A stretch of 64,000 nt of DNA from Bacteroidia bacterium (GTDB lineage Bacteria; Bacteroidota; Bacteroidia; J057): NCBI GenBank assembly GCA_022760475.1, contig JALEFZ010000045.1:62001-126000 (forward strand), in the 5' to 3' direction. Made by a program: the position numbers and the translations under genes. Below the pieces are notes generated by a model. That model was not told the DNA's origin and ran no database searches. It saw only the letters and a list, made by a program, of their open reading frames with translations. Shown here one piece after another: positions 1-64,000 of the stretch (position 1 is the stretch's first letter; each line of letters begins with the position of its first letter).

Positions 1-1252
1 TCTTCCCTGCTTTGTGAAGGAGTTTTCCATTGAAGTCAGAAAAATTGAAAGTGTTTTCAAAGAAAAAATCGGGATCTTCTTCTTCCTCCGCTGCATCTAT
101 TTGCTCACCAATTCGGGTACTTTGAAAGACTCTTTGTTCCAAACCCCGAAAAGTGGGGGAGTTGATGTGGTCCACAATGGAAGATCGGCCTGAGAGAAAG
201 ATGCCTGTTTTGCCTTTGTTCATGGGACTTTTGAAGAAAAATCCTGCATGGGTCAGGTTCAGACTAAGGCCTCTCTCTACCTTTTCCGGGATCTTTTCAC
301 CTTGTGATAATTGGATCAGTCCGGAGACCCTTCCTGATTCGGTGGCGTCGTATCCAGACCTGAAAATTTGAGCTTCTGCGATACCGGAAGGATTCAATGC
401 TGAAATCATATCGAAGAAGTGCCCAAGTTTGAAAAGAGGAATGCCATCCAGGGTAACCAGCGTTTGGTCGGTATTTCCTCCTCTGACCTGTATGCCGGAG
501 GCACTACCTTCCGAACTGCTGATTCCAGGAATATACTGGGTCAGTTGAAACAAATCTGTTTCAGTTAGACCTGGAAGCGTACGGATCTTTTTCGGCTGAA
601 GTTTAATGGCTTGGCCCTGCTGACTGATGCCATCTGTCAGGTATTCTGAAATGGTTATTGCCTCGATGGAGGTTTCCGCCCTTTCCAGTTGGATGGGTTC
701 ACAAGGGCGACTCGTCAGTTGTCCAAAAGGGACAAGTCTTTTTTCAAATCCCAAATAAGAAATCTCAACAATGCTGTCCTTGGGGTAATTACCCTGGAGG
801 TAGAATGAGCCATCTTTTTTGCAGACAGTGCCAAAGGGCGTACCACGAAGCCTCAAGGTAGCATAGGGCAAATGGTCTCCACTTTTTTTGTCTATGATCC
901 AACCACAAATGAAGGGAGCCTTTTCAATGGCTACGACCTTCTTTTTTATAAGTACAAATTTACCTTGAAGAATTTCGTAGCTGAGGTCAGTCTCGGCAAG
1001 GATCAAGTCCATGGCTTCTTCAAGTGGTTGCTTGTCAATGACCACACTGACCTTATGAGCAGCAACAATTTCTCTTGTATAGGAAAAGAAGATCCTATAT
1101 TTCTTGTGCATTTTTTTGAACACCTGCTCCAGGGACACCTCTTCAAATGACTCATTGATGATCAAGTCATCATATAGCTGAAGGACTCCTTTTGAGAGTC
1201 CCCAGTTTATGACAAATACCAAGCAAAGGAATATGGGTATCCTTTTGTTCAT
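1..1252 (-). CDS. TonB-dependent outer-membrane receptor with STN domain (3' part cut off by window edge)
   Basis: The reading frame is open from an ATG at 1250-1252 down to base 1, so about 417 N-terminal residues are visible and the beta-barrel is missing. In order the protein shows a hydrophobic signal peptide, an STN (secretin/TonB short N-terminal) domain at about residues 30-105, a carboxypeptidase-regulatory-like beta-sandwich at about 115-190, and the start of a TonB plug with the typical IQVRGGN and TLVTLDGIPLF segments. STN domains in this family pass a ligand signal to a FecR partner, and fecR and an ECF sigma gene lie directly upstream on the same strand. The substrate cannot be inferred; a siderophore or oligosaccharide is usual for the family. 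No SusD-like gene is visible in the window, but one could lie beyond the edge. Confidence 0.9.
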   Translation of the reverse strand, partial: MNKRIPIFLCLVFVINWGLSKGVLQLYDDLIINESFEEVSLEQVFKKMHKKYRIFFSYTREIVAAHKVSVVIDKQPLEEAMDLILAETDLSYEILQGKFVLIKKKVVAIEKAPFICGWIIDKKSGDHLPYATLRLRGTPFGTVCKKDGSFYLQGNYPKDSIVEISYLGFEKRLVPFGQLTSRPCEPIQLERAETSIEAITISEYLTDGISQQGQAIKLQPKKIRTLPGLTETDLFQLTQYIPGISSSEGSASGIQVRGGNTDQTLVTLDGIPLFKLGHFFDMISALNPSGIAEAQIFRSGYDATESGRVSGLIQLSQGEKIPEKVERGLSLNLTHAGFFFKSPMNKGKTGIFLSGRSSIVDHINSPTFRGLEQRVFQSTRIGEQIDAAEEEEDPDFFFENTFNFSDFNGKLLHKAGK

Positions 1253-1278
1253 AGTGGGTAGTTATTCTTCCAAATGCT

Positions 1279-2283
1279 CTACTTTTTATAAATGTGAATG
1301 TTATTGTTTTTCCCTAAGTCTGAACTATCTATCCTCAAACTCTGGTTGAAATTTCGTCCTACATAGAGGGAGCCGAAGGTGATTTTCAGGGCATCAGGGA
1401 TAGAACTCTCATGAGGGATAGAGGTAACCTGTTCGCCACGGTCATTCTCAAGCCCATCGTGAAGAATTATGTCAACATCATAATGTTTTTCAAACTCATT
1501 TACAATTTGTTTCAACGTCATGGAATCGAGCTTGGTCGCACCCAGGAGCCATTCTTGTCCCGTATTTTCTGAAGGTACCTTTCGTAGGGCAGAATCTATC
1601 GGGATTTGCCTCTGTGGAATAGGACGATACCATGTACCTGCAGTCAGGATTTTCTTCTCAAATCCTTTCCCCGAAACCTCGACCTTTCCTTCAAAACATT
1701 CCACCTGGAAAAAGTCATCACGGGCTACAACATTAAACTTAGTACCCAGAACCTTCACCTTACCCTTATCCGAATTTACAATAAAATCCTTGCCTTTTTT
1801 TACTTCAAAATATGCTTCACCCTCAAGTTTTACAGCCCGGTTTGTTCCCCATTCAGCCCCATCATATTCCAGTTTTGAGGACTTGTTTAAGGCAAAGGTA
1901 GAACCATCAGGGAAGTTTCCTGCGATGGGCTTTTCATCCATCTTGACTTCGTAGGCAGCTAATACCTCTTCTTTTCCATTGTTTTCAAATGGGAAAACGA
2001 AATAGGCCAGCATCAGAATCACAATTGAAGCTGCAGCAGCCATTAGGATGAAATTCAACCTACGGATGCGGGTTTTTCTAGCCTTCTTCTGCTGGATGGC
2101 ATCCTTGATTTTTGACAAAAGTGCTTGTCCTTCAAAGGGCTGGGGAGCCAGTTTGTCTACACCTTTCATGAGCCTCTCCAGTTCGGCATGATCTTCTGTC
2201 CCTTCAAAGGCACGAATTTCTTCCTCACTCAGTTCTCCATTGAGCCAGCGAGCCAAAAAGGTATTATCTGGATAATTGTTCAT
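1279..2283 (-). CDS. FecR family anti-sigma factor
   Basis: A 334-residue single-pass inner-membrane protein. About 75 cytoplasmic residues precede a charged RKTRIRR stop and one membrane segment at about 78-99 (LNFILMAAAASIVILMLAYF). The periplasmic FecR beta-domain spans about 110-225 (DGSTFALNKSSKLEYD, VKVLGTKFNV), and a C-terminal DUF4974 segment typical of Bacteroidota FecR proteins follows at about 250-320. The start overlaps the stop of the ECF sigma gene by 4 bases, so the two are translationally coupled. The TonB receptor follows 26 bases downstream. By family logic this protein holds the sigma factor until the receptor STN domain signals. Confidence 0.95.
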   Translation of the reverse strand: MNNYPDNTFLARWLNGELSEEEIRAFEGTEDHAELERLMKGVDKLAPQPFEGQALLSKIKDAIQQKKARKTRIRRLNFILMAAAASIVILMLAYFVFPFENNGKEEVLAAYEVKMDEKPIAGNFPDGSTFALNKSSKLEYDGAEWGTNRAVKLEGEAYFEVKKGKDFIVNSDKGKVKVLGTKFNVVARDDFFQVECFEGKVEVSGKGFEKKILTAGTWYRPIPQRQIPIDSALRKVPSENTGQEWLLGATKLDSMTLKQIVNEFEKHYDVDIILHDGLENDRGEQVTSIPHESSIPDALKITFGSLYVGRNFNQSLRIDSSDLGKNNNIHIYKK

Positions 2284-2795
2284 ATCTGAGGACTGAGTTT
2301 TCTTAGGGTGATCAATGCATTGTGCATCCTTTTTTCGACAGCTTTGACACTGATGTCAAGCATGGCTGCTATTTCCTTGTAGGACTTTCCGTCCATCCTG
2401 TTGAGTAGGAAAACTTCTCTCTGCTTTTCAGAAAGAGATGAGATGGCGGTTTCGAGGCGGTTGAGAAACTCTTTTTCCTCTTGCAGAAACTCTGGTGTTT
2501 CTTTGTCGCTGCGCTTGTTTTGCCTTCGAATAAATTTTAATACTACTTTCTGATGCTCCACTTTTTTATAGAATAAGTTTTGTGCTACAGTAAACAGAAA
2601 ACCCCTTGCCTTCTGAAAAGGAACTTTGGCACAGTTTTCCCAAAGTCTGACAAAGGCTTCTTGTGCATAATCTTCGGCCTCTTCACGGTCTCCACATTTG
2701 TAATAACAAAAATTTCGCAGGCTTTCTCCGTGTAATTCAAAGACGTTATCAAACACTTTTTCCTTACATACAGAGGCATCATTTTTTGTTTGCAT
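2280..2795 (-). CDS. ECF sigma-70 factor (FecI-like)
   Basis: A 171-residue sigma factor with region 2 at about residues 20-90 (LRNFCYYKCGDREEAEDYAQEAF) and region 4 at about 115-165 (LSEKQREVFLLNRMDG followed by a helix-turn-helix SYKEIAAMLDISVKAVEKRM). The length is normal for the family. It is the first gene of the sigma - fecR - receptor operon and should direct RNA polymerase to that operon or to a linked uptake locus when the cognate ligand is sensed. An imperfect hairpin (2833-2869) lies in its 5' region. Confidence 0.95.
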   Translation of the reverse strand: MQTKNDASVCKEKVFDNVFELHGESLRNFCYYKCGDREEAEDYAQEAFVRLWENCAKVPFQKARGFLFTVAQNLFYKKVEHQKVVLKFIRRQNKRSDKETPEFLQEEKEFLNRLETAISSLSEKQREVFLLNRMDGKSYKEIAAMLDISVKAVEKRMHNALITLRKLSPQI

Positions 2796-2832
2796 AGGTG
2801 ATAATCAAGCGTATGGCTAAGATAAGGATGAA

Positions 2833-2869
2833 GGAGGAACCTTCCTACCCCCAAGAAAGAAGGTCCTCC
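2833..2869. other. Imperfect hairpin upstream of the ECF sigma gene
   Basis: The arms GGAGGAACCTTC (2833-2844) and GAAGGTCCTCC (2859-2869) pair over 11 bases with one bulged A and a 14-base loop. The hairpin begins 38 bases upstream of the sigma start codon. It could be a 5'-UTR structure or an operator; there is no U-tract, so a terminator is unlikely. Confidence 0.4.
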
Positions 2870-2892
2870 AACACCTCTCTACTAAAGCCCAA

Positions 2893-3149
2893 TAATTAAC
2901 CCAAGTTGTTATTTGTGCTACATGTTTTATTGGCATAAAGACAAAGTTGGCCTTACCAGACAAGCTAGGGTGTCAGTCCAGGCAACCCCAGGTGTCATTT
3001 CTAGCTTAGGCGAGAAATCTACTCACTGTACTAAATAGATCTCTCATTAAAGTTCGAGATGGTTCGTTTCATTCGAAACGACAGTTGGGCCTGGATCGAA
3101 ATGGTATTTACCCATTGAGTGCTTTTGCCCTGGCAACTTGGGTTAATTA
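2893..3149. repeat. MITE-like dispersed repeat, copy A (perfect 16-bp terminal inverted repeats)
   Basis: This is a 257-bp intergenic element. Its ends TAATTAACCCAAGTTG (2893-2908) and CAACTTGGGTTAATTA (3134-3149) are exact reverse complements. The interior (2911-3122) aligns with 45488-45698 over about 210 bp with shared blocks such as CCAGACAAGCTAGGGT, GCGAGAAATCTACT and GGATCGAAATGG. Internally a 7-bp hairpin TCGTTTC/GAAACGA lies at 3064-3081. No protein is encoded. The outermost TA on each side could be a TA target duplication, as made by IS630/Tc1-mariner transposases, but that is inference. The element fills nearly all of the 400-bp gap between the sigma gene and the DUF1501 operon. Confidence 0.8.
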
Positions 3150-3196
3150 GGAGAAATGGAGAGAGTTTTATAAGCAAATGAAATCACATCCTTATA

Positions 3197-3940
3197 TTAT
3201 TTTCCAATTACCAGTTTTTTACTTCCGATAATATCTCCTTCTCCAGTGATGACATGAACAACATAAACCCCTGGTCGTACCCTTTCTGTATTCAGCCTGA
3301 TCGCCTGACGCCCACTTATTGCTTCATGTTCGTGTATCAGGACTGCTTTCCCAAGTAAATCCAAAACCCTTACTTCCACGAGTTCCCCTTCGGACATCTC
3401 GAAAGAAACTGTCGCGTGGTCAATGGCCGGATTGGGATAGACCCAAAGGACTTCAGTTTGAGGAAGTGAGGATTGTTTTATTCGAAAAGAAACCTCATCC
3501 AAACTTGTACAACTGGGATGACCCCAGTTTTCCTTGAGTGTGAGAAGTACATACCTGGTCTGTAACTCATTTAATTGGCCTACAACTTCCCCCGAATAAT
3601 AACTGACTCCCGTCCCCTTACTCACTTCAAAAGAGTCGACGGTCATCCAATTGATCCCATCTTCAGAAACATCCATGATGAGCTTTCTTACCCCCATGTC
3701 GAGGGTTTCAGACTTGTTGTTGTTCCAAATCTGGAGGGAGGTCAATTGATAATTATATCCCAGGTCATAACGAATCCAATGGCCTTCGCCCCTTGAACCA
3801 TTGGGGTTTGGACGGGTCTCACATGAAATCCAGGCTTTTTCAAAGACACTTTTGTCTTTGCATTGTCCTTGAAGTTGAATGTTGCACAAATAGAAGAGGA
3901 CAACGAGAGAAACATTTAATTTTATATAAAAAATAGACAT
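3197..3940 (-). CDS. Secreted T9SS-sorted protein with discoidin-like domain
   Basis: The ATG at 3938-3940 gives 247 residues with a signal peptide (MSIFYIKLNVSLVVLFYLCN). A longer frame to 4189 exists but would overlap the upstream DUF1501 gene, so this start is preferred. Residues about 25-155 resemble an F5/8 type C (discoidin) fold, with WIRYDLGYNYQLTSLQIWNN and ISEDGINW-type strands, a module often used for carbohydrate or surface binding. The last 80 residues form a type-A T9SS sorting domain (VYPNPAIDHATVSF, LLGKAV, PGVYVVHV, KKLVIGK). It follows the DUF1501 gene by 19 bases and is probably exported with the products of that operon. The ligand is unknown. Confidence 0.85.
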   Translation of the reverse strand: MSIFYIKLNVSLVVLFYLCNIQLQGQCKDKSVFEKAWISCETRPNPNGSRGEGHWIRYDLGYNYQLTSLQIWNNNKSETLDMGVRKLIMDVSEDGINWMTVDSFEVSKGTGVSYYSGEVVGQLNELQTRYVLLTLKENWGHPSCTSLDEVSFRIKQSSLPQTEVLWVYPNPAIDHATVSFEMSEGELVEVRVLDLLGKAVLIHEHEAISGRQAIRLNTERVRPGVYVVHVITGEGDIIGSKKLVIGK

Positions 3941-3959
3941 AGCTTTTCGTCTTGATGGT

Positions 3960-5363
3960 TTACAAAAGAAATCCAAGGGGGGCAGTATTGGTATTGGTTT
4001 GGTAGAAATTGGCGATGTTGGGGAAAACCAGGCCGAGGTCTGACCTTGAGACACCAAACCAAAGCGCCAATTCAGCAAAATATTCATCCGTAGAAATTTT
4101 GGGTATAAGAACCCCGCCACCGATGTCCTGATTATCTCCAAGATCGAGACTGGGATAATCGCCGTAGAAGGTGCCTCCTTTGACATCACCTCCCATCACA
4201 AGGGCATTGCCACCCCAGGCATGATCGGTTCCATTCCCATTGGAATTCAAAGTTCTGGCGAAGTCCGAAATGGTAAAGGTTGTTACCTCCTTCGTCAATC
4301 CCAGTTCTCCCAAGGCTGCATAAAATTCACTCATTGCCTTGCTGACTATTTCCAGCATGGCAGCCTGATTGTTCAGCAATTCATCGTGATGATCCCAACC
4401 TGGGAAATCAACAAAAAAGACCTGACGGCTCATGCCCAGTGTGTTTCTTGCACCTATTGTCTTGGCGATCATCGCCATACTTTGCGATATCTGGTTAGGA
4501 GAAAATATGGTATTGAGCTTGACAGCATTTACTGCTGTACTAAATAGCTCATGATTGGCTTGGGAACTGTTGACCACATCTGCATAAGTCTGCTTAAAAA
4601 TGTCCTGATATTGCATTTCCAGAAGACTTTTGACTGCAGTAGTTCGGATCTCATCCAGGTTTTCAGTACCACCATAGCCCCTTATCCCACTGCTGCCGCT
4701 ATATGGATTGATGGTGAATTGGGTACTATTGTTTCCTGATTGGAATACATTATTGCCTGACAAGGAGATACCCATGGAAAGGTCCTGATTGGTATTGGAG
4801 GATTTTAAGAGGTCTGCCAATTTGCCTCCCCATCCGATAGAATTTCGCTCATTGGGAACAGAGGTTTGCCACTGTTGAATCTGGTCAGAGTGAGAAAAAA
4901 GCCCCAAAGGAACTTTGACAAGTCCATTTATGGCATCTTCCAGGCTACTTACAGGCTCAACCAGGGTACCTACGTTGGCGACGACAGCAAGATTGCCATC
5001 GTTGAAGAGTTTTTGTGCCTCAGGCATGGAAGGGTGGAAGCCATATTGGCCTCCGGATTTTGGACTTATGGCAAGGAGATCTTCCTTTTTCAAGGCCTGG
5101 TTAGACCTGGTCTTTTTATAGATCTTATGGGCATTCTCCTCCCTCGGGACCACCATGTTGAAGGAGTCGTTTCCACCGGAAAGCAGGAGGCAGACCAGGG
5201 CCTTGTAGTCATTTTGAGGGCTGGAAAGCATTTTATAGGAAGGGGATGCAAGCCCCCCTACTGCCTTCAGGTTCAAAACTGTATTAAGCATAGTTGTACC
5301 TCCAAGGGCAGCACAACTAAGGGTTCCGAGAAATTTTCTTCTTGAATATGAATTTTTTGACAT
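3960..5363 (-). CDS. DUF1501 family Tat-exported protein
   Basis: A 467-residue protein with a twin-arginine signal (SRRKFLGTLSCAALGG) and the DUF1501 signatures CLLLSGGNDSFNMVVPR near the N-terminus, GLFSHSDQIQQWQT, FPGWDHHDE and DFARTLNSNGNGTDHAWGGNALVMGG. DUF1501 belongs to the alkaline phosphatase/sulfatase superfamily, and the conserved Asp and His residues fit a metal-binding hydrolase-like fold; no substrate is established for the family. It lies between a DUF1800 gene (7 bases upstream) and a T9SS-sorted gene (19 bases downstream). The DUF1800-DUF1501 pair is widely conserved and suggests a joint periplasmic or outer-surface function. Confidence 0.93.
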   Translation of the reverse strand: MSKNSYSRRKFLGTLSCAALGGTTMLNTVLNLKAVGGLASPSYKMLSSPQNDYKALVCLLLSGGNDSFNMVVPREENAHKIYKKTRSNQALKKEDLLAISPKSGGQYGFHPSMPEAQKLFNDGNLAVVANVGTLVEPVSSLEDAINGLVKVPLGLFSHSDQIQQWQTSVPNERNSIGWGGKLADLLKSSNTNQDLSMGISLSGNNVFQSGNNSTQFTINPYSGSSGIRGYGGTENLDEIRTTAVKSLLEMQYQDIFKQTYADVVNSSQANHELFSTAVNAVKLNTIFSPNQISQSMAMIAKTIGARNTLGMSRQVFFVDFPGWDHHDELLNNQAAMLEIVSKAMSEFYAALGELGLTKEVTTFTISDFARTLNSNGNGTDHAWGGNALVMGGDVKGGTFYGDYPSLDLGDNQDIGGGVLIPKISTDEYFAELALWFGVSRSDLGLVFPNIANFYQTNTNTAPLGFLL

Positions 5364-5370
5364 GGGTTTT

Positions 5371-7209
5371 CTAGTTTAAAATGACGTAGTCCGGTGAAAT
5401 CATGATAAGGTAAAGGGCCATGTAAACCTTGGATTCAGGGTCTTGAATCTGCTGGATGGCATTTAGTATGATGCTTCTGGCAGGAGAAGAAAGTTCACCA
5501 TGGGTGAACAGGAGATCTACCCTATTCATCAAGGCCTCATCTCCTTGAGATGCCACCTCAAGGAATGATTCCAGATCGATAAAGGCTGGAAAGCCAAGCT
5601 CAGGATCAAATTCCAAAGGCAAATCTTCTCCCTCCTCTGCCAATTCTCGAGGGTCATAATAGGGCATCATGCTTTGCCTGAATGTCCAGAAATCCACCTC
5701 ATTGAGGTAGCCAACTGAGGTATTGGAATTGTGAATTTGAAATTCAGGAGCTACGAGTCCCAGGTCTGATATGATTCCATTGGGTTGATAATCTGGCAGA
5801 AAGAAGTTGAAAACCGAAGGAGACAACTGTGCCATTTGGCCGGTGATATAGTAAAATCTACTGGAAATATTGATGTAGGCAGGGAGGTTTTCATCAGGAT
5901 TGCTTACTTCGGTTGCCCTCATGAAGTGGGCGTATCTGACGATGGGTTCCCTGAGCATGGCCTTATGGATATTTTCAGTCCTGTCTCCACATTCACGGGC
6001 ATCATTATCTGTCAGAATCGCTCTTACAACGGCCTTCAGGTCTCCACGAACCCCTTTGCCATTGTTTACAAATACATTTGCAACCCGCTCTATGTACTCA
6101 GGTCGTGGATTGGATGTTACCAGTCTTTGGATCAATAAGCGTGAAATAAAGGGTGGGGTAGAAGGATGGTTGAATACATTGTCAATGGCATCCTCTATGT
6201 CCTGCATTCCGGTTTGCCCTGCTGGTACTACCTGACCATTCAGCAGATATTTGGGTCCTGGTTCATGAAAATAATCATACATTTTCATGGGTACTATGGC
6301 ATCACTTACAAAAAAACTTAATCCGAAAAAGGGATCTTCAGGAAGGTCCTCATCAATCTCTGTACGGACAGCCCCAGGTCCCAGGCCTGTGAATACCTTG
6401 GCAAACTCCTTGATGTCTTTATTGCTGTAAGTAGGAATAAATTCACCATTAGAATCTGTTTTCCTGCTTCCATTCATATTAAGTTCATACAAACCCATAC
6501 TGAAAAGCTGCATGATCTCTCGGGCATAGTTTTCATCAGGAAAGACATTATTTACTGTATCTGCTTTTGGATTGTTGAAGTGAGAGAGGTAAATCCCCAT
6601 GACGGGATGAAGGCTGACGTCCATTAACAAGTCTCGGTAATTCCCAAAGGAGTGTCGGATCAGCAAATCATAATAATCAGCCATGCCATCTCCGGCATCC
6701 AGTAATTCATCTGTGATGGCAGATGTTACCAGGATTTCACTCAAGGCAAAAGCAACCCTTTGACGCAATTGATCCTGCGCATTTAGTACCAATTCCCACC
6801 AGGATAGACGATTGATGTAAGCGTCGAGTACTTCTCCTTCCTCTATTTCATTTTCTTCGACCAGGAAATCATAAATTTCTCTGGAAATGGGTAGCATAAA
6901 GTTTGGCTCTAATTCGAACTGCTCCTGCATCCATGCTTCAAAGCCCATTTCCGTTACACGTTCTATCTCAGCGAAATCTGCACCGAAGGTAGCTTGAGCA
7001 AGGAAACGGGAAACATCTTCTCGCACTTCTTTTTCAGAAGAAGCAAATCCATCCAGGGTATTATTCGCTTTGTTGGTGGTGGACGACTCATGGCTGCTGG
7101 TAATACTTATGCCACTGTTGTGGCCATTACCCAGGTAGTCTCCATACAACTGCGCCTGAGTATGGTAGCAGGCCAGTATGAGCGTGATTGTTAGATAAAT
7201 ATTTTTCAT
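5371..7209 (-). CDS. DUF1800 domain-containing secreted protein
   Basis: A 612-residue protein with a cleavable signal peptide (MKNIYLTITLILACYHTQAQ). The DUF1800 hallmarks are SRFLAQATFGADFAEIERV, MQEQFELEPN, WWELVLNAQDQLRQRVAFALSEILV, DLLIRHSFGNYRDLLMDVSLHPVMG, YLSHFNN, PDENYAREIMQLFSMGL and REPIVRYAHFMRA. The biochemical role of the family is unknown. It is the first gene of a minus-strand operon with DUF1501 7 bases behind it. A TetR-type operator-like palindrome (7306-7325) lies about 100 bases upstream and may control this operon, the divergent egtB operon, or both. Confidence 0.93.
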   Translation of the reverse strand: MKNIYLTITLILACYHTQAQLYGDYLGNGHNSGISITSSHESSTTNKANNTLDGFASSEKEVREDVSRFLAQATFGADFAEIERVTEMGFEAWMQEQFELEPNFMLPISREIYDFLVEENEIEEGEVLDAYINRLSWWELVLNAQDQLRQRVAFALSEILVTSAITDELLDAGDGMADYYDLLIRHSFGNYRDLLMDVSLHPVMGIYLSHFNNPKADTVNNVFPDENYAREIMQLFSMGLYELNMNGSRKTDSNGEFIPTYSNKDIKEFAKVFTGLGPGAVRTEIDEDLPEDPFFGLSFFVSDAIVPMKMYDYFHEPGPKYLLNGQVVPAGQTGMQDIEDAIDNVFNHPSTPPFISRLLIQRLVTSNPRPEYIERVANVFVNNGKGVRGDLKAVVRAILTDNDARECGDRTENIHKAMLREPIVRYAHFMRATEVSNPDENLPAYINISSRFYYITGQMAQLSPSVFNFFLPDYQPNGIISDLGLVAPEFQIHNSNTSVGYLNEVDFWTFRQSMMPYYDPRELAEEGEDLPLEFDPELGFPAFIDLESFLEVASQGDEALMNRVDLLFTHGELSSPARSIILNAIQQIQDPESKVYMALYLIMISPDYVILN

Positions 7210-7305
7210 TTCATTAGATCATTGGTGGCGGCATTAGCTTAGTTGATCGTTACAATCGGAAAAGAATGGGTCACCCTACCTTCACTTTTAATTTTTTTTA
7301 TTAGT

Positions 7306-7325
7306 ATTAAACCAATTGGTCTAAT
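7306..7325. promoter_or_regulatory. Operator-like 20-bp palindrome (TetR/NemR type)
   Basis: ATTAAACCAATTGGTCTAAT is a near-perfect palindrome: only one position pair (A7310 and C7321) breaks symmetry. The core ACCAATTGGT resembles TetR-family operators of the TAGACC-N4-GGTCTA class. It lies in the divergent gap between the DUF1800 operon and egtB. No TetR gene is present in the window. Confidence 0.45.
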
Positions 7326-7464
7326 TCAGCTATTTGTCAATCTCAGGACATTTATATGAAAGAAATCCAATAACTTGGCTTTTACGTATAAATAGATAGA
7401 CTATTTTACATATCAGCAACCCGAGAATATTCCATTGGTTAATAAAAAAAACACCGCATCACCT

Positions 7465-8742
7465 ATGCTTACTTCTGTTACTTCTCGATTAGAAAGTCTC
7501 ACACAAAAATTTGAAAATGTACGCGCACAATCTGAATTCCTGGCTGCCCCATTAAAGCCTGAAGATACGGTTGTCCAGCCTGTGATAGATGTTAGTCCCC
7601 CAAAATGGCACCTGGGGCATACTACTTGGTTTTTTGAGGAGTTTTTGTTGAATGAATATGTAGATGATTACCAGCGTTTCCATCCAAGGTATAATTACCT
7701 GTTCAACAGCTACTATGAAGGAGCAGGAGATCGTGTACAAAGGGCCTATCGCGGGAACATGACCCGTCCTACCAAAGATGAAATTCTGGAGTACCGCAAG
7801 TATGTAACTGCGCAAGTCATTGAATACTTGAAAGATCCTGAAAGCCAGATCGATGATAGGGCGCTCTACATCCTGGAAGTTGGGTTGAACCATGAGCAAC
7901 AGCATCAGGAGCTTTTGGTCTATGATATAAAATATATACTCGGGCATAACCCACTTTTTCCTGCCTATAGAGAAACAGCATTCCCCGGGCCAATTTCCGG
8001 AAATGTAGGCCCCATGAACTTTTTGGATGTTGAAGAAGGAATCTATGAGATGGGATTTCAGGGTGAGGAATTCCATTTTGACAATGAGGAGGGAGAACAC
8101 AAGGTATTTTTACATGCCTTCGAAATCATGGACAGGCTGGTTACGGTTGGAGAGTTCAAGGAATTTGTAGAGGCTGGTGGTTATTCCAATTACAAATATT
8201 GGTTAGAAGAAGGCTGGAAGTGGATAAATACCAATCAGGTTGATACGCCATTTTACTGGTTTAATATAGACCGAGAATGGCATCACTTCACCCATCACGG
8301 ACTGGAGAAGTTGAACCTGGATGCGCCAATGACCCACGTCAATTTTTACGAGGCAGATGCCTTTGCCAAGTGGAAAGGCATGCGCTTGCCAACTGAATTC
8401 GAATGGGAGGCTGCGGCAAGGCTTTATGCTCCTGTAATGCCTGAGGTTGCAAATTTTGTGGATACCGAGAATTACAGACCTGTTCCAAGACAGGGATCAG
8501 ATCATCAATTTTGGGGTGATGTCTGGGAATGGACGAATTCAGCTTACCTGCCATATCCATTTTACAAGGCTGAAGATTCAACACTGGGTGAGTATAATGG
8601 GAAGTTCATGATCAACCAAATGGTACTCCGCGGAGGAAGCTGTGCGACTCCAAGGGATCATGTCAGGTTGAGTTACCGAAACTTTTTTCATCCCCATCTC
8701 CAATGGCTGTTCAATGGCTTTAGGCTAGCTAAAAACGCCTAA
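7465..8742 (+). CDS. egtB: Ergothioneine biosynthesis sulfoxide synthase EgtB
   Basis: About 425 residues from the ATG at 7465 (a TTG at 7435 would add 10 poorly conserved residues). The N-terminal DinB-like domain carries the three iron-ligand histidines expected for EgtB: H49 in WHLGHTTWFFEEF and H143/H147 in NHEQQHQE. The C-terminal half is an FGE/sulfatase-modifying-type domain (VTVGEFKEFVEAGGY, MTHVNFYEADAFAKWKGMRLPTEFEWEAAAR, GDVWEWTNSAYLPYP, LRGGSC, YRNFFHP, GFRLAK). EgtB is an iron/O2 enzyme that couples hercynine to a thiol donor to give a sulfoxide. egtD follows after 75 bases, so the two steps that define the pathway are adjacent. No egtA, egtC or egtE is visible, so the thiol donor and the lyase are unresolved. 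Confidence 0.93.
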   Translation: MLTSVTSRLESLTQKFENVRAQSEFLAAPLKPEDTVVQPVIDVSPPKWHLGHTTWFFEEFLLNEYVDDYQRFHPRYNYLFNSYYEGAGDRVQRAYRGNMTRPTKDEILEYRKYVTAQVIEYLKDPESQIDDRALYILEVGLNHEQQHQELLVYDIKYILGHNPLFPAYRETAFPGPISGNVGPMNFLDVEEGIYEMGFQGEEFHFDNEEGEHKVFLHAFEIMDRLVTVGEFKEFVEAGGYSNYKYWLEEGWKWINTNQVDTPFYWFNIDREWHHFTHHGLEKLNLDAPMTHVNFYEADAFAKWKGMRLPTEFEWEAAARLYAPVMPEVANFVDTENYRPVPRQGSDHQFWGDVWEWTNSAYLPYPFYKAEDSTLGEYNGKFMINQMVLRGGSCATPRDHVRLSYRNFFHPHLQWLFNGFRLAKNA

Positions 8743-8817
8743 GTAGTGCGTGAAACTGAATAAATATCCATGCTACATAAGCGTTCATTTTTCAAAAAAC
8801 CAAGAAACCAAAACCAG

Positions 8818-9783
8818 ATGGATACCATCTCCAAAACTGAAACAGCATTTTCGAAAGATGTAAGAGAAGGGCTTATTGATAACCCTAAGCATATTTCTTC
8901 CAAATATTTCTATGACGAGCGGGGCAGTGAATTATTCCGGCAAATCATGCGAATGCCTTCGTATTACCCTACGGATCTGGAGTTTGAAATCTTCCAAAAC
9001 CAGAAAGCCAGGATTTTGAAGCATTTTGCAGAAGGAAGTGAAGCCTTCCAGATGATTGAGTTTGGTGCTGGAGATGGCTTAAAAACCAAAATTCTCCTAT
9101 CACATTTTCTAAAGGAGAAGGTCCAGTTTTCCTATTCTCCTATAGATATCTCAGGTTCTGCCGTAGAAAATCTCACAGAGGATCTGGAAAAGGAATTTCC
9201 AAATCTGATTCTGAATCCCTTCATCGGAGACTATTTCAAGGCTTTGCATGAGTTTTCTCAGAAAAGTAAAAAGCGGAAAGCGGTTCTTTTCCTGGGTTCT
9301 AACATTGGAAATTTTACAGAAACGCAGGCCATTCATTTTCTTTCTAGCCTGGGGGCAGAGCTGAATTCTGGAGATAAATTGTTGATTGGGTTTGATTTAA
9401 AGAAAGACCCCAATGTCATTCTTGCTGCCTACAACGACCCAGAGGGAATCACCCGTGAGTTTAACCTGAACCTCCTCCGAAGGATGAACAGAGAGTTGGG
9501 AGCCAATTTTGATCTGGATAAGTTCATGCACGCACCTAGCTATGACCCGATGACTGGTGAAACCAAAAGTTTCATTGTCAGCAAGGAGGCACAGCGGGTC
9601 TACTTTGAAAATCTAAAACTGGAAGTAGACTTCTATCCATGGGAGGCCATTTGGACAGAACTTTCTCAAAAGTATGACTTTGGGATGATTGAAAGCCTGG
9701 CAAGGGAGAGTGGTTTTGAAGTCGAAACCCATCTCAATGATGAAAAAGCCTGGTATGTAGATTCTATTTGGAGGAAGAAGTAA
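8818..9783 (+). CDS. egtD: L-histidine N(alpha)-methyltransferase EgtD
   Basis: The ATG at 8818 gives 321 residues and aligns the N-terminus with known EgtD proteins (SKDVREGL, PKHISSKYFYDERGSELF); a start at 8770 would add 16 basic residues. Motifs include YYPTDLEFEIF, the SAM-binding EFGAGDGLKT, PIDISGSA, FLGSNIGNF and GFDLKKDP, and a C-terminal EKAWYVDSIW. The enzyme trimethylates histidine to hercynine with SAM, the substrate of EgtB encoded just upstream. A bidirectional hairpin terminator follows at 9820-9848. Confidence 0.94.
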   Translation: MDTISKTETAFSKDVREGLIDNPKHISSKYFYDERGSELFRQIMRMPSYYPTDLEFEIFQNQKARILKHFAEGSEAFQMIEFGAGDGLKTKILLSHFLKEKVQFSYSPIDISGSAVENLTEDLEKEFPNLILNPFIGDYFKALHEFSQKSKKRKAVLFLGSNIGNFTETQAIHFLSSLGAELNSGDKLLIGFDLKKDPNVILAAYNDPEGITREFNLNLLRRMNRELGANFDLDKFMHAPSYDPMTGETKSFIVSKEAQRVYFENLKLEVDFYPWEAIWTELSQKYDFGMIESLARESGFEVETHLNDEKAWYVDSIWRKK

Positions 9784-9819
9784 TTGGCCTGTGGATAATA
9801 ATGAGAATTTATTAATTAG

Positions 9820-9848
9820 AACGGTCAATGAAAGCTGACCGTTTTTTT
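9820..9848. terminator. Intrinsic terminator shared by egtD and the threonine dehydratase gene
   Basis: Arms AACGGTCA (9820-9827) and TGACCGTT (9836-9843) pair perfectly, followed by a run of T on the plus strand. The right side overlaps the stop of the convergent dehydratase gene. Confidence 0.75.
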
Positions 9849-10839
9849 ACAACCTCAGCAAACGATAAAAACTGGCCAAATCAATATTTGATCCACAGGC
9901 AATCAATCCGATCCGCTTGCCCTGGAGTTCCTCCTTCAAAGGCCCCAACAATGCGGCCATGGATGCAGCCCCTGCAGGCTCTACAGCGAGTTTGAGTTCC
10001 TCAAACATCAATTTCATTGATGACCTCAATTGATGATCTTCTACCAATACGATTCTTTCCAGGGCTTTTTGAACCAATGCAAAACTGTATGGCATGGCAA
10101 AAGGAGCACCCAAACTATCGGCAATGGTTCTTACAGCATCTATTTTTTCAGGCGTTCCGGAATCGAGGCTCCTGGACATGCTATCTGCACCTGTTGGTTC
10201 AACTCCATAGATATTACATGAAGGCTGAAGATATTTTATAGCAGTAGCCATACCAGCAGCCAGACCACCCCCGCCAATAGGAATGATCACCGCATCTAAT
10301 CCTGCAACCTGCCTGGCAAACTCCAAGCCTAGGGTTCCTGTTCCTGTGGCCACCCCTCTGCCCTCAAAAGGATGGATAAAGATCCTGCCCTCTTCATTTT
10401 GTATCCGCTCTGCTTCCTCAAAAGCCTGTCCTACATTATCTACCAATACAAGCTCGGTACCCAGTTCTTCGCAGCGATTTATCCTGAAAGAATTGGCAGA
10501 CCTGGGCATAACAACCTTGGCAGGTGTTCCCAGCATTTTTGCTGCAAAACTGACTGCAATCGCATGATTCCCGGCACTGACAGCAGTTACTCCTCTCCGT
10601 TTTTGTTCATCAGTAAGGGTAAGCATATTGATCAATGCACCCCTCGCCTTAAAACTCCCTCCCCTTTGAAGCAATTCCAGTTTGACAAAAACTTCTGTTT
10701 TGGGTCCTAACAGTTCATCTTTTGCGGGTCCCAGCCATTGACTGACCGGGGTATTGGTGATATATGGCGCAATAGCTTTGGAAGCCTGCTCCATTTCATC
10801 AAGGCTGGGTGCTAGGGGAGAATTCTGTGAATTGTACAT
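9847..10839 (-). CDS. PLP-dependent threonine/serine dehydratase
   Basis: A 330-residue fold-type II PLP enzyme. K64 in RGGSFKARGA is the Schiff-base lysine, and IPIGGGGLAAGMA binds the cofactor phosphate. The protein ends without an ACT-like regulatory domain, which fits a catabolic threonine dehydratase (TdcB type), serine dehydratase or serine racemase rather than the isoleucine-biosynthetic IlvA. The expected reaction is deamination of threonine to 2-oxobutyrate. A branched-chain 2-oxoacid dehydrogenase gene lies divergently 187 bases away, which could oxidise such oxoacids, but co-regulation is only inference. Confidence 0.9.
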   Translation of the reverse strand: MYNSQNSPLAPSLDEMEQASKAIAPYITNTPVSQWLGPAKDELLGPKTEVFVKLELLQRGGSFKARGALINMLTLTDEQKRRGVTAVSAGNHAIAVSFAAKMLGTPAKVVMPRSANSFRINRCEELGTELVLVDNVGQAFEEAERIQNEEGRIFIHPFEGRGVATGTGTLGLEFARQVAGLDAVIIPIGGGGLAAGMATAIKYLQPSCNIYGVEPTGADSMSRSLDSGTPEKIDAVRTIADSLGAPFAMPYSFALVQKALERIVLVEDHQLRSSMKLMFEELKLAVEPAGAASMAALLGPLKEELQGKRIGLIACGSNIDLASFYRLLRL

Positions 10840-11026
10840 CGTTTTATCAGCTTGGAGTAATATGCAATTTGATAAAAAAATGTGAATTCTTCCTTTAAAT
10901 GCCGAGCTGGAAGGGAGAAATAAAAATAAATGGACACATGTAGATTTTTACTTTGAAAATCTCATTACATTTGAAATCTTTCTAAATCGCCTCATAAATA
11001 ATTGGTCTACTAACTACAAATCGGAC

Positions 11027-13000
11027 ATGGAATTCAAAAGAAAAAGGATCAGCGACAAGGAGCTCCTTCAACTTTATCATAAGTTGTTATGGCCTCGATT
11101 GATTGAAGAAAAAATGCTCATCCTGCTTCGTCAAGGTCGCATCAGCAAATGGTTTTCAGGCATAGGTCAGGAAGCCATCTCTGTAGGTCTTACCCAGGCC
11201 TTACAGCCTGATGATTACATTTTGCCACTTCACCGTAACCTTGGCGTTTTTACCACAAGAGACATTCCATTGAAAAAACTGATTTGTCAATGGCTCGGTA
11301 AACCAGATGGCTTTACCAGTGGGAGAGATCGCTCTTTTCATTTTGGAAGTATGTCACATCACGTCATTGGTATGATTTCTCACCTTGGGGCCATGCTTCC
11401 CGTAGCAGATGGATTAGCACTGGCATCCAGACTCGACGGAAAGGATCAAATTGCAGTTGCTTTTTCAGGGGATGGGGGAACAAGTGAAGGAGATTTTCAT
11501 GAAGCCCTTAATGTAGCGGCTGTTTGGGATTTGCCTGTGATTTTTGTGATAGAAAACAATGGTTATGGACTTTCTACCCCCTCACATGAGCAGTATCGAG
11601 CAGCAAAATTAGCAGACAGAGCCCGAGGCTATGGGATGAAAGGCCTGACCATAGATGGCAACAATGTGCTGGAGGTATTCCATACCGTGCAGCGTCTTCG
11701 AAAGCAGATGGGTAAAAATCCAAAGCCAGTTTTACTGGAATGTCAAACCTTCAGAATGAGGGGACATGAAGAGGCTTCAGGCACCAAATATGTCCCTAAA
11801 GAATTGATGGAGGAGTGGGGTAAAAAAGACCCCATACTGAATTTTGAGAATTGGCTTAAGGAAGAAGAAATACTGGACGATAATTTGATCGAGGACATCA
11901 GAAAGGAAATGAAAGTCTCCATCAATGAGGCTGTCGAGGAGGCGTTTCACAGCCCTGAAGTGTCTCCGAAAACTGAGTTGGAAATGGGGGAAGTGTTTAG
12001 GGCTTTTCAGCCCGAAATTCAATTGCCTTCTGAAAAGAAAAAAGAACTTCGTTTTGTAGATGCCATTCAGGAATCCCTGGATCAATCCATGGAGAGGCAT
12101 CAGGGAATGGTTATCATGGGACAGGACATTGCAGATTATGGCGGGGTATTTAAAATCACAGAAGGTTTTGTAGAAAAATTTGGCAAGGAGAGGGTCAGGA
12201 ATACCCCTATTTGTGAATCTGCCATTGTCGGAGCGGCAATGGGCCTTGCCCTGGCTGGTCGCAAAGCAGTCATGGAAATGCAATTTGCCGATTTTGTATC
12301 CTGTGGCTTCAATCAGATTGTGAACAACCTTGCCAAGACCCACTACCGCTGGGGAGAAGCCCTTTCAGTGGTAGTAAGAATGCCTACAGGAGCCGGAGTG
12401 GGCGCAGGGCCATATCACTCCCAATCAAATGAGGCATGGTTTACCCAGGTTCCCGGCCTTAAGGTATTGTATCCCTCCAGTCCCAGTGATGCCAAGGGTT
12501 TGTTGAATGCAGCGATTGAAGACCCAAATCCTGTGCTGTTTTTCGAACACAAAGCTCTTTACAGGTCATTGACGGAGGAGGTGCCTGAAGACTGGTACCA
12601 GTTACCTCTGGGAAAGGCATCTATAGTCAATAAAGGTGAGGACTTGACTATTGTAAGCTATGGCCTGGGGGTGCATTGGGTAAAGGAAATTTTAGAAGAC
12701 CATAAGGGGGAAATAGAATTGATAGACCTTCGTTCTTTGGTTCCATGGGATAAGGAAACGGTCTTTGATTCAGTTAGGAAAACAGGAAAATGCCTGGTCC
12801 TAGTGGAGGATAGCCACACGGGTTCTTTTGGGGCTGAACTGGCCGCCTCCATATCGGAGGAGTGTTTTCAATACCTTGATGGCCCAGTGCAAAGACTGAG
12901 CTCTCTTGATACCCCAATTCCTTTTCATAAAGAATTAGAGAAGCAATACCTACCTCAAAGTAGGTTAAGGGAAAAGGTGGATAAGCTATTGGCTTACTAA
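11027..13000 (+). CDS. 2-oxoisovalerate dehydrogenase E1, alpha and beta subunits fused
   Basis: A 657-residue fusion. Residues about 10-325 are the E1-alpha part with the thiamine-diphosphate motif starting GDGGTSEGDFHEALN (about 148) and ending IENN. Residues about 335-657 are the E1-beta transketolase-like part (MGQDIADYGGVFKITEGF, ERVRNTPICESAIVGAAMG, EMQFADFVSCGFNQIVN, HSQSNEAWFTQVPGLKV). The enzyme decarboxylates branched-chain 2-oxoacids and passes the acyl group to an E2. Fused alpha-beta E1 proteins are known in Bacteroidota. No E2 or E3 gene lies nearby, so the complex must be completed from elsewhere. A 10-bp hairpin follows the stop. Confidence 0.94.
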   Translation: MEFKRKRISDKELLQLYHKLLWPRLIEEKMLILLRQGRISKWFSGIGQEAISVGLTQALQPDDYILPLHRNLGVFTTRDIPLKKLICQWLGKPDGFTSGRDRSFHFGSMSHHVIGMISHLGAMLPVADGLALASRLDGKDQIAVAFSGDGGTSEGDFHEALNVAAVWDLPVIFVIENNGYGLSTPSHEQYRAAKLADRARGYGMKGLTIDGNNVLEVFHTVQRLRKQMGKNPKPVLLECQTFRMRGHEEASGTKYVPKELMEEWGKKDPILNFENWLKEEEILDDNLIEDIRKEMKVSINEAVEEAFHSPEVSPKTELEMGEVFRAFQPEIQLPSEKKKELRFVDAIQESLDQSMERHQGMVIMGQDIADYGGVFKITEGFVEKFGKERVRNTPICESAIVGAAMGLALAGRKAVMEMQFADFVSCGFNQIVNNLAKTHYRWGEALSVVVRMPTGAGVGAGPYHSQSNEAWFTQVPGLKVLYPSSPSDAKGLLNAAIEDPNPVLFFEHKALYRSLTEEVPEDWYQLPLGKASIVNKGEDLTIVSYGLGVHWVKEILEDHKGEIELIDLRSLVPWDKETVFDSVRKTGKCLVLVEDSHTGSFGAELAASISEECFQYLDGPVQRLSSLDTPIPFHKELEKQYLPQSRLREKVDKLLAY

Positions 13001-13021
13001 TATTAGCTCTTGAATGTAAAC

Positions 13022-13057
13022 CAAAAGGTGGACGAACTGGAACAAGACCACCTTTTG
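13022..13057 (+). terminator. Hairpin downstream of the E1 fusion gene
   Basis: Arms CAAAAGGTGG (13022-13031) and CCACCTTTTG (13048-13057) are perfectly complementary with a 16-base loop. There is no clear T-run after it, so it may be a weak terminator or an RNA 3'-end stabiliser. Confidence 0.5.
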
Positions 13058-13104
13058 TAGGGAGCCATCGTTTTGATGTAAGGCCTTTTTGGGTTAATTT
13101 TATT

Positions 13105-13270
13105 TGAGAGACTGTTTAAGATTTATTCTTCTGGATTACAGTTGTCCTTCAAGAACCTGAGTTCGAAATTTTTTTGAGCTATAGTCCCACTAAAGCCCAA
13201 AAAAATTCCTTCCTCAGAACCCTAAAGATCTGCTTGGAATCTTAAAATTCTAAACTTAAACAGTCTCTGA
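13105..13270. mobile_element. MITE-like element with 13-bp TIRs and 3-bp target duplication
   Basis: The ends GAGACTGTTTAAG (13108-13120) and CTTAAACAGTCTC (13255-13267) are exact reverse complements, enclosing a 160-bp non-coding element. It is flanked on both sides by TGA (13105-13107 and 13268-13270), as expected for a 3-bp target-site duplication. Ends of this kind and short duplications fit IS5-superfamily elements, so this is probably a non-autonomous derivative. It lies 18 bases upstream of the TTG start of the mlaD-like gene and could carry or have displaced that gene's promoter. Confidence 0.7.
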
Positions 13271-13288
13271 ATCTAAATACCTTGGATT

Positions 13289-14326
13289 TTGAAATTTAGC
13301 AACGAATTAAAATTCGGCATTTTTGCCACCCTGGCTACCGCAGCCATCATATATGGACTGAATTTCCTTTCAGGATCTTCTTTTTTCGGTCCTCCTTTGA
13401 AACTAAAGGCAAAATACACCAACCTAGATGGCCTTCTTGAAGGCGATCCCATCATGATCAATGGCATGAGGGTAGGAAGAGCAAAAAACTTTGACCTCAA
13501 TTTAGAGTCTGGAGATGTTACCATTGAGTTGGAGTTTTTCGAAAAGATGAAGATTCCGCGCTCCTCCATGGCCATGATTGCGAGCCGTTCTGTGCTCGGA
13601 GAAAAATCCATTCGAATCATTGGTCTTGAAGACTCTGCAAGAAGAATGGTGCCAGGATTCTATGAAACAGGAGACGATATTCCTGGTACGCTAGAAACAG
13701 GTATCATTGATAACATGACCAACCTGGTGGAATCAAAAGGTGCGAATATTCTGATTGAGGTTGCCAAACTGGCCACAGAGTTGAGGCAAATAACCCAGCA
13801 AACGCAAGCCCTGATTACCGATCAAAATAATACCAATTCGCTAACCGCCTCGATATATAATATCCGTGAAACCACTGAGTACCTGACCAGTATCTCCAAA
13901 GAAGTAGATAGCATCGCCAAGCAGCTTAATACCATCTCAGTAGATGCTGGTAGCGTGGTTCAGAATTTTAAAGGAAATAATGAAAACATTTCCACAATTT
14001 TTGAAAACGTAAAGAATACCACAGATTCTCTGGAAGCCGCTTCTGATGAAATTACAGAGCTGCTTACCGATGCATCCACGACCGTGGAGACCATCACAGA
14101 TATGGTAGGAAAGCTCGATACAAAACTGGATACCAACACCAATACCCTTGGTGCCTTGATCAATGATAAGTCCCTCTATGACTCACTTGTGGTAACCACC
14201 CTTGAAATAAACAGTCTTCTCAGAGAAGCAAAAGCCAATCCACAACGCTTTTTTGATGACATCAAACTTTACCTTATAAACCGTAGAAATAAAGATCAAG
14301 AGGAGGCAAAACTGGAAGATGAGTAG
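13289..14326 (+). CDS. MCE/MlaD family protein (phospholipid transport substrate-binding component)
   Basis: The TTG start gives MKFSNELKFGIFA, matching the usual N-terminus of MlaD proteins (MKISNEVKVG), so the non-ATG start is credible. One N-terminal membrane anchor (about 9-29) precedes the MCE domain (about 36-112: AKYTNLDGLLEGDPIMINGMRVGRAK, IPRSSMAMIASRSVLGEKSIRI). A long helical tail of about 200 residues follows, the kind that forms a coiled hexameric channel in other MCE proteins. MCE proteins carry lipids between membranes with MlaE/MlaF partners, none of which is encoded nearby. A MITE-like element abuts its 5' end. Confidence 0.88.
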   Translation: MKFSNELKFGIFATLATAAIIYGLNFLSGSSFFGPPLKLKAKYTNLDGLLEGDPIMINGMRVGRAKNFDLNLESGDVTIELEFFEKMKIPRSSMAMIASRSVLGEKSIRIIGLEDSARRMVPGFYETGDDIPGTLETGIIDNMTNLVESKGANILIEVAKLATELRQITQQTQALITDQNNTNSLTASIYNIRETTEYLTSISKEVDSIAKQLNTISVDAGSVVQNFKGNNENISTIFENVKNTTDSLEAASDEITELLTDASTTVETITDMVGKLDTKLDTNTNTLGALINDKSLYDSLVVTTLEINSLLREAKANPQRFFDDIKLYLINRRNKDQEEAKLEDE

Positions 14327-14487
14327 ATGATGTGGCAAAAGTGCCTTTTTGTCGAAGAGGTCCCATTTATGTCTGTCCAAATCTGCATTTGGTCTCAAAG
14401 TGTAGGCTATACAGCGAAAATACCAGCATTGCCTGAGCTATTTTTCTGATTTACTCGTACAATTGTGAAAAGGAAAAGGGTGTTATT

Positions 14488-14712
14488 ATGCCAATTTATG
14501 AGCCACGTCAATTCAACCTAAAGAAAGATGAGCTTCCAGATGAGTTGCCCATTAATCTGAAGGCATTCGAAGACGTTCAGCCTGACCTTACTCACATTCC
14601 AAAGCCCGTCAATCCAAGTAAAATAATGTTTTTACGAATGTTGGTGATTATGGGTAGTCTCGGGGTACTCATGCTGGTACTAGGAATGGCAGCAATTCTA
14701 CTCAATTGGTAA
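14488..14712 (+). CDS. Small single-pass membrane protein, unknown function
   Basis: A 74-residue protein with an ATG start. A polar, proline-rich N-terminal half (about 1-45) precedes one C-terminal membrane helix at about 49-72 (FLRMLVIMGSLGVLMLVLGMAAILL). No family is recognised. It stands alone between the MCE gene and the ankyrin gene, and a 12-bp inverted repeat lies downstream. Confidence 0.6.
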   Translation: MPIYEPRQFNLKKDELPDELPINLKAFEDVQPDLTHIPKPVNPSKIMFLRMLVIMGSLGVLMLVLGMAAILLNW

Positions 14713-14760
14713 AGGCTTTGAGCTTTAGCTTTTTAGAAAATACTTTTTGCTTATAGTATT

Positions 14761-14812
14761 TGAATTGAATTATACCAATATTCTGATATTTTTATTTTGC
14801 TAATTCAATTCA
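14761..14812. other. 12-bp perfect inverted repeat, AT-rich
   Basis: TGAATTGAATTA (14761-14772) and TAATTCAATTCA (14801-14812) are exact reverse complements separated by 28 bases. It lies between the small membrane protein gene and the ankyrin gene. It could form a hairpin or serve as a split operator. Confidence 0.4.
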
Positions 14813-14986
14813 TTCTCCTCTTTTGACTATCCGACCCTTTAATATTCCCATTTTTTCCTAAAGACGAAAATTAGGCATCAAATCTGCTTACATTATATAG
14901 GTAAACTGAAAATTACGGATTGGCCGTATAGAAAGATTATTCTACTTCATTCAATCAGCTATTTCACCTAAGGCAAAAAGCAGGCA

Positions 14987-16288
14987 ATGACCGTTCATTA
15001 TCAACATTCATCAGGTTCTGATTTCCAGATCCATCTGTCCCAGCTTCAAAATCTTTACCATCTGACCCCCTCACAGGCTGTACTACCAGCTTTGAAAAAG
15101 ACCCTGCAAAAACTGATCACACCCGGTTTCTCTTTTTCTTCTGGACACTTGATCTCAGGAGAAGAAGTATCCCCCTTCATTGACTTGATTATTCATTCAA
15201 AAAAGACAAAACCCAAAGAAAAAATAGAAGATTGGGTTGTCATGGACAAACAAGATGTTTGTTGTATTGCTTACCGCTTGGATGAGAGTCAAAAGGAAGC
15301 ATTGGCATATTTTATGGGTGAAAATCCAGGAATGGAAGACCAACAAGTTCTTGAGCTTGATGTGGAAGGCCTCTTGGGGAATGTTTCTGATGACAGTTTA
15401 AATGACCTGATTGCCAAGCTGAACAAGAAGGAGATCGCAATGGGAGTCGTAGCGAATGAGAGAACGTTGGTATTGAACAAAAAAGTAGATCAGGCTAGCA
15501 AGGTATCCACCTCCGTCAACGGCATTGCCATCCCTTACAAGGAGCCTCTAAAAAAGCCTAGCTATACCCAAAATCCAGAACCTGAACAAAGCAGAAGGTT
15601 CAATCCAGGGAATCCAGAAGGACCTGATGGCAATTTCCCAATTCATACTTCCATCATCAAAGATGATTTGCCTGCAGTATCAGAATACCTACAGATGGGA
15701 GGAGATCCTTCCCTCAAAAATAAAAATGGGGATAACCTACTTCATTTGGCAGCCAGGTATAATCACCTGGAAATTGCAGAATTATTATTGATCGGAGAGG
15801 CAGAAGTTAACAGCAGGAATTATGTCTATTGGGCACCTCTGCACATTGCAGCTAAAGATGGCCTTGAAGACATGATGCGCTTATTGATAAAACACGGAGC
15901 TGAATTGGAGGCAAGAAACAACCGTGGAAAGACCCCTCTGCACATTGCTTCTATCCATGGCCGCAGACTGAGTGTCAGCATTTTGCTGGATGCTGGTGCA
16001 GATATACACGCTACCATGGAAAAGGACATGAACCCTCTTCACCTGGCAGCGTGGTATGGACAGTCAGAAATTGCCCTCAGCCTGATAGACCTAGGAGCCG
16101 AGATTGATGCCGTAAATGAGGATGGCAATACTGCCCTCCATTTTGCCGCCTTCAACGGGCAGGTAAGAGTGATCAAAGTTCTGGTAGCCAGTGGCGCGAA
16201 TCCTTCGATTCAAAATAAGTCTGGTGAAACCTATCTGCAAGGTGTAAATGAAGGCTACAGCGGAGAGATGATTCGCGTACTGGATTGA
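14987..16288 (+). CDS. Ankyrin-repeat protein
   Basis: A 433-residue protein without a signal peptide. The first 200 residues match no domain I recognise; they include an acidic LDVEGLLGNVSDDSLNDLIAKL stretch split by short loops. Residues about 217-433 form six full ankyrin repeats of 33 residues plus a partial cap, with the consensus TPLHIAA-GH-E---LLL--GAD (for example KTPLHIASIHGRRLSVSILLDAGADI and NTALHFAAFNGQ). Ankyrin repeats mediate protein-protein contacts. The partner is unknown and no neighbour suggests one. Confidence 0.85.
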   Translation: MTVHYQHSSGSDFQIHLSQLQNLYHLTPSQAVLPALKKTLQKLITPGFSFSSGHLISGEEVSPFIDLIIHSKKTKPKEKIEDWVVMDKQDVCCIAYRLDESQKEALAYFMGENPGMEDQQVLELDVEGLLGNVSDDSLNDLIAKLNKKEIAMGVVANERTLVLNKKVDQASKVSTSVNGIAIPYKEPLKKPSYTQNPEPEQSRRFNPGNPEGPDGNFPIHTSIIKDDLPAVSEYLQMGGDPSLKNKNGDNLLHLAARYNHLEIAELLLIGEAEVNSRNYVYWAPLHIAAKDGLEDMMRLLIKHGAELEARNNRGKTPLHIASIHGRRLSVSILLDAGADIHATMEKDMNPLHLAAWYGQSEIALSLIDLGAEIDAVNEDGNTALHFAAFNGQVRVIKVLVASGANPSIQNKSGETYLQGVNEGYSGEMIRVLD

Positions 16289-16297
16289 TCCAGTACG
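16276..16297. other. Palindrome overlapping the ankyrin gene stop codon
   Basis: CGTACTGGAT (16276-16285) and ATCCAGTACG (16288-16297) are perfect arms around a 2-base centre that forms part of the TGA stop. There is no T-run. It may act as a 3'-end hairpin. Confidence 0.45.
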
Positions 16298-16423
16298 ATC
16301 CTCTTGTGAAACTGAATGACATCACTTTTGAGCTTTGCCAAGGACATGCAATCATGCCCCGTTTTGCTAAAAATGATCGGCAACAATTGTGATTGGCGAA
16401 GAAGTACCAAGAGTGGGATCAAT

Positions 16424-16681
16424 CTAGTTATTCAGGAAGCCAACTTTACCCTTCTGGACGTCTTCTTTCTTTTTCATAGCCACTACAGTGTAGTAAATAC
16501 CATCCTGAGTAGCGGTATGCATGACATACTTAATGCTTTCGATTTTCTCTTTATCGATCTGCTTAAATAGTTCCGCAGTTATATCAACAGGACCATTGAT
16601 GAAGGTGGATTTGTCGAAGTAAAGTGAAAAAATTTGCTGACGATCTTCCATATTTGAAATGATTAAGGAATTTGTACTCAT
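16424..16681 (-). CDS. Small protein of unknown function
   Basis: From the ATG at 16679-16681 the protein has 85 residues (MSTNSLIISN); a second ATG 30 bases on (MEDRQQIFSLYF) is also possible, and a longer frame to 16717 is less likely. The sequence is mixed alpha/beta without membrane segments: a basic and acidic helix (ITAELFKQIDKEKIESIKYVMH) is followed by a strand-rich part (DGIYYTVVAMKKKE). It resembles short DUF-type stress or ribosome-associated proteins only in general character. No family is claimed. Confidence 0.5.
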   Translation of the reverse strand: MSTNSLIISNMEDRQQIFSLYFDKSTFINGPVDITAELFKQIDKEKIESIKYVMHTATQDGIYYTVVAMKKKEDVQKGKVGFLNN

Positions 16682-16753
16682 TATTGAAATCAAATTGAAC
16701 CCAAAAAAGAAGAACAAATGCCTTCTTTTGGGTGATTTATATCAATGAGTCTC

Positions 16754-18091
16754 CTAGATCGCTTTTTGTGACGCCAATGGGATGAGTTTTTTATAAAATT
16801 CATCCAGGTCCACGGGTTTGGTCAGATAGTCATTCATACCCAAGGCCAGCATCTCCTCCTTAATTTCAATAGAAACATCTGCAGTAAGGCCAATGATTGG
16901 CACCTGGTGGTTCAATACATCAGTTTCCTTGTCCCGAATCAATTTGGTCGCTTTGCGTCCATCCATCTCGGGCATATACAGATCCATCAATACCAAGTCG
17001 TACAGGTTTTTCCTTAACAATTCTAATGCTTCCAGGCCATTTTCAGCAATCTCAAACTTGATGTCATAGCGCTGAAAAATCTTTTTCATCATGAATTGGT
17101 TCATCTTGACATCTTCTACCAATAAGACCTTTAGGTTTTTTAGGTTCTTAAAATTCAGGTCTTCATTTACCTCTTGATTTTGGTGAGGCATGGAATCTAC
17201 CTTTAAGGTAAGGTTGAATGAAAATGTCGAACCATGCCCCTTCCGGCTATTGATCCAGATCCTGCCTCCCTGGAGTTGCACCAGCCGTTTTGAGATGCTT
17301 AATCCAAGACCAGTACCCCCAAATTTCCTGCTCATACCAGAATGCGCTTGCTTGAAACTTTCAAAGATAATGTCCATTTCCTCTTGGGAAAGTCCAATTC
17401 CTGTATCTTTGACGTCTACCTGAAGCCGGAAGCTGTCTTTTTCTACCATTTCTCCTGAAAGTGAGACCCTGACCTTGCCTAGGTTGGTAAATTTGATGGC
17501 ATTGCTGACCAGGTTATTGAGGATTTGGAGGATCTTTGTTGAATCTCCAATCAAGCTTACAGGCAGGTTGCCACTTTTCTGAATTTGAAATTCCAGTTTC
17601 TTGCCTTCAGCCTGCCGCCGAAAACTTTTATCAAGTGTATGAAGAAGATCATCTATTCGGAATGGGATCGCCTCGAAAGTAGCTTCCCCAGCCTCAATCT
17701 TTGAAAAATCAAGTACATCATTGATGATGGCCAAAAGCGAATTGGCTGCAATCTTGATAGATTGTACACTATCATTAGAAGTATATTGACCAATCTCCTC
17801 CTCCAAAAAATTAGTAAGCCCGATAATGGCATTCAAAGGAGTACGAATTTCATGACTCATGTTGGAAAGGAATTGGGATTTCGCCTTGGTGGCTTTTTCT
17901 GCCAATTCTTTCTGCTTAAGCAACTCCGAAGTTCTGCGATTGATTTTCTCCTCAAGGTCGGAATTTAATTGTTGGAGTTCTTTGTTGGCCAGGTATAACT
18001 CCAAAGACTTTTGCTCAATGACTTGTTCGGCTGCCTTTCGAGCAGCACGTTCCCTTTTAATGATATTTTTTAGGCTATCTATTTTACTCAT
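16754..18091 (-). CDS. Hybrid sensor histidine kinase coupled to an H-NOX sensor
   Basis: A soluble 445-residue kinase with no membrane segment. Residues 1-70 form a coiled coil. HisKA has H80 in FLSNMSHEIRTPLN. The HATPase domain runs about 180-300 with N-box LNNLVSNAIKF, DTGIGL, FGGTGLGLSISKRL and the G2-type GHGSTFSF. A receiver domain at about 320-440 carries acceptor D370 in LVLMDLYMPEMDG and the conserved K of LTKPVD. Its start overlaps the stop of the upstream H-NOX gene by 4 bases, so the two are coupled. H-NOX proteins commonly regulate such kinases according to NO binding. The downstream phosphotransfer partner is not in the window. Confidence 0.93.
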   Translation of the reverse strand: MSKIDSLKNIIKRERAARKAAEQVIEQKSLELYLANKELQQLNSDLEEKINRRTSELLKQKELAEKATKAKSQFLSNMSHEIRTPLNAIIGLTNFLEEEIGQYTSNDSVQSIKIAANSLLAIINDVLDFSKIEAGEATFEAIPFRIDDLLHTLDKSFRRQAEGKKLEFQIQKSGNLPVSLIGDSTKILQILNNLVSNAIKFTNLGKVRVSLSGEMVEKDSFRLQVDVKDTGIGLSQEEMDIIFESFKQAHSGMSRKFGGTGLGLSISKRLVQLQGGRIWINSRKGHGSTFSFNLTLKVDSMPHQNQEVNEDLNFKNLKNLKVLLVEDVKMNQFMMKKIFQRYDIKFEIAENGLEALELLRKNLYDLVLMDLYMPEMDGRKATKLIRDKETDVLNHQVPIIGLTADVSIEIKEEMLALGMNDYLTKPVDLDEFYKKLIPLASQKAI

Positions 18092-18642
18092 TTCACGTCA
18101 GAGAGCACTCTGGTAAGGGTAAATTGGCTTTTTGTTTTTTGTTCATTAAGATCAATTCTATCTACCTTCATTTCCTCTCCAAAATGGTTCAGACACCCCT
18201 CTATCAAGCCATGGGCAAAGTCAGCCATGCCTCTTTCTGAGCTATAATTCATTTCAAGGGTAGAAGGATTGAGCTGTTTGATGTCAAATGATGGCAACTC
18301 TGCGTCAGGATATAACTTTCTTACTTCTACATGGATGTAGTCCTCAATTTTTGAAAGAAAGGAAAAGGCATCTTTCGCATCAGCGAAGAAGTGGCTATAC
18401 AATTGACTAAAACGAGTAAATAAATGGTTTCCATAGACCCTTTGAAGGTCGCCGATAGAGACACCGGTGAGTTCATTTAGTTTGACAAGGATGGCTACCA
18501 ATTCGGAGAATTCGTAGGTTCCAACTGCCGTGTAGATACCTTTTGAGGGAAGATCTGTTTCGGTGATCACTTGGTCAGCAAGCTCGAAACCAAACTTATC
18601 CTCTACCATTTCGAGGAGTTCGGTAAATACAATTCCTTTCAT
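18088..18642 (-). CDS. H-NOX (heme NO/O2-binding) sensor protein
   Basis: A 184-residue heme sensor. It begins MKGIVFTELLEMVEDKFG as H-NOX proteins do. H104 in DYIHVEVRKLYPDAELPSF is the expected proximal heme ligand, and Y133-x-S135-x-R137 (YSSERG) is the heme-propionate YxSxR motif. The length matches stand-alone bacterial H-NOX. It is translationally coupled to a hybrid kinase, so it is probably the ligand-binding subunit of an NO-responsive phosphorelay. The distal pocket cannot be judged from sequence alone, but H-NOX of aerobic kinase-linked operons usually prefer NO over O2. Confidence 0.95.
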   Translation of the reverse strand: MKGIVFTELLEMVEDKFGFELADQVITETDLPSKGIYTAVGTYEFSELVAILVKLNELTGVSIGDLQRVYGNHLFTRFSQLYSHFFADAKDAFSFLSKIEDYIHVEVRKLYPDAELPSFDIKQLNPSTLEMNYSSERGMADFAHGLIEGCLNHFGEEMKVDRIDLNEQKTKSQFTLTRVLSDVK

Positions 18643-18721
18643 TATCGTAATTTTTCTTAATATTAGATTTTTATTTTTGAAATATTAAGACAATGATTCA
18701 TCCTTAACTAACATAACTTGG

Positions 18722-19780
18722 TCATTGAGTACCGATTTGTATTTCAATGCCTTCTTCCACCGGAATGGCCTGGCAAGTAAGCACCTTTCCGGCTTCAACT
18801 TCAAAGTCCAATAAAGCGGAAGGGTCATTCATGTCTACTTTTCCCTGGATCAGTTTTCCCATACAACTGGCACAGACTCCGCGTTTGCAAGAGTAGGGGA
18901 GTTCAATGCCTTGAGAGATGGCTGCCTCGAGTATGGTCGCACCGGAAGGTACCCAGAATTGGTGGACAGTGCCAGAGACATTTACCTTTACCTCCCTGGC
19001 AGGTTGGAGGGTACGGTTTTGCCGTTGCTCCATGTCAGAATTAGAGAGAAAGGCTTCCTTGCGAATCTGATGATAACTAACTCCTGAGTAAAGAAGGGCA
19101 GACTCTGCTGTCTTCATCAGCCCCTCTGGCCCACAGAGATAATACTCCTTGTTTGTATCTTGGCTTTGTTGGACAAGCCAATTGCTGACCGCAGCCTCAT
19201 CCAACCTTCCATTGATATAAGAACCTTCATAGCCCTCTACAGACCTTGTGAAGACATGGATCAAATCAAATCTTGCATCAAATTTTCTTTTCAAATCTTC
19301 TAATTCTTCCAAAAAGATAGCATCATTAGGCCCCTGGTTCGAGTACAATAGACTGACCCTGCTGTAAGGTTCCTGAAATAAAATACCTCTCAAAAGAGAA
19401 TAGATTGGGGTAATCCCACTTCCGCCTGCAATCATTAACAATTGTCTTCGGTTCCTGGTAGCAAACTCTGTTACAAAACTACCCGCTGGTCTTAAGAACT
19501 CTACCAAGCTGCCTTCCTGCCAATTGTCATGGATATAATTGGATACCAACCCGCCATTTACCCGCTTAATGGTAACTATCAAATCATCGTCCAATTGGGG
19601 GGATGAACTCATAGAATAAGACCTGAAGTGTATTTTACCTTCAATTTCAACCTTTAGGGTGAGGTATTGACCTGCATAGTATGGAATCCTGTCTACCTTG
19701 GGTTGGCTGAAATGTAGGCTTACAGCATCCTTTGTTTGCTGGTTTTTTTTGGCAATGGGAAGAATATAGGTTTGAAGCAT
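18722..19780 (-). CDS. Ferredoxin-NAD(P)H reductase with C-terminal 2Fe-2S domain (PaaE/Hcr-like)
   Basis: A 352-residue protein with three modules. An FAD-binding barrel spans about 1-100 (HFRSYSMSSSP is the RxYS-type flavin motif). An NAD(P)-binding domain spans about 105-235 (MIAGGSGITPIYSLLRGIL, YYLCGPEGLMKTAE). A plant-type 2Fe-2S ferredoxin occupies about 260-352, with ligands in LPYSCKRGVCASCMGKL and VLTCQA. The architecture matches PaaE, the phenylacetyl-CoA epoxygenase reductase, and related reductases such as Hcr. No paa genes are present. The gene lies 79 bases upstream-side of the H-NOX gene on the same strand, so a role in NO or redox stress is possible but unproven. Confidence 0.9.
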   Translation of the reverse strand: MLQTYILPIAKKNQQTKDAVSLHFSQPKVDRIPYYAGQYLTLKVEIEGKIHFRSYSMSSSPQLDDDLIVTIKRVNGGLVSNYIHDNWQEGSLVEFLRPAGSFVTEFATRNRRQLLMIAGGSGITPIYSLLRGILFQEPYSRVSLLYSNQGPNDAIFLEELEDLKRKFDARFDLIHVFTRSVEGYEGSYINGRLDEAAVSNWLVQQSQDTNKEYYLCGPEGLMKTAESALLYSGVSYHQIRKEAFLSNSDMEQRQNRTLQPAREVKVNVSGTVHQFWVPSGATILEAAISQGIELPYSCKRGVCASCMGKLIQGKVDMNDPSALLDFEVEAGKVLTCQAIPVEEGIEIQIGTQ

Positions 19781-19926
19781 GACCGAATTAAGGAGGTTGT
19801 TGATTGCTATTGAATCAGTATGATTTTTCAGGTAGAAATTTGAAACTTTTCAGCAGAAAAATCTCGAAAATCAAATCCAGGCTTATTCAGATGAAAAAAT
19901 GAGTATTGAATGGGCCTAAAAAGGAA

Positions 19927-19958
19927 CTGATCACAAGCTATTGAAAACTTGTGATCAG
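19927..19958 (-). terminator. Intrinsic terminator of the glycine-zipper gene
   Basis: Arms CTGATCACAAG (19927-19937) and CTTGTGATCAG (19948-19958) pair perfectly over 11 bases. Read on the minus strand the hairpin is followed by TTCCTTTTT, fitting termination of the gene ending at 20014. Confidence 0.7.
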
Positions 19959-20013
19959 CATAGTATGTTTTAGAAGCTTTGATTTTTAATTCTTTTAAAA
20001 AACCAGCTTTAAT

Positions 20014-20712
20014 TTATTTTTCTTTTTTGGGTGTAGCTTCTTCTTTTGGAAACCATTCTTCACCCAGAGATTTTGCGATCGAAGCTCCGCTCATGGCCCC
20101 CATCATAGATAACATGCCTCCGATGAGAGCGCCAGCTCCTGTACCCAGTCCAGGTACCACTGACCCCAGCACGGAACCTACTGCTGCACCCCCAATCGCA
20201 CCTCCGGTGCTTCCTACATTCTCAACAGACTTTACCTTGTAATCACGAACATCGAGTTTACCATTCATCCAGTTTACAGTATCTGTGGTCTGGTCTACAA
20301 GTCCAAAACAGATGGAACCCAAAAGGTTATGCCTTGTAAGCCGCTTGGCGATTTCTTCGCCCCACTTTTTCGCAACTGCAAATTTGATTCCTTGTGAAAG
20401 TCCCAGGGCGCCCGCCGTACGGACACCTCCCTTAACTGCTCCTTTAGAACCTTTATGAATGATTCGGTATGTAAACTGAGTCTCGTCAATTTTTCCGTTT
20501 TGCCAATCCTGAAAACTTTTTCCTGCTTCCTGCATCATGGCTTGCACCCCCGTAATTAGGGCTGCTGAAGCGGCACTAATGGGAATTTCCACTATGGGTG
20601 GAATGAGCGACGGAGCTTCAGGTGGGTTGTCTAAGGATTCCCATTCTATGGGAACAAAAATTATTTTTTTGGACATTTGCTTCATTTCTTTCTCCGCGGA
20701 TACGATATCCAT
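20014..20712 (-). CDS. Glycine-zipper protein with internal duplication, unknown function
   Basis: About 232 residues; starts at M10 or M13 are also possible. Two similar segments are visible: WQNGKID (70-76) followed by a Gly/Ala-rich stretch (GSKGAVKGGVRTAGALG), and WMNGKLD (148-154) followed by a longer glycine zipper (about 167-215: GGAIGGAAVGSVLGSVVPGL, GTGAGALIGGMLSMMGA). Glycine zippers pack tightly in membranes and occur in pore-forming or membrane-associated proteins, but there is no signal peptide. An N-terminal proline-rich part (about 29-45) precedes them. The function is unknown. It has its own terminator, so it is probably monocistronic. Confidence 0.7.
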   Translation of the reverse strand: MDIVSAEKEMKQMSKKIIFVPIEWESLDNPPEAPSLIPPIVEIPISAASAALITGVQAMMQEAGKSFQDWQNGKIDETQFTYRIIHKGSKGAVKGGVRTAGALGLSQGIKFAVAKKWGEEIAKRLTRHNLLGSICFGLVDQTTDTVNWMNGKLDVRDYKVKSVENVGSTGGAIGGAAVGSVLGSVVPGLGTGAGALIGGMLSMMGAMSGASIAKSLGEEWFPKEEATPKKEK

Positions 20713-20799
20713 ACAACTTCTATACGTAATTTATCTTTTTGAGGTTGAAAAAGCAACCCATTGACTGGCATTAAGCAAGAGTAGGGGACGAAAAGATAA

Positions 20800-20826
20800 A
20801 AGCCAATCCTCGGAAAGGATTGGCTT
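20800..20826 (-). terminator. Intrinsic terminator for the gene ending at 20931
   Basis: Arms AAGCCAATCCT (20800-20810) and AGGATTGGCTT (20816-20826) form a perfect 11-bp stem with a 5-base loop. On the minus strand it is followed by TTTATCTTTTCG. Confidence 0.75.
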
Positions 20827-20930
20827 GCATTAGCTAGAGGCGGGTGTCAGCTATAATAAAGTAGTCTAGGTTAGTTTCTTTAGGTCATCAAAGGAGTTGC
20901 GCTCAGCGATAGGGCAGTAGATTGCCAATT

Positions 20931-21407
20931 TCAGTTTGAGTGGAACTTGTCCAACTTGATTTTGATCTGTGCTTTTCTGGTTTTGATCTTATCCTGGATC
21001 TTGATGGCTTGCTGTGTTAGGCCAGGGTCATTTAGGCGATCTCCGATTTTTAATCTTTCCTCGACGGGAACTGTTCTGAAGAACCTATAAAAAGCTTTAC
21101 GAGACTCGTCATCATCTTCCTGTTTTTCCATGCTGTTGCAAGCTCCAAGGGCTGCTACAAGTTTGAGGAAATTGCCTTCATAAAAAGGATATAGCCAATA
21201 GTAAATTCTACCTGTGATTTTATTTGCATCCTTGGCCATAACTTCAAGGATAGAAGCCCTGGTTTCTACGATATCTTCCTCGGTCAGTCCATGGATATGA
21301 CTTTCAGAAGGAGAATATTCCTGCAAAAATTCTACAAGCTGTATGTAGGTGTTCTCAATTCTTTGAAGTGTAGGGTGGATGGACTGAAACTCTTCCCAAT
21401 TTTTCAT
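20931..21407 (-). CDS. Hypothetical protein
   Basis: A 158-residue, mostly helical, charged protein starting MKNWEEFQSIHPTLQRIENTY. It has no signal peptide or clear membrane segment. An aromatic-rich patch (IYYWLYPFYEGNF, about 85-97) is followed by an acidic loop (KQEDDDESRK) and a basic C-terminus (KTRKAQIKIKLDKFHSN). I do not recognise a family. It is monocistronic, with a terminator downstream and a long gap upstream. Confidence 0.65.
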   Translation of the reverse strand: MKNWEEFQSIHPTLQRIENTYIQLVEFLQEYSPSESHIHGLTEEDIVETRASILEVMAKDANKITGRIYYWLYPFYEGNFLKLVAALGACNSMEKQEDDDESRKAFYRFFRTVPVEERLKIGDRLNDPGLTQQAIKIQDKIKTRKAQIKIKLDKFHSN

Positions 21408-21759
21408 AGTATCCTGGCGATGTTATTTTTTTTGAGCAAATGAAAGTTCTTGTTGATAAAATCGGGTCATTCTAACATGGCAGCTTTCAACTTAGGTTCC
21501 TGCTAAAAACTCTTAAAGAATCCCTGATTTTTGATTGTATTCTCTCTTGAATGCCTTGAATCAATGTTTTTTAGGTACCCAAGGCTGAGAGTAAGAAGTT
21601 AGCTTAGGATTTAGGGAAGTATAAATTAACTGTTTCTCATAATCACATATGCAATTTAGCTTTAATATATTACATTTTTTGGAAATTGTGTTGAATGGTT
21701 ATATCTGGCGTTTGATAGGTTAGAAATGTAATAAAAATGTCGCTTTTACGTACTTAGAA

Positions 21760-21836
21760 TACCTTTGGGTTAGCTGCATGACGATAGTCATGTTTGTGAT
21801 TATCGGGGAAGCGTCTTTTGGCGCTTCCTTTTTTTT
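21760..21836 (+). ncRNA. Candidate small RNA upstream of the glgP-like gene
   Basis: A TACCTTTG box (21760-21767) fits the Bacteroidota TAnnTTTG -7 element. About 10 bases on comes hairpin CATGAC-GATA-GTCATG (21777-21792). A strong intrinsic terminator follows: GGAAGCG (21807-21813), CGCTTCC (21822-21828) and eight T (21829-21836). This would yield a transcript of about 60-65 nt with two hairpins. There is no open reading frame in it. It could also be a 5' leader attenuator of the gene at 21933. The rest of the 525-bp gap shows no gene. Confidence 0.55.
21807..21836 (+). terminator. Strong intrinsic terminator in the glgP upstream region
   Basis: A 7-bp GC-rich stem GGAAGCG/CGCTTCC is followed by eight T. 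It lies about 100 bases before the start codon at 21933 and is far from any upstream plus-strand gene, so it must end a short leader or small RNA. Confidence 0.8.
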
Positions 21837-21867
21837 GGTAGGATTTGCAACAAATAAATGCTTGTGA

Positions 21868-21908
21868 ATGTCTAAATCATGTCTAAATTGCCCTCCGAAA
21901 ATTTTCGG
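21868..21908. promoter_or_regulatory. Tandem 11-bp repeat and 14-bp palindrome before the glgP-like gene
   Basis: ATGTCTAAATC (21868-21878) is followed directly by ATGTCTAAATT (21879-21889), a repeat with one-helical-turn spacing. The perfect palindrome CCGAAAATTTTCGG (21895-21908) ends 24 bases before the start codon. Together they look like a regulator-binding region. Confidence 0.4.
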
Positions 21909-21932
21909 TAAACCCTAAGATCTATTCATCCA

Positions 21933-23588
21933 ATGAAGACCAATAACACTTGGGAACATCCTTATACTCCCCCTGCTCAGTACAGCAAAAGAGTCGCCTA
22001 CTTCAGCATGGAATTTGGAATTGACTCCATTTTCAGGATCTACTCTGGAGGACTCGGTTATCTTGCAGGTTCTCATATGCGTTCTGCATTTGACCTCAAG
22101 CAAAACATGGTAGGTGTAGGTATGCTCTGGAAATATGGTTACTATGACCAGGTGAGAGATTCCAATAGCTCTATGAAATCTCTTTTCCGTGAGCGCTTTT
22201 ATACCTTTCTTCAACAGACTGACATCATTGTAGATGTAAATATTGGAGGCAATGTCGTAAAGGTACAGGCATGGTACCTGGATCCTAGTGTATTTGGGAC
22301 TGTACCGATGTACTTCCTGACTACTGATATAGAAGGAGTCAATGATTACCTTTCCCAGACCATTACACATCACTTATATGATTCCAATGCAGCTGCCCGA
22401 ATCGCACAAAGCATCATTCTTGGTGTGGGCGGAGTTAAGGTAATGGAGGCAATTGGTGGAGCAGAAGTTTACCATATGAACGAAGCTCATGCACTTCCCC
22501 TGGCCTTTCATTTGTACAATAAGCATGGTGATGTAGAAAAGGTGAAAGAACAATTGGTATTCACAACTCACACCCCTGTAAAAGCAGGTAATGAGGAAAG
22601 AGATATCAACATGTTGAATAAAATGGGATTCTTCGCAGGTGTAGATCTCAATGATGTAAGGAAAATCACTGGGCATGAACATACCGATAGCTTTGGTTAT
22701 ACTCCTGCTGCACTGCGTCTTTCCAAGAAAGCCAATGGAGTATCTCAGCTGCATGCCGAAGTATCCAATAAAATGTGGGAAGGAATAGATGGAAGGCCAG
22801 AAATCATTGGAATTACAAATGCCCAGAATCAAAAATACTGGCAGGATCAGGAGCTAAAAGAAGCATTAGATGCTGATGACAATGAAGCCCTGAAAGCCAG
22901 AAAGAGAAAACTCAAGGAAGAATTGTTCAAGTTTGTAGCAAACCAAACTGGTAACTTATTGGATCCTGATGTACTGACCATCGTATGGGCAAGGCGCTTT
23001 GCGGGATATAAGCGTGCTGACCTTATCATGCGTAATCACCAGTACTTCTATGAGCTACTTAGCCAGACCAAATATCCAATCCAGATTATTTGGGCAGGGA
23101 AGCCATACCCACTGGACGAGTTCGCTGTAGATTTGTTCAATCGCCTGGTTAAGAATACCCATCTTGCGAAAAACGCTACTGTGGTAACCGGATACGAAAT
23201 GGACGCTTCTGCGCTTCTTAAGAAAGGTTCAGACATTTGGTTGAATACCCCACGTCGTCCGAAAGAGGCTTCGGGAACTTCGGGAATGACTGCTGCCATG
23301 AATGCCTGTGTGAACCTGTCTATTAATGATGGCTGGATTCCTGAGTTTGGAAAGCATATGCACAACGCATTTGTAATCCCTCAGGCAGATGAGACAGCTC
23401 CTGTGGATATCCAGGATGAGCATGACTACCAGCACATGATGAGAATCCTTACCGAGGAGATTCTTCCAACCTACTATGATCGCCCATCTGAGTGGTGGAC
23501 CATCGTTAAAAACTCTATGAAGGAAGTTGTGCCCTTCTTCGATTCCAACAGAATGGCTGATGAATATTATACCAGGCTGTTTAACTAA
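21933..23588 (+). CDS. Alpha-glucan phosphorylase-like protein (GT35 type, short form)
   Basis: A 551-residue protein of the short alpha-glucan phosphorylase family, with FSMEFGIDSIFRIYSGGLGYLAGSH, VYHMNEAHALPLAFHLY, FTTHTPVKAGNEE, NGVSQLHAEVS, ITNAQNQ, WARRFAGYKRADLIM and IIWAGKPYPLDEF. The cofactor loop reads EASGTSGM followed by T453, where phosphorylases normally have the PLP-binding lysine. It also ends in an unusual DGWIPEFGKHMHNAFVIPQ segment. The fold is secure, but a PLP-dependent phosphorolysis reaction is not. It could be a subfamily with another glycosyl-transfer activity. A terminator lies at 23704-23731. Confidence 0.85.
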   Translation: MKTNNTWEHPYTPPAQYSKRVAYFSMEFGIDSIFRIYSGGLGYLAGSHMRSAFDLKQNMVGVGMLWKYGYYDQVRDSNSSMKSLFRERFYTFLQQTDIIVDVNIGGNVVKVQAWYLDPSVFGTVPMYFLTTDIEGVNDYLSQTITHHLYDSNAAARIAQSIILGVGGVKVMEAIGGAEVYHMNEAHALPLAFHLYNKHGDVEKVKEQLVFTTHTPVKAGNEERDINMLNKMGFFAGVDLNDVRKITGHEHTDSFGYTPAALRLSKKANGVSQLHAEVSNKMWEGIDGRPEIIGITNAQNQKYWQDQELKEALDADDNEALKARKRKLKEELFKFVANQTGNLLDPDVLTIVWARRFAGYKRADLIMRNHQYFYELLSQTKYPIQIIWAGKPYPLDEFAVDLFNRLVKNTHLAKNATVVTGYEMDASALLKKGSDIWLNTPRRPKEASGTSGMTAAMNACVNLSINDGWIPEFGKHMHNAFVIPQADETAPVDIQDEHDYQHMMRILTEEILPTYYDRPSEWWTIVKNSMKEVVPFFDSNRMADEYYTRLFN

Positions 23589-23703
23589 ATAGTGCCGACT
23601 GACAATTAATAAGGCTAAGGCTATCAAAGTCAACGAGCAGTAGGCTTCGCAACAGCTGTTAAGATGATTCTTTGAATTAAATAGCCTAATTACCAAACTT
23701 AAA

Positions 23704-23731
23704 AAAAGGTCACCCTTGTGGTGGCCTTTTT
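23704..23731 (+). terminator. Intrinsic terminator after the glgP-like gene
   Basis: An AAAAGGTCACC arm and a GGTGGCCTTTT arm pair with one G-U wobble around a short CTTGT-type loop, followed by TTTT. Confidence 0.75.
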
Positions 23732-23828
23732 CTGTGTAAGAAATTGGCATTAGTAAAAAAATCCTAAATAAAAATGTATGGATTTTAGCTTTTTTACTAA
23801 TTGTTTTATACTTTGCTAGAAGTTTGAG

Positions 23829-23844
23829 TTAGCTGCTAAGCTAA
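23829..23844. promoter_or_regulatory. Operator-like inverted repeat before the XRE/S24 regulator
   Basis: TTAGCT-GCTA-AGCTAA forms 6-bp arms around a 4-base centre, 24 bases upstream of the start codon at 23869. This is a plausible autoregulatory site for the HTH protein it precedes. Confidence 0.35.
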
Positions 23845-23868
23845 TTAGAATTGAAAAAAGACTGAGTT

Positions 23869-24681
23869 ATGGGCGATAAAGAAACACATATCATAGGTTC
23901 CAACCTCAAATACCTAAGGAAACTCAAAAACCTTACCCAACAGGAACTTGCTAACGAACTTGGAATCCAACGGTCATCCATAGGAGCATACGAAGAATGC
24001 CGTGCAGCGCCCAAATATCCTGCACTTGAAAGCATCTCCAATTTTTTTGGGATCTCCATTGATATGCTGTTGAAAGAAGATCTTTCCAATTATACAGAAG
24101 AGGAACTCAATAGCAAAGACCTCGGAGGCCCTGATCCAACCGGGAGAAAGCTCCGAATTCTACCCATTACACTTGATGCCGATGGCAGAGAGAACATTGA
24201 ACTGGTCAATCAAAAAGCCTCAGCAGGCTATCTGAATGGCTATGCTGACACCGAATACATCGAGGATTTGCCAAAGTTCCAACTACCCATGTTGGGCGGA
24301 GGTACCTTCAGAGCCTTTGAGATCAAAGGAGATTCCATGCTTCCCCTTAGATCTGGAAGCATCATCATTGGAGAATATCTTGACAATTGGTTGGATATCA
24401 AAGATGGACATACCTATGTGGTAATTTCTGAAAGAGAAGGAGTTGTATACAAAAGAGTCTTTTTGAAAGACGGAATCGGAGAGGAGAAAAGTTTGGTGTT
24501 GAAATCAGATAACCTGGCATATTCTCCTTATGAAATTCCCTTAGACGATGTAAGGGAAATATGGAGGGCAAAAATGTACATGAGCGCCGATTTCCCCGAT
24601 CCCGAAATGTCAATCGAAAAATTATCTTCTATTGTTATGGACCTTCAGCAGGAAGTTCTCAGAATGAAAGAGAACTCTTAA
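23869..24681 (+). CDS. XRE-family HTH regulator with autoproteolytic S24 (LexA-like) domain
   Basis: A 270-residue regulator. Residues 8-68 form an XRE-type helix-turn-helix (LKYLRKLKNLTQQELANELGIQRSSIGAYEECRAAP). An Ala-Gly pair at 119-120 (KASAGYLNGY) looks like the self-cleavage site. The S24 catalytic dyad is S156 in IKGDSMLPLRSG and K195 in VVYKRVF. This layout fits CI/LexA-like repressors that are inactivated by RecA-promoted self-cleavage or used as stress switches. No phage genes lie nearby, so it is probably a host regulator, common in Bacteroidota. A hairpin terminator follows at 24708-24738. Confidence 0.9.
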   Translation: MGDKETHIIGSNLKYLRKLKNLTQQELANELGIQRSSIGAYEECRAAPKYPALESISNFFGISIDMLLKEDLSNYTEEELNSKDLGGPDPTGRKLRILPITLDADGRENIELVNQKASAGYLNGYADTEYIEDLPKFQLPMLGGGTFRAFEIKGDSMLPLRSGSIIIGEYLDNWLDIKDGHTYVVISEREGVVYKRVFLKDGIGEEKSLVLKSDNLAYSPYEIPLDDVREIWRAKMYMSADFPDPEMSIEKLSSIVMDLQQEVLRMKENS

Positions 24682-24707
24682 TATCTCGACTAGATAAAAT
24701 ATTGGAT

Positions 24708-24738
24708 CATCCATTGGCTTGTTAGAGGTCAATGGATG
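24708..24738 (+). terminator. Intrinsic terminator after the XRE/S24 regulator
   Basis: Arms CATCCATTG (24708-24716) and CAATGGATG (24730-24738) are perfectly complementary and are followed by GTTTCTTTTTG. Confidence 0.65.
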
Positions 24739-24826
24739 GTTTCTTTTTGACTATCTTCAACATAATCAGTCAATGATATGTTCTTTTGCTACAATTTTTA
24801 TTTTTCTGGAAGAAAAGAAAGTTCGC

Positions 24827-24834
24827 TATATTTG
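24827..24834 (+). promoter_or_regulatory. Bacteroidota -7 element for the VanX-like gene
   Basis: TATATTTG matches TAnnTTTG exactly, 23 bases before the ATG at 24858. A T-rich segment lies at the -33 distance. Confidence 0.5.
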
Positions 24835-24857
24835 ATGCCTAATTTTAACCCAAGCAA

Positions 24858-25610
24858 ATGAGAATTTTCTTTTGGTTATACCCACTATTGATGTTGCTGA
24901 TGACAGCATGTTCTGAGGGTAGTGAATCCAAAAACAGTCCTGACAATGAAAAAAAGTTGCAGGATAGCTTAAGTAAAATCAACCAAATAGTCGAACCCGA
25001 TACTTCTTCTCTTGCCTGGAAATTAGAACAGCAAGGGCTTGTAGACATATTAACAGTGGACAGCAGCGTGCGATTAGATATCAAGTACAGCACTGATGAT
25101 AACTTCCTCAATGAAGATGTCTATGGTGATTATGATGCATGCTATTTACAAAAAGAAGTAGCCGAACAACTTCTTAGGGCAGACTCTTTTCTAAAGGCCG
25201 AGCACCCGGACCTTCGCCTGCTGATCCATGATTGTGTGAGGCCAAGGTCAGTTCAATATCAAATGTGGGAGATCGTAAAGGGAACAGATCAACAAAAATA
25301 TGTCGCCGCACCAGGAGGTTCAGGCTCTATGCACAATTATGGAGCTGCTGTTGACTTGAGTCTAATTCACAAAGATACTGGAGTAGTTGACATGGGAACT
25401 CCTTTTGATTTCTTTGGTAAACTTGCCCAGCCAAGATATGAAGATGGCTTCGTAAAAACAGGAGAACTGACTCAGGCTCAGGTCGATAATAGAAGGGTAC
25501 TGCGTTGGGCAATGATTCAAGCAGGATTTCATGGAATCCTGAGCGAATGGTGGCACTTCAATGCCTTCCCCAGGGACAGCGTGAAGAAATGGTATACCAT
25601 TGTTGAGTGA
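24858..25610 (+). CDS. D-alanyl-D-alanine dipeptidase-like lipoprotein (M15D, VanX/DdpX)
   Basis: A 250-residue protein with a lipoprotein signal (LMTAC, Cys18). Zinc-peptidase M15D motifs are present: H159 and D166 in SMHNYGAAVD, and E230 and H233 in SEWWHF; R128/R130 in DCVRPRS also fit the family. VanX-type enzymes hydrolyse D-Ala-D-Ala, and in bacteria without vancomycin resistance they serve peptidoglycan turnover and D-Ala recycling. As a lipoprotein it would act in the periplasm. No vanH, vanA or vanS is nearby, so a resistance role is unlikely. Its stop abuts the stop of the convergent OstA-like gene with no space. Confidence 0.92.
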   Translation: MRIFFWLYPLLMLLMTACSEGSESKNSPDNEKKLQDSLSKINQIVEPDTSSLAWKLEQQGLVDILTVDSSVRLDIKYSTDDNFLNEDVYGDYDACYLQKEVAEQLLRADSFLKAEHPDLRLLIHDCVRPRSVQYQMWEIVKGTDQQKYVAAPGGSGSMHNYGAAVDLSLIHKDTGVVDMGTPFDFFGKLAQPRYEDGFVKTGELTQAQVDNRRVLRWAMIQAGFHGILSEWWHFNAFPRDSVKKWYTIVE

Positions 25611-27473
25611 TCATCTCTCGTTTTCAGGATCTTCCTCATCTTCCATTTCCAATAAATCTATTTCTTCTATCCCATCTTCCTTAATGGCTTTGCTTTCAGC
25701 CAGGATCTGAGGACGGTCAGGCTTTTCGTCGATCCTCCATTCCATCCCGGCCAGTGTTTTGTTCTTAAAAATCACTTCATGGATGGGGTAGTAAACTCCC
25801 TGTGGTTGAGCTTCAAAAAGGATTTTGGTCAGTTCATTCTCAGAGAAGAAGAGGGTCATCTCTTGTGAACTTGCTTCATTCATCCCTTGATAAGTACCCC
25901 CACCAGTAGAATCTTCCTCCTTTACATAGTACATGCTCTCCGCTTGCCCAATGACATGGAGATACTCGATTTCATTATTTTTAAACTTGGCCCTGAATTC
26001 CAAGCCTTTGATCTGGTCGAAGCCTACGGTATCAGCTTCCGAGACCAGAAAGGCGTTTGGGCCTACCCACATCGAGTCAATCTTATTATTCACCATCCAA
26101 ATCTTTATCAAATCTCCACTTATTTGTCCTTGTTCGGACCATAAGACAGGATTTTTGTATAGGTAAATGGTAGAGTCGTCATAGAGGTAAACCATTGAAT
26201 CACAACGCCCCTGCATTTCATTCATGAAAAACCTTACCTGATAATGCCCTTTGAATATCCGACGTTCTATGCTATCCATGGGGATGTCATCCAAGACTAT
26301 TTCTTTAGGTAAAGAATCTTTGCTTGTTGAATCAACTGCAATGGACTCGATTTTTGAAGAATCATTGTCAAGCGATTCCAAGATTGGGGAAGCCTGAGAA
26401 ACTTTTCCTGAGTCCAGTGGAGGTCTGGCTTGACCCGGGATGCTGTCAGGCCTTGCTTTTTCGATTTTAGGCTTTTTGCGGGTAGAAGAAGCTGCGACAG
26501 GAATCTTTTCCTTATACGCCTCAAGGGTATCGGCGAAAATATAAAGGGTGTCGTTGTCCATATATTGGATCGCAACCGGATCTTGAGTCAGGGTACTTTC
26601 GTCCGTATCTCTATTAAAAATCCCAAATTGACCCCTCAATTCTAAGGAGGAGTCCTCCTGGCTTACCAGAACATCCCCTGTCGCGATTCCAATGTTATCT
26701 GCTTCATTATACCGAATCGTGTTGGCATCCAGGGTGTAAGAGGAATCTTTGAGGGTTGACCTTTCTATCAAATTGATTTTTTGCTCATCGGTATTGTAAC
26801 TGCCACTGGTAGTCTCGATGATTCCATCATCACTGGTAATGATGGTGTAGGTGAGGAAGTTGGCAATCTTGCTGTCGGTATCATAGCCCATGGTATCTGT
26901 TTCCAGTACATAATCGGGATGGACCAATTTTACATTCCCCTTGAAATAGGACTTATCAAGGTCAGGATAATAATACCCCCGATCGCTAGTCAGGGTGCTT
27001 TCATCATCTTTTAAGGTACCGCCATTGATAAATTTGCCATATGACTCATTTCTGTAATAAGTCATTCGATCGGTTTTCAGTTTGGATTTAAGGTCAGTTA
27101 GAAGAATGTTGTCATAAACTTCTGCGATACGTGTGTTCCCATCATAGGTAAGGCGATCAGAGTACATGCTTACGCTGTCACTCATGATTACCTTTACATT
27201 TGAAAAAGCCTCTATCAGGTTTTTGTCTTCATAGAAATAAGCAGAGTCGCAGAAAAACAAGCTTGAATCCTGCTTCATCTTCACGTTGCCTATCAAACGC
27301 TGGATGGCCCCCGCCTCATCCTTTCGAAAAACAAGGGAGTCCGCATTCAAAATGCGAACACGTTTCATCGCAGCTGTATCATCCTTAGCAATGGGTTTTT
27401 GGATGATCTGCGCCTCCAATTCCATTCCCCAAAATACGCACAATACAAATAGTGTAAGTTTAACAGCTTTCAT
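25611..27473 (-). CDS. OstA-like / LPS-transport protein
   Basis: The ATG at 27471-27473 gives a 620-residue protein with signal peptide MKAVKLTLFVLCVFWGMELEA; an upstream in-frame ATG at 27491 would precede it with non-signal residues. Residues about 30-330 are OstA/LptA-type beta-jellyroll repeats (LIGNVKMKQDSSLFFCDSAYFYEDKNLIEAFSNVKV, DRLTYDGNTRIAEVYDNILL, YFKGNVKLVHPD). An acidic, Ser/Pro-rich linker (about 340-400) follows, then a second OstA-like block to about 560. Such proteins form or extend the periplasmic LPS bridge. The LptE gene lies 3 kb away on the other strand, supporting an envelope role. Confidence 0.85.
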   Translation of the reverse strand: MKAVKLTLFVLCVFWGMELEAQIIQKPIAKDDTAAMKRVRILNADSLVFRKDEAGAIQRLIGNVKMKQDSSLFFCDSAYFYEDKNLIEAFSNVKVIMSDSVSMYSDRLTYDGNTRIAEVYDNILLTDLKSKLKTDRMTYYRNESYGKFINGGTLKDDESTLTSDRGYYYPDLDKSYFKGNVKLVHPDYVLETDTMGYDTDSKIANFLTYTIITSDDGIIETTSGSYNTDEQKINLIERSTLKDSSYTLDANTIRYNEADNIGIATGDVLVSQEDSSLELRGQFGIFNRDTDESTLTQDPVAIQYMDNDTLYIFADTLEAYKEKIPVAASSTRKKPKIEKARPDSIPGQARPPLDSGKVSQASPILESLDNDSSKIESIAVDSTSKDSLPKEIVLDDIPMDSIERRIFKGHYQVRFFMNEMQGRCDSMVYLYDDSTIYLYKNPVLWSEQGQISGDLIKIWMVNNKIDSMWVGPNAFLVSEADTVGFDQIKGLEFRAKFKNNEIEYLHVIGQAESMYYVKEEDSTGGGTYQGMNEASSQEMTLFFSENELTKILFEAQPQGVYYPIHEVIFKNKTLAGMEWRIDEKPDRPQILAESKAIKEDGIEEIDLLEMEDEEDPENER

Positions 27474-27618
27474 ATACCTACAAATTAACAAATATTAGAG
27501 CTTGAATTCTACGAAGAGGTTGGTTGGGAGCTATGAAAAATATCTCCTGACAAAATGGCAGCCTTCAGAAAAATTGATTACTTTTACGTCCTTAAAATTA
27601 GCAGAGGCAAATAGCAAT

Positions 27619-29112
27619 ATGCGAGATAAGATAACTCAGAAAACATTTACGCCTGCATCATTGACCAAAACCATCGATGAATCAGTGCAGGGAAGCGCCT
27701 ACGAGTTGGAGGGGCAAGTAAGGACAGAAGGGAGATTGGCATACATTGAGACTTATGGCTGCCAGATGAACTTTTCAGATACAGAGATTGTGGCCTCTGT
27801 ATTGAGCGAGATGCAGTATGGCTTTACTTCAAATATTGAGGAAGCAGACCTAGTCTTTATCAATACTTGTTCGATTCGTGAAAATGCTGAATCCAAGGTT
27901 TGGAATCGCCTGAAGCAATTCCGTAAGAAAAAGAAAGAAAAGCCACATTTGATGGTGGGGGTCCTGGGATGTATGGCTGAAAGGATGAAGAGCAAGCTGT
28001 TGGAAAAAGAGAAATTGGTAGACCTGGTTGTGGGACCGGATGCATACAGGGATTTGCCAAGATTGGTCAGTGAGGTAGAAACAGGGCAGAAGGCTGTGAA
28101 TGTATTGCTTTCCAGGGAGGAGACCTATGCCAATATATCTCCAGTTAGACTCAATACAAATGGTGTTTCAGCCTTCATTACCATCATGCGGGGTTGCGAC
28201 AACATGTGTACATTCTGCGTAGTTCCTTTTACAAGGGGAAGAGAGAGAAGCCGCGACCCACAATCCATCGTAGAGGAGGCAAAAAATTTATTTCAGCAAG
28301 GATATAGAGAAGTAACCCTGCTTGGGCAGAATGTTGATTCTTACAAATGGTCAGCCAGGGAAGACTTGAAGGGGAAAGCTCAAATTGACAAGGCCATTAG
28401 ATCAGGAGAAGATTTGGAATTGGTAGATTTTGCCGGGCTTTTAGAAAGGGTAGCTCAGATCCATCCTGACTTAAGGGTTAGGTTTTCTACTTCACATCCC
28501 AAAGACATTACAGATGATGTCCTTCATGCCATGGCGAAGTACGACAACATCTGTAACTATATCCACCTGCCAGTCCAATCCGGTTCTAGTCGTGTGCTTG
28601 AACTGATGAACAGGGGCTATACCAATGAATGGTACAAAGCCAAGGTAGACCGCATCCGCGAAATCATTCCTGATTGTGCCATATCTTCAGACATCATTAC
28701 AGGATTTTGTACTGAGACAGAAGAGGACCATCATAAAACCCTGGAAGTAGTTGAGTATTCTCAATATGCACATTCCTACATGTTTGCCTATAGCGAAAGG
28801 CCAGGAACCCCTGCTGCGAAGAAATTCGAAGACGATGTGCCCGAGGAAGTGAAAAAGAGGAGACTTCAAGAGGTAATCGCTATGCAAAATGAGATTTCAC
28901 ATAAAATAAACCAGAATGACATCGGTAAAACCTTCAAAGTATTGATTGAAGGAAACAGCCGTCGTTCTGATCAGGATTGGTGTGGAAGGAACGACCACAA
29001 TAAAATGTTGGTATTCCCCAAATCTGGAGACTTCAAAGCCGGTGATTATGTGTATGTGAAGGTAAGGGAAGCTACCAGTGCAACCCTCAAAGGAGAAATG
29101 GTTGACTATTAA
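27619..29112 (+). CDS. miaB: tRNA-2-methylthio-N6-isopentenyladenosine synthase MiaB
   Basis: The ATG at 27619 gives 497 residues; a TTG at 27502 would add 39 unrelated residues. The N-terminal UPF0004 domain binds an auxiliary cluster ([36 protein letters not shown]). The radical-SAM motif [10 protein letters not shown] places the cluster cysteines at 193, 197 and 200, followed by [14 protein letters not shown]-terminal TRAM domain ends the protein ([35 protein letters not shown]). MiaB adds a methylthio group to i6A37 of tRNAs. It heads a plus-strand run with the sigma54 activator, lptE and secG. Confidence 0.96.
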
Positions 29113-29139
29113 TTGAAAAATACCCAGAAACACCCTTGA

Positions 29140-30378
<1,239 letters not shown>

Positions 30379-30389
30379 ACAGCTTCATT

Positions 30390-30932
30390 ATGAAAGGCAG
30401 AGGCAGTACTTATCGTCTTTTTTCAATTACAGGAGTTCTTGTACTTGGACTTTTGTTGTCATTATCTTCTTGCAGGATCAAGTTCAATTCTACCGGTACA
30501 GAAGGGGGAGACCCGAATCTGAAGACGATCACGATTGATGACTTTACCAACCAGGCAGCTATTGTGGTGCCTTATTTGGCTCAGGAACTTACCAATCAAA
30601 TGCAAGATAGGTTTCAGCGTCAATCTAGGCTAACCCTCACTACTGGGGCCGCAGATATTCGTATTGGAGGAACTATTGTAAGGTATGACCTCCAGCCAGT
30701 GGCGATTCAAGGGGATGAATCAGCAGCTCAAAATAGACTTACCATCGCCATTTCGGTCTCATTTGAGAACTTTGTGAATCCAAAGGAGAGTTGGACCAGT
30801 GATAAACGATTTTCCGCCTTTGTAGATGTGAGTGCAGACGAAGACTTTGCCAGCCAGGAGGAAGAACTGATCAATGAAGTATTGGAACAAATCACGCAAG
30901 ATGTATTTTCTGCTTCCATTGGAAAGTGGTAG
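30390..30932 (+). CDS. lptE: LptE family LPS-assembly lipoprotein
   Basis: A 180-residue lipoprotein with lipobox LSSC (signal residues 1-27). The remainder shows the LptE fold pattern: LKTITIDDFTNQA, an ELTNQMQDRFQRQSRL helix, then ADIRIGGTIVRYD and IAISVSFENF strands, and a final helix EELINEVLEQITQDVF. LptE plugs LptD in the outer membrane during LPS insertion. It lies 11 bases behind the sigma54 activator and 14 bases before the next gene, so it is part of the miaB-secG run. Confidence 0.88.
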   Translation: MKGRGSTYRLFSITGVLVLGLLLSLSSCRIKFNSTGTEGGDPNLKTITIDDFTNQAAIVVPYLAQELTNQMQDRFQRQSRLTLTTGAADIRIGGTIVRYDLQPVAIQGDESAAQNRLTIAISVSFENFVNPKESWTSDKRFSAFVDVSADEDFASQEEELINEVLEQITQDVFSASIGKW

Positions 30933-30946
30933 ATTAGGTAAAAGCA

Positions 30947-31759
30947 TTGTTAAATAATTTGGAGAAAGAAAGACTATATCAGTTGTTTAAGGAAAGTTTT
31001 CTTCGGGATCTCAGTGAGGACGAGCTAAAAGAACTTCAGGAGGTATCGGAGAAAGATCCATATTTCGTTCTGCCAAAATTGCTTTCAGCCAAAGGTGGAA
31101 AGGAGGGGGCTCTGCAGGAAGCTGCGGTACACTCTGCCAACAGAAAATTGCTTCGAGACTTTCTAAGGGGTAAATTGTACTTCGCTGAAATAGAAATTGA
31201 TCCCTTGATGTCAGAACAATCTGGACGAAAAAGCTATCACGTACTCTTTCCACCTAATCCATTCGACCATTTTGGAATTTTGGAAGGGATTGGGACAGAT
31301 TCATTTTCGTTGGAACCTACCAGTCCGCTATCTATCTCAGGTCAATTCTCCAACAAAAAGGAGCTGGCCTTTTTACAAAATATCATTGAAGAGAAAGTTT
31401 TCAGGTATAAAGGCCTGGTTGAAGATATTCAAGGGCAATTGAGACAAAGATTGGAGAAGGAAGCTTGGAAATTCAAAAAGACAGTTGAAGCAGATGGGCT
31501 TGTCAATCAATTTTTGGAACATTTACCGCAAATTGCCCCACCTCGTTTGCCAGATGACCTCAGTCAGCAAGAGGAGCACCTGGCTGCCAAAAAAAGCCTT
31601 GAAGACCATGAGGAGGAGTTTGTTACCGAAACTTTGGCAAAGCTCCACATCAAGCAAAAAAACAAAGCTGAGGCCTTGCGGATTTACGAGATCTTAAGTT
31701 TGCGTTTCCCTGAAAAAAGTGCTTATTTTGAAGCCCAAATTAAAAAATTAAAGGAATAA
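30947..31759 (+). CDS. Hypothetical protein between lptE and secG
   Basis: A TTG start (LNNLEKERLYQLFKESF) gives 270 residues. It is soluble, helical and highly charged. Residues about 1-75 resemble anti-sigma or TPR-like helices (LSEDELKELQEVSEKDPYFVLPKLLSAK), and the C-terminal 45 residues look like one TPR unit (ETLAKLHIKQKNKAEALRIYEILSLRFPEKSAYFEAQIKKL). Genes of this kind sit in the same place in other Bacteroidota. The stop overlaps the secG start by one base, so translation is coupled. The function is unknown; a scaffold role is a guess. Confidence 0.75.
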   Translation: MLNNLEKERLYQLFKESFLRDLSEDELKELQEVSEKDPYFVLPKLLSAKGGKEGALQEAAVHSANRKLLRDFLRGKLYFAEIEIDPLMSEQSGRKSYHVLFPPNPFDHFGILEGIGTDSFSLEPTSPLSISGQFSNKKELAFLQNIIEEKVFRYKGLVEDIQGQLRQRLEKEAWKFKKTVEADGLVNQFLEHLPQIAPPRLPDDLSQQEEHLAAKKSLEDHEEEFVTETLAKLHIKQKNKAEALRIYEILSLRFPEKSAYFEAQIKKLKE

Positions 31760-32070
31760 TGTATATCCTGTTCGGAACTCTAAGTATTGTGCTGGCTATC
31801 GCCATGATTCTTGTTGTAATCGTGCAAAATAGCAAGGGTGGAGGTCTTTCTTCTACATTCGGTGGCAGTGCTACTCAAATGCTAGGTGCAAGGAGAGGTG
31901 ATGAATTCATCGAGAAACTCACCTGGTACCTGGCCATAGGTATTGTAGTTTTTGCTTTCGTAGCCAACGTATCTGCCTCTTCCGGTACTGAAGTTGTTCA
32001 GGCTCCCAAGATTGAAGATGTGATCAACAATCCGATTCTCGCACCGACAGCTCCGAATCCAGGTCAGTAA
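31759..32070 (+). CDS. secG: Preprotein translocase subunit SecG
   Basis: A 103-residue membrane protein with two transmembrane segments (about 2-22 and 53-72) separated by the SecG loop: VVIVQNSKGGGLSSTFGGSA followed by QMLGARRGDEFIEKLTWYLA. It stimulates SecYEG-dependent export. It is the last gene of the run and is closed by a strong terminator at 32091-32120. Confidence 0.96.
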   Translation: MYILFGTLSIVLAIAMILVVIVQNSKGGGLSSTFGGSATQMLGARRGDEFIEKLTWYLAIGIVVFAFVANVSASSGTEVVQAPKIEDVINNPILAPTAPNPGQ

Positions 32071-32090
32071 CGATATAAGTCAAACAAATA

Positions 32091-32120
32091 AAACCCATCT
32101 ACGAAAGTAGATGGGTTTTT
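32091..32120 (+). terminator. Intrinsic terminator of the miaB-secG run
   Basis: AAACCCATCTAC (32091-32102), GAAA tetraloop, GTAGATGGGTTT (32107-32118) and a T-run form a textbook terminator. It also lies just past the end of the convergent gene at 32138. Confidence 0.9.
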
Positions 32121-32137
32121 TGCTTATGATAGGCTGC

Positions 32138-32665
32138 TTAATTGGATTTCGTTCCCTCTTTCAGGTTCTCAAAAATGCCTGAAATATTTTCAATGTATTT
32201 TTTTCCATGGTTATTCAGGAGACATTGTCTGATTTCCTTTTCGTTCTCTTGCATGGATTTCCCAATCTCTCTCCTCAAAGATTCCCAATCTTTATCCAGC
32301 ATAGCCAATTCGCTGATGCTAAATTTATTTCTCAAGTCCTTTTGGGTAGGAATAACAACACAATCACACTTGGCTTTTTCTGCTTTTTGGTCAGGACAAT
32401 TAACATCCACCATGTTATCAATTCTAGACTCCTTGAAGAAAAGATCGATGCCTTTCTGCCCAAGCTCGTCTACCGTTCCGCCTTGCCAAAAGAAGTAAGC
32501 AAGTCCAATTACTGCAACAATTAGTATTGTTTTTAAGATTCGTTGTGCTACCCGAAAAAGTATAATTCCTATGATTACCCCAGCGGCAACCATGATAATT
32601 AAATTGAGGTTCGGGATTTCTTGAAGGGATTCCATTAAATTTTCCATAGTTAATGAGCTTTCCAA
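32138..32665 (-). CDS. Hypothetical membrane-anchored protein
   Basis: A 175-residue protein (a start at M7 is also possible). One or two adjacent membrane segments occupy about 21-60 (LNLIIMVAAGVIIGIILFRV and ILKTILIVAVIGLAYFFW). The remaining soluble part has a cysteine cluster, CPDQKAEKAKCDC (three Cys at about 89-101), plus C148 near the end, so disulfides are possible if it is periplasmic. It ends with charged helices. No family is recognised. It is monocistronic and convergent to secG. Confidence 0.65.
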   Translation of the reverse strand: MESSLTMENLMESLQEIPNLNLIIMVAAGVIIGIILFRVAQRILKTILIVAVIGLAYFFWQGGTVDELGQKGIDLFFKESRIDNMVDVNCPDQKAEKAKCDCVVIPTQKDLRNKFSISELAMLDKDWESLRREIGKSMQENEKEIRQCLLNNHGKKYIENISGIFENLKEGTKSN

Positions 32666-33188
32666 TTTGGAAGATGTGATAAATCAAAGAAACGAAAATT
32701 CAGCAATAGTTGGACATGGTAATATGTGGAAATAGCGATATATCCGTTTAGGAGTCATGCTCAACTACTTAGCAGTCAAAAAGAACAAGCAAGAAGGAAC
32801 TTTAAAAATTAGACTAAGTTTTTATTCAAATTATATTCAGCCTGCTGATTCTGAAAACACTTTTCTGATAAATAAGATGTTTTTCATCAAAAAAATATTG
32901 AATTAAAAGCCTTTATCCCGCTTTTGGAAGGGGATTTGCAGGGGGTGATTAGATATTTCACTAAAAGTAAATATCTACAATAAGACAATATTTTATATAG
33001 ACTGACGTTGTGGAATTGGCTGCTTGGTTTGTGATTGTTTGAATGTTTGTTTTTGAGATATTATCAATATTCAAAATATATTCTGCTTTTACATTCCATG
33101 TGTTAAAATAATGAGATATTTTCTTATATTTGTAAAGGATTGATGTCCTTGTAAAATATCCAAACTATTACCTAAACCTCACAGTAGC
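32666..33188. other. Long AT-rich intergenic region with no gene
   Basis: This 523-bp gap has no supported reading frame and no matching repeat elsewhere in the window. The only recognisable signal is a -7 promoter element near its right end (33125-33132). Confidence 0.6.
33125..33132 (+). promoter_or_regulatory. Bacteroidota -7 element for the T9SS gene
   Basis: TATATTTG matches TAnnTTTG exactly, 56 bases upstream of the ATG at 33189. The -33 element is weak. Confidence 0.5.
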
Positions 33189-34904
33189 ATGAAACCCCTA
33201 GTTTCTATCATTGTTGTCGCGTTTTTGCTCACGATCTCAAGTGAGGGGCTTGCACAATTAAGCTCCAGAGACTACCTGCCAGTACCCGCGGGCTGTGATG
33301 ATATCGGACCCAACCTCATCCGTAACCCTGAGTTTGAAGAAGGGAATGTTGAATTCCTTTCCAGCTTCTTGTTTCGGCCAGACGGAGTTTGCTATTGGGG
33401 TGATTACACCATTGACAGCACAGTAAGACAGCCTCAGAACAATTGTTATGATGTTCCAGCTACTTATATTCCCTCTAATGATTTCCCTTCCTACCGCCCT
33501 GCCGGGGTTCCCTTTAACTTGACCCATATCTGGGCGGTGAAAAACAGGCTGGACTCAGCTGGAAATCAATTCCCTGGCGATGGCCTATTCATGATTGTTG
33601 ACCCTTGTGATCCATTGGGTAATTCACTCACAGACTCATGTAGTGCTGCCGACCCAACTGATGGAAGAATCTGGCAGCAAACAATCGCAGTTTGTCCCGG
33701 TGAAGACTACGCCTTTTCGGTATTTGCAAAAAATATTTATGCATCTGATGCCTATCAGTGGCCAGGCGCAGGAGTGCAACCAGACTTTGAGCTTTCTATC
33801 AATGGGAGTCCCATTACCAACTATTTTGTAGATGGTATACCTGGACAAAATGGAAGTTATGAGCTTCCACAGGATAGTTTTTCACTTCTCCGACGCTGGT
33901 ACCAAATCTCCGGTGTATACACCACTCCTTCAGGAACAGATTCTGTAACCTTGGTTATCAGAAATCTTGTGCAGGGTAAGGATGGAAATGACCTGGCACT
34001 CGACGGTCTTTTCTTTGGGCTTTGTGGTAAGTCAATTGAGTTGACGCTGAATACCAATGTTCCCCAGTGTGATCAATTGGGAAATATAAAAGCGGTAGAG
34101 TTTCGCGCTAACCAAGCTACCCAGAGATCTGGCTGGAGATATTACGAATGGACAAAAAATCAAGTAGTAATCGATTCTGGTTCTCTTGCTATTGGAGACG
34201 AGATTCCAGGCTTTGTTACTCCTGTTGGTGTTGATGGTACATATTTTGGGGACTATCAATTGATTACCTACACAGATACAGACCCTACGATAAGCTGCGC
34301 CAATGCCAGTCAGGTGATCAGCATCATTGATTCTTGTGATGCCACTTTCCCTGTAGAAATGGGACTGCTGACCGGATCTGTAGATCAGCGCAGAGCCACC
34401 CTGAAGTGGGAGACTTTCAGTGAAACGGATAACCGCGGATTTGAAATCCAACATTCCCTTGACAATAGAGCCTACGAACAAATGGGATTTGTGGAAGGGC
34501 AGGGAACCACAACCGAGATCAACTCCTACCAATTCGTAACCAACAAACTCGGCCTTGGAAAGCATTATTTCCGCCTAAAGCAAGTTGACTTCAATGGCCG
34601 TAGCGACTTGAGCAATACCATAGCTGTTCTTGTCAGGTCTTCAGATATACTGGTGGATTTGTTCCCAAATCCTGCCAGAGAAAACGCCAACATCAAACTG
34701 CAAGCCATGAAGGATGACTTCGTGAAGGTTGAGTTGTACTCACCTTTAGGGCAAAAAGTAACTTCAATCTTTGAGGGTTGGATCTATTCAGGGCAAGAGG
34801 TCAACGAAGTCATCGAGACAGCGAGCCTACCTTCGGGGATGTATACTGTAAGACTCAAAGGTGCCCGTTCCAATGAAACCTTTAAATTGATGGTTGGGCA
34901 TTGA
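33189..34904 (+). CDS. Secreted T9SS-sorted protein
   Basis: A 571-residue protein with signal peptide MKPLVSIIVVAFLLTISSEGLAQ split at about residue 23. Residues about 40-290 resemble a carbohydrate-binding-type beta-sandwich (NLIRNPEFEEGN, WQQTIAVCPGEDYAFSVFAKN, LALDGLFFGLCG). A fibronectin-like region lies at about 385-480 (GSVDQRRATLKWETFSETDNRGFEIQ again in two pieces, YFRLKQVDFNGR). The type-A T9SS sorting domain closes it (DLFPNPARENANIKL, SPLGQKV, LPSGMYTVRL, FKLMVGH). It should be exported to the cell surface. No catalytic motif is seen. Confidence 0.88.
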   Translation: MKPLVSIIVVAFLLTISSEGLAQLSSRDYLPVPAGCDDIGPNLIRNPEFEEGNVEFLSSFLFRPDGVCYWGDYTIDSTVRQPQNNCYDVPATYIPSNDFPSYRPAGVPFNLTHIWAVKNRLDSAGNQFPGDGLFMIVDPCDPLGNSLTDSCSAADPTDGRIWQQTIAVCPGEDYAFSVFAKNIYASDAYQWPGAGVQPDFELSINGSPITNYFVDGIPGQNGSYELPQDSFSLLRRWYQISGVYTTPSGTDSVTLVIRNLVQGKDGNDLALDGLFFGLCGKSIELTLNTNVPQCDQLGNIKAVEFRANQATQRSGWRYYEWTKNQVVIDSGSLAIGDEIPGFVTPVGVDGTYFGDYQLITYTDTDPTISCANASQVISIIDSCDATFPVEMGLLTGSVDQRRATLKWETFSETDNRGFEIQHSLDNRAYEQMGFVEGQGTTTEINSYQFVTNKLGLGKHYFRLKQVDFNGRSDLSNTIAVLVRSSDILVDLFPNPARENANIKLQAMKDDFVKVELYSPLGQKVTSIFEGWIYSGQEVNEVIETASLPSGMYTVRLKGARSNETFKLMVGH

Positions 34905-34923
34905 TACATAAATAAAACAAAGG

Positions 34924-34959
34924 GCCTGGCAAGCTAGCTAGCTTTGTCAGGCTTTTTTT
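34924..34959 (+). terminator. Intrinsic terminator after the T9SS gene
   Basis: Arms GCCTGGCAAGC (34924-34934) and GCTTTGTCAGGC (34941-34952) pair with one bulge and are followed by seven T. Confidence 0.75.
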
Positions 34960-35025
34960 ATGTCTAATCAGACTATTGCATCCCATCCCCTTTTTCAGCA
35001 AATTACCTCATCAAATCATTCCCTT

Positions 35026-36168
35026 ATGAGGTACCTCCTTCTGATTTTTTTTAATTTAGTATTCTCCCTAATCCATGCTCAGCAGTATTTCCCTCAACGC
35101 AATCAGTGGGAGATTCAGGCTCCCAAAGACCATGGCTTCATTGCCGATTCTGTCAAGGCAGCAGTTGACTTCGCCATGGCCCATGAATATACTGGCTCCA
35201 GGGACCTGCGAATTGCAATCCTCAAGGGATTCGCCCGTGAACCCTTCCACCAAATCCTTGGTCCTACCAAAAAGCGTGGAGGCCCTGCCGGACTGATCAT
35301 CAAAGATGGTTACATAGTCGCCTCCTGGGGAGATGTAAGCAGGGTTGACATGACCTTCAGTGTTACCAAGTCTTATTTGTCGACAGTTGCAGGACTAGCT
35401 GTGGATGAAGGACTGATTCAGTCGGTGGATGACCCGGTGGCCAACTATGTTTGGGACGGTACTTTTGATGGGGAGTACAATGCCAAGGTACAGTGGAAGC
35501 ACCTATTAACCCAGTCTTCAGATTGGTCTGGGGAGTTGTTTGGAGTGAAGGATTGGGCGGATCGCCCTCCCCGTGAAGGAGGAATTGACGAATGGAAATA
35601 CCGCGAACTTAAAGAACCGGGTACTTTCTTCGAATACAATGATGTGAGGGTAAATGTGTTGGCCTATAGCCTGCTTCAGGTATGGCGAAAGTCCTTGCCT
35701 AGCGTCCTGAAAGAGCATGTTATGGACCCCATTGGGGCTTCAACTACATGGAGATGGTACGGTTATAATACTTCTTTCACCAATGTAGATGGCGTAATGA
35801 CCCAATCAGTCAGTGGGGGAGGACATTCCGGAGGAGGAGTCTTTATCAATACCCTTGATCATGCTCGTTTTGGCTTGCTCTTTTGTAGGAATGGCAAATG
35901 GAATGGAAAGGAAGTCCTATCTGAAAGTTGGGTAAAAGCTGTCCAGGAATCTTCACCAGCTAATGAATCTTATGGCTTCATGTGGTGGCTCAATAGGGGA
36001 AATCGTACTTGGGAAGGAGTTCCCTCTTACTATTATTATGCAGCAGGCTTCGGGGGCAACTTTATTGTCATTGACCAGAAGAATGACATGGTCGTGGTTA
36101 CGAGGTGGCTGAATCCACCTGACATGGAAAAGTTCATGCAAAAAATAGCTAATTCCCTCAAAAAATAA
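35026..36168 (+). CDS. Beta-lactamase family serine hydrolase, secreted
   Basis: The ATG at 35026 gives a signal peptide (MRYLLLIFFNLVFSLIHAQ); the earlier ATG at 34960 lies at the end of the upstream terminator and is unlikely. The 380-residue protein has the class C/PBP4-like motifs: nucleophile S-x-x-K in TFSVTKSYLS, Y-x-N-type EYNDVRVN and the HSGGGVF third motif. Such proteins include esterases, D-amino peptidases and beta-lactamase-like enzymes, so the substrate is open. It is monocistronic. Confidence 0.88.
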   Translation: MRYLLLIFFNLVFSLIHAQQYFPQRNQWEIQAPKDHGFIADSVKAAVDFAMAHEYTGSRDLRIAILKGFAREPFHQILGPTKKRGGPAGLIIKDGYIVASWGDVSRVDMTFSVTKSYLSTVAGLAVDEGLIQSVDDPVANYVWDGTFDGEYNAKVQWKHLLTQSSDWSGELFGVKDWADRPPREGGIDEWKYRELKEPGTFFEYNDVRVNVLAYSLLQVWRKSLPSVLKEHVMDPIGASTTWRWYGYNTSFTNVDGVMTQSVSGGGHSGGGVFINTLDHARFGLLFCRNGKWNGKEVLSESWVKAVQESSPANESYGFMWWLNRGNRTWEGVPSYYYYAAGFGGNFIVIDQKNDMVVVTRWLNPPDMEKFMQKIANSLKK

Positions 36169-36247
36169 GCCCTTTACTATTTTATGACGTACTTAGTTTA
36201 GTAGTAAAGCTTGTAATTAACCAAAGCATCAATCTCAAAAAGTATAA

Positions 36248-37174
36248 ATGGCAAATCCTTCCATAAAATACCTTGATCCAATCGTCGTTTCGAAGCTGAA
36301 GAACATAGAAGTGAAGGCTAAACTGATCGTAGAAGGCTTTATCACAGGGATGCACAAGAGTCCTTATCATGGGTTTTCGGTAGAATTTGCAGAGCACAGG
36401 CCCTATAATCCAGGTGAATCTCTCAAGAATGTAGACTGGAAGGTATTTGGGAAGACCAATAAACTATTCTCCAAAAAATTTGAAGAGGAAACAAACTTGC
36501 GCTGCGAAGTCGTCTTTGATGTGTCAGATTCCATGAAGTACCCCCAAAAGGGAATTTCCAAGCTGGAATATGGTGCTTACCTGTCTGCTGCCCTGCAATA
36601 CATGATGATCCGTCAGCGAGATGCGGTTGGAATGACCCTTTTTGATGAGGAAATCCGATTTTCCCTTCCACCCAAATCCAAGAATTCGTGGTTGGTGCCT
36701 ATGTATGCCCAATTGGAAGAAGTATTGGCCAACAAAGATTACTTCACCCATAAAACAGCAACTGCCAAAGTCTTGCATCAGGTTGCGCTTAAATTTCACC
36801 GCAGGTCTTTCGTGGTTTTGGTAACTGATTTGTTTAACCAGGGGGAAGACATGGATGCTCTTTTTAAGGCCTTGCAGCATTTAAGGCACCAGAAGAATGA
36901 AATCATTGTTTTTCATTTATTAGATAAGGAAACAGAAGAAGAATTTGCCTTTCCCAACAGACCCCTAATCCTTAAGGACCTTGAAACAGGAGAACGAATA
37001 GAGGTTCAGCCCAATCAGATTCGAGATCAGTACCAGGAAATGATGAAGCAGCATAAAGCGAAGTTCAAGCAGCGTTGTTATGAGTACAGCATTGATTTTG
37101 TTGAAGTGGATATCCGACAGCCATATGACAAGGTCTTGACAGATTATTTGATCAAAAGATCCAGTATCAAGTAA
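36248..37174 (+). CDS. DUF58 domain protein (vWA-like, MoxR-associated type)
   Basis: A 308-residue soluble protein. Typical DUF58 features are GMHKSPYHGFSVEFAEHRPYNPGES (in two parts), LKNVDWKVFGKTNKLFSKKFEEETNL, and a MIDAS-like DVSDSM for metal binding in the vWA half. DUF58 proteins usually work with a MoxR AAA+ ATPase and Bat proteins. No moxR is visible here, but a TPR gene and a BatD-like gene follow within 4 kb. Confidence 0.9.
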   Translation: MANPSIKYLDPIVVSKLKNIEVKAKLIVEGFITGMHKSPYHGFSVEFAEHRPYNPGESLKNVDWKVFGKTNKLFSKKFEEETNLRCEVVFDVSDSMKYPQKGISKLEYGAYLSAALQYMMIRQRDAVGMTLFDEEIRFSLPPKSKNSWLVPMYAQLEEVLANKDYFTHKTATAKVLHQVALKFHRRSFVVLVTDLFNQGEDMDALFKALQHLRHQKNEIIVFHLLDKETEEEFAFPNRPLILKDLETGERIEVQPNQIRDQYQEMMKQHKAKFKQRCYEYSIDFVEVDIRQPYDKVLTDYLIKRSSIK

Positions 37175-37305
37175 AGATGCTGTTTGACCTTTCACAGCTT
37201 AATCTCGAAAAAATGATGATTGGTACATGTATTTTGACATGCTACTCATTTGTTGGAAGAGGAAGGTTCAATTTTGTCGAAATTTAAGGCAAACCTAAAC
37301 CATCA

Positions 37306-38106
37306 ATGAGACAGCTGTTTTTATTGTGCCTAATCCCACTGATAGGCAGTTATTCCTTGCCTGCCCAACAATTCTTCACCGGAACCTACTCCAGACCTGC
37401 TCAAAAATATTACGACCAGGGCATTAGTCACATGGAATCTGCAACTTGGGGCAAAGCCATCGATTCATTCAATCAGGCTGTAGACGCTGATAGCAGTTAT
37501 ATTGATGCCCTCCTGGCACATGGTATATCCTGTCGGCAGCTTTATCAAAACACCCAGGCATTAAAATCCTTCAACAAGGTCATCAGTTTGTATCCTCGAT
37601 CCCTGGTTGCGCATGAACAGTTAGCGCTTCTTTATCAGGAAATGGGACGACTTGAAGATGCAGTCAATGTTTACAAACAGCTTTTAACTCATCATCCAGC
37701 ATATGCAGAAGGGTATGTAGGTCTGGCTAAAACCTATTTCAGTTTAGGTGAGGACAGGTCGAATACTTCTTCCACTGAGGCAATTCATGCTTATATTGCA
37801 TGCGTAAAGGCTTCAGATATGGCCATGAGACTCTTTCTCCGCACTGAAAATAACAAACGTGCTGCTGACGTTCGTCTACTAGCAGGCCGTGCATACATGG
37901 AAGCTGGTGATTTCAATTCCGCTTTGAAGTACATCAAGGCCTGTAAAAGACAATTGGAAGAAAAGCCCTATTTTCATTATTATTTGGGGCTCTGCTACTT
38001 CAGAAAAGGAGATAAGGAAAAAGCCAAATCCAATTTCGATGTAGCACGTGAGATGGGATATAAGATTCCTTCTTACATGGAGGATCGTTTGCAAAACTGG
38101 CGTTAA
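37306..38106 (+). CDS. TPR-repeat protein, periplasmic
   Basis: A 266-residue protein with signal peptide MRQLFLLCLIPLIGSYSLPA. It has about five tetratricopeptide repeats from about residue 30 (YYDQGISHMESATWGKAIDSF, ALKSFNKVISLYPRSLVAH, AVNVYKQLLTHHPAYAEGYVGL, and a final pair around YFHYYLGLCYFRKGDKEKAK). TPRs are scaffold modules. One base separates it from the next gene, so the two form an operon. Confidence 0.87.
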   Translation: MRQLFLLCLIPLIGSYSLPAQQFFTGTYSRPAQKYYDQGISHMESATWGKAIDSFNQAVDADSSYIDALLAHGISCRQLYQNTQALKSFNKVISLYPRSLVAHEQLALLYQEMGRLEDAVNVYKQLLTHHPAYAEGYVGLAKTYFSLGEDRSNTSSTEAIHAYIACVKASDMAMRLFLRTENNKRAADVRLLAGRAYMEAGDFNSALKYIKACKRQLEEKPYFHYYLGLCYFRKGDKEKAKSNFDVAREMGYKIPSYMEDRLQNWR

Positions 38107-38107
38107 G

Positions 38108-38620
38108 ATGAAGAAAATTGCCTTTTTAGGCCTGCTATTTATATGCTTTACAGCTAACTCTCAAGCTCAAGGACTTGGATTGACCCTTATTGTACCCAAA
38201 GCAACTCCTGAAGGTACGAGGGAGATTTTTTTGGCCCGCTATCCCAGGATTCATGTTTTGTTAGAGAATAAATCCAAGGAAAGCCTAAGGCTCTGGAAGG
38301 ATTGGAACTCATGGGGATGGGAAAACTTGACACTGGTTTGGAGCATAGGTGGAGGAAAACCTCAGATTATCCGACATATAAGGCCAGCTTACCTAGATGG
38401 CGATTTTCCCGACTTTTGGACACTTAATCCAGGCGAATCAGTCGTTTTGGAAATTGATATGAGTTCGGGAGAATGGGATGGGTTCCCGGATCTCTATGGA
38501 GAACGGATTCCTGCAAGCATGTTTGCCCTATACCAAAACAAGCCTGACCTGCTTTCAGAGGAATTTAATGTATGGACCGGACAGACAAGGTCTTCAGAAA
38601 TTAATGTTGTTTTCCGTTAG
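38108..38620 (+). CDS. Hypothetical secreted protein
   Basis: The ATG at 38108 gives 170 residues with a signal peptide (MKKIAFLGLLFICFTANSQA); a longer frame from 38048 overlaps the TPR gene. The mature part is beta-rich, with a W-rich segment (LWKDWNSWGWENLTLVW) and an Ig-like pattern ending SSEINVVFR. No family is recognised. The first base lies one base behind the TPR gene, and the 3' end overlaps the convergent ubiX-like gene by 20 bases. Confidence 0.72.
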   Translation: MKKIAFLGLLFICFTANSQAQGLGLTLIVPKATPEGTREIFLARYPRIHVLLENKSKESLRLWKDWNSWGWENLTLVWSIGGGKPQIIRHIRPAYLDGDFPDFWTLNPGESVVLEIDMSSGEWDGFPDLYGERIPASMFALYQNKPDLLSEEFNVWTGQTRSSEINVVFR

Positions 38621-39176
38621 CATTTTCTTTCGATTCACCCCATCGGTATGACTTAATGGAGACCCCTATTTGATCCAATGCCCTGTGAACAACTGTATCT
38701 ACAACTTCCTCTATGCTTTTAGGTTTGCTGTAGAATGACGGAATAGCAGGCAAGATCATTCCACCAGCCATGGTCAGCTTTTGCATATTTTCTATGTGTA
38801 TCAGGTTGAAGGGGGTATCACGAACGACACAAATCAACTGCCTACGTTCTTTTAAGATCACATCAGCTGCACGAGTAATCAGGTCATCGGAAAATCCATG
38901 TGCAATTCTCCCAAGAGTTCCCATTGAGCAAGGAATGATGATCATGTGTTCGTATCTAGCGGAACCAGAAGCGAAAGGTGCCCTATAGTCAGTCCTGTCA
39001 TAAATCGGAAAGGGTAAGTTCGCTACTTCATCAAGTTCATGTTGCCAAACATCTGGCGCATTTTTTGACATAACTACACCAACTTCAATGTCAGAAACTT
39101 GAGTAAGATAATGCAGAAAACGCTGTGCATAGATACTTCCACTGGCTCCGGTAATGGCAACTACGATCTTTTTCAT
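38601..39176 (-). CDS. ubiX: Flavin prenyltransferase UbiX
   Basis: A 191-residue flavoprotein with the family N-terminus VVAITGASGSIYAQRFLHYL, the FMN-binding IIPCSMGTLGRIAHGFSDDLITRAADVILKERR (two overlapping motifs) and VRDTPFNLIHIENMQKLTMAGGMILPA. UbiX makes prenyl-FMN for UbiD-type decarboxylases. No ubiD is in the window. Its 3' end overlaps the convergent gene by 20 bases. Confidence 0.93.
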   Translation of the reverse strand: MKKIVVAITGASGSIYAQRFLHYLTQVSDIEVGVVMSKNAPDVWQHELDEVANLPFPIYDRTDYRAPFASGSARYEHMIIIPCSMGTLGRIAHGFSDDLITRAADVILKERRQLICVVRDTPFNLIHIENMQKLTMAGGMILPAIPSFYSKPKSIEEVVDTVVHRALDQIGVSIKSYRWGESKENANGKQH

Positions 39177-39261
39177 AAATCTCTTAATCTAATAGTTCGG
39201 GCTTGGTGAATTTTTTCATAAATTCTCGACCCATTGAATAACAAAACATTTGCATCCCCAG

Positions 39262-40266
39262 ATGCTAAGACAAATTTTGATACCCATATGTTTTATTTTG
39301 GCGACATCTCAGATGTTTGCCCAGGTATCAGTGGCAAGATGGAAACTAAGCGAAAAGCAAATTTTTGCAGGCCAGCCACTCATAGTTGAACTAAGGGTCT
39401 TCTTTTCTGAAGAACCAGAAGGTATGCCTTCCAATCAAATTGAAATCTCGAATTTTGTAGACAACCAATTCAGAAAATTAGGCTTTCTGATCGCAGTACC
39501 TAATTCCGTCGAAGAACCCCTCATTGAACGCAATGGGAATGTCTTTTCATCTCTAGTCTGGGAGGGGGCTGTATTCCACCCTGATTCTGGCTCTTTTATA
39601 CTTGGAAAAGCCTTGGAAATGGACATGGAGTTGAGCTTGGATTCTGGTCAAAACAAGCAAAATATAGAAGTACGCTTTGTCCCACAAGCCATTAGAATCA
39701 ATGATTTGCCCGAAACTGTGTTGCCCAAAGCATGGAGTGTCGGAGATTTTAAAATGAAATACGAGCTGAATAAAAAAAGATACCTCACAGGAGAACCTAT
39801 AATTTTGACCATAAGTTTTGAAGGAAAGGGAGGATTGGCTTCTATCCCGCCACCTCAGATTCCTGTAAAAGGGAAGTTCCTGGTTTATGATCCCAAGTCA
39901 GAACTCAGCCTTGAAATCAAAAATGATGAGTTGATAGGAAGCAAAGATTTTACCTATGAAATGGCAGGAGCCTATCAGGGAGACTTTAACCTGGGACCTA
40001 TAAGCCTGTATTATTTCAGTCCACAGAATTTCCGCTTTGACTCCGTAAGCATTAAACAAATACCCATCAAAATTGTAGGAAAAGATATTCCCCAAATCGT
40101 AGAAGTTAATGCATTAGATAATTTTTATAGAGATGCCTTTGAGAAAGCTTCTCCAGACCAAAAGATTCCTTTTCGATTCGCAACCATACTTATCTGGGTT
40201 GCTACAAGTATCCTCATTCTTTTACTTTTGTATGGATTTATTTGGGAACTGCGGAAAAGATCCTAA
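39262..40266 (+). CDS. BatD-like membrane-anchored protein
   Basis: The ATG at 39262 gives 334 residues with a signal peptide (MLRQILIPICFILATSQMFA); a TTG at 39250 is the alternative. Two beta-sandwich repeats (ARWKLSEKQIFAGQPLIVEL and KYELNKKRYLTGEPIILTI) resemble BatD oxygen-tolerance proteins. One C-terminal membrane helix (about 307-329) is followed by a basic tail (ELRKRS). BatD usually sits in a moxR-DUF58-batABCDE operon; here only DUF58 and TPR genes are near, so the assignment is tentative. Confidence 0.65.
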   Translation: MLRQILIPICFILATSQMFAQVSVARWKLSEKQIFAGQPLIVELRVFFSEEPEGMPSNQIEISNFVDNQFRKLGFLIAVPNSVEEPLIERNGNVFSSLVWEGAVFHPDSGSFILGKALEMDMELSLDSGQNKQNIEVRFVPQAIRINDLPETVLPKAWSVGDFKMKYELNKKRYLTGEPIILTISFEGKGGLASIPPPQIPVKGKFLVYDPKSELSLEIKNDELIGSKDFTYEMAGAYQGDFNLGPISLYYFSPQNFRFDSVSIKQIPIKIVGKDIPQIVEVNALDNFYRDAFEKASPDQKIPFRFATILIWVATSILILLLLYGFIWELRKRS

Positions 40267-40413
40267 ACCCATTACGAATACTTAAAGATTTTTATTTCCT
40301 GTATTTAAAATATATCAGATTCCTAAATTGTAATGCCCGTAAGGTATCTGTGGCTAATGAACTTGAAATTAAATTAAATATTCATTCATTTATGGTGTCA
40401 AATATTTCAATGA

Positions 40414-42345
40414 ATGAACAAAGTAGATCACAATGCTTATTTTGGGATGAAGTATGCGCTACTTGGAATTCTTCTCGGATGCTTCTTTCCAATACTTGGT
40501 TTTATATTTCAGGTCTTAAAATTAAGTCTTCCCTTGAGTCTGGGAACATTTTTCTCACTTCAGCAATCCGAACCCCTGATATGGGTGATCGATACTGCCC
40601 CTTTATTTTTGGGAGTATTGGCATATATCATTGGGAGAAAGCAGGATGAACTTAATCACTTGAATGCTAACCTGAAAAATGAACTTGATTCTCAAATCAA
40701 AGAGCTTGCTCAATCCAACACGAAACTTCAGTCTGAAGTTGAAGATCACATCCACACAGAAAATCAATTAAAAGTTGCTGTAAAGAAGGCAGAAGATGCA
40801 TCCAGGGCGAAAACAGAGTTTTTGTCAACCATGAGTCATGAGATTCGAACCCCTTTGAACGCGGTTATTGGGATGACTGGCCTTCTTTTGGATACTAAAT
40901 TGTCAGGACAGCAAGTCGATTTTGTGAGAACCATAAAGGTGGGTGGGGAAAGCCTGCTTTCTGTAATCAATGATATACTCGATTATTCCAAGATTGAGGC
41001 AGGAATGCTCGAGCTTGAGGAACAGGCATTTAACACCCTTGATCCCATCGAGGATGTTGCAGACTTACTCGCAGGAAAAGTTCACCAGAGAGGTTTAGAA
41101 TTTGTTTATGACATAGCTGAAGGCGTTCCGGCCGCCATTTACTCTGACTTGACCAGGCTGAGACAGGTGCTTGTCAACCTTGTTGGTAATGCTGTTAAGT
41201 TTACCGAGGAGGGAGAAATTCAGATTAGAATTACCACACTGGGAAGCGAGGAGGGCAAGGAGATAATCCAGTTTGAAGTAAAGGATACCGGAATAGGCAT
41301 TCCAAAGGAAAAAATTGGTCGTCTCTTCAAATCTTTTTCACAAGTGGACGCTTCTACTACCCGTAAGTATGGAGGCACTGGACTTGGTTTGGCCATTTGC
41401 AAAAAAATTGTGGAGGCCATGGAGGGAAAAATTTGGGTAACAAGCCAATTGGGTAAAGGATCCAGCTTTTTCTTTACGGTAAAAGCCCGTAAAGCAGAGG
41501 TGAGAAGGTTTGAAATGCTTGATGCCATTACCATTTTCAAGGGCAAAAGGATATTGTTGGTGGATGACAACCAAACTAACTTGAATATCCTTGAGAGACA
41601 GTGCCGCAACTGGGGCTTTGAAGTAAAATCATTCATTAATTCAAAAGAAGCGCTTCATTTTGCCATGACTCAGGAGCCCTTTGAAGCTTTCGATTTGTGT
41701 ATCACAGATATGCAAATGCCAGAACTGGATGGTTTGGGTCTCTCCAAAAACCTTAGAAAGAATTTAATAAAGTGTCCCCCCATTATTCTTCTTTCTTCAA
41801 TTGATAACAGCATACTTGAAGAAGGAAGGGCGCTTTTTGATTATGTACTTAGCAAACCGGCTAAAAATGAGCAATTGTTTAATGCATTGGCAAGGATTCT
41901 TGGTTGGAAGAAAAATGAGGATGTTGCCGAGGAGGATGAAACCGTAGCTGGTTCAGAAACCCAAATCAGAACCTTGCTTGCAGAAGACAACTCTGTCAAC
42001 CAAAAGGTAGCCAGCCACATGCTCAAAAAGCTCAAGATAGAGGCAGATGTAGCAGGTAATGGTCAGGAAGCCCTTGAATTAGCGATGCAATTCAGGTACG
42101 ACTTGATACTTATGGATATGCAGATGCCTGTTATGAATGGCCTGGAATCCACTGAGAAGATCATTGAATTCTGCAGGGAGAAAAAATATCCCATTCCAAC
42201 CATTATTGCAATGACAGCCAATTCTTCGAGGGAGGATCGAGAAATATGTATACAAGCTGGAATGAAGGACTTCATCACAAAACCTGTAAGCCTTAAAAAA
42301 CTGAAGGAAGTGATTGAAAGTTACTTTGAGACAAGTCCTGCCTAA
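40414..42345 (+). CDS. Membrane hybrid histidine kinase with two receiver domains
   Basis: A 643-residue kinase with two N-terminal membrane helices (about 14-34 and 56-74) and almost no periplasmic sensor. A coiled coil spans about 75-130. HisKA has H142 in FLSTMSHEIRTPLN, and the HATPase domain carries LVGNAVKF, DTGIGIP and GGTGLGLAICKKI. Receiver 1 has CITDMQMPELDG; receiver 2 has LILMDMQMPVMNG and the KPVS lysine. Such BarA/ArcB-like architectures relay phosphate to a separate Hpt protein. None is encoded nearby, and the signal is unknown. Confidence 0.93.
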   Translation: MNKVDHNAYFGMKYALLGILLGCFFPILGFIFQVLKLSLPLSLGTFFSLQQSEPLIWVIDTAPLFLGVLAYIIGRKQDELNHLNANLKNELDSQIKELAQSNTKLQSEVEDHIHTENQLKVAVKKAEDASRAKTEFLSTMSHEIRTPLNAVIGMTGLLLDTKLSGQQVDFVRTIKVGGESLLSVINDILDYSKIEAGMLELEEQAFNTLDPIEDVADLLAGKVHQRGLEFVYDIAEGVPAAIYSDLTRLRQVLVNLVGNAVKFTEEGEIQIRITTLGSEEGKEIIQFEVKDTGIGIPKEKIGRLFKSFSQVDASTTRKYGGTGLGLAICKKIVEAMEGKIWVTSQLGKGSSFFFTVKARKAEVRRFEMLDAITIFKGKRILLVDDNQTNLNILERQCRNWGFEVKSFINSKEALHFAMTQEPFEAFDLCITDMQMPELDGLGLSKNLRKNLIKCPPIILLSSIDNSILEEGRALFDYVLSKPAKNEQLFNALARILGWKKNEDVAEEDETVAGSETQIRTLLAEDNSVNQKVASHMLKKLKIEADVAGNGQEALELAMQFRYDLILMDMQMPVMNGLESTEKIIEFCREKKYPIPTIIAMTANSSREDREICIQAGMKDFITKPVSLKKLKEVIESYFETSPA

Positions 42346-42357
42346 GGTTTTGCTTGC

Positions 42358-43311
42358 TTAATCTTCAATGGAAAGAATGGATTGCCTTTTTCGGTTGAGG
42401 TGCAATTCGACCACATCGGGTCTGGAATAATGACCTGAAGGGTCAAAATTTTGACGTTCTTTTCTAACCATTCTGTAATCAAGCTCTGCTAGGAAAACAT
42501 CCTCCTTTTCAGCTTGGGGCTCAATGATCCATTTGCCATCTGGCCCTGCGATACAAGAGCCACCATTTGCCATCCAGTCTGGAGCTTTGGATGACCACAG
42601 TTCATGCTGGGGCATATGGTTGGGGATATCAGATTTTCGCATGATGCCGCAGACAGAAAGTACAAATGATCGACTTTCTTCAGCAATGAATCTTGTAATT
42701 CCTTCTGTATTTCGAATGTTACCAGGCCAAACGGCTACGTGAAGGTTTTCTCCTTGACCATATAGACTAGCCCTGGGAAGTGGCATCCAGTTTTCCCAAC
42801 AATTCAAGCCTCCGACTGTGAATGGACCCAGGTCATGAACCCTCAATCCATGTCCATCACCAGTTGCCCAAACCAGCCTTTCCTCATAGGTTGGCATCAG
42901 CTTCCGGTGAACAGAGCCAATATTGCCCTTCTGATCAATGTAAACAAGGCTACAATACAGGCTGTGATTTCCCCTGCTGGCTGGGCGTTCCATTGTTCCA
43001 AGGTAAATGGCAATTTTTTTATCTGCTGCCAATTGGCAAAGACCGTCCAGGTCGCCACGATGAATTTGCACTCCTTCATGAAGGTAAGTGGCATAAATAT
43101 CCTTTTGAATTTCTGAATTGAAGCTCGCGCCATCAGTCCATTCTGTCCAAAAAGGATAGGCTGGGACCAAGGCCTCCCCAAAAACAGCTAATTCTGCGCC
43201 TTGCCTTGCTGCCTTTTCCACATAAGTGGAAACCTTCTCAAGGGTGGCTTTTTTGTCCAAGAATACTGACGCCATTTGGCAAAGGGCAACTTTTAGGGTC
43301 TCTTTCTTCAT
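42358..43311 (-). CDS. Nitrilase-family carbon-nitrogen hydrolase
   Basis: A 317-residue enzyme with the catalytic triad E46 (FGEALVPAYP), K137 (HRKLMPTYEE) and C171 (GGLNCWENWMPL). The CWEN context and HRKLMPTYEERLVW are typical of true nitrilases (branch 1) rather than amidases, so the probable reaction is nitrile to carboxylic acid plus ammonia, or the related cyanide-type substrates. It is monocistronic and convergent to the hybrid kinase gene. Substrate specificity cannot be read from sequence. Confidence 0.93.
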   Translation of the reverse strand: MKKETLKVALCQMASVFLDKKATLEKVSTYVEKAARQGAELAVFGEALVPAYPFWTEWTDGASFNSEIQKDIYATYLHEGVQIHRGDLDGLCQLAADKKIAIYLGTMERPASRGNHSLYCSLVYIDQKGNIGSVHRKLMPTYEERLVWATGDGHGLRVHDLGPFTVGGLNCWENWMPLPRASLYGQGENLHVAVWPGNIRNTEGITRFIAEESRSFVLSVCGIMRKSDIPNHMPQHELWSSKAPDWMANGGSCIAGPDGKWIIEPQAEKEDVFLAELDYRMVRKERQNFDPSGHYSRPDVVELHLNRKRQSILSIED

Positions 43312-43409
43312 TTTTTTATGGATAGGCTATCAAAATCCTGAAAAAATTACGGGTTTTAATCCATTTCCTAACTCTCAGGTTTTAAATTGAGTAATCTTAA
43401 TCCAAAATC

Positions 43410-45476
43410 ATGAAAAAGTTTGTCCTCATCCTGCTACTTTCAGGTATCCAGTATTCATTTTGTCAAATTAATCCTGCAAACATACAAATTGCCAGGGATA
43501 GCTTTGGAACGCCGCATATCTTTGCTCCTACAGATGCCGAGGTGGCATATGGATTTGCTTGGGCTACAGCCGAGGACGACTTTGAGACAATGCAAATGCA
43601 ATTGTTGGCGGTCAGGGGGCTCATGGGCCAAGTAAATGGGAAACAAGGAGCCTTTTTTGATGTGGCTGTCCACATTCTGGATCCCCATACCATTGTAGAA
43701 GAACGCTTCGAGCATGACATTTCGGAGAGTTACAAGAAGATATTGAAAGGCTATGCCGCTGGAGCTAATGCATTTGCACAAAAGTACCCCAAGAGAGTTC
43801 TGCATAAGGATCTTTTCCCAATAAATGAGAAAGATGTCATTAAGGGCTACATAGTAGGTATGGCGCTCCTGTCAGGGGTGGATAAATCGTTGACGACCAT
43901 TCTAAATGAAGAGGTGGCTGCCTTCAAAGAGGCCGAAAGCAGGGGCTCCAATGCCTTTGCCCTTAGTAGCAAGAAAACAGCGGATGGCCATACCTTTCTG
44001 GCCATCAACTCTCACCAACCCCTGGAAGGGCTAAACTCCTGGTATGAAGCCCATCTTTGTAGTGAAGAGGGATGGAACATCCTTGGAGCAACTTTTGCAG
44101 GTGGCGCTAGCATCTTCGTGGGTACCAATGAAAACCTTGGTTGGGGGCATACTGTGAATCATCCAGACCTGGCGGATATCTACGAATTGAACATGAATCC
44201 AGAAAATAAAATGGAATACCGTTTTGATGGCGAATGGCTAACACTGGAGCCATACCATACCAAGGCGAGGATTAAATTATTGGGATTTCTTCCAATTGCT
44301 CTGAAACAAAAATTTTATAAAAGTAAGTATGGAGTTACCATGAGGACGGATGAAGGTGTTTTTGCCCTGCGCTTCCCTGCGAATTTTACCGTAAAAGCTG
44401 CTGAACAATGGTACAACATGAACAAAGCCACCAATCTTGAGGAGTTCAAAGAGGCCCTTTCTATGCAGGGGATCATCTCTACCAATGTTGTCTATGCAGA
44501 TAAGGAGGATAACATATACTACATTTCAAATGGTTATTTCCCAATTAGGAATAAGGCTTACAATTGGAAATCTGTTCTTCCAGGAGATACCTCGGCTACC
44601 TTATGGTCTAGATTTTATCCATATGACAGTTGTGTGCAGGTTCAAAACCCGGCTTCAGGCTTTGTATATAATTGTAACAATACGCCCTTTGTTTCTACTG
44701 GAGAAAAGGACAATCCGGACTTCGAAGCTGTGCCCCTGACCATGGGGTACCAGAAGCCTGATCAATTGACCAACCGAGCTGTAAGACTGGAAAAGCTGCT
44801 TACTGAGAAGGAAAAGATTTCATGGAAGGAATTTGTGGAGATTAAGTACGATCAAAGCTATGCCATTCCACCCGTATCCTACCCCAAATTGGTTCCATTG
44901 TTCACCATTGATCCTGAAAAATATCCCCAAGTCTCCGAGAACCTACATTTCCTCCAAACCTGGGATGGAGAAGCGGATCTGGAAAGTACGGAAGCATCTC
45001 TCTTTATTTTAACAGTATACAGGCTCAATAAAATTCTAAAGGGAAAAAATAGCCTTCGTGAAGGGAAGGAATTGACAGAGGCCAAGTTGATCGAAGCATT
45101 CGAATGGGCTCAAGATCACCTCATTAAGAATTTTGGCAGCAGCAAGGTTAAGCTGGGAGATTTGCAACAATTGAGCCGGGGCGACAAAAGAATTCCTTAT
45201 GCGGGAGGACCTGATGTATTGGCTGCAGTAGGCAGTCGATTCCGAAAGGATGGCACCCTAAAGCCTTATGCAGGAGACTCTTACATAGAGATGGTTCGCT
45301 TTACGGATGCAGGGCCAGAAATTTATAGCATCAATGCCTATGGTGCTTCTGCCGATCCTAAAAGTCCTCATTACGATGATCAAATGGATAATTTTGTTAG
45401 TCAAAAACTACGTAGGATGACCCTGGATAAGGAAAGTGTATTGAAGGCTGCTGTAAAAGTTTATTCTCCTGACTAA
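43410..45476 (+). CDS. Penicillin acylase family protein (S45 Ntn hydrolase)
   Basis: A 688-residue precursor with signal peptide MKKFVLILLLSGIQYSFCQ. The Ntn nucleophile is S180 in ESRGSNAFALSS, where autocatalytic cleavage after Gly would release the beta-chain. Family motifs are IARDSFGTPHIFA, NSHQPLEGLNSWYEAHL, GWGHTVNHPDLADIY and YNCNNTPF. Family members hydrolyse acyl-amides such as penicillins or acyl-homoserine lactones, so quorum quenching or cell-wall-related amide cleavage are possibilities. The stop codon TAA (45474-45476) lies within the left end of repeat copy B. Confidence 0.92.
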   Translation: MKKFVLILLLSGIQYSFCQINPANIQIARDSFGTPHIFAPTDAEVAYGFAWATAEDDFETMQMQLLAVRGLMGQVNGKQGAFFDVAVHILDPHTIVEERFEHDISESYKKILKGYAAGANAFAQKYPKRVLHKDLFPINEKDVIKGYIVGMALLSGVDKSLTTILNEEVAAFKEAESRGSNAFALSSKKTADGHTFLAINSHQPLEGLNSWYEAHLCSEEGWNILGATFAGGASIFVGTNENLGWGHTVNHPDLADIYELNMNPENKMEYRFDGEWLTLEPYHTKARIKLLGFLPIALKQKFYKSKYGVTMRTDEGVFALRFPANFTVKAAEQWYNMNKATNLEEFKEALSMQGIISTNVVYADKEDNIYYISNGYFPIRNKAYNWKSVLPGDTSATLWSRFYPYDSCVQVQNPASGFVYNCNNTPFVSTGEKDNPDFEAVPLTMGYQKPDQLTNRAVRLEKLLTEKEKISWKEFVEIKYDQSYAIPPVSYPKLVPLFTIDPEKYPQVSENLHFLQTWDGEADLESTEASLFILTVYRLNKILKGKNSLREGKELTEAKLIEAFEWAQDHLIKNFGSSKVKLGDLQQLSRGDKRIPYAGGPDVLAAVGSRFRKDGTLKPYAGDSYIEMVRFTDAGPEIYSINAYGASADPKSPHYDDQMDNFVSQKLRRMTLDKESVLKAAVKVYSPD

Positions 45477-45720
45477 CTCAAGGTCCCATTTGTGCTACAT
45501 GCTTTTATTTGTTAAAGAAAAGGTTGTCATCACCAGACAAGCTAGGGTATCAGTCCGTGGACCCAGGTTGTTATTTCGAACTTATGCGAGAAATCTACTA
45601 ACCGTACGGCATAGATCTACCACTAAGGTTCGAGAGGACATGTTCCATACGAAGCGGCAGCTGGACTTGGATCGAAATGGCATTTACCCTTTGAGTGCGT
45701 TAAACAGGAAACCTGGATTA
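45474..45720. repeat. MITE-like dispersed repeat, copy B (decayed terminal repeats)
   Basis: This is the second copy of the element at 2893-3149. The core 45488-45698 aligns with 2911-3122 in the same orientation and with similar length (211 against 212 bp). Its ends, TAACTCAAGGTCCC on the left and GGAAACCTGGATTA on the right, are still partly complementary and correspond to the perfect TIRs of copy A. The left end overlaps the stop codon of the penicillin acylase gene. An 82-codon frame through it is not considered a gene. Confidence 0.75.
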
Positions 45721-45787
45721 AATAATAATTTAAGGTGATAAGGAAGAGAGGATTAACGACAGAATAACTGAATCAAATATTAGAAAA

Positions 45788-46168
45788 ATGAAAAACATTA
45801 TCCTGTCAATCCTTATTCTTCTTGGTCTTTCGTTTCACCATGCCTATGCAGGTCAGGCAGCTCCCCTGATGCATAATCATGGCATAAAGGAATTCCAGGG
45901 AAATGCACCTCTTAAAGCTGAAAAGAAAAAAGGCTTTAAGCCATTCAATAAAATCAAAAAGGGAATCCAAAAAGCCAGGAAATCAGTTTTCTTTTCAAGG
46001 TTAAGTGTAATCTGTAGTGGACTTTCCATCCTTTCCAGTTTAACCATGACCACGATTGAAGCATTGATCCTTTTTGGGGGAGGGTTTTTAGTACTGGCAA
46101 TGATATTTTTTGGAATCGCGGTTTACTACTTCATTAAAGAGAAAAAAGAAGGCGTTTACAGTCCCTAA
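45788..46168 (+). CDS. Small secreted or membrane protein, unknown function
   Basis: A 126-residue protein with signal peptide MKNIILSILILLGLSFHHAYA. A lysine-rich stretch (about 43-66: AEKKKGFKPFNKIKKGIQKA) is followed by two membrane helices (about 70-88 and 92-114), leaving a short basic tail. It resembles short Bacteroidota proteins with a signal peptide plus C-terminal hairpin of unknown function. A bidirectional terminator follows. Confidence 0.65.
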   Translation: MKNIILSILILLGLSFHHAYAGQAAPLMHNHGIKEFQGNAPLKAEKKKGFKPFNKIKKGIQKARKSVFFSRLSVICSGLSILSSLTMTTIEALILFGGGFLVLAMIFFGIAVYYFIKEKKEGVYSP

Positions 46169-46170
46169 AT

Positions 46171-46203
46171 AAAAAGGGTGGCCGAAGGAAGGCCACCCTT
46201 TTT
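46171..46203. terminator. Bidirectional intrinsic terminator
   Basis: AAAAAGGGTGGCC (46171-46183) and GGCCACCCTTTTT (46191-46203) pair perfectly over 13 bases. It serves both the plus-strand gene ending at 46168 and the minus-strand acyl-CoA synthetase gene ending at 46224. Confidence 0.9.
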
Positions 46204-46223
46204 CAATTGATTTTTGGGATTAT

Positions 46224-47903
46224 TTATTGATAAACAACTCCTTTACCACCAGCGTACCAGTTTTCGTAATCCGATTCAAAGCGTTGATCAACTTCGTTTC
46301 TCTTGATTTTAAGGGTAGGGGTGAGGACACCATTTTCTACTGTCCAATCCTCCTTCATAACTACAATTTTTTGAAGAATCTCGTGGTGCTCAAGGGTAGC
46401 GTTTACATCCTTAAGTGTTTCTGCAAGGCTCTCCTTCACTTCCTCCTGCTCTTTTTCTCCTGCAGCTTCAGAAAGAACCACCAGGGCTATGGGCTGAGGA
46501 ATTCCATTTCCAACCACACAAACCTGCTCAATGAATGGATTGGCAGATAGTTTTTGTTCGATTGGGTTAGGTGCGACATACTTCGCTTTGGATGTCTTAA
46601 ACAAGTCCTTAACCCTTCCGGTAATTTTAACATAACCTTCGGAGTCAATCACACCCTTATCTCCTGTATGTAGCCAACCGTCTTTGAGGGTATCTGCAGT
46701 TTTCTCGGGCATCTTATAATAGCCTTTCATATTGGCTGGAGATTTTACACAGATTTCGCCATCCTCTGTAAGTTTCATCTCCACTCCAAGCATTACCTTC
46801 CCTACGGTTCCAAACTTACAATTTCCAGGTCTGTTTGCGTGAGAAAGTGCAGAATTTTCGGTCATTCCGTATACATCAAAGATCTGAATGCCCAATTTCT
46901 TATACCACTCGAGCATAGATACCGGCATGGGAGCTGCACCTGTGAGGGTAACTCTTGCTGCATCAAGACCTAGGGCCTCTTTGATTTTCTTCTTGATGAC
47001 ATTCCCTAGTATTGGAAGAGAGGTCAACAGCTTCAACCTGCTTGGTGGAAACTTGGCAAGGACACCCATTTGGAACTTGGTCCAGATTCTTGGTACCGCG
47101 AGGAAAATGGTTGGTCGAGCATACTTTAAGTTGTCGGCAAAGGTATCCAAGGATTCAGCGAAGTGAATGGAAGATCCTCCAATAAGTACTCCCTGTGTGA
47201 TCAACATTCTCTCAGCAATATGTGAAAGAGGAAGGTAGGAGAAAAATCTATCATTTTCATTCAGGTCGAAAATCAAATCAAACTGGGCAATAGAAAAGGA
47301 TAGTGAAGAAGCGCCGATTACCACACCTTTAGGCTTCCCAGTAGTACCAGAGGTGTATATAATGGTTTGATCTCCATTGATATCTCCCTTTGGGCTTTCT
47401 TCCAGTGGAGCCTGTGTTTCACATATAGATTCCCAGGTTTTGTAGTCAGCATCCAGGCCATAACCACCCATTTTAATGGTAGCAAGATTTTCTGGTACCC
47501 CATTTCTCATTTCCTGCCAATCGGAATCTAGCATTTTGCCTACAAGTAGGGCTTCCGATTCACTGTGATCAAGCACATATGAAACAGTACCCCTATTGGT
47601 GTTAGGATAGAGAGGGACGTTGATACATCCTGCCATATTGATGGCCAGGTCGGCCATAATCCAGTGGGCACAGTTCCTGGAAAGAAGGGCAATTTTAGCT
47701 CCTGGGCTAAAGTTTTCCTTCAAATAAGCAGCCATTTTTCGGATTTCCTGCCCTGCCTGCTTATAAGTCCAGGTATACCATTGTCCAGCGATTGGTTGGT
47801 GAAGAAATACCTTATCAGCAAGTTTAGACTCGCATCGATAAAACTTCTCCAAACTGGTGGTCAAGGTATCAACAGTCTCCTTGGTTTTTGTGAGTGTAGC
47901 CAT
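46224..47903 (-). CDS. Long-chain fatty-acid-CoA ligase (AMP-binding)
   Basis: A 559-residue adenylate-forming enzyme. The P-loop is YTSGTTGKPKG (183-193). DVYGMTENSAL, DGWLHTGDKGVIDSEGYVKITGR in two motifs, and KTSKAKYVAPNPIEQKL (acyl-CoA synthetase C-terminal motif) are present. There is no signal peptide or membrane segment. It activates long-chain fatty acids to acyl-CoA for beta-oxidation or lipid synthesis. It is divergent from glnS, with a 349-bp gap between them. Confidence 0.92.
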   Translation of the reverse strand: MATLTKTKETVDTLTTSLEKFYRCESKLADKVFLHQPIAGQWYTWTYKQAGQEIRKMAAYLKENFSPGAKIALLSRNCAHWIMADLAINMAGCINVPLYPNTNRGTVSYVLDHSESEALLVGKMLDSDWQEMRNGVPENLATIKMGGYGLDADYKTWESICETQAPLEESPKGDINGDQTIIYTSGTTGKPKGVVIGASSLSFSIAQFDLIFDLNENDRFFSYLPLSHIAERMLITQGVLIGGSSIHFAESLDTFADNLKYARPTIFLAVPRIWTKFQMGVLAKFPPSRLKLLTSLPILGNVIKKKIKEALGLDAARVTLTGAAPMPVSMLEWYKKLGIQIFDVYGMTENSALSHANRPGNCKFGTVGKVMLGVEMKLTEDGEICVKSPANMKGYYKMPEKTADTLKDGWLHTGDKGVIDSEGYVKITGRVKDLFKTSKAKYVAPNPIEQKLSANPFIEQVCVVGNGIPQPIALVVLSEAAGEKEQEEVKESLAETLKDVNATLEHHEILQKIVVMKEDWTVENGVLTPTLKIKRNEVDQRFESDYENWYAGGKGVVYQ

Positions 47904-48213
47904 AGCAATCGAAATAATTTTTTCTATCTCAAAAGTCCAATTGGTCTCATAACGATCAGTCCTAAATCCAAGACACAGATTGGATATGTTTCTTAATTAT
48001 TAAATCTAATTAATATTATCCTGATCGGCAAAAGGAAGGCCTATTAGTTGAAAACATTGCCACGATTTACTTCTAGAATTATGATTTTTAAATTAAATCC
48101 CTTTTCTGCTAGTCATGATTGGGATCTTTCCTCAATTTGGCCAACCTAAATGTCAAAAAAATCGTTTTCAAGCATTGGGCAAGAATAAGGCTTTCTTGTA
48201 TCTTGAACCCAAA

Positions 48214-48247
48214 ATTAGCAAGGTATTATTATTAGCAAGGTATTATT
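48214..48247. repeat. Perfect 17-bp tandem duplication before glnS
   Basis: ATTAGCAAGGTATTATT occurs twice in direct succession (48214-48230 and 48231-48247), ending 5 bases before the glnS ATG. It lies in the probable 5'-UTR. The rest of the 349-bp gap shows no gene. Confidence 0.7.
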
Positions 48248-48252
48248 CAATT

Positions 48253-49944
48253 ATGAGTACAAAGGAAACAACAGCTTCGAAGAACTTCATCGAACACATT
48301 GTCGAGGAAGACCTACGAAATGCCGGGGATGGGTATACCGTCTATACCAGGTTCCCGCCCGAGCCGAATGGCTACCTGCACATCGGGCATGCCAAATCCA
48401 TCGTCCTGAATTTTACCCTTGCTCAACAATTTGGTGGAAAGACTAATCTTCGATTTGATGACACCAACCCTACAAAGGAAAGTACAGAGTTTGTAGAAGC
48501 CATTGAAAGAGACATCAAATGGCTAGGCTTTGACTGGGAAGGCGAGGTGAGATATGCATCCGATTATTATAAACAGCTTTATGACTGGGCAGTAGAACTG
48601 ATAAAAAAGGGGAAGGCTTATGTCGATGATAGTTCTGTAGAAGAAATGCGTGAGATGCGCGGGGTTCCTACCTCTCCAGGACAGGAAAGTCCATACCGTA
48701 GCCGCAGCGTAGAGGAAAATCTGGACTTATTAGAGAAGATGAAAGATGGTGAGTTTGATGAGGGCTCAAGGGTTTTGAGGGCAAAAATAGATATGGCTTC
48801 GCCCAATATGCACATGAGAGATCCGATCATGTACCGCATCCTCAAGACTCCACACCATCGTACTGGCACAAACTGGAACATCTACCCAATGTACGACTGG
48901 GCGCATGGGCAAAGCGATGCATTGGAAGGAATTACCCACTCCATCTGTACACTTGAGTTTGAAGTTCATAGACCGCTCTATAACTGGTTCCTGGATCAAT
49001 TGAGTGATTTTAAGCCCAGACCACAGCAAATCGAATTTGCCAGACTGAACCTTAGCTATACCATTACCTCTAAAAGTAAACTAAGTAGACTTGTAGAGGA
49101 AAACTTTGTAAGCGGCTGGGATGATCCCCGAATGCCAACTATTTCAGGGATGAGGCGTAGAGGCTACACCGCTCTAGCCATCAAGAATTTCGCGACAGGT
49201 GTAGGTATTGCACGTAGGGAAAATGTCATTGACCTCAGCCTTCTGGAATTCTATGTTCGTGAAGATCTGAATAAGGTGGCCTCAAGGGTAATGGGAGTAT
49301 TGAATCCAGTTAAATTGATCATTACCAACTACCCCGAAGATCAGGTGGAAGAAATGGAGATCGAAAACAATCCTGAAGATCCCAATGGAGGCGTCCGTAA
49401 GGTGCCTTTCTCTCGTGAGCTTTGGATTGAAAGAGATGATTTTAAGGAGAATCCCCCTTCTCCCAAAAAATGGTATCGCCTTGGTCCTGAAAGAAAGGCC
49501 AGACTCAAAGGTGCATACATCATTGAGGGGACCGGGTTTAAAAAGAATGAAGAAACAGGGGAGATTGAGGAAATTTACGCAACCTATTTCCCTGAATCCA
49601 GATCAGGTAACGACACATCTGGGATCAAAGTCAAAGGGACCATGCACTGGGTATCTGCCCAACATGCCCTAAAGGTAGAGGTCAGGCAGTACGACAGGTT
49701 GTTTTTGGACCCTGATCCGGCAGGACATAAAGAAAAGGATTACCTCGAATTCCTAAATCCTGAATCCTTAAAAATCATTGAAGAGGCCTATGTGGAGCCT
49801 AGCCTCAAAGAGGCCAGTTCAGAAGATCACTTCCAGTTTATTCGTAAAGGATATTACATAAAGGACGAAGAAGCTTCCGCTGACAAGCTGGTTTTCAACC
49901 AGACGGTAACCCTTCGTGACAACTGGGCCAAGAAGAATTCTTAG
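48253..49944 (+). CDS. glnS: Glutaminyl-tRNA synthetase
   Basis: The ATG at 48253 gives 563 residues (MSTKETTASKNFIEHIVEEDL); an upstream frame from 48115 adds unlikely residues. Class I motifs are HIGH at 43-46 in NGYLHIGHAKSI, preceded by RFPPEPNG, and the KMSKS variant TSKSKLSRLV. The C-terminal anticodon-binding barrel contains SRELWIERDDF and LRNAYII-type strands (ARLKGAYIIEGTGF). It charges tRNA-Gln directly, so this organism need not use the Glu-tRNA amidotransferase route for Gln. It ends at a perfect 10-bp terminator. Confidence 0.96.
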   Translation: MSTKETTASKNFIEHIVEEDLRNAGDGYTVYTRFPPEPNGYLHIGHAKSIVLNFTLAQQFGGKTNLRFDDTNPTKESTEFVEAIERDIKWLGFDWEGEVRYASDYYKQLYDWAVELIKKGKAYVDDSSVEEMREMRGVPTSPGQESPYRSRSVEENLDLLEKMKDGEFDEGSRVLRAKIDMASPNMHMRDPIMYRILKTPHHRTGTNWNIYPMYDWAHGQSDALEGITHSICTLEFEVHRPLYNWFLDQLSDFKPRPQQIEFARLNLSYTITSKSKLSRLVEENFVSGWDDPRMPTISGMRRRGYTALAIKNFATGVGIARRENVIDLSLLEFYVREDLNKVASRVMGVLNPVKLIITNYPEDQVEEMEIENNPEDPNGGVRKVPFSRELWIERDDFKENPPSPKKWYRLGPERKARLKGAYIIEGTGFKKNEETGEIEEIYATYFPESRSGNDTSGIKVKGTMHWVSAQHALKVEVRQYDRLFLDPDPAGHKEKDYLEFLNPESLKIIEEAYVEPSLKEASSEDHFQFIRKGYYIKDEEASADKLVFNQTVTLRDNWAKKNS

Positions 49945-49950
49945 AGGCGG

Positions 49951-49976
49951 AAGGAAGAAAAACTTTCTTCCTTTTG
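49951..49976 (+). terminator. Intrinsic terminator of glnS
   Basis: AAGGAAGAAA (49951-49960), loop AAC, TTTCTTCCTT (49964-49973) and further T form a perfect 10-bp stem. Confidence 0.75.
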
Positions 49977-49992
49977 CTCCCATATTTGCTAT

Positions 49993-50814
49993 TTGATTCT
50001 ATATCCATGCCATTTTACAGAAAGATCTTTTATAGAAAGAGTTCCACGACATAGCGATACCAGAAGAGGAGGTCCAGCCCCTCAAAGAGGTCGAGGTAGA
50101 GGTAGAGGTAGAGGTCGAGGTAGAGGTCGAGGTAGAGGCCGAGGTAGAGGCCGAGGTAGAGGTAGGGCTCAAAGACCAGCTCGACCTCCTGCACATATGG
50201 GTTATGACTCATGGGATGAATTTCAGGAACAAACCAGGCCAATGGCCCGAGCCATTAGGGAGGCTGCATTCAGGGAACATCTTCGGGCTGCAGGACCGGA
50301 CGAACCCTTTGTCGAACCTGTTATTACCCTGGCAGGAAGTTCTGTAACAGGTCATAGGGGAGCAACTACAGGTCCAGAGGGAGATAGGCCTCCTCGACCT
50401 TTTGGTCCCAGGCAAGCAGGAGAAGCCAAAGGAAGTGATTATGACTGGAATGCAGCTCATGAGGCACTGGCTGAAAGGCATATGGGTAGATGGGATGACG
50501 CTAGAGAGAAGCCACGTATAGTCCATGATGATGAAAGTGATGAAAGTGTAAGGGATGTTGTGGATGGCCTTCGAAGGGCTGGAGGAGTACCCGGGGTAGA
50601 TCATAATGTGATGTTTAGTAGAGTTGCTGATGCAGCCCGTAGAAACCATGGGAGGCCTACATTACGGCGATCCAATACTCCTGAAGCCTTTCGCACACCA
50701 GAAGAAAGAGTAAGAAGGCAAGTTATGTTGGAGAGGGAGAGATCTCGTCGACAAGCACAAATAGAAAAAGAAAAAGGCGATGATGAGTGGAAAACTGTGG
50801 TCAGGCGGCGATAA
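49993..50814 (+). CDS. Arg-Gly-repeat (RG-box) basic protein, unknown function
   Basis: The frame is open for 273 codons from a TTG at 49993; no ATG occurs in frame before residue 69, so the true start is uncertain. Residues about 32-58 are 13 consecutive Arg-Gly pairs plus a final Arg, encoded by 81 bases of near-perfect hexanucleotide repeat (50086-50166). The rest is low-complexity and strongly charged (EEFQEQ-type acidic helices, DDESDESVRDVV, a final ERERSRRQAQIEKEKG and VVRRR), without signal peptide or membrane segment. RG/RGG boxes bind RNA in eukaryotes, but no bacterial family is recognised. An overlapping frame starts with ATG at 50007 but stops after 15 codons. Confidence 0.55.
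   Translation: MILYPCHFTERSFIERVPRHSDTRRGGPAPQRGRGRGRGRGRGRGRGRGRGRGRGRGRAQRPARPPAHMGYDSWDEFQEQTRPMARAIREAAFREHLRAAGPDEPFVEPVITLAGSSVTGHRGATTGPEGDRPPRPFGPRQAGEAKGSDYDWNAAHEALAERHMGRWDDAREKPRIVHDDESDESVRDVVDGLRRAGGVPGVDHNVMFSRVADAARRNHGRPTLRRSNTPEAFRTPEERVRRQVMLERERSRRQAQIEKEKGDDEWKTVVRRR
50086..50166 (+). repeat. Hexanucleotide repeat coding for (Arg-Gly)13
   Basis: Alternating AGA or CGA with GGT or GGC codons runs for 81 bases. The codons vary only at the first or third base, which suggests both expansion and later point changes. Length change by 6 bases keeps the reading frame. Confidence 0.85.
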
Positions 50815-50936
50815 GAGAGCGGACTTCCATCCAAACCTTGCTTTAAATTGAAAAATTTGTCTTTCTAGCCTTTATGATTGAGCATTTTTCACCATTAGGT
50901 CATTATTTATTAAATTTGAAGTCTCAATCAATTTAT

Positions 50937-52052
50937 ATGAATAAAATAGCAGCAGTCCTATTAGTGTTTTTCCTATTTGGGAGTTGCAGGTCATCCAAGG
51001 TCGACTTTGAAAATGGAACCAGCAGATCATCCAAGAAGCCCATCAATGTAATTTTTGTAATTGGTGATGGAATGGGACTCACCCAGGTAACTGCCGGGAT
51101 GCTGAACAATTTTAACAAGATTGAGCTGGAAAAATGCACCACCATTGGCCTTATCAAAACTCATGCGGCAGATGACCTGATTACTGACTCAGCTGCTGGA
51201 GCTACTGCATTTGCCACTGGAAAGAAAACCTACCTGGGAGCCATTGGTGTCAACAGTGATACCCTTTCTGTTAAGAATATCTTTGACAAAGCCAAGAAAA
51301 AGGACATGGGAACAGGAGTGGTTGTTACTTCTGAAATTACCCATGCAACCCCTGCTGCATTTTTTGCACATGAAGACTATAGACTTAACTACGAAAATAT
51401 CGCTCAGGATTTCCTCTCCTCAGATATGGATATTGCCATTGGAGGGGGGCTTAAGTATTTCAGGGATCGCAGAGATAAAAAGAATCTCCTTCCTAAGCTG
51501 GAAAAGAAAGGTTATTTGATTAGAAATTGGCAAACCGAATTTCATAAGCTGCAAGTGCCTCAGGATCAAAAATTGATTTACTTCACTGCCCTCGATCAGC
51601 CTAAAAGAAGGTCCAAAGGAAGGGTTTACCTACCCAAAGCCACAGAGTTTGCCATGAATTTTCTACAGGAAAGAAGCAAATCAGGCTTTATGCTCATGGT
51701 TGAAGGATCGCAGATCGACTGGGGTGGCCACGCCAACAATGGCCAATATGTGATAGATGAAATGCTGGATTTCAACGAAACCCTGAAAAAAATCTTTGAC
51801 TTTGCCGAGAAAGATGGCCATACCCTGGTGGTGGTTACAGCAGACCACGAGACAGGAGGCCTAGCCATCAAAAGAGGTTCTGAACTGCACAATCTCAACC
51901 TGAAATTCAGTTCAGGAGGCCATACTGGAACCATGATTCCTGTATTTGCCTATGGGCCAGGGGCAGAATATTTTGGAGGGATCTACGACAACACAGAAAT
52001 ATTCAACAAGATCCAGCAAGCCCTTGGTTGGAAAAAAAATAAGGATCAATAA
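50937..52052 (+). CDS. Alkaline phosphatase, lipoprotein
   Basis: The ATG at 50937 gives a lipoprotein signal (LFGSC, Cys17) that the upstream frame from 50874 would bury. The 371-residue protein has the PhoA-type motifs: GDGMG (metal-binding D44), nucleophile S85 in DSAAGATAFATGKKTY, ITHATPAAFFAH, EGSQIDWGGHANN and ADHETGG. It hydrolyses phosphomonoesters outside the cytoplasm. No Pho-box-like regulator is near. The 447-bp gap that follows holds no recognisable gene. Confidence 0.93.
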   Translation: MNKIAAVLLVFFLFGSCRSSKVDFENGTSRSSKKPINVIFVIGDGMGLTQVTAGMLNNFNKIELEKCTTIGLIKTHAADDLITDSAAGATAFATGKKTYLGAIGVNSDTLSVKNIFDKAKKKDMGTGVVVTSEITHATPAAFFAHEDYRLNYENIAQDFLSSDMDIAIGGGLKYFRDRRDKKNLLPKLEKKGYLIRNWQTEFHKLQVPQDQKLIYFTALDQPKRRSKGRVYLPKATEFAMNFLQERSKSGFMLMVEGSQIDWGGHANNGQYVIDEMLDFNETLKKIFDFAEKDGHTLVVVTADHETGGLAIKRGSELHNLNLKFSSGGHTGTMIPVFAYGPGAEYFGGIYDNTEIFNKIQQALGWKKNKDQ

Positions 52053-52499
52053 TTCATACCTACCTTCTGACTTAGGTCCATGGCGTGACCTACAAGATTT
52101 GGATTTAAGGTATAATAGAAAAAATTACCAATTACAATTCACAACCCTGCTCTGTCAAACTGGTTTGAAGTTTTCATATCAACATTGATGAGAACAGGCT
52201 GCTACGGAGTTTTTGAAGGAGTTTCTGGTCCAGATACACTTTTTTCCTTGGTGATAAATTACTGTATTTACTTCATAACCAAGCCAAGGAGAATCAGAGG
52301 ATCTTATTTCTCTAGCTACCTAATGAAATAGAGATGGATTGGAACGGCTATTTCCTATAGGTCTATGGTAAACTTGAATTTAAAACTGACAACACTAAGA
52401 TTGACCCCTCAAGCAATTTTTGTTATATTTTTCCAACCCTTTTCATTGCTTCCAATCTTTAGCTTGGAAACAAAAGACATCTAACAGCTGATTACGGCA
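52053..52499. other. Intergenic region without a recognised gene
   Basis: This 447-bp AT-rich gap shows no supported coding frame, no copy of either small element and no clear terminator. It presumably contains the promoter of the sigma gene at 52500. Confidence 0.5.
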
Positions 52500-53060
52500 T
52501 TGAGCACCACACAATTCAACATTCATGCAGACTTGATAGAAGCCTGCAAAAAAGGAGACAGAACGGCGCAGTTTAGGGTTTACCAACTGTACAGTCGTGC
52601 CATGTATAACCTGAGCGTCAGGATGCTTGGAGATCAGGCTACCGCGGAAGATGCCTTGCAAGAGGCCTTCCTGAATGCCTTCAACAACATCCACCGCTTC
52701 GAGGGGAGATCCTCATTTGGGGCATGGCTCAAACGGATTGTGGTAAACAAGTGCCTCAGTATCTTACAGAAAAGGAAGATGTTTTTCGAAAGCATCGATG
52801 AGCGTGTGATGGACCTTGAAGAGGAAAATTCAGATGAGACCTACATTTGGTCTGATATTTCCCCGGCTAAGGTGCATCAAGAAATCAAAAATTTACCCCA
52901 AGGTTGTAGGGTTATATTTAACCTCTATCAACTGGAAGGATACGATCATCAGGAAATAGGTGAAATTTTGGGTGTCTCCGTCTCAACTTCCAAGTCTCAA
53001 TACCACAGAGCAAGGAAATTATTGAGGGAGCGACTCTCTAAACAATTGGAAACCCAATAA
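52500..53060 (+). CDS. ECF sigma-70 factor
   Basis: A 186-residue sigma factor from a TTG start (LSTTQFNIHADLIEACKKGD). Region 2 is FRVYQLYSRAMYNLSVRMLG then DALQEAFLNAFNNIHRFEG; region 4 is LPQGCRVIFNLYQLEGYDHQEIGEILGVS in two motifs. The linker is acidic. The next gene, 34 bases on, looks like its membrane-anchored anti-sigma, so this pair is a second extracytoplasmic-stress switch, independent of the FecI-type trio at the left end. Confidence 0.92.
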   Translation: MSTTQFNIHADLIEACKKGDRTAQFRVYQLYSRAMYNLSVRMLGDQATAEDALQEAFLNAFNNIHRFEGRSSFGAWLKRIVVNKCLSILQKRKMFFESIDERVMDLEEENSDETYIWSDISPAKVHQEIKNLPQGCRVIFNLYQLEGYDHQEIGEILGVSVSTSKSQYHRARKLLRERLSKQLETQ

Positions 53061-53093
53061 TTTCATTTTTCAATCTCTCTTAGACAAGTAAAC

Positions 53094-53627
53094 ATGTACC
53101 AAAAAGTAGAAGAATATATCAGAGACCATCGAGAGCAGTTGGATGTTGAAACCCCACCAGATCAATTGTGGAACAAAATCAACCATAGTCTCGAGAAAAA
53201 AACACGACCCCTTTGGTCTGCAAATACACTCTGGAAGATTGCTGCCGCAATCATCATCATTACGCTAACATCTGCCTTGTTTTTTAACTTTCAGGATTCC
53301 TTTTCAAACACAATGGATTCCTCAGTAGCAGACCTCCCAAAGGTTGAACTCCCAGCCTCAAAGGCAGACTGGAGAAAGGCAGAAAAGGAATATCAGGCTC
53401 AAATCAATGGCCTCCTGGCCGAAATTCAGGCATACCCCATCGAAGAAGACTTTGAAGCACAGAAAATCCTTATTGAGGTCAGCCAAATCAATCTCCAACT
53501 GGATAAAGTAAAGGAGAAAATGATGCCTTTCAGGTATGACTCAGCTAGAGCCAGACAGGTTCTCTCTCTCTATGAAGCCAAAGTTCAAAATTTGACAAAG
53601 CTGAGAGACCATCTCAAAAACAGGTGA
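53094..53627 (+). CDS. Membrane-anchored putative anti-sigma factor
   Basis: A 177-residue protein. A cytoplasmic N-terminal helix (about 1-40, ending SLEKKTRPLW) precedes one membrane segment (about 46-66, LWKIAAAIIIITLTSALFF). A periplasmic coiled coil of about 100 residues follows (WRKAEKEYQAQINGLLAEIQ, INLQLDKVKEKM, LSLYEAKVQNLTKLRDHLKN). The gene order sigma then one-pass protein supports an anti-sigma role, although no ZAS zinc motif is present. A terminator follows at 53648-53674. Confidence 0.75.
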   Translation: MYQKVEEYIRDHREQLDVETPPDQLWNKINHSLEKKTRPLWSANTLWKIAAAIIIITLTSALFFNFQDSFSNTMDSSVADLPKVELPASKADWRKAEKEYQAQINGLLAEIQAYPIEEDFEAQKILIEVSQINLQLDKVKEKMMPFRYDSARARQVLSLYEAKVQNLTKLRDHLKNR

Positions 53628-53647
53628 AAAACACATAAATTTTATTA

Positions 53648-53674
53648 AAAGGCAGGAATCCCCTGCCTTTTTTT
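53648..53674 (+). terminator. Intrinsic terminator of the sigma/anti-sigma pair
   Basis: AAAGGCAG (53648-53655) and CTGCCTTT (53663-53670) form an 8-bp stem followed by a T-run. Confidence 0.8.
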
Positions 53675-53767
53675 ATGCAATTCGTAAACATATGCTGTCT
53701 TATTAATTTTGAAAGACAGCCTCCAATTGGTTGCTTTCCTGTCAAAAGGCTAGTATTTTCTAGGAGT

Positions 53768-55417
53768 ATGAAGTTGAAAATTGTTTCGGTATTAGGGTTT
53801 GTATGGCTGTTGATCCTCCCTAACTCAAATTTTGGACAAAGGATCATTAGTTCTATAAAATTAAAGAAGTTTCCTGTCAATGAACCTGTTATCTATCCCT
53901 ATCAAACTCCCAGTGTAGGAAGTGAAGAGGTCTATGTGCAACATGATCCGAGTATTCGGCTATCAGATGGAAGTTTTGTACACATCTGGGAAAAATCATG
54001 GTCAAGACATGGATATAGGGAACTGACTCATTATGACCTGTTTTTGGAGGAAATTAGCAGTGGGGAATTAAAACTCGAACGACAAGAGGACATACTTTAC
54101 AGCCATCCGGAGGATACGGTGCTGCATTTATTTACCTACGAATATGATTTTGGTTCGGCAAGACACCACATTAGACATAGAAAAATCGGCATTTCAAGTG
54201 CTGAAATTCTGGATACAGAAAGCGTCTGGATGAGCTATGGGAAGTACGGTGAACTGGTTTCTCATAAACTTTCTCCAGACAAGAGGTTTCTCCTTTTATA
54301 CCAACCCATTGGCTACAAATTGGGGAGCAAAAGCTACTACCTGGAGGACGTAGTTTTTAATTATGAAAATGTTCAGCCCATCCACACCCGAACCGGAGGC
54401 GTGGTTTTTTCGGTCTTTGACCTTGAAAATAATAAAAAACTGGTCAATGATACCCTAAAGTGGGACAACAAGAAGAAATGGATATTTTTTGGCTCCGGGG
54501 TAGACAACAATGGGAATGTATACGCAGGAATCTATGACCGGAAAAAAGAATTTCATGTTCATGGATGGAATGTTGAGAAAGCTAAACAAGAGAGATTGAT
54601 ATATGATGAATTTCCGGTCTGGAAAGACTTATTGAACCTGTATAGTGGCTTTAGAAATATCCAGGTAGGTATGGACAGTAAGGTCTATGTCACTCAGACG
54701 AATCGAATAAGTTCTGGCAAGCTAAGAGGGATTCAAAACTTTCAGGTCATTAGTTTCGATTTTAAAGAAATGAATGTGGACTTGAAAAGAAGGGTGGATA
54801 TCAGTTCTGCATTAAAGGTACAAGTCGGAAAAGTGAGAGAGGAGTTTGGCCTAAAAGCAAATCGCCGTTTTGATAATTATTTAATTACTGATTTAATCGA
54901 ACTTTCAGACCAGAGTTTATGGTTAATGGTCCAGAGTTATGGTTTGAACAATTCCAGCGTGTCTATGGTCGATTTTCCCAGGCGGGGACGCTATGAAGAA
55001 TTTGCGGAAGAACTGATCATGTTTGAGTTTAGCCCTGTGGGAGAAATACAAAAGGCCTTGGTCATACCCAGCTTTCAGCGATCGACCGGCATACTTGACC
55101 GCAAGGGATACTTTTACCATACCGAAGTAGATGAAGAGAAGAAACTCATGCGAATGTTGACACGGGAGGCTTCTGGAGACAAATTGCGGGGTCCGGATAG
55201 GCTTTACCTTCGAGAGATAGACCTTGAAAAAGGAGTCAGCTCTGAAAGGAAAATGGTCTATGCAGGCAAGAGGAGAGATCAGTATTTTTTAAAAGCATTC
55301 GCAGAATGGCTCAATAATGACCTACTTTCGGTCGTAATTTTAGAAGGCGTTCGGGGGAAGGCATATCTTGTGACGGTAAATACGGGACAGGAACCTGAAG
55401 AAGAGGAGGAAAAATAA
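53768..55417 (+). CDS. Secreted hypothetical protein
   Basis: The ATG at 53768, preceded by AGGAG, gives 549 residues with a signal peptide (MKLKIVSVLGFVWLLILPNS); an upstream ATG at 53675 would add 31 residues including cysteines before the signal. The mature part is a long beta-rich sequence with repeated strand patterns (DNNGNVYAGIYDRKKE, DGSFVHIWEKSW, GYFYHTEVDEEKK) resembling a beta-propeller, but no family motif is certain. It ends with an acidic tail (EPEEEEEK). It precedes the nucleoside transporter by 58 bases on the same strand. Confidence 0.75.
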   Translation: MKLKIVSVLGFVWLLILPNSNFGQRIISSIKLKKFPVNEPVIYPYQTPSVGSEEVYVQHDPSIRLSDGSFVHIWEKSWSRHGYRELTHYDLFLEEISSGELKLERQEDILYSHPEDTVLHLFTYEYDFGSARHHIRHRKIGISSAEILDTESVWMSYGKYGELVSHKLSPDKRFLLLYQPIGYKLGSKSYYLEDVVFNYENVQPIHTRTGGVVFSVFDLENNKKLVNDTLKWDNKKKWIFFGSGVDNNGNVYAGIYDRKKEFHVHGWNVEKAKQERLIYDEFPVWKDLLNLYSGFRNIQVGMDSKVYVTQTNRISSGKLRGIQNFQVISFDFKEMNVDLKRRVDISSALKVQVGKVREEFGLKANRRFDNYLITDLIELSDQSLWLMVQSYGLNNSSVSMVDFPRRGRYEEFAEELIMFEFSPVGEIQKALVIPSFQRSTGILDRKGYFYHTEVDEEKKLMRMLTREASGDKLRGPDRLYLREIDLEKGVSSERKMVYAGKRRDQYFLKAFAEWLNNDLLSVVILEGVRGKAYLVTVNTGQEPEEEEEK

Positions 55418-55475
55418 GCCCAATTGCTATTAAGGCTATTTAGCCCTAATTTTATCCGTTTACTAAATCCCATTC

Positions 55476-57308
55476 ATGAAAAACCTTTTGAAAGGCTTGG
55501 CATTGCTTCTGTTGAGCTTCCTCTTTTGTAGCCATGTTTCATATGGAATGCCCTTCGATATAGATACTTTGGCTAATAACTGGCGCATTGTTAAGTATAC
55601 TGAAGATGGAAAGACGTACGAATTGGATAATCAAAGCCAATCTTTCCTATCCATAGATACCCTTAATTATCCGTTCAAATATGAAATTCTAATCAATAAT
55701 GCTCAGGGGGATACCATTCATGAAACAGGAACAAGTTACCCGGAATTCGATGGGCTTTACTTGCTTGGGGCGAAATTAGACAGTTCTTTCTCGATTGATT
55801 CTCTCCGATATATAGTAAAAGGCGGAAAAAGCCGCATTGAATTGATTGACAGTAGCCAGGTAATAGCTTATTGGGCAGAGGGGCAGGGAATCATTGAGTC
55901 CCAACGTGGAGGAGATTTCATGGAAATGGACATCGAAGAAGGATTTCTGGTTCTAAAGGGAAAAGAAAGAACCTTATACCTCAAAAGGCAAATACTTAAA
56001 GAAAGCGAATTTTCATTTTGGGACATTTTAAGGGGGATATTCGGTATCATGGTCATGATTGGAATAGCCTACCTCTTCAGTACCAACAGGAAGGCCATAA
56101 AATGGCGATTGGTAGGCATCGGTATGAGTCTCCAACTGGTAATCGCAATTCTTGTACTGCAAGTTCCAAGTGTAGGTCTGGCCATACAGGCAGCTTCCAA
56201 GGGCATGGTAACCCTATTAAATTACAGTGAAGCAGGTGCAAAATTCATGTTTGGTGATCTTGCCGATACCGAAAGTTTTCCAGGTTTATTTGCCTTTCAG
56301 ATTTTACCTACCATTGTTTTCTTCTCCGCCATCATGTCGGTCTTGTATTATCTGGGGGTTTTGCAGCGCATCGTCTATGCTTTTGCATGGATCATGAGTA
56401 AGACCATGCGGCTATCTGGGGCAGAAAGCCTTGCTGCCGCCGGTAACATCTTTGTTGGGCAGACGGAGGCGCCGCTACTTGTAAAACCCTACCTGGACAG
56501 GATGACGAGGTCGGAAATCATGGCTTTGATGACTGGCGGGTTTGCCACCATTGCCGGAGGGGTATTTGCGGCTTATGTTAAGTTTTTGGGTGGAGGGGAC
56601 CCTCAGCAGACTGCAGATATCGCCAAGCACCTCATTACCGCCTCTGTGATGTCTGCGCCAGCAGCTATTGTTATGGCCAAAATATTGGTTCCTGAGACCG
56701 AAGAGTTTGATCAGGATCTGAATGTCCCCAAGGAAAAAATTGGAACCAATATTCTTGATGCCCTCTCCAACGGGATTACGGATGGTTTGAAACTTGCTGT
56801 GAATGTCGGGGTAATGCTGATGGTCTTTACCGCAGTGATGGCCTTGCTGAATTCTTTCTTCGGAAATGTAATTGGCGAATGGACTGGCCTGAATTCATGG
56901 GTAGAAAGCTGGACCAATGGGAGATATCAAAACTTTGACCTCACATTTATATTGGGTCTGGTTGGAGCACCCTTTGCCTGGCTGATGGGGGTTCCTAATG
57001 AAGACATCTTACTTATTGGACAATTGCTGGGAGAAAAAACCATTCTGAATGAGTTTTACTCTTATGCAAGTTTAGGTAGCCTGATGGAACAGGGAGCCAT
57101 CTCGAACTATAAATCTGTGGTAGTTGCCACTTATGCACTTTGTGGCTTTGCCAACTTTGCTTCTATTGGTATCCAGATTGGAGGGATCGGGGCACTTTCT
57201 CCCAAACAAAGGAAAAACCTTTCGGAGTTGAGCATGCGCGCATTGCTTGGTGGAACTTTTGCTGCCTTTCTAACTGCCTCAATAGCAGGCATGCTAATAT
57301 TTGTATAG
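55476..57308 (+). CDS. Concentrative nucleoside transporter with N-terminal extracytoplasmic domain
   Basis: A 610-residue protein in two parts. Residues 1-24 form a signal peptide, and about 25-170 make a beta-rich, lipocalin-like domain (LANNWRIVKYTEDGKTYELD, ERTLYLKRQIL). About residue 180 onward is a complete CNT/NupC transporter with several membrane helices and the ligand/ion motif GQTEAPLLVKPYLDRM (about 328 onward), plus the second conserved segment CGFANFASIGIQIGGIGALSP split around residue 565. CNTs bring in nucleosides with Na+ or H+. The added domain may sense or bind substrate at the periplasmic face; its role is inferred only. Confidence 0.9.
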   Translation: MKNLLKGLALLLLSFLFCSHVSYGMPFDIDTLANNWRIVKYTEDGKTYELDNQSQSFLSIDTLNYPFKYEILINNAQGDTIHETGTSYPEFDGLYLLGAKLDSSFSIDSLRYIVKGGKSRIELIDSSQVIAYWAEGQGIIESQRGGDFMEMDIEEGFLVLKGKERTLYLKRQILKESEFSFWDILRGIFGIMVMIGIAYLFSTNRKAIKWRLVGIGMSLQLVIAILVLQVPSVGLAIQAASKGMVTLLNYSEAGAKFMFGDLADTESFPGLFAFQILPTIVFFSAIMSVLYYLGVLQRIVYAFAWIMSKTMRLSGAESLAAAGNIFVGQTEAPLLVKPYLDRMTRSEIMALMTGGFATIAGGVFAAYVKFLGGGDPQQTADIAKHLITASVMSAPAAIVMAKILVPETEEFDQDLNVPKEKIGTNILDALSNGITDGLKLAVNVGVMLMVFTAVMALLNSFFGNVIGEWTGLNSWVESWTNGRYQNFDLTFILGLVGAPFAWLMGVPNEDILLIGQLLGEKTILNEFYSYASLGSLMEQGAISNYKSVVVATYALCGFANFASIGIQIGGIGALSPKQRKNLSELSMRALLGGTFAAFLTASIAGMLIFV

Positions 57309-57426
57309 CTTAAATTTTCCGGGATTTGGCAACATATCGTCGATTCTATTGGTCTGAGGCTATTTTTTTGTTAAATTGGTATACTAAGGACTATGATAGA
57401 GGGGTGGAAATATTTGAAGAGATCGC

Positions 57427-58371
57427 ATGCCTAGTTTACAACATCAACTAATCAAGCTCTCTGCCAATAACGTCGCACGGGCAGTAAATAAAGATATCGG
57501 ACAGGTGCAAACTCTAAGGAGATTGCTGGATGTTAGTGCCTTTCCTTTCAGCATACCTAAAGGAGTAAAGACTGAGATGATTCAAATTGGTGAGATGCCA
57601 GCCGAATGGTACTTTCCTCCCAATGCAGACATTACCAAGGTTATCCTTTTCGTTCATGGTGGTGGCTATTCCATAGGCTCCATCCAAACACATCGCGCCC
57701 TTGTCGCAAGAATGGCAGAGATGAGCAATTGTGTAGCCCTCAGTATTGAGTATCGCCTTTCTCCCGAGCATCCTTTCCCTGCAGCACTTGAAGATGTGGT
57801 TCATGCCTATGAATGGCTGATCCTTCACGGTTATGATCCAGCGGATATCATCATGGCGGGAGATTCTGCAGGAGGTGGCTTGATTATGTCCACACTCATT
57901 ACCCTTCGTAAACTGGAAAGCCCACAACCCGGAGGGGCAGTTCTGATGTGTCCTTGGGTAGATTTGAGCTTCTCTAGTCAATCGGCAGAGGTAAACCAGG
58001 TGCATGATCCCATCGTAACAGTCGAGCAAGTCAAAGACTGGGGCATCCTATACGCAGGGAAATATGCCATCGATCATCCCATGATCTCACCCTTGCATGC
58101 AGACCTATCCAATCTGGCTCCCATCATGATTCAGGCCAGTGATTCAGAAGTCCTTCGTGATGATGCCATCAACCTCCATCATAAGATCCAGCAGGATGGT
58201 GGGGAGTCAAGCCTGGAAATTTTTGAAGGCCTCTTACATGTCTGGCACCTGTTCTGGAAATATGTGCCCGAATCACAGGAGGCAATCAATAAAATTGGTA
58301 TGTTCTGTATGAAGACCTTTGCTAGGAAGGAAAACAGGTATACAGAGAATCAAATTCGCAAGGCTTCCTGA
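57427..58371 (+). CDS. Alpha/beta hydrolase of the HSL (GDxxG) esterase family
   Basis: A 314-residue hydrolase with the oxyanion motif HGGG (77-80) and nucleophile S147 in GDSAGG; Asp is in SDSEVLRDDA and His in LLHVWHLF. This HSL-type family cleaves short acyl esters. There is no signal peptide. Its last 22 bases overlap the convergent methyltransferase gene. Confidence 0.93.
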   Translation: MPSLQHQLIKLSANNVARAVNKDIGQVQTLRRLLDVSAFPFSIPKGVKTEMIQIGEMPAEWYFPPNADITKVILFVHGGGYSIGSIQTHRALVARMAEMSNCVALSIEYRLSPEHPFPAALEDVVHAYEWLILHGYDPADIIMAGDSAGGGLIMSTLITLRKLESPQPGGAVLMCPWVDLSFSSQSAEVNQVHDPIVTVEQVKDWGILYAGKYAIDHPMISPLHADLSNLAPIMIQASDSEVLRDDAINLHHKIQQDGGESSLEIFEGLLHVWHLFWKYVPESQEAINKIGMFCMKTFARKENRYTENQIRKAS

Positions 58372-59105
58372 CCAGCTTTTTCCCACTTGAAAATTAAGAA
58401 TAAGGGGATTCTGGCTCTCCGCTCATACAATTCCTTGTCCTCAAATAATTCAAGTTTTGGCTTTGACTCCTTCAGGGTCTCAAACTTAAAGCCATTTTCC
58501 TGGAAGATGTTGAAATACTCTTCCAGTGTCCTATGATACTTAACTACTTCTTCCCCCATCCAATGATTGATTCTTTTCCCTGATTGGAAATAATCATCTA
58601 CTTCCCAACTGCCTCTTTTTATTCCTTTGTTATAATTTTTGTAGGAGGATGTGATCACTGGATGCTCAATTGAGAATATCAGTTTGCCACTCGAATTGAG
58701 GTAGGAATGAATTTTCCTGGCCAAGGCTTCCAAATCACTGATATAGTGGAACGCAAGCCTTGAAATAATCCTGTCAAAGGAATGATTCGAGAGATTAAGG
58801 GTTTCGATGGGAGACTTATGTAATGTCGCATCTTTTCCCTTCAAAGCTGCTTCAGCAAGCCTAAGCATGTTAGTCGAATTGTCGACTCCGTGGTAATGGG
58901 TTGCCCCTTTCCCCAAAAGCTCCAATCCATACTCTCCATCTCCACAGCCCAAATCAAGAAAATTCAATCCTTCAACTCGGCCAATCAACTCATTGAGGTA
59001 TGGCTTTTCAAGGGTATCATTGGGAGATTGTGAGTTCTTCCTTTTTTGAAGGTATAATTGAAAAAAATCATCCTTATCGTAAGCTTCGGAACCGTTAAGA
59101 GGCAT
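58350..59105 (-). CDS. SAM-dependent class I methyltransferase
   Basis: A 251-residue protein with the Rossmann SAM motif FLDLGCGDGEYGLELL followed by GVDNSTNMLRLAE, and post-motif FDRIISRLAFHYISDLE plus a C-terminal cap. The general architecture matches ubiE-like or SmtA-like methyltransferases, but the substrate is unknown. It lies 5 bases behind the T9SS-like gene on the same strand, so they are probably cotranscribed. Confidence 0.88.
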   Translation of the reverse strand: MPLNGSEAYDKDDFFQLYLQKRKNSQSPNDTLEKPYLNELIGRVEGLNFLDLGCGDGEYGLELLGKGATHYHGVDNSTNMLRLAEAALKGKDATLHKSPIETLNLSNHSFDRIISRLAFHYISDLEALARKIHSYLNSSGKLIFSIEHPVITSSYKNYNKGIKRGSWEVDDYFQSGKRINHWMGEEVVKYHRTLEEYFNIFQENGFKFETLKESKPKLELFEDKELYERRARIPLFLIFKWEKAGQEALRI

Positions 59106-59110
59106 GTAAT

Positions 59111-60001
59111 TTATCTGATAAATTTCCAGAAGATACGATTTTTCTCCCCTGAGGTTGAGTATTCCAGTACTGCAGAGTACAGACCTGGGCTAAAGTGATC
59201 AAGCGATTTTTCCTTGATATTACTTCCTCTGAAGGCTAATGTACCTTTGAAATCGTAGATATATAGTTCGGTAGGAATTTCTAATGGATTGGTGATCAAA
59301 ATTCGCTTTGATTGATTTAAGTAGTACAAATTCGGTTTATCAATGGTCGTCAGATCATCCAGTTTTGTGATCAATGCTCCACAATTTGTGCCTGAAAGCC
59401 CTGGAGAAAATTCTCCCAGATCGTTGGCATAACAAACAAACTCACCCCCTTGCTGCCCATCTACTTGTGAACGGAAGAGGTCTGTTGGAAGGATATACTG
59501 TTTGGAGTTTCCCAAATTCTTAAGGACAGTATCCGTATAGGTAAATCCATTTTCGAATTTATACTCAACAATCTGCCAATCGGGAAAGAGCGTATTGGAG
59601 CTATCGACACCCTTGCCTTTTATCGTGGCTACATATTCATCCTCGTAGGTGTAATATTCCCCCGAATCAAGATTGAAATTATAAAGGGTATCATATGACA
59701 TCAAGAACATAGTGTAGGCAAGTACTACGCCCCCTTCTTCTCTTAAAAATGCCGGAGAACTTGCAATCTCTCTCTCCTGATTTAGGCACTGGTCATAAAG
59801 GCGGTAACGCCTTCTTATATGTTTGAAATCGACTCCCTGGATTTGAGTATCTGCCAGGCTTTCCCAGAAAATAAATCCACCTCTACAGAAGCTGTTGTGC
59901 CGGAATGTCCATGAAGGATTATCTTTGAACATATCCTGTGCATTTGCAAAAAATGGACTGATAATCAGCATGCTAAAAAGTAGTATGTAAGTGTTTTTCA
60001 T
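59111..60001 (-). CDS. Secreted protein with degenerate T9SS-like C-terminal domain
   Basis: A 296-residue protein with signal peptide MKNTYILLFSMLIISPFFANA. The body is beta-rich with cysteines at intervals. The last 75 residues resemble a T9SS type-A sorting domain (ILITNPLEIPTELYIYDFKG, SPGLYSAVLEYS, IFWKFIR), but the PNP motif has decayed to TNP. The function is unknown. It is the first gene of a two-gene run with the methyltransferase. Confidence 0.75.
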   Translation of the reverse strand: MKNTYILLFSMLIISPFFANAQDMFKDNPSWTFRHNSFCRGGFIFWESLADTQIQGVDFKHIRRRYRLYDQCLNQEREIASSPAFLREEGGVVLAYTMFLMSYDTLYNFNLDSGEYYTYEDEYVATIKGKGVDSSNTLFPDWQIVEYKFENGFTYTDTVLKNLGNSKQYILPTDLFRSQVDGQQGGEFVCYANDLGEFSPGLSGTNCGALITKLDDLTTIDKPNLYYLNQSKRILITNPLEIPTELYIYDFKGTLAFRGSNIKEKSLDHFSPGLYSAVLEYSTSGEKNRIFWKFIR

Positions 60002-60112
60002 GGCTTATAGATATTAAATCTCTCCTAATAAAAGCGTTTTCATTCAGCAATTGTGAGGAGAAATTTTAGCATAAAATTGGATGCAGCGAATGCTTTTCAG
60101 CCATCGTATTAA

Positions 60113-60514
60113 CTAGAGCTTATGCAATTCGATGTAGCGGTAGAGCCAACTGTAATCAACCTTAATTTGGTGTTCTTCTTCCAGCCATTTTTGCAGATCT
60201 TCAAGCTTGGATTCAGGCTTTTCCTGGCGGTATGTCCTGATTTTTTCTTTATAAGGAGCCAACATAGACTGTCGCTCTTTTGGATAATTAAGCCCTAACA
60301 ATTGGTCAAACCCACCTTCTAAAAACATTTTGATCCAACTGGTGATGGTTTTTTCACTTACCCCAACAATGAGACTGATGTCTTTTACCTTATACCCAAA
60401 ATGCCTCAAGGAGATTGCCAATAGCCTTCTCGATAACTTTTTGTTTTGAGTTTCCTTCATTTTGTCTGCCAAAATGTAGGATTCCTCTGTTGTCAGGTTG
60501 ACCTTATAGCTCAT
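60113..60514 (-). CDS. Orphan HTH protein resembling the N-terminal part of IS630 transposases
   Basis: A 133-residue protein: a helix-turn-helix at about 20-60 (LLAISLRHFGYKVKDISLIVGVSEKTITSWIKMF in parts), then a winged second HTH-like part (LEDLQKWLEEEHQIKVDYSWLYRYIELHK). This is the ORF-A layout of IS630-family elements. No DDE catalytic ORF follows on the minus strand and no terminal repeats are visible, so it is an orphan: a decayed remnant or a domesticated DNA-binding protein. Confidence 0.7.
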   Translation of the reverse strand: MSYKVNLTTEESYILADKMKETQNKKLSRRLLAISLRHFGYKVKDISLIVGVSEKTITSWIKMFLEGGFDQLLGLNYPKERQSMLAPYKEKIRTYRQEKPESKLEDLQKWLEEEHQIKVDYSWLYRYIELHKL

Positions 60515-60659
60515 ATGGGCCCATTTTGAGTTGAAAAAAAGAAGAGCTTGAGAAAAAATCTAACTTTTTTTCAACTTTTATGGTAATTTTTATAAATACA
60601 TGGTACTGGACGGAAGAATATATTTCATTGATATCCGTCAAGGAATAACAGATTTTAAG

Positions 60660-60998
60660 ATGGAAGACTTTTTTAAGAAATTTTTATATACTGGCGTTGG
60701 CCTTGCTTCATTGACTGCGGAGAAACTTCAAGAGTCAATAGATGATCTTGTAGGGAAGGGAAAACTTTCGGAGAAGGAGGGAAAAAAGATCCTCAATAAT
60801 TTTTACGATTCTACTGAAGCCAAGAAAGATGAGTTTGAATCCAAACTTAAAGAAATTGCCGACCAAATGAAGGACAGGTTCAACTTTGCAAGCCTTGCCG
60901 AAGTTGATCAATTGAAGGCAAGAGTTGCTGAACTTGAAGCCAAGTTGGAAAAGATGGAAGGAAAGAATGGCGCTGATGAACCCAGCGAAGCTGAATAA
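60660..60998 (+). CDS. Phasin-like coiled-coil protein
   Basis: The ATG at 60660 gives 112 residues (MEDFFKKFLYTGVGLASLTAEKL); a start at 60600 would add 20 residues without homology. The helix-rich pattern LASLTAEKLQESIDDLVGKG with DSTEAKKDEFESKLKEIADQ and a C-terminal leucine heptad coil (VDQLKARVAELEAKLEKMEG) matches the phasin/PhaP-like family, which coats polyhydroxyalkanoate granules. No pha genes are nearby, so a general coiled-coil role is also possible. One base separates its stop from the convergent gene. Confidence 0.75.
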   Translation: MEDFFKKFLYTGVGLASLTAEKLQESIDDLVGKGKLSEKEGKKILNNFYDSTEAKKDEFESKLKEIADQMKDRFNFASLAEVDQLKARVAELEAKLEKMEGKNGADEPSEAE

Positions 60999-60999
60999 G

Positions 61000-61857
61000 C
61001 TAGCACATTACATTAATTTCCCTTTTTGTCTTCTTTTTTTTAGCCGTGAGGTTAGATAGCTCACTTGTGAACTTACTTTTGTGGATGGCAGGGCATATCA
61101 GGTAACCAAATGGGTGTGGAGTGGTTAATTCATCCATTTGCAAGTCAGAACCGTCGAAATGGCATATGGCGATTCCCAGGTTATCTGCAAATACTTTCCC
61201 TGCTGCCCAATCCCATACCGGAATATGCCTGTGGGGGCCTAGAATGACATCGAATTCACCCAAAACAAGATTCATAGCTTTAGACCCTATGCTTCCAGAT
61301 GGCACGATTTGATTGGGCTGTACCGATAATTGTTGATAAATATTCCAGAGAGTAGGATTATACCTGTGTCTATGATGGCCATATCGCAGTTGATGAAAGG
61401 GCCGAGATACAGGTACTTGAACTTTTTCTACAAAGCCATTGGAGGATTTATAAACTTCTCCCCCCAATATGCTCCATATCATCAGATCCTTGATGGGATC
61501 GTAAATCAAGCCTATCAGAATTTTATCATAATCTTCAAAATAGGCCATTTGGAAAGTAAAACCAGGTTTTCCACTGAGGTATGCTTTGGTTCCATCCAGC
61601 TCATCTACAATGAAGCCCCTTCCTGAAGGACGGTATTGTTGGAAACTCTCCTCTGTGAGCAAGCCATGCTTGGGATAAGCATCTGCAACTCGCTGCAACA
61701 AAAAATTACTTATGCGAAGATCCACCTCACTGACCAGGGTATTGTCAGCTTTCCTTTTGATGGCAACGGGCTTCTTCCAGTGGTTGCGCATGATTGCACC
61801 AGCTATCCTGGCAGTAGCTTGCATAAACTCTAGGTATCCCCGTAATCGATTTCGCAT
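61000..61857 (-). CDS. Inositol monophosphatase family protein (CysQ/SuhB type)
   Basis: A 285-residue protein. Metal ligands fit E69/E70 in LLTEESF and D85/D88 in IVDELDGTKAYLSG, with the second motif VWDWAAGKVFADN. The family hydrolyses inositol phosphates or 3'-phosphoadenosine phosphates with Mg2+. DELDGT in place of DPIDGT suggests the CysQ-like branch, but the specificity is uncertain. Its C-terminus is lysine-rich and slightly longer than usual. Confidence 0.85.
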   Translation of the reverse strand: MRNRLRGYLEFMQATARIAGAIMRNHWKKPVAIKRKADNTLVSEVDLRISNFLLQRVADAYPKHGLLTEESFQQYRPSGRGFIVDELDGTKAYLSGKPGFTFQMAYFEDYDKILIGLIYDPIKDLMIWSILGGEVYKSSNGFVEKVQVPVSRPFHQLRYGHHRHRYNPTLWNIYQQLSVQPNQIVPSGSIGSKAMNLVLGEFDVILGPHRHIPVWDWAAGKVFADNLGIAICHFDGSDLQMDELTTPHPFGYLICPAIHKSKFTSELSNLTAKKKKTKREINVMC

Positions 61858-61941
61858 GGCTTAAATGTATGAAAAAGCTGTGATAGTAGGTAGGCAAAAA
61901 AGGGGGAATGGTAAAGATTAATCTGTGGATGGAAAAAAGAA

Positions 61942-61959
61942 CCCCCTCTATTGAGGGGG
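61942..61959 (-). terminator. GC-rich hairpin in a 467-bp non-coding gap
   Basis: CCCCCTC (61942-61948) and GAGGGGG (61953-61959) form a perfect 7-bp stem with loop TATT. On the minus strand it is followed by TTCTTTTTTCC, so it looks like a terminator of a leftward transcript that begins in the gap; no gene is visible there. The remainder of 61858-62324 shows nothing recognisable. Confidence 0.55.
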
Positions 61960-62324
61960 CCAACACAAACAAAAACACAACCCAAATTAACCTAAATTCC
62001 TATGTGTACTTTTTGATTGTCAAATTGGTAACCATCACTTTTCATATCAAAAATGCGAGCTTAAGTCCTTGATTGAAAGCAAAATCCTTCCAAGAACAAA
62101 CTCATGTAATATTTGGGATAGTTAGCCGAGAATTAATCTTCCCAATCAGTAATATTTTCTATTTAGAAGGATTTTTTAGAGAAGGTCATCCAAAAGGGGG
62201 CGAAAGAATTTGAAAAATATTGGAACTTTCTTCTTCAAAAACTGATTTTGATAGGTAGTCTTAGCTAGCAACGAAGCAGAAATCTGGAATTTTATGCTCC
62301 AGAAAATGAAATATTATTTGAGTT

Positions 62325-62567
62325 ATGGAAAAGTCTAATTCTAAATGGAAATGGTTGGCACCCCTTGGTTTAAGCCTTGTGGGGCTGGGATTTAGTTTTA
62401 CGGGTGAAGCCATCATATTAAAAATGCAGGGTGAAGTCTGGTACCAATGGGTGGCTATGGGAACCCTGGGCTTGGTAATTTTTAACAGCGGACTATCCGT
62501 TTTTGGAGATGCAGTAGTAAGGAGAACAAAGGCAGAATGGGAAGAAAAACAGCATAATGATTCATGA
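62325..62567 (+). CDS. Small two-helix membrane protein, unknown function
   Basis: An 80-residue protein with two predicted membrane segments (about 10-30, APLGLSLVGLGFSFTGEAII, and 41-61, VAMGTLGLVIFNSGLSVFGD) and a charged cytoplasmic tail (RRTKAEWEEKQHND). Its stop overlaps the next start by 4 bases (ATGA), so it is translationally coupled to the gene at 62564. No family is recognised. Confidence 0.7.
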   Translation: MEKSNSKWKWLAPLGLSLVGLGFSFTGEAIILKMQGEVWYQWVAMGTLGLVIFNSGLSVFGDAVVRRTKAEWEEKQHNDS

Positions 62568-63172
62568 GGTTAAGCAAGGAAGAACTAGAGATCTTAATGG
62601 ATGCAGAATTTCTTCCGCTCAAGGCGATCGTATGTCAAAGGGTGGAGAATAATCTGCTTCAGTTAGGAAATACTTATCAATCCGAGCTTCAGGAATGGAA
62701 ATCTGATAACTTTCCAGAATTGTTGATGGGCAATTACAGAATTTCCAAAGGAGAAAATTATAGATCCTTGGCATACAGGGTTCTGGATTACCCAAGTGTT
62801 TTGGGTAAGGACGATATGTTTCTTTTCAGAACTATGATGCTATGGGGAGATGCTTTCAGTTGGCATTTAATCCTGGCTGGTAAGTACCTGGAGGCCTTTG
62901 GGCTGAATTTGATCGATGGATGGGAAAGCGTACCCGAAGGGGCCTTCCTTTCCTTGCATGATAATCCCTGGATTTGGCATCAATCTGATGAGAATTGGAT
63001 TGAAAAGGGGAAGCTCAAACCTGAAATGATTCGCGAAGAACTTAGAAAGAGAAAGTTTCTTAAAATAAGCCATTTTTTACCCCTCGATCAGTACAGTCTT
63101 CTGGAAAGCAGGGGTTTGGAACTGCTAAAGTCCTATTTGAATATTTTGTTTGATAAACTAAGGAAGGACTAA
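62564..63172 (+). CDS. Unknown protein coupled to a small membrane protein
   Basis: A 202-residue soluble protein. It is helical and aromatic-rich, with the segment GNYRISKGENYRSLAYRVLDYP, a WGDAFSWHLILAGKYL patch and DNPWIWHQSDENW. Its 5' end overlaps the membrane gene by 4 bases, and its last 4 bases overlap the convergent omega-amidase gene. I do not recognise the family; it may form a complex with the 80-residue membrane protein. Confidence 0.75.
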   Translation: MRLSKEELEILMDAEFLPLKAIVCQRVENNLLQLGNTYQSELQEWKSDNFPELLMGNYRISKGENYRSLAYRVLDYPSVLGKDDMFLFRTMMLWGDAFSWHLILAGKYLEAFGLNLIDGWESVPEGAFLSLHDNPWIWHQSDENWIEKGKLKPEMIREELRKRKFLKISHFLPLDQYSLLESRGLELLKSYLNILFDKLRKD

Positions 63173-63960
63173 ATCAAGATCTCAAAAATATCTCCATCCA
63201 TCCAGAAGGGAAATTTTTCCCTGTATTTGAGCATCATGGCCGGATCCAGAGTCTGGTGAAGTATTTTGGCTGTGTCTACTTGATGCTCCAGGATTTCTCC
63301 CATGTGATTGATGATGGCTGATGAACCATTGTAGGGTATGCTATTGCCATCGTTTCCTACTCGGTTTAGACCTGCTACAAAGCACTGGTTTTCAATTGCC
63401 CTGGCTTTCAAGAGTGCATCCCAATGATTGATCCTTTTAGAAGGCCAACTGGCTACGTAGATGAGCAGGTCGAAGGCCAGCCCTTCCTTGGCTTTGCGGT
63501 TTCTGCTCCAAACAGGGAAGCGAAGGTCGTAGCAAATCAATGGGGCTATGTTCCATCCTTTTAACTGTACCCTCAAGAATTCCCTTCCTTCCATGATGTA
63601 ATCGTCCTCTTTGGCAAGTCTGAAAAGGTGTCTTTTGTCATATTCACCCACCAGACCATCCTTATTTACAAAAACGAAACGATTGTAATAGGAACCATCT
63701 TCCTTTATGATCAGGCTTCCACCTATCCAACATTTCTTTCGGGCTGCAAGCTTTTGCATCCACTGGATGGTGGGGCCTTCCATTTCTTCGAAATTTTGTT
63801 CCACATTCATGGTGAAACCTGTGGTAAACATTTCTGGAAGTAGAATCAGATCTGTCTCTTCTTTGAAGCCTCTCAGCATGGTGTCGACCTGCTTGCGGTT
63901 TTGTTCCGCGTTTTCCCAGGCCAAATCCATCTGAAGCAGGCTTATACGTAAGGACTGCAT
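63169..63960 (-). CDS. Omega-amidase / nitrilase-superfamily amidohydrolase (YafV-like)
   Basis: The ATG at 63958-63960 gives 263 residues; an upstream TTG would add two residues. The catalytic triad is E43 (LPEMFTTGF), K109 (YDKRHLF) and C143 (LICYDLRFP), with ASWPSKRINHWDALLKARAIENQ typical of YafV/Nit2. These enzymes hydrolyse 2-oxoglutaramate and 2-oxosuccinamate to the oxoacids, clearing by-products of glutamine transamination. It is convergent to the unknown pair with a 4-base overlap. Confidence 0.92.
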   Translation of the reverse strand: MQSLRISLLQMDLAWENAEQNRKQVDTMLRGFKEETDLILLPEMFTTGFTMNVEQNFEEMEGPTIQWMQKLAARKKCWIGGSLIIKEDGSYYNRFVFVNKDGLVGEYDKRHLFRLAKEDDYIMEGREFLRVQLKGWNIAPLICYDLRFPVWSRNRKAKEGLAFDLLIYVASWPSKRINHWDALLKARAIENQCFVAGLNRVGNDGNSIPYNGSSAIINHMGEILEHQVDTAKILHQTLDPAMMLKYREKFPFWMDGDIFEILI

Positions 63961-64000
63961 AGACAAGGGAGTATATTTCTACAAGAATAAGGAATTTATT

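Follow-up and report, generated by a model that had tools for sequence, protein, structure and literature searches.

The stretch of 64,000 nucleotides that we analysed (the window) contains an orphan open reading frame (ORF) with 13 consecutive Arg-Gly (RG) pairs, which very probably codes for a protein. Our preferred reading, held tentatively and with a probability of about 0.4, is a real, lineage-restricted gene that was gained or has diverged, whose RG tract arose by repeat growth and whose product binds nucleic acids through its charge. The genome comprises 6.86 Mb in 96 contigs. Among the window's genes are a susD-like lipoprotein and parts of SusC-type receptors; together with TAnnTTTG boxes we take these to be marks of Bacteroidota. 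The features needed for the argument are the following.

48253 to 49944, + strand: glnS, the upstream neighbour (Pfam)
49949 to 49971, + strand: terminator-like hairpin after glnS, followed by TTTT
49981 to 49988, + strand: CATATTTG, a weak promoter candidate with one mismatch to the Bacteroidota -7 box TAnnTTTG
49993 to 50814, + strand: the orphan ORF, 273 aa, with a TTG start and the stop TAA at 50812 to 50814
50007 to 50054, + strand: out-of-frame ATG that opens 15 codons (MPFYRKIFYRKSSTT) before a TAG; a rival start, disfavoured by codon-position composition
50086 to 50163, + strand: the RG tract, which places 13 Arg-Gly pairs at residues 32-57 and is an imperfect 6/12-base repeat
50701 to 50808, + strand: charged helix predicted at the C-terminus, about residues 236-272, with a final Arg-Arg-Arg (single-sequence AlphaFold2, pLDDT up to 93)
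50937 to 52052, + strand: alkaline phosphatase gene, the downstream neighbour (Pfam), with its own TAAATTTG box at 50911 to 50918

The frame remains free of stops for 273 codons from the TTG, or for 289 codons if we count from the glnS stop. None of 2000 dinucleotide shuffles matched this open length, neither for the whole ORF nor for the part after the tract, and none of 5000 shuffles was as strongly periodic in G+C over three bases as the part behind the tract. In the codons from 50197 up to the stop, positions 1, 2 and 3 have a G+C of 0.66, 0.52 and 0.32, and synonymous codon choice agrees with host-like preferences. The shuffles and the codon-position G+C support the claim, made earlier from the sequence alone (the sequence-only reading), that this is a real coding frame. 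One could also argue that the ORF is unexpressed, a piece of decaying or foreign DNA that is open by chance. Its orphan status, its unusual composition and the lack of a strong promoter would fit this idea, but 289 stop-free codons after glnS, coding periodicity throughout and tract differences that are exclusively synonymous do not, and we consider it quite unlikely.

Translation confirms exactly 13 uninterrupted RG pairs, as the sequence-only reading had stated; three or more RG dipeptides close together are one feature expected of an RG/RGG-box RNA-binding protein. The tract alone carries a charge of +14. Its units combine AGA or CGA with GGT or GGC; most are AGAGGT and CGAGGT, and there are two GGC variants. 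Tandem Repeats Finder recovers a period of 6 (13.3 copies) and a period of 12 (6.5 copies, 93% matches), of which the latter is the better fit. The proposed hexanucleotide origin of the tract is supported. Under our preferred reading, slippage of 6- and 12-base units or their unequal copying would have lengthened the tract while its reading as RG was kept. All three kinds of difference between units, as well as the last edge of the tract, are synonymous, whereas among random single changes of AGAGGT only 5 of 18 would be. This is modest support, because the units copy each other and the number of independent events is therefore small.

Whether the tract is read as RG can be judged from its flanks. 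The codon-position signature seen after 50197, with position 3 far poorer in G+C than positions 1 and 2, also precedes the tract in frame 0 from 49993 onwards (p = 0.009 and 0.017). Behind the tract, the 11 codons up to 50196, just before the ATG at 50197, show it most strongly (p = 0.0001). In the interval from the glnS stop to the TTG at 49993 it is absent (p = 0.77). A signature on both sides argues for reading the tract as RG and, together with the synonymous unit variants, makes translation as RG most likely. Host codon-usage scores taken alone speak against this, in that they show no preference for the RG frame inside or just before the tract. Within the tract this is expected and uninformative, because the run uses just AGA, CGA, GGT and GGC.

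The same scores become informative, and steadily positive, only from about 50185. Hence, they would be consistent with a real gene of 205 aa that starts at the ATG at 50197 and carries the RG tract as an untranslated simple repeat in its leader, all the more so as comparable hexanucleotide arrays elsewhere often lie outside RG-coding frames. We nevertheless regard this alternative as unlikely. It would leave unexplained the purely synonymous unit differences as well as the codon-position signature that flanks the tract and peaks directly before the proposed start. Furthermore, G+C reaches 57% in the 30 bases preceding this ATG, whereas ten other starts in the window are preceded by 17-43%.

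In total, three start signals compete (TTG 49993, ATG 50007 in the other frame and ATG 50197), and the evidence is split between them: composition points to the first, the spacing of the -7-like box weakly to the second and host codon scores to the third. For ATG 50007 to be the true start, a frameshift (through sequencing error, recent mutation, phase-variable slippage or a programmed event) would have to join its frame to the RG frame. This ATG lies 26 bases past the start of the TAnnTTTG-like box, a spacing equal to that of the downstream phosphatase gene, and the short peptide it would encode (MPFYRKIFYRKS) is likewise basic. But the box has a mismatch, and a TTG -33 element was not found at the proper distance from it. 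The 45 bases shared by the two frames contain 7, 7 and 1 G+C out of 15 at frame-0 positions 1, 2 and 3, so that in the frame of ATG 50007 position 1 would be the poorest in G+C. We think that this explanation is doubtful. Codon-position composition supports translation from the TTG at 49993 as the probable start, although the TTG codon itself and the weakness of the promoter candidate count against our preferred reading. The sequence-only reading had also placed the gene behind a terminator following glnS, and we indeed find the hairpin and TTTT with the ORF directly downstream. Hence, transcription of the ORF probably requires its own promoter or read-through.

Where does this gene come from? 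Its third-position G+C is 0.25 (0.28 after the tract), compared to 0.417 (sd 0.033, n = 45) for the genes of the window, and falls below every one of the 45 genes measured (0.34-0.51). This suggests a foreign origin or an unusual constraint. As G+C is low at the third position but high at the first two, the gene may have been acquired from a differently biased genome or have had an unusual history. Under our preferred reading the gene would probably have been gained from outside, or have diverged past recognition. No mobile-element context was recognised around the ORF, whose surroundings comprise glnS, the alkaline phosphatase and a sigma factor gene, and no known RNAs were found in the window. 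In the glnS neighbourhoods of ten relatives the downstream side is not conserved; hence, an empty site is not visible. Two side observations concern the window and the surroundings of glnS. A perfect 17-base tandem repeat (ATTAGCAAGGTATTATT, two copies, 48214-48247) lies just 5' of the likely glnS start, and an ankyrin-repeat gene adjoins glnS in one relative (G003), while the window has an ankyrin-repeat protein gene at 14987-16288.

The ORF is an orphan in everything that was searched. The protein has no homologue in its own genome, in the 99 nearest relatives, in its order or in an even sample of 395 genomes of the phylum; none of the relatives searched shares its genus. A single weak match among the 99 relatives (E = 0.009) was dismissed, as it overlaps an unrelated gene. 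No relative was found among phages and plasmids, or in genome and viral contigs scanned with short back-translated patterns, which are able to find close relatives only. Pfam and NCBIfam profiles gave nothing at E<=1, and PHROGs gave no family (best E = 0.42, confined to the RG tract). PDB sequences returned weak, chance-like matches only, the best of them to a short stretch of a Cas13d (E = 0.022). Fragments in other frames had no Pfam match above the cut-off, and overprinting of an older gene was rejected. The homologues that the sequence-only reading proposed to look for were thus not found in any of these collections.

Rarity of such tracts was also part of that reading. Of 395 genomes sampled from the class, 3 contain the DNA pattern for eight units. 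In the second of these genomes it lies on the strand opposite the His-Asp tail of trigger factor; in the third it falls in a short frame of 62 codons where an ABC-F-like gene region ends. Hence, ours is the only convincing RG-coding case among the 395 genomes, and the claim of rarity in bacteria holds for RG-coding tracts within the sampled class. The trigger factor gene (L030:23-1579, same class) ends in a long His-Asp repeat, the opposite strand of which reads as an RG tract. For a 12-unit pattern, 200 tract placements were obtained in viral and genome contigs, and the pattern frame was the longest in 38; several of these 38 are Ser-Gly, because the pattern also admits AGC/AGT.

Within its own genome, at least three units occur in two places only, in the ORF and at the start of rpsR, the gene for the ribosomal protein bS18. 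This bS18 (L026:2908-3207; G000:C19:152407-152703) begins MAQGRGRGRGRGRGN, with five RG pairs made from AGA/CGA units as in the ORF tract; the pairs belong to an N-terminal extension (MAQGRGRGRGRGRGNIGPTAVN). No RG extension is present in the bS18 of ten relatives with a readable N-terminus. In members of the Bacteroidia, bS18 contributes to holding the 3' end of the 16S rRNA (PMC9976891). Unlike the ORF product, bS18 belongs to the conserved ribosomal proteins and has its tail as a short addition, and the similarity is limited to RG. It is conceivable, although we think very unlikely, that the ORF is a young gene in which a eukaryote-like RG box evolved independently by hexanucleotide expansion, and that it acts with the RG-tailed bS18 of the same lineage, either at the ribosome or within an RNA condensate.

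The ORF product has a mass of 31 kDa and is basic (pI 11.3), with 37% charged residues and little Leu (2.9%). The single-sequence AlphaFold2 model has a mean pLDDT of 57 and is mostly of low confidence: residues 1-66 are without structure, the RG tract has a pLDDT of about 50-60 and no secondary structure, and helices are predicted at 74-99 and 236-272, the second of them with a pLDDT above 90. Low pLDDT is by itself not proof of disorder, because the model was run on a single sequence, and the single charged helix at 236-272 may be over-predicted. Composition and model confidence are in line with the description of a strongly charged, disordered-looking protein, and under our preferred reading the product would be largely disordered in the cell.

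Judged by composition alone, a nucleic-acid binder is the likeliest reading of the product. According to our preferred reading, the N-terminal RG tract and the C-terminal Arg/Lys-rich helix would bind RNA (or DNA, or ribosomes) via charge. In other proteins, RG tracts act as RNA binders and favour condensation (PMC12502372, PMC4822317); the same holds for disordered inserts in Bacteroides Rho (PMC13269538). With eukaryotic RG/RGG-box proteins (PMC12502372, PMC4822317) the ORF product shares an RG dipeptide run in a basic, disordered-looking stretch, but it has neither homology to them nor a recognised folded RNA-binding domain. With Bacteroides Rho (PMC13269538, PMC10284900) it shares a charged disordered region in a Bacteroidota protein with a proposed RNA role. 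In Rho, however, this region belongs to a conserved enzyme, whereas our product is an orphan throughout and has no enzymatic domain. The genome has no match to PF05185, the PRMT5-type arginine methyltransferase and the one PRMT model used, while control genomes do match. Arginine methylation by PRMTs is common, but not strictly required, for RG/RGG-box proteins in eukaryotes. Hence, judged by the PRMT5 model alone, eukaryote-like methylation is not indicated.

Orphan, fast-evolving genes are often effectors. The sequence-only reading suggested a fast-evolving effector, and this is the sole basis for the idea that our product is secreted or injected as an effector. The protein matches no family, and no secretion, toxin or immunity gene was recognised alongside the ORF, the neighbours of which are housekeeping genes; a mobile-element context is missing as well. 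The suggestion has found no positive support and seems highly improbable to us.

If the ORF is translated and its product binds RNA, it would be a clean case of a bacterial RG box that arose from simple-repeat expansion in a genome where no PRMT5-type enzyme was found. It would then test whether such tails alone confer RNA binding or condensation. As bS18 of this genome has an RG tail too, a common role at the ribosome or with RNA can be put to the test.
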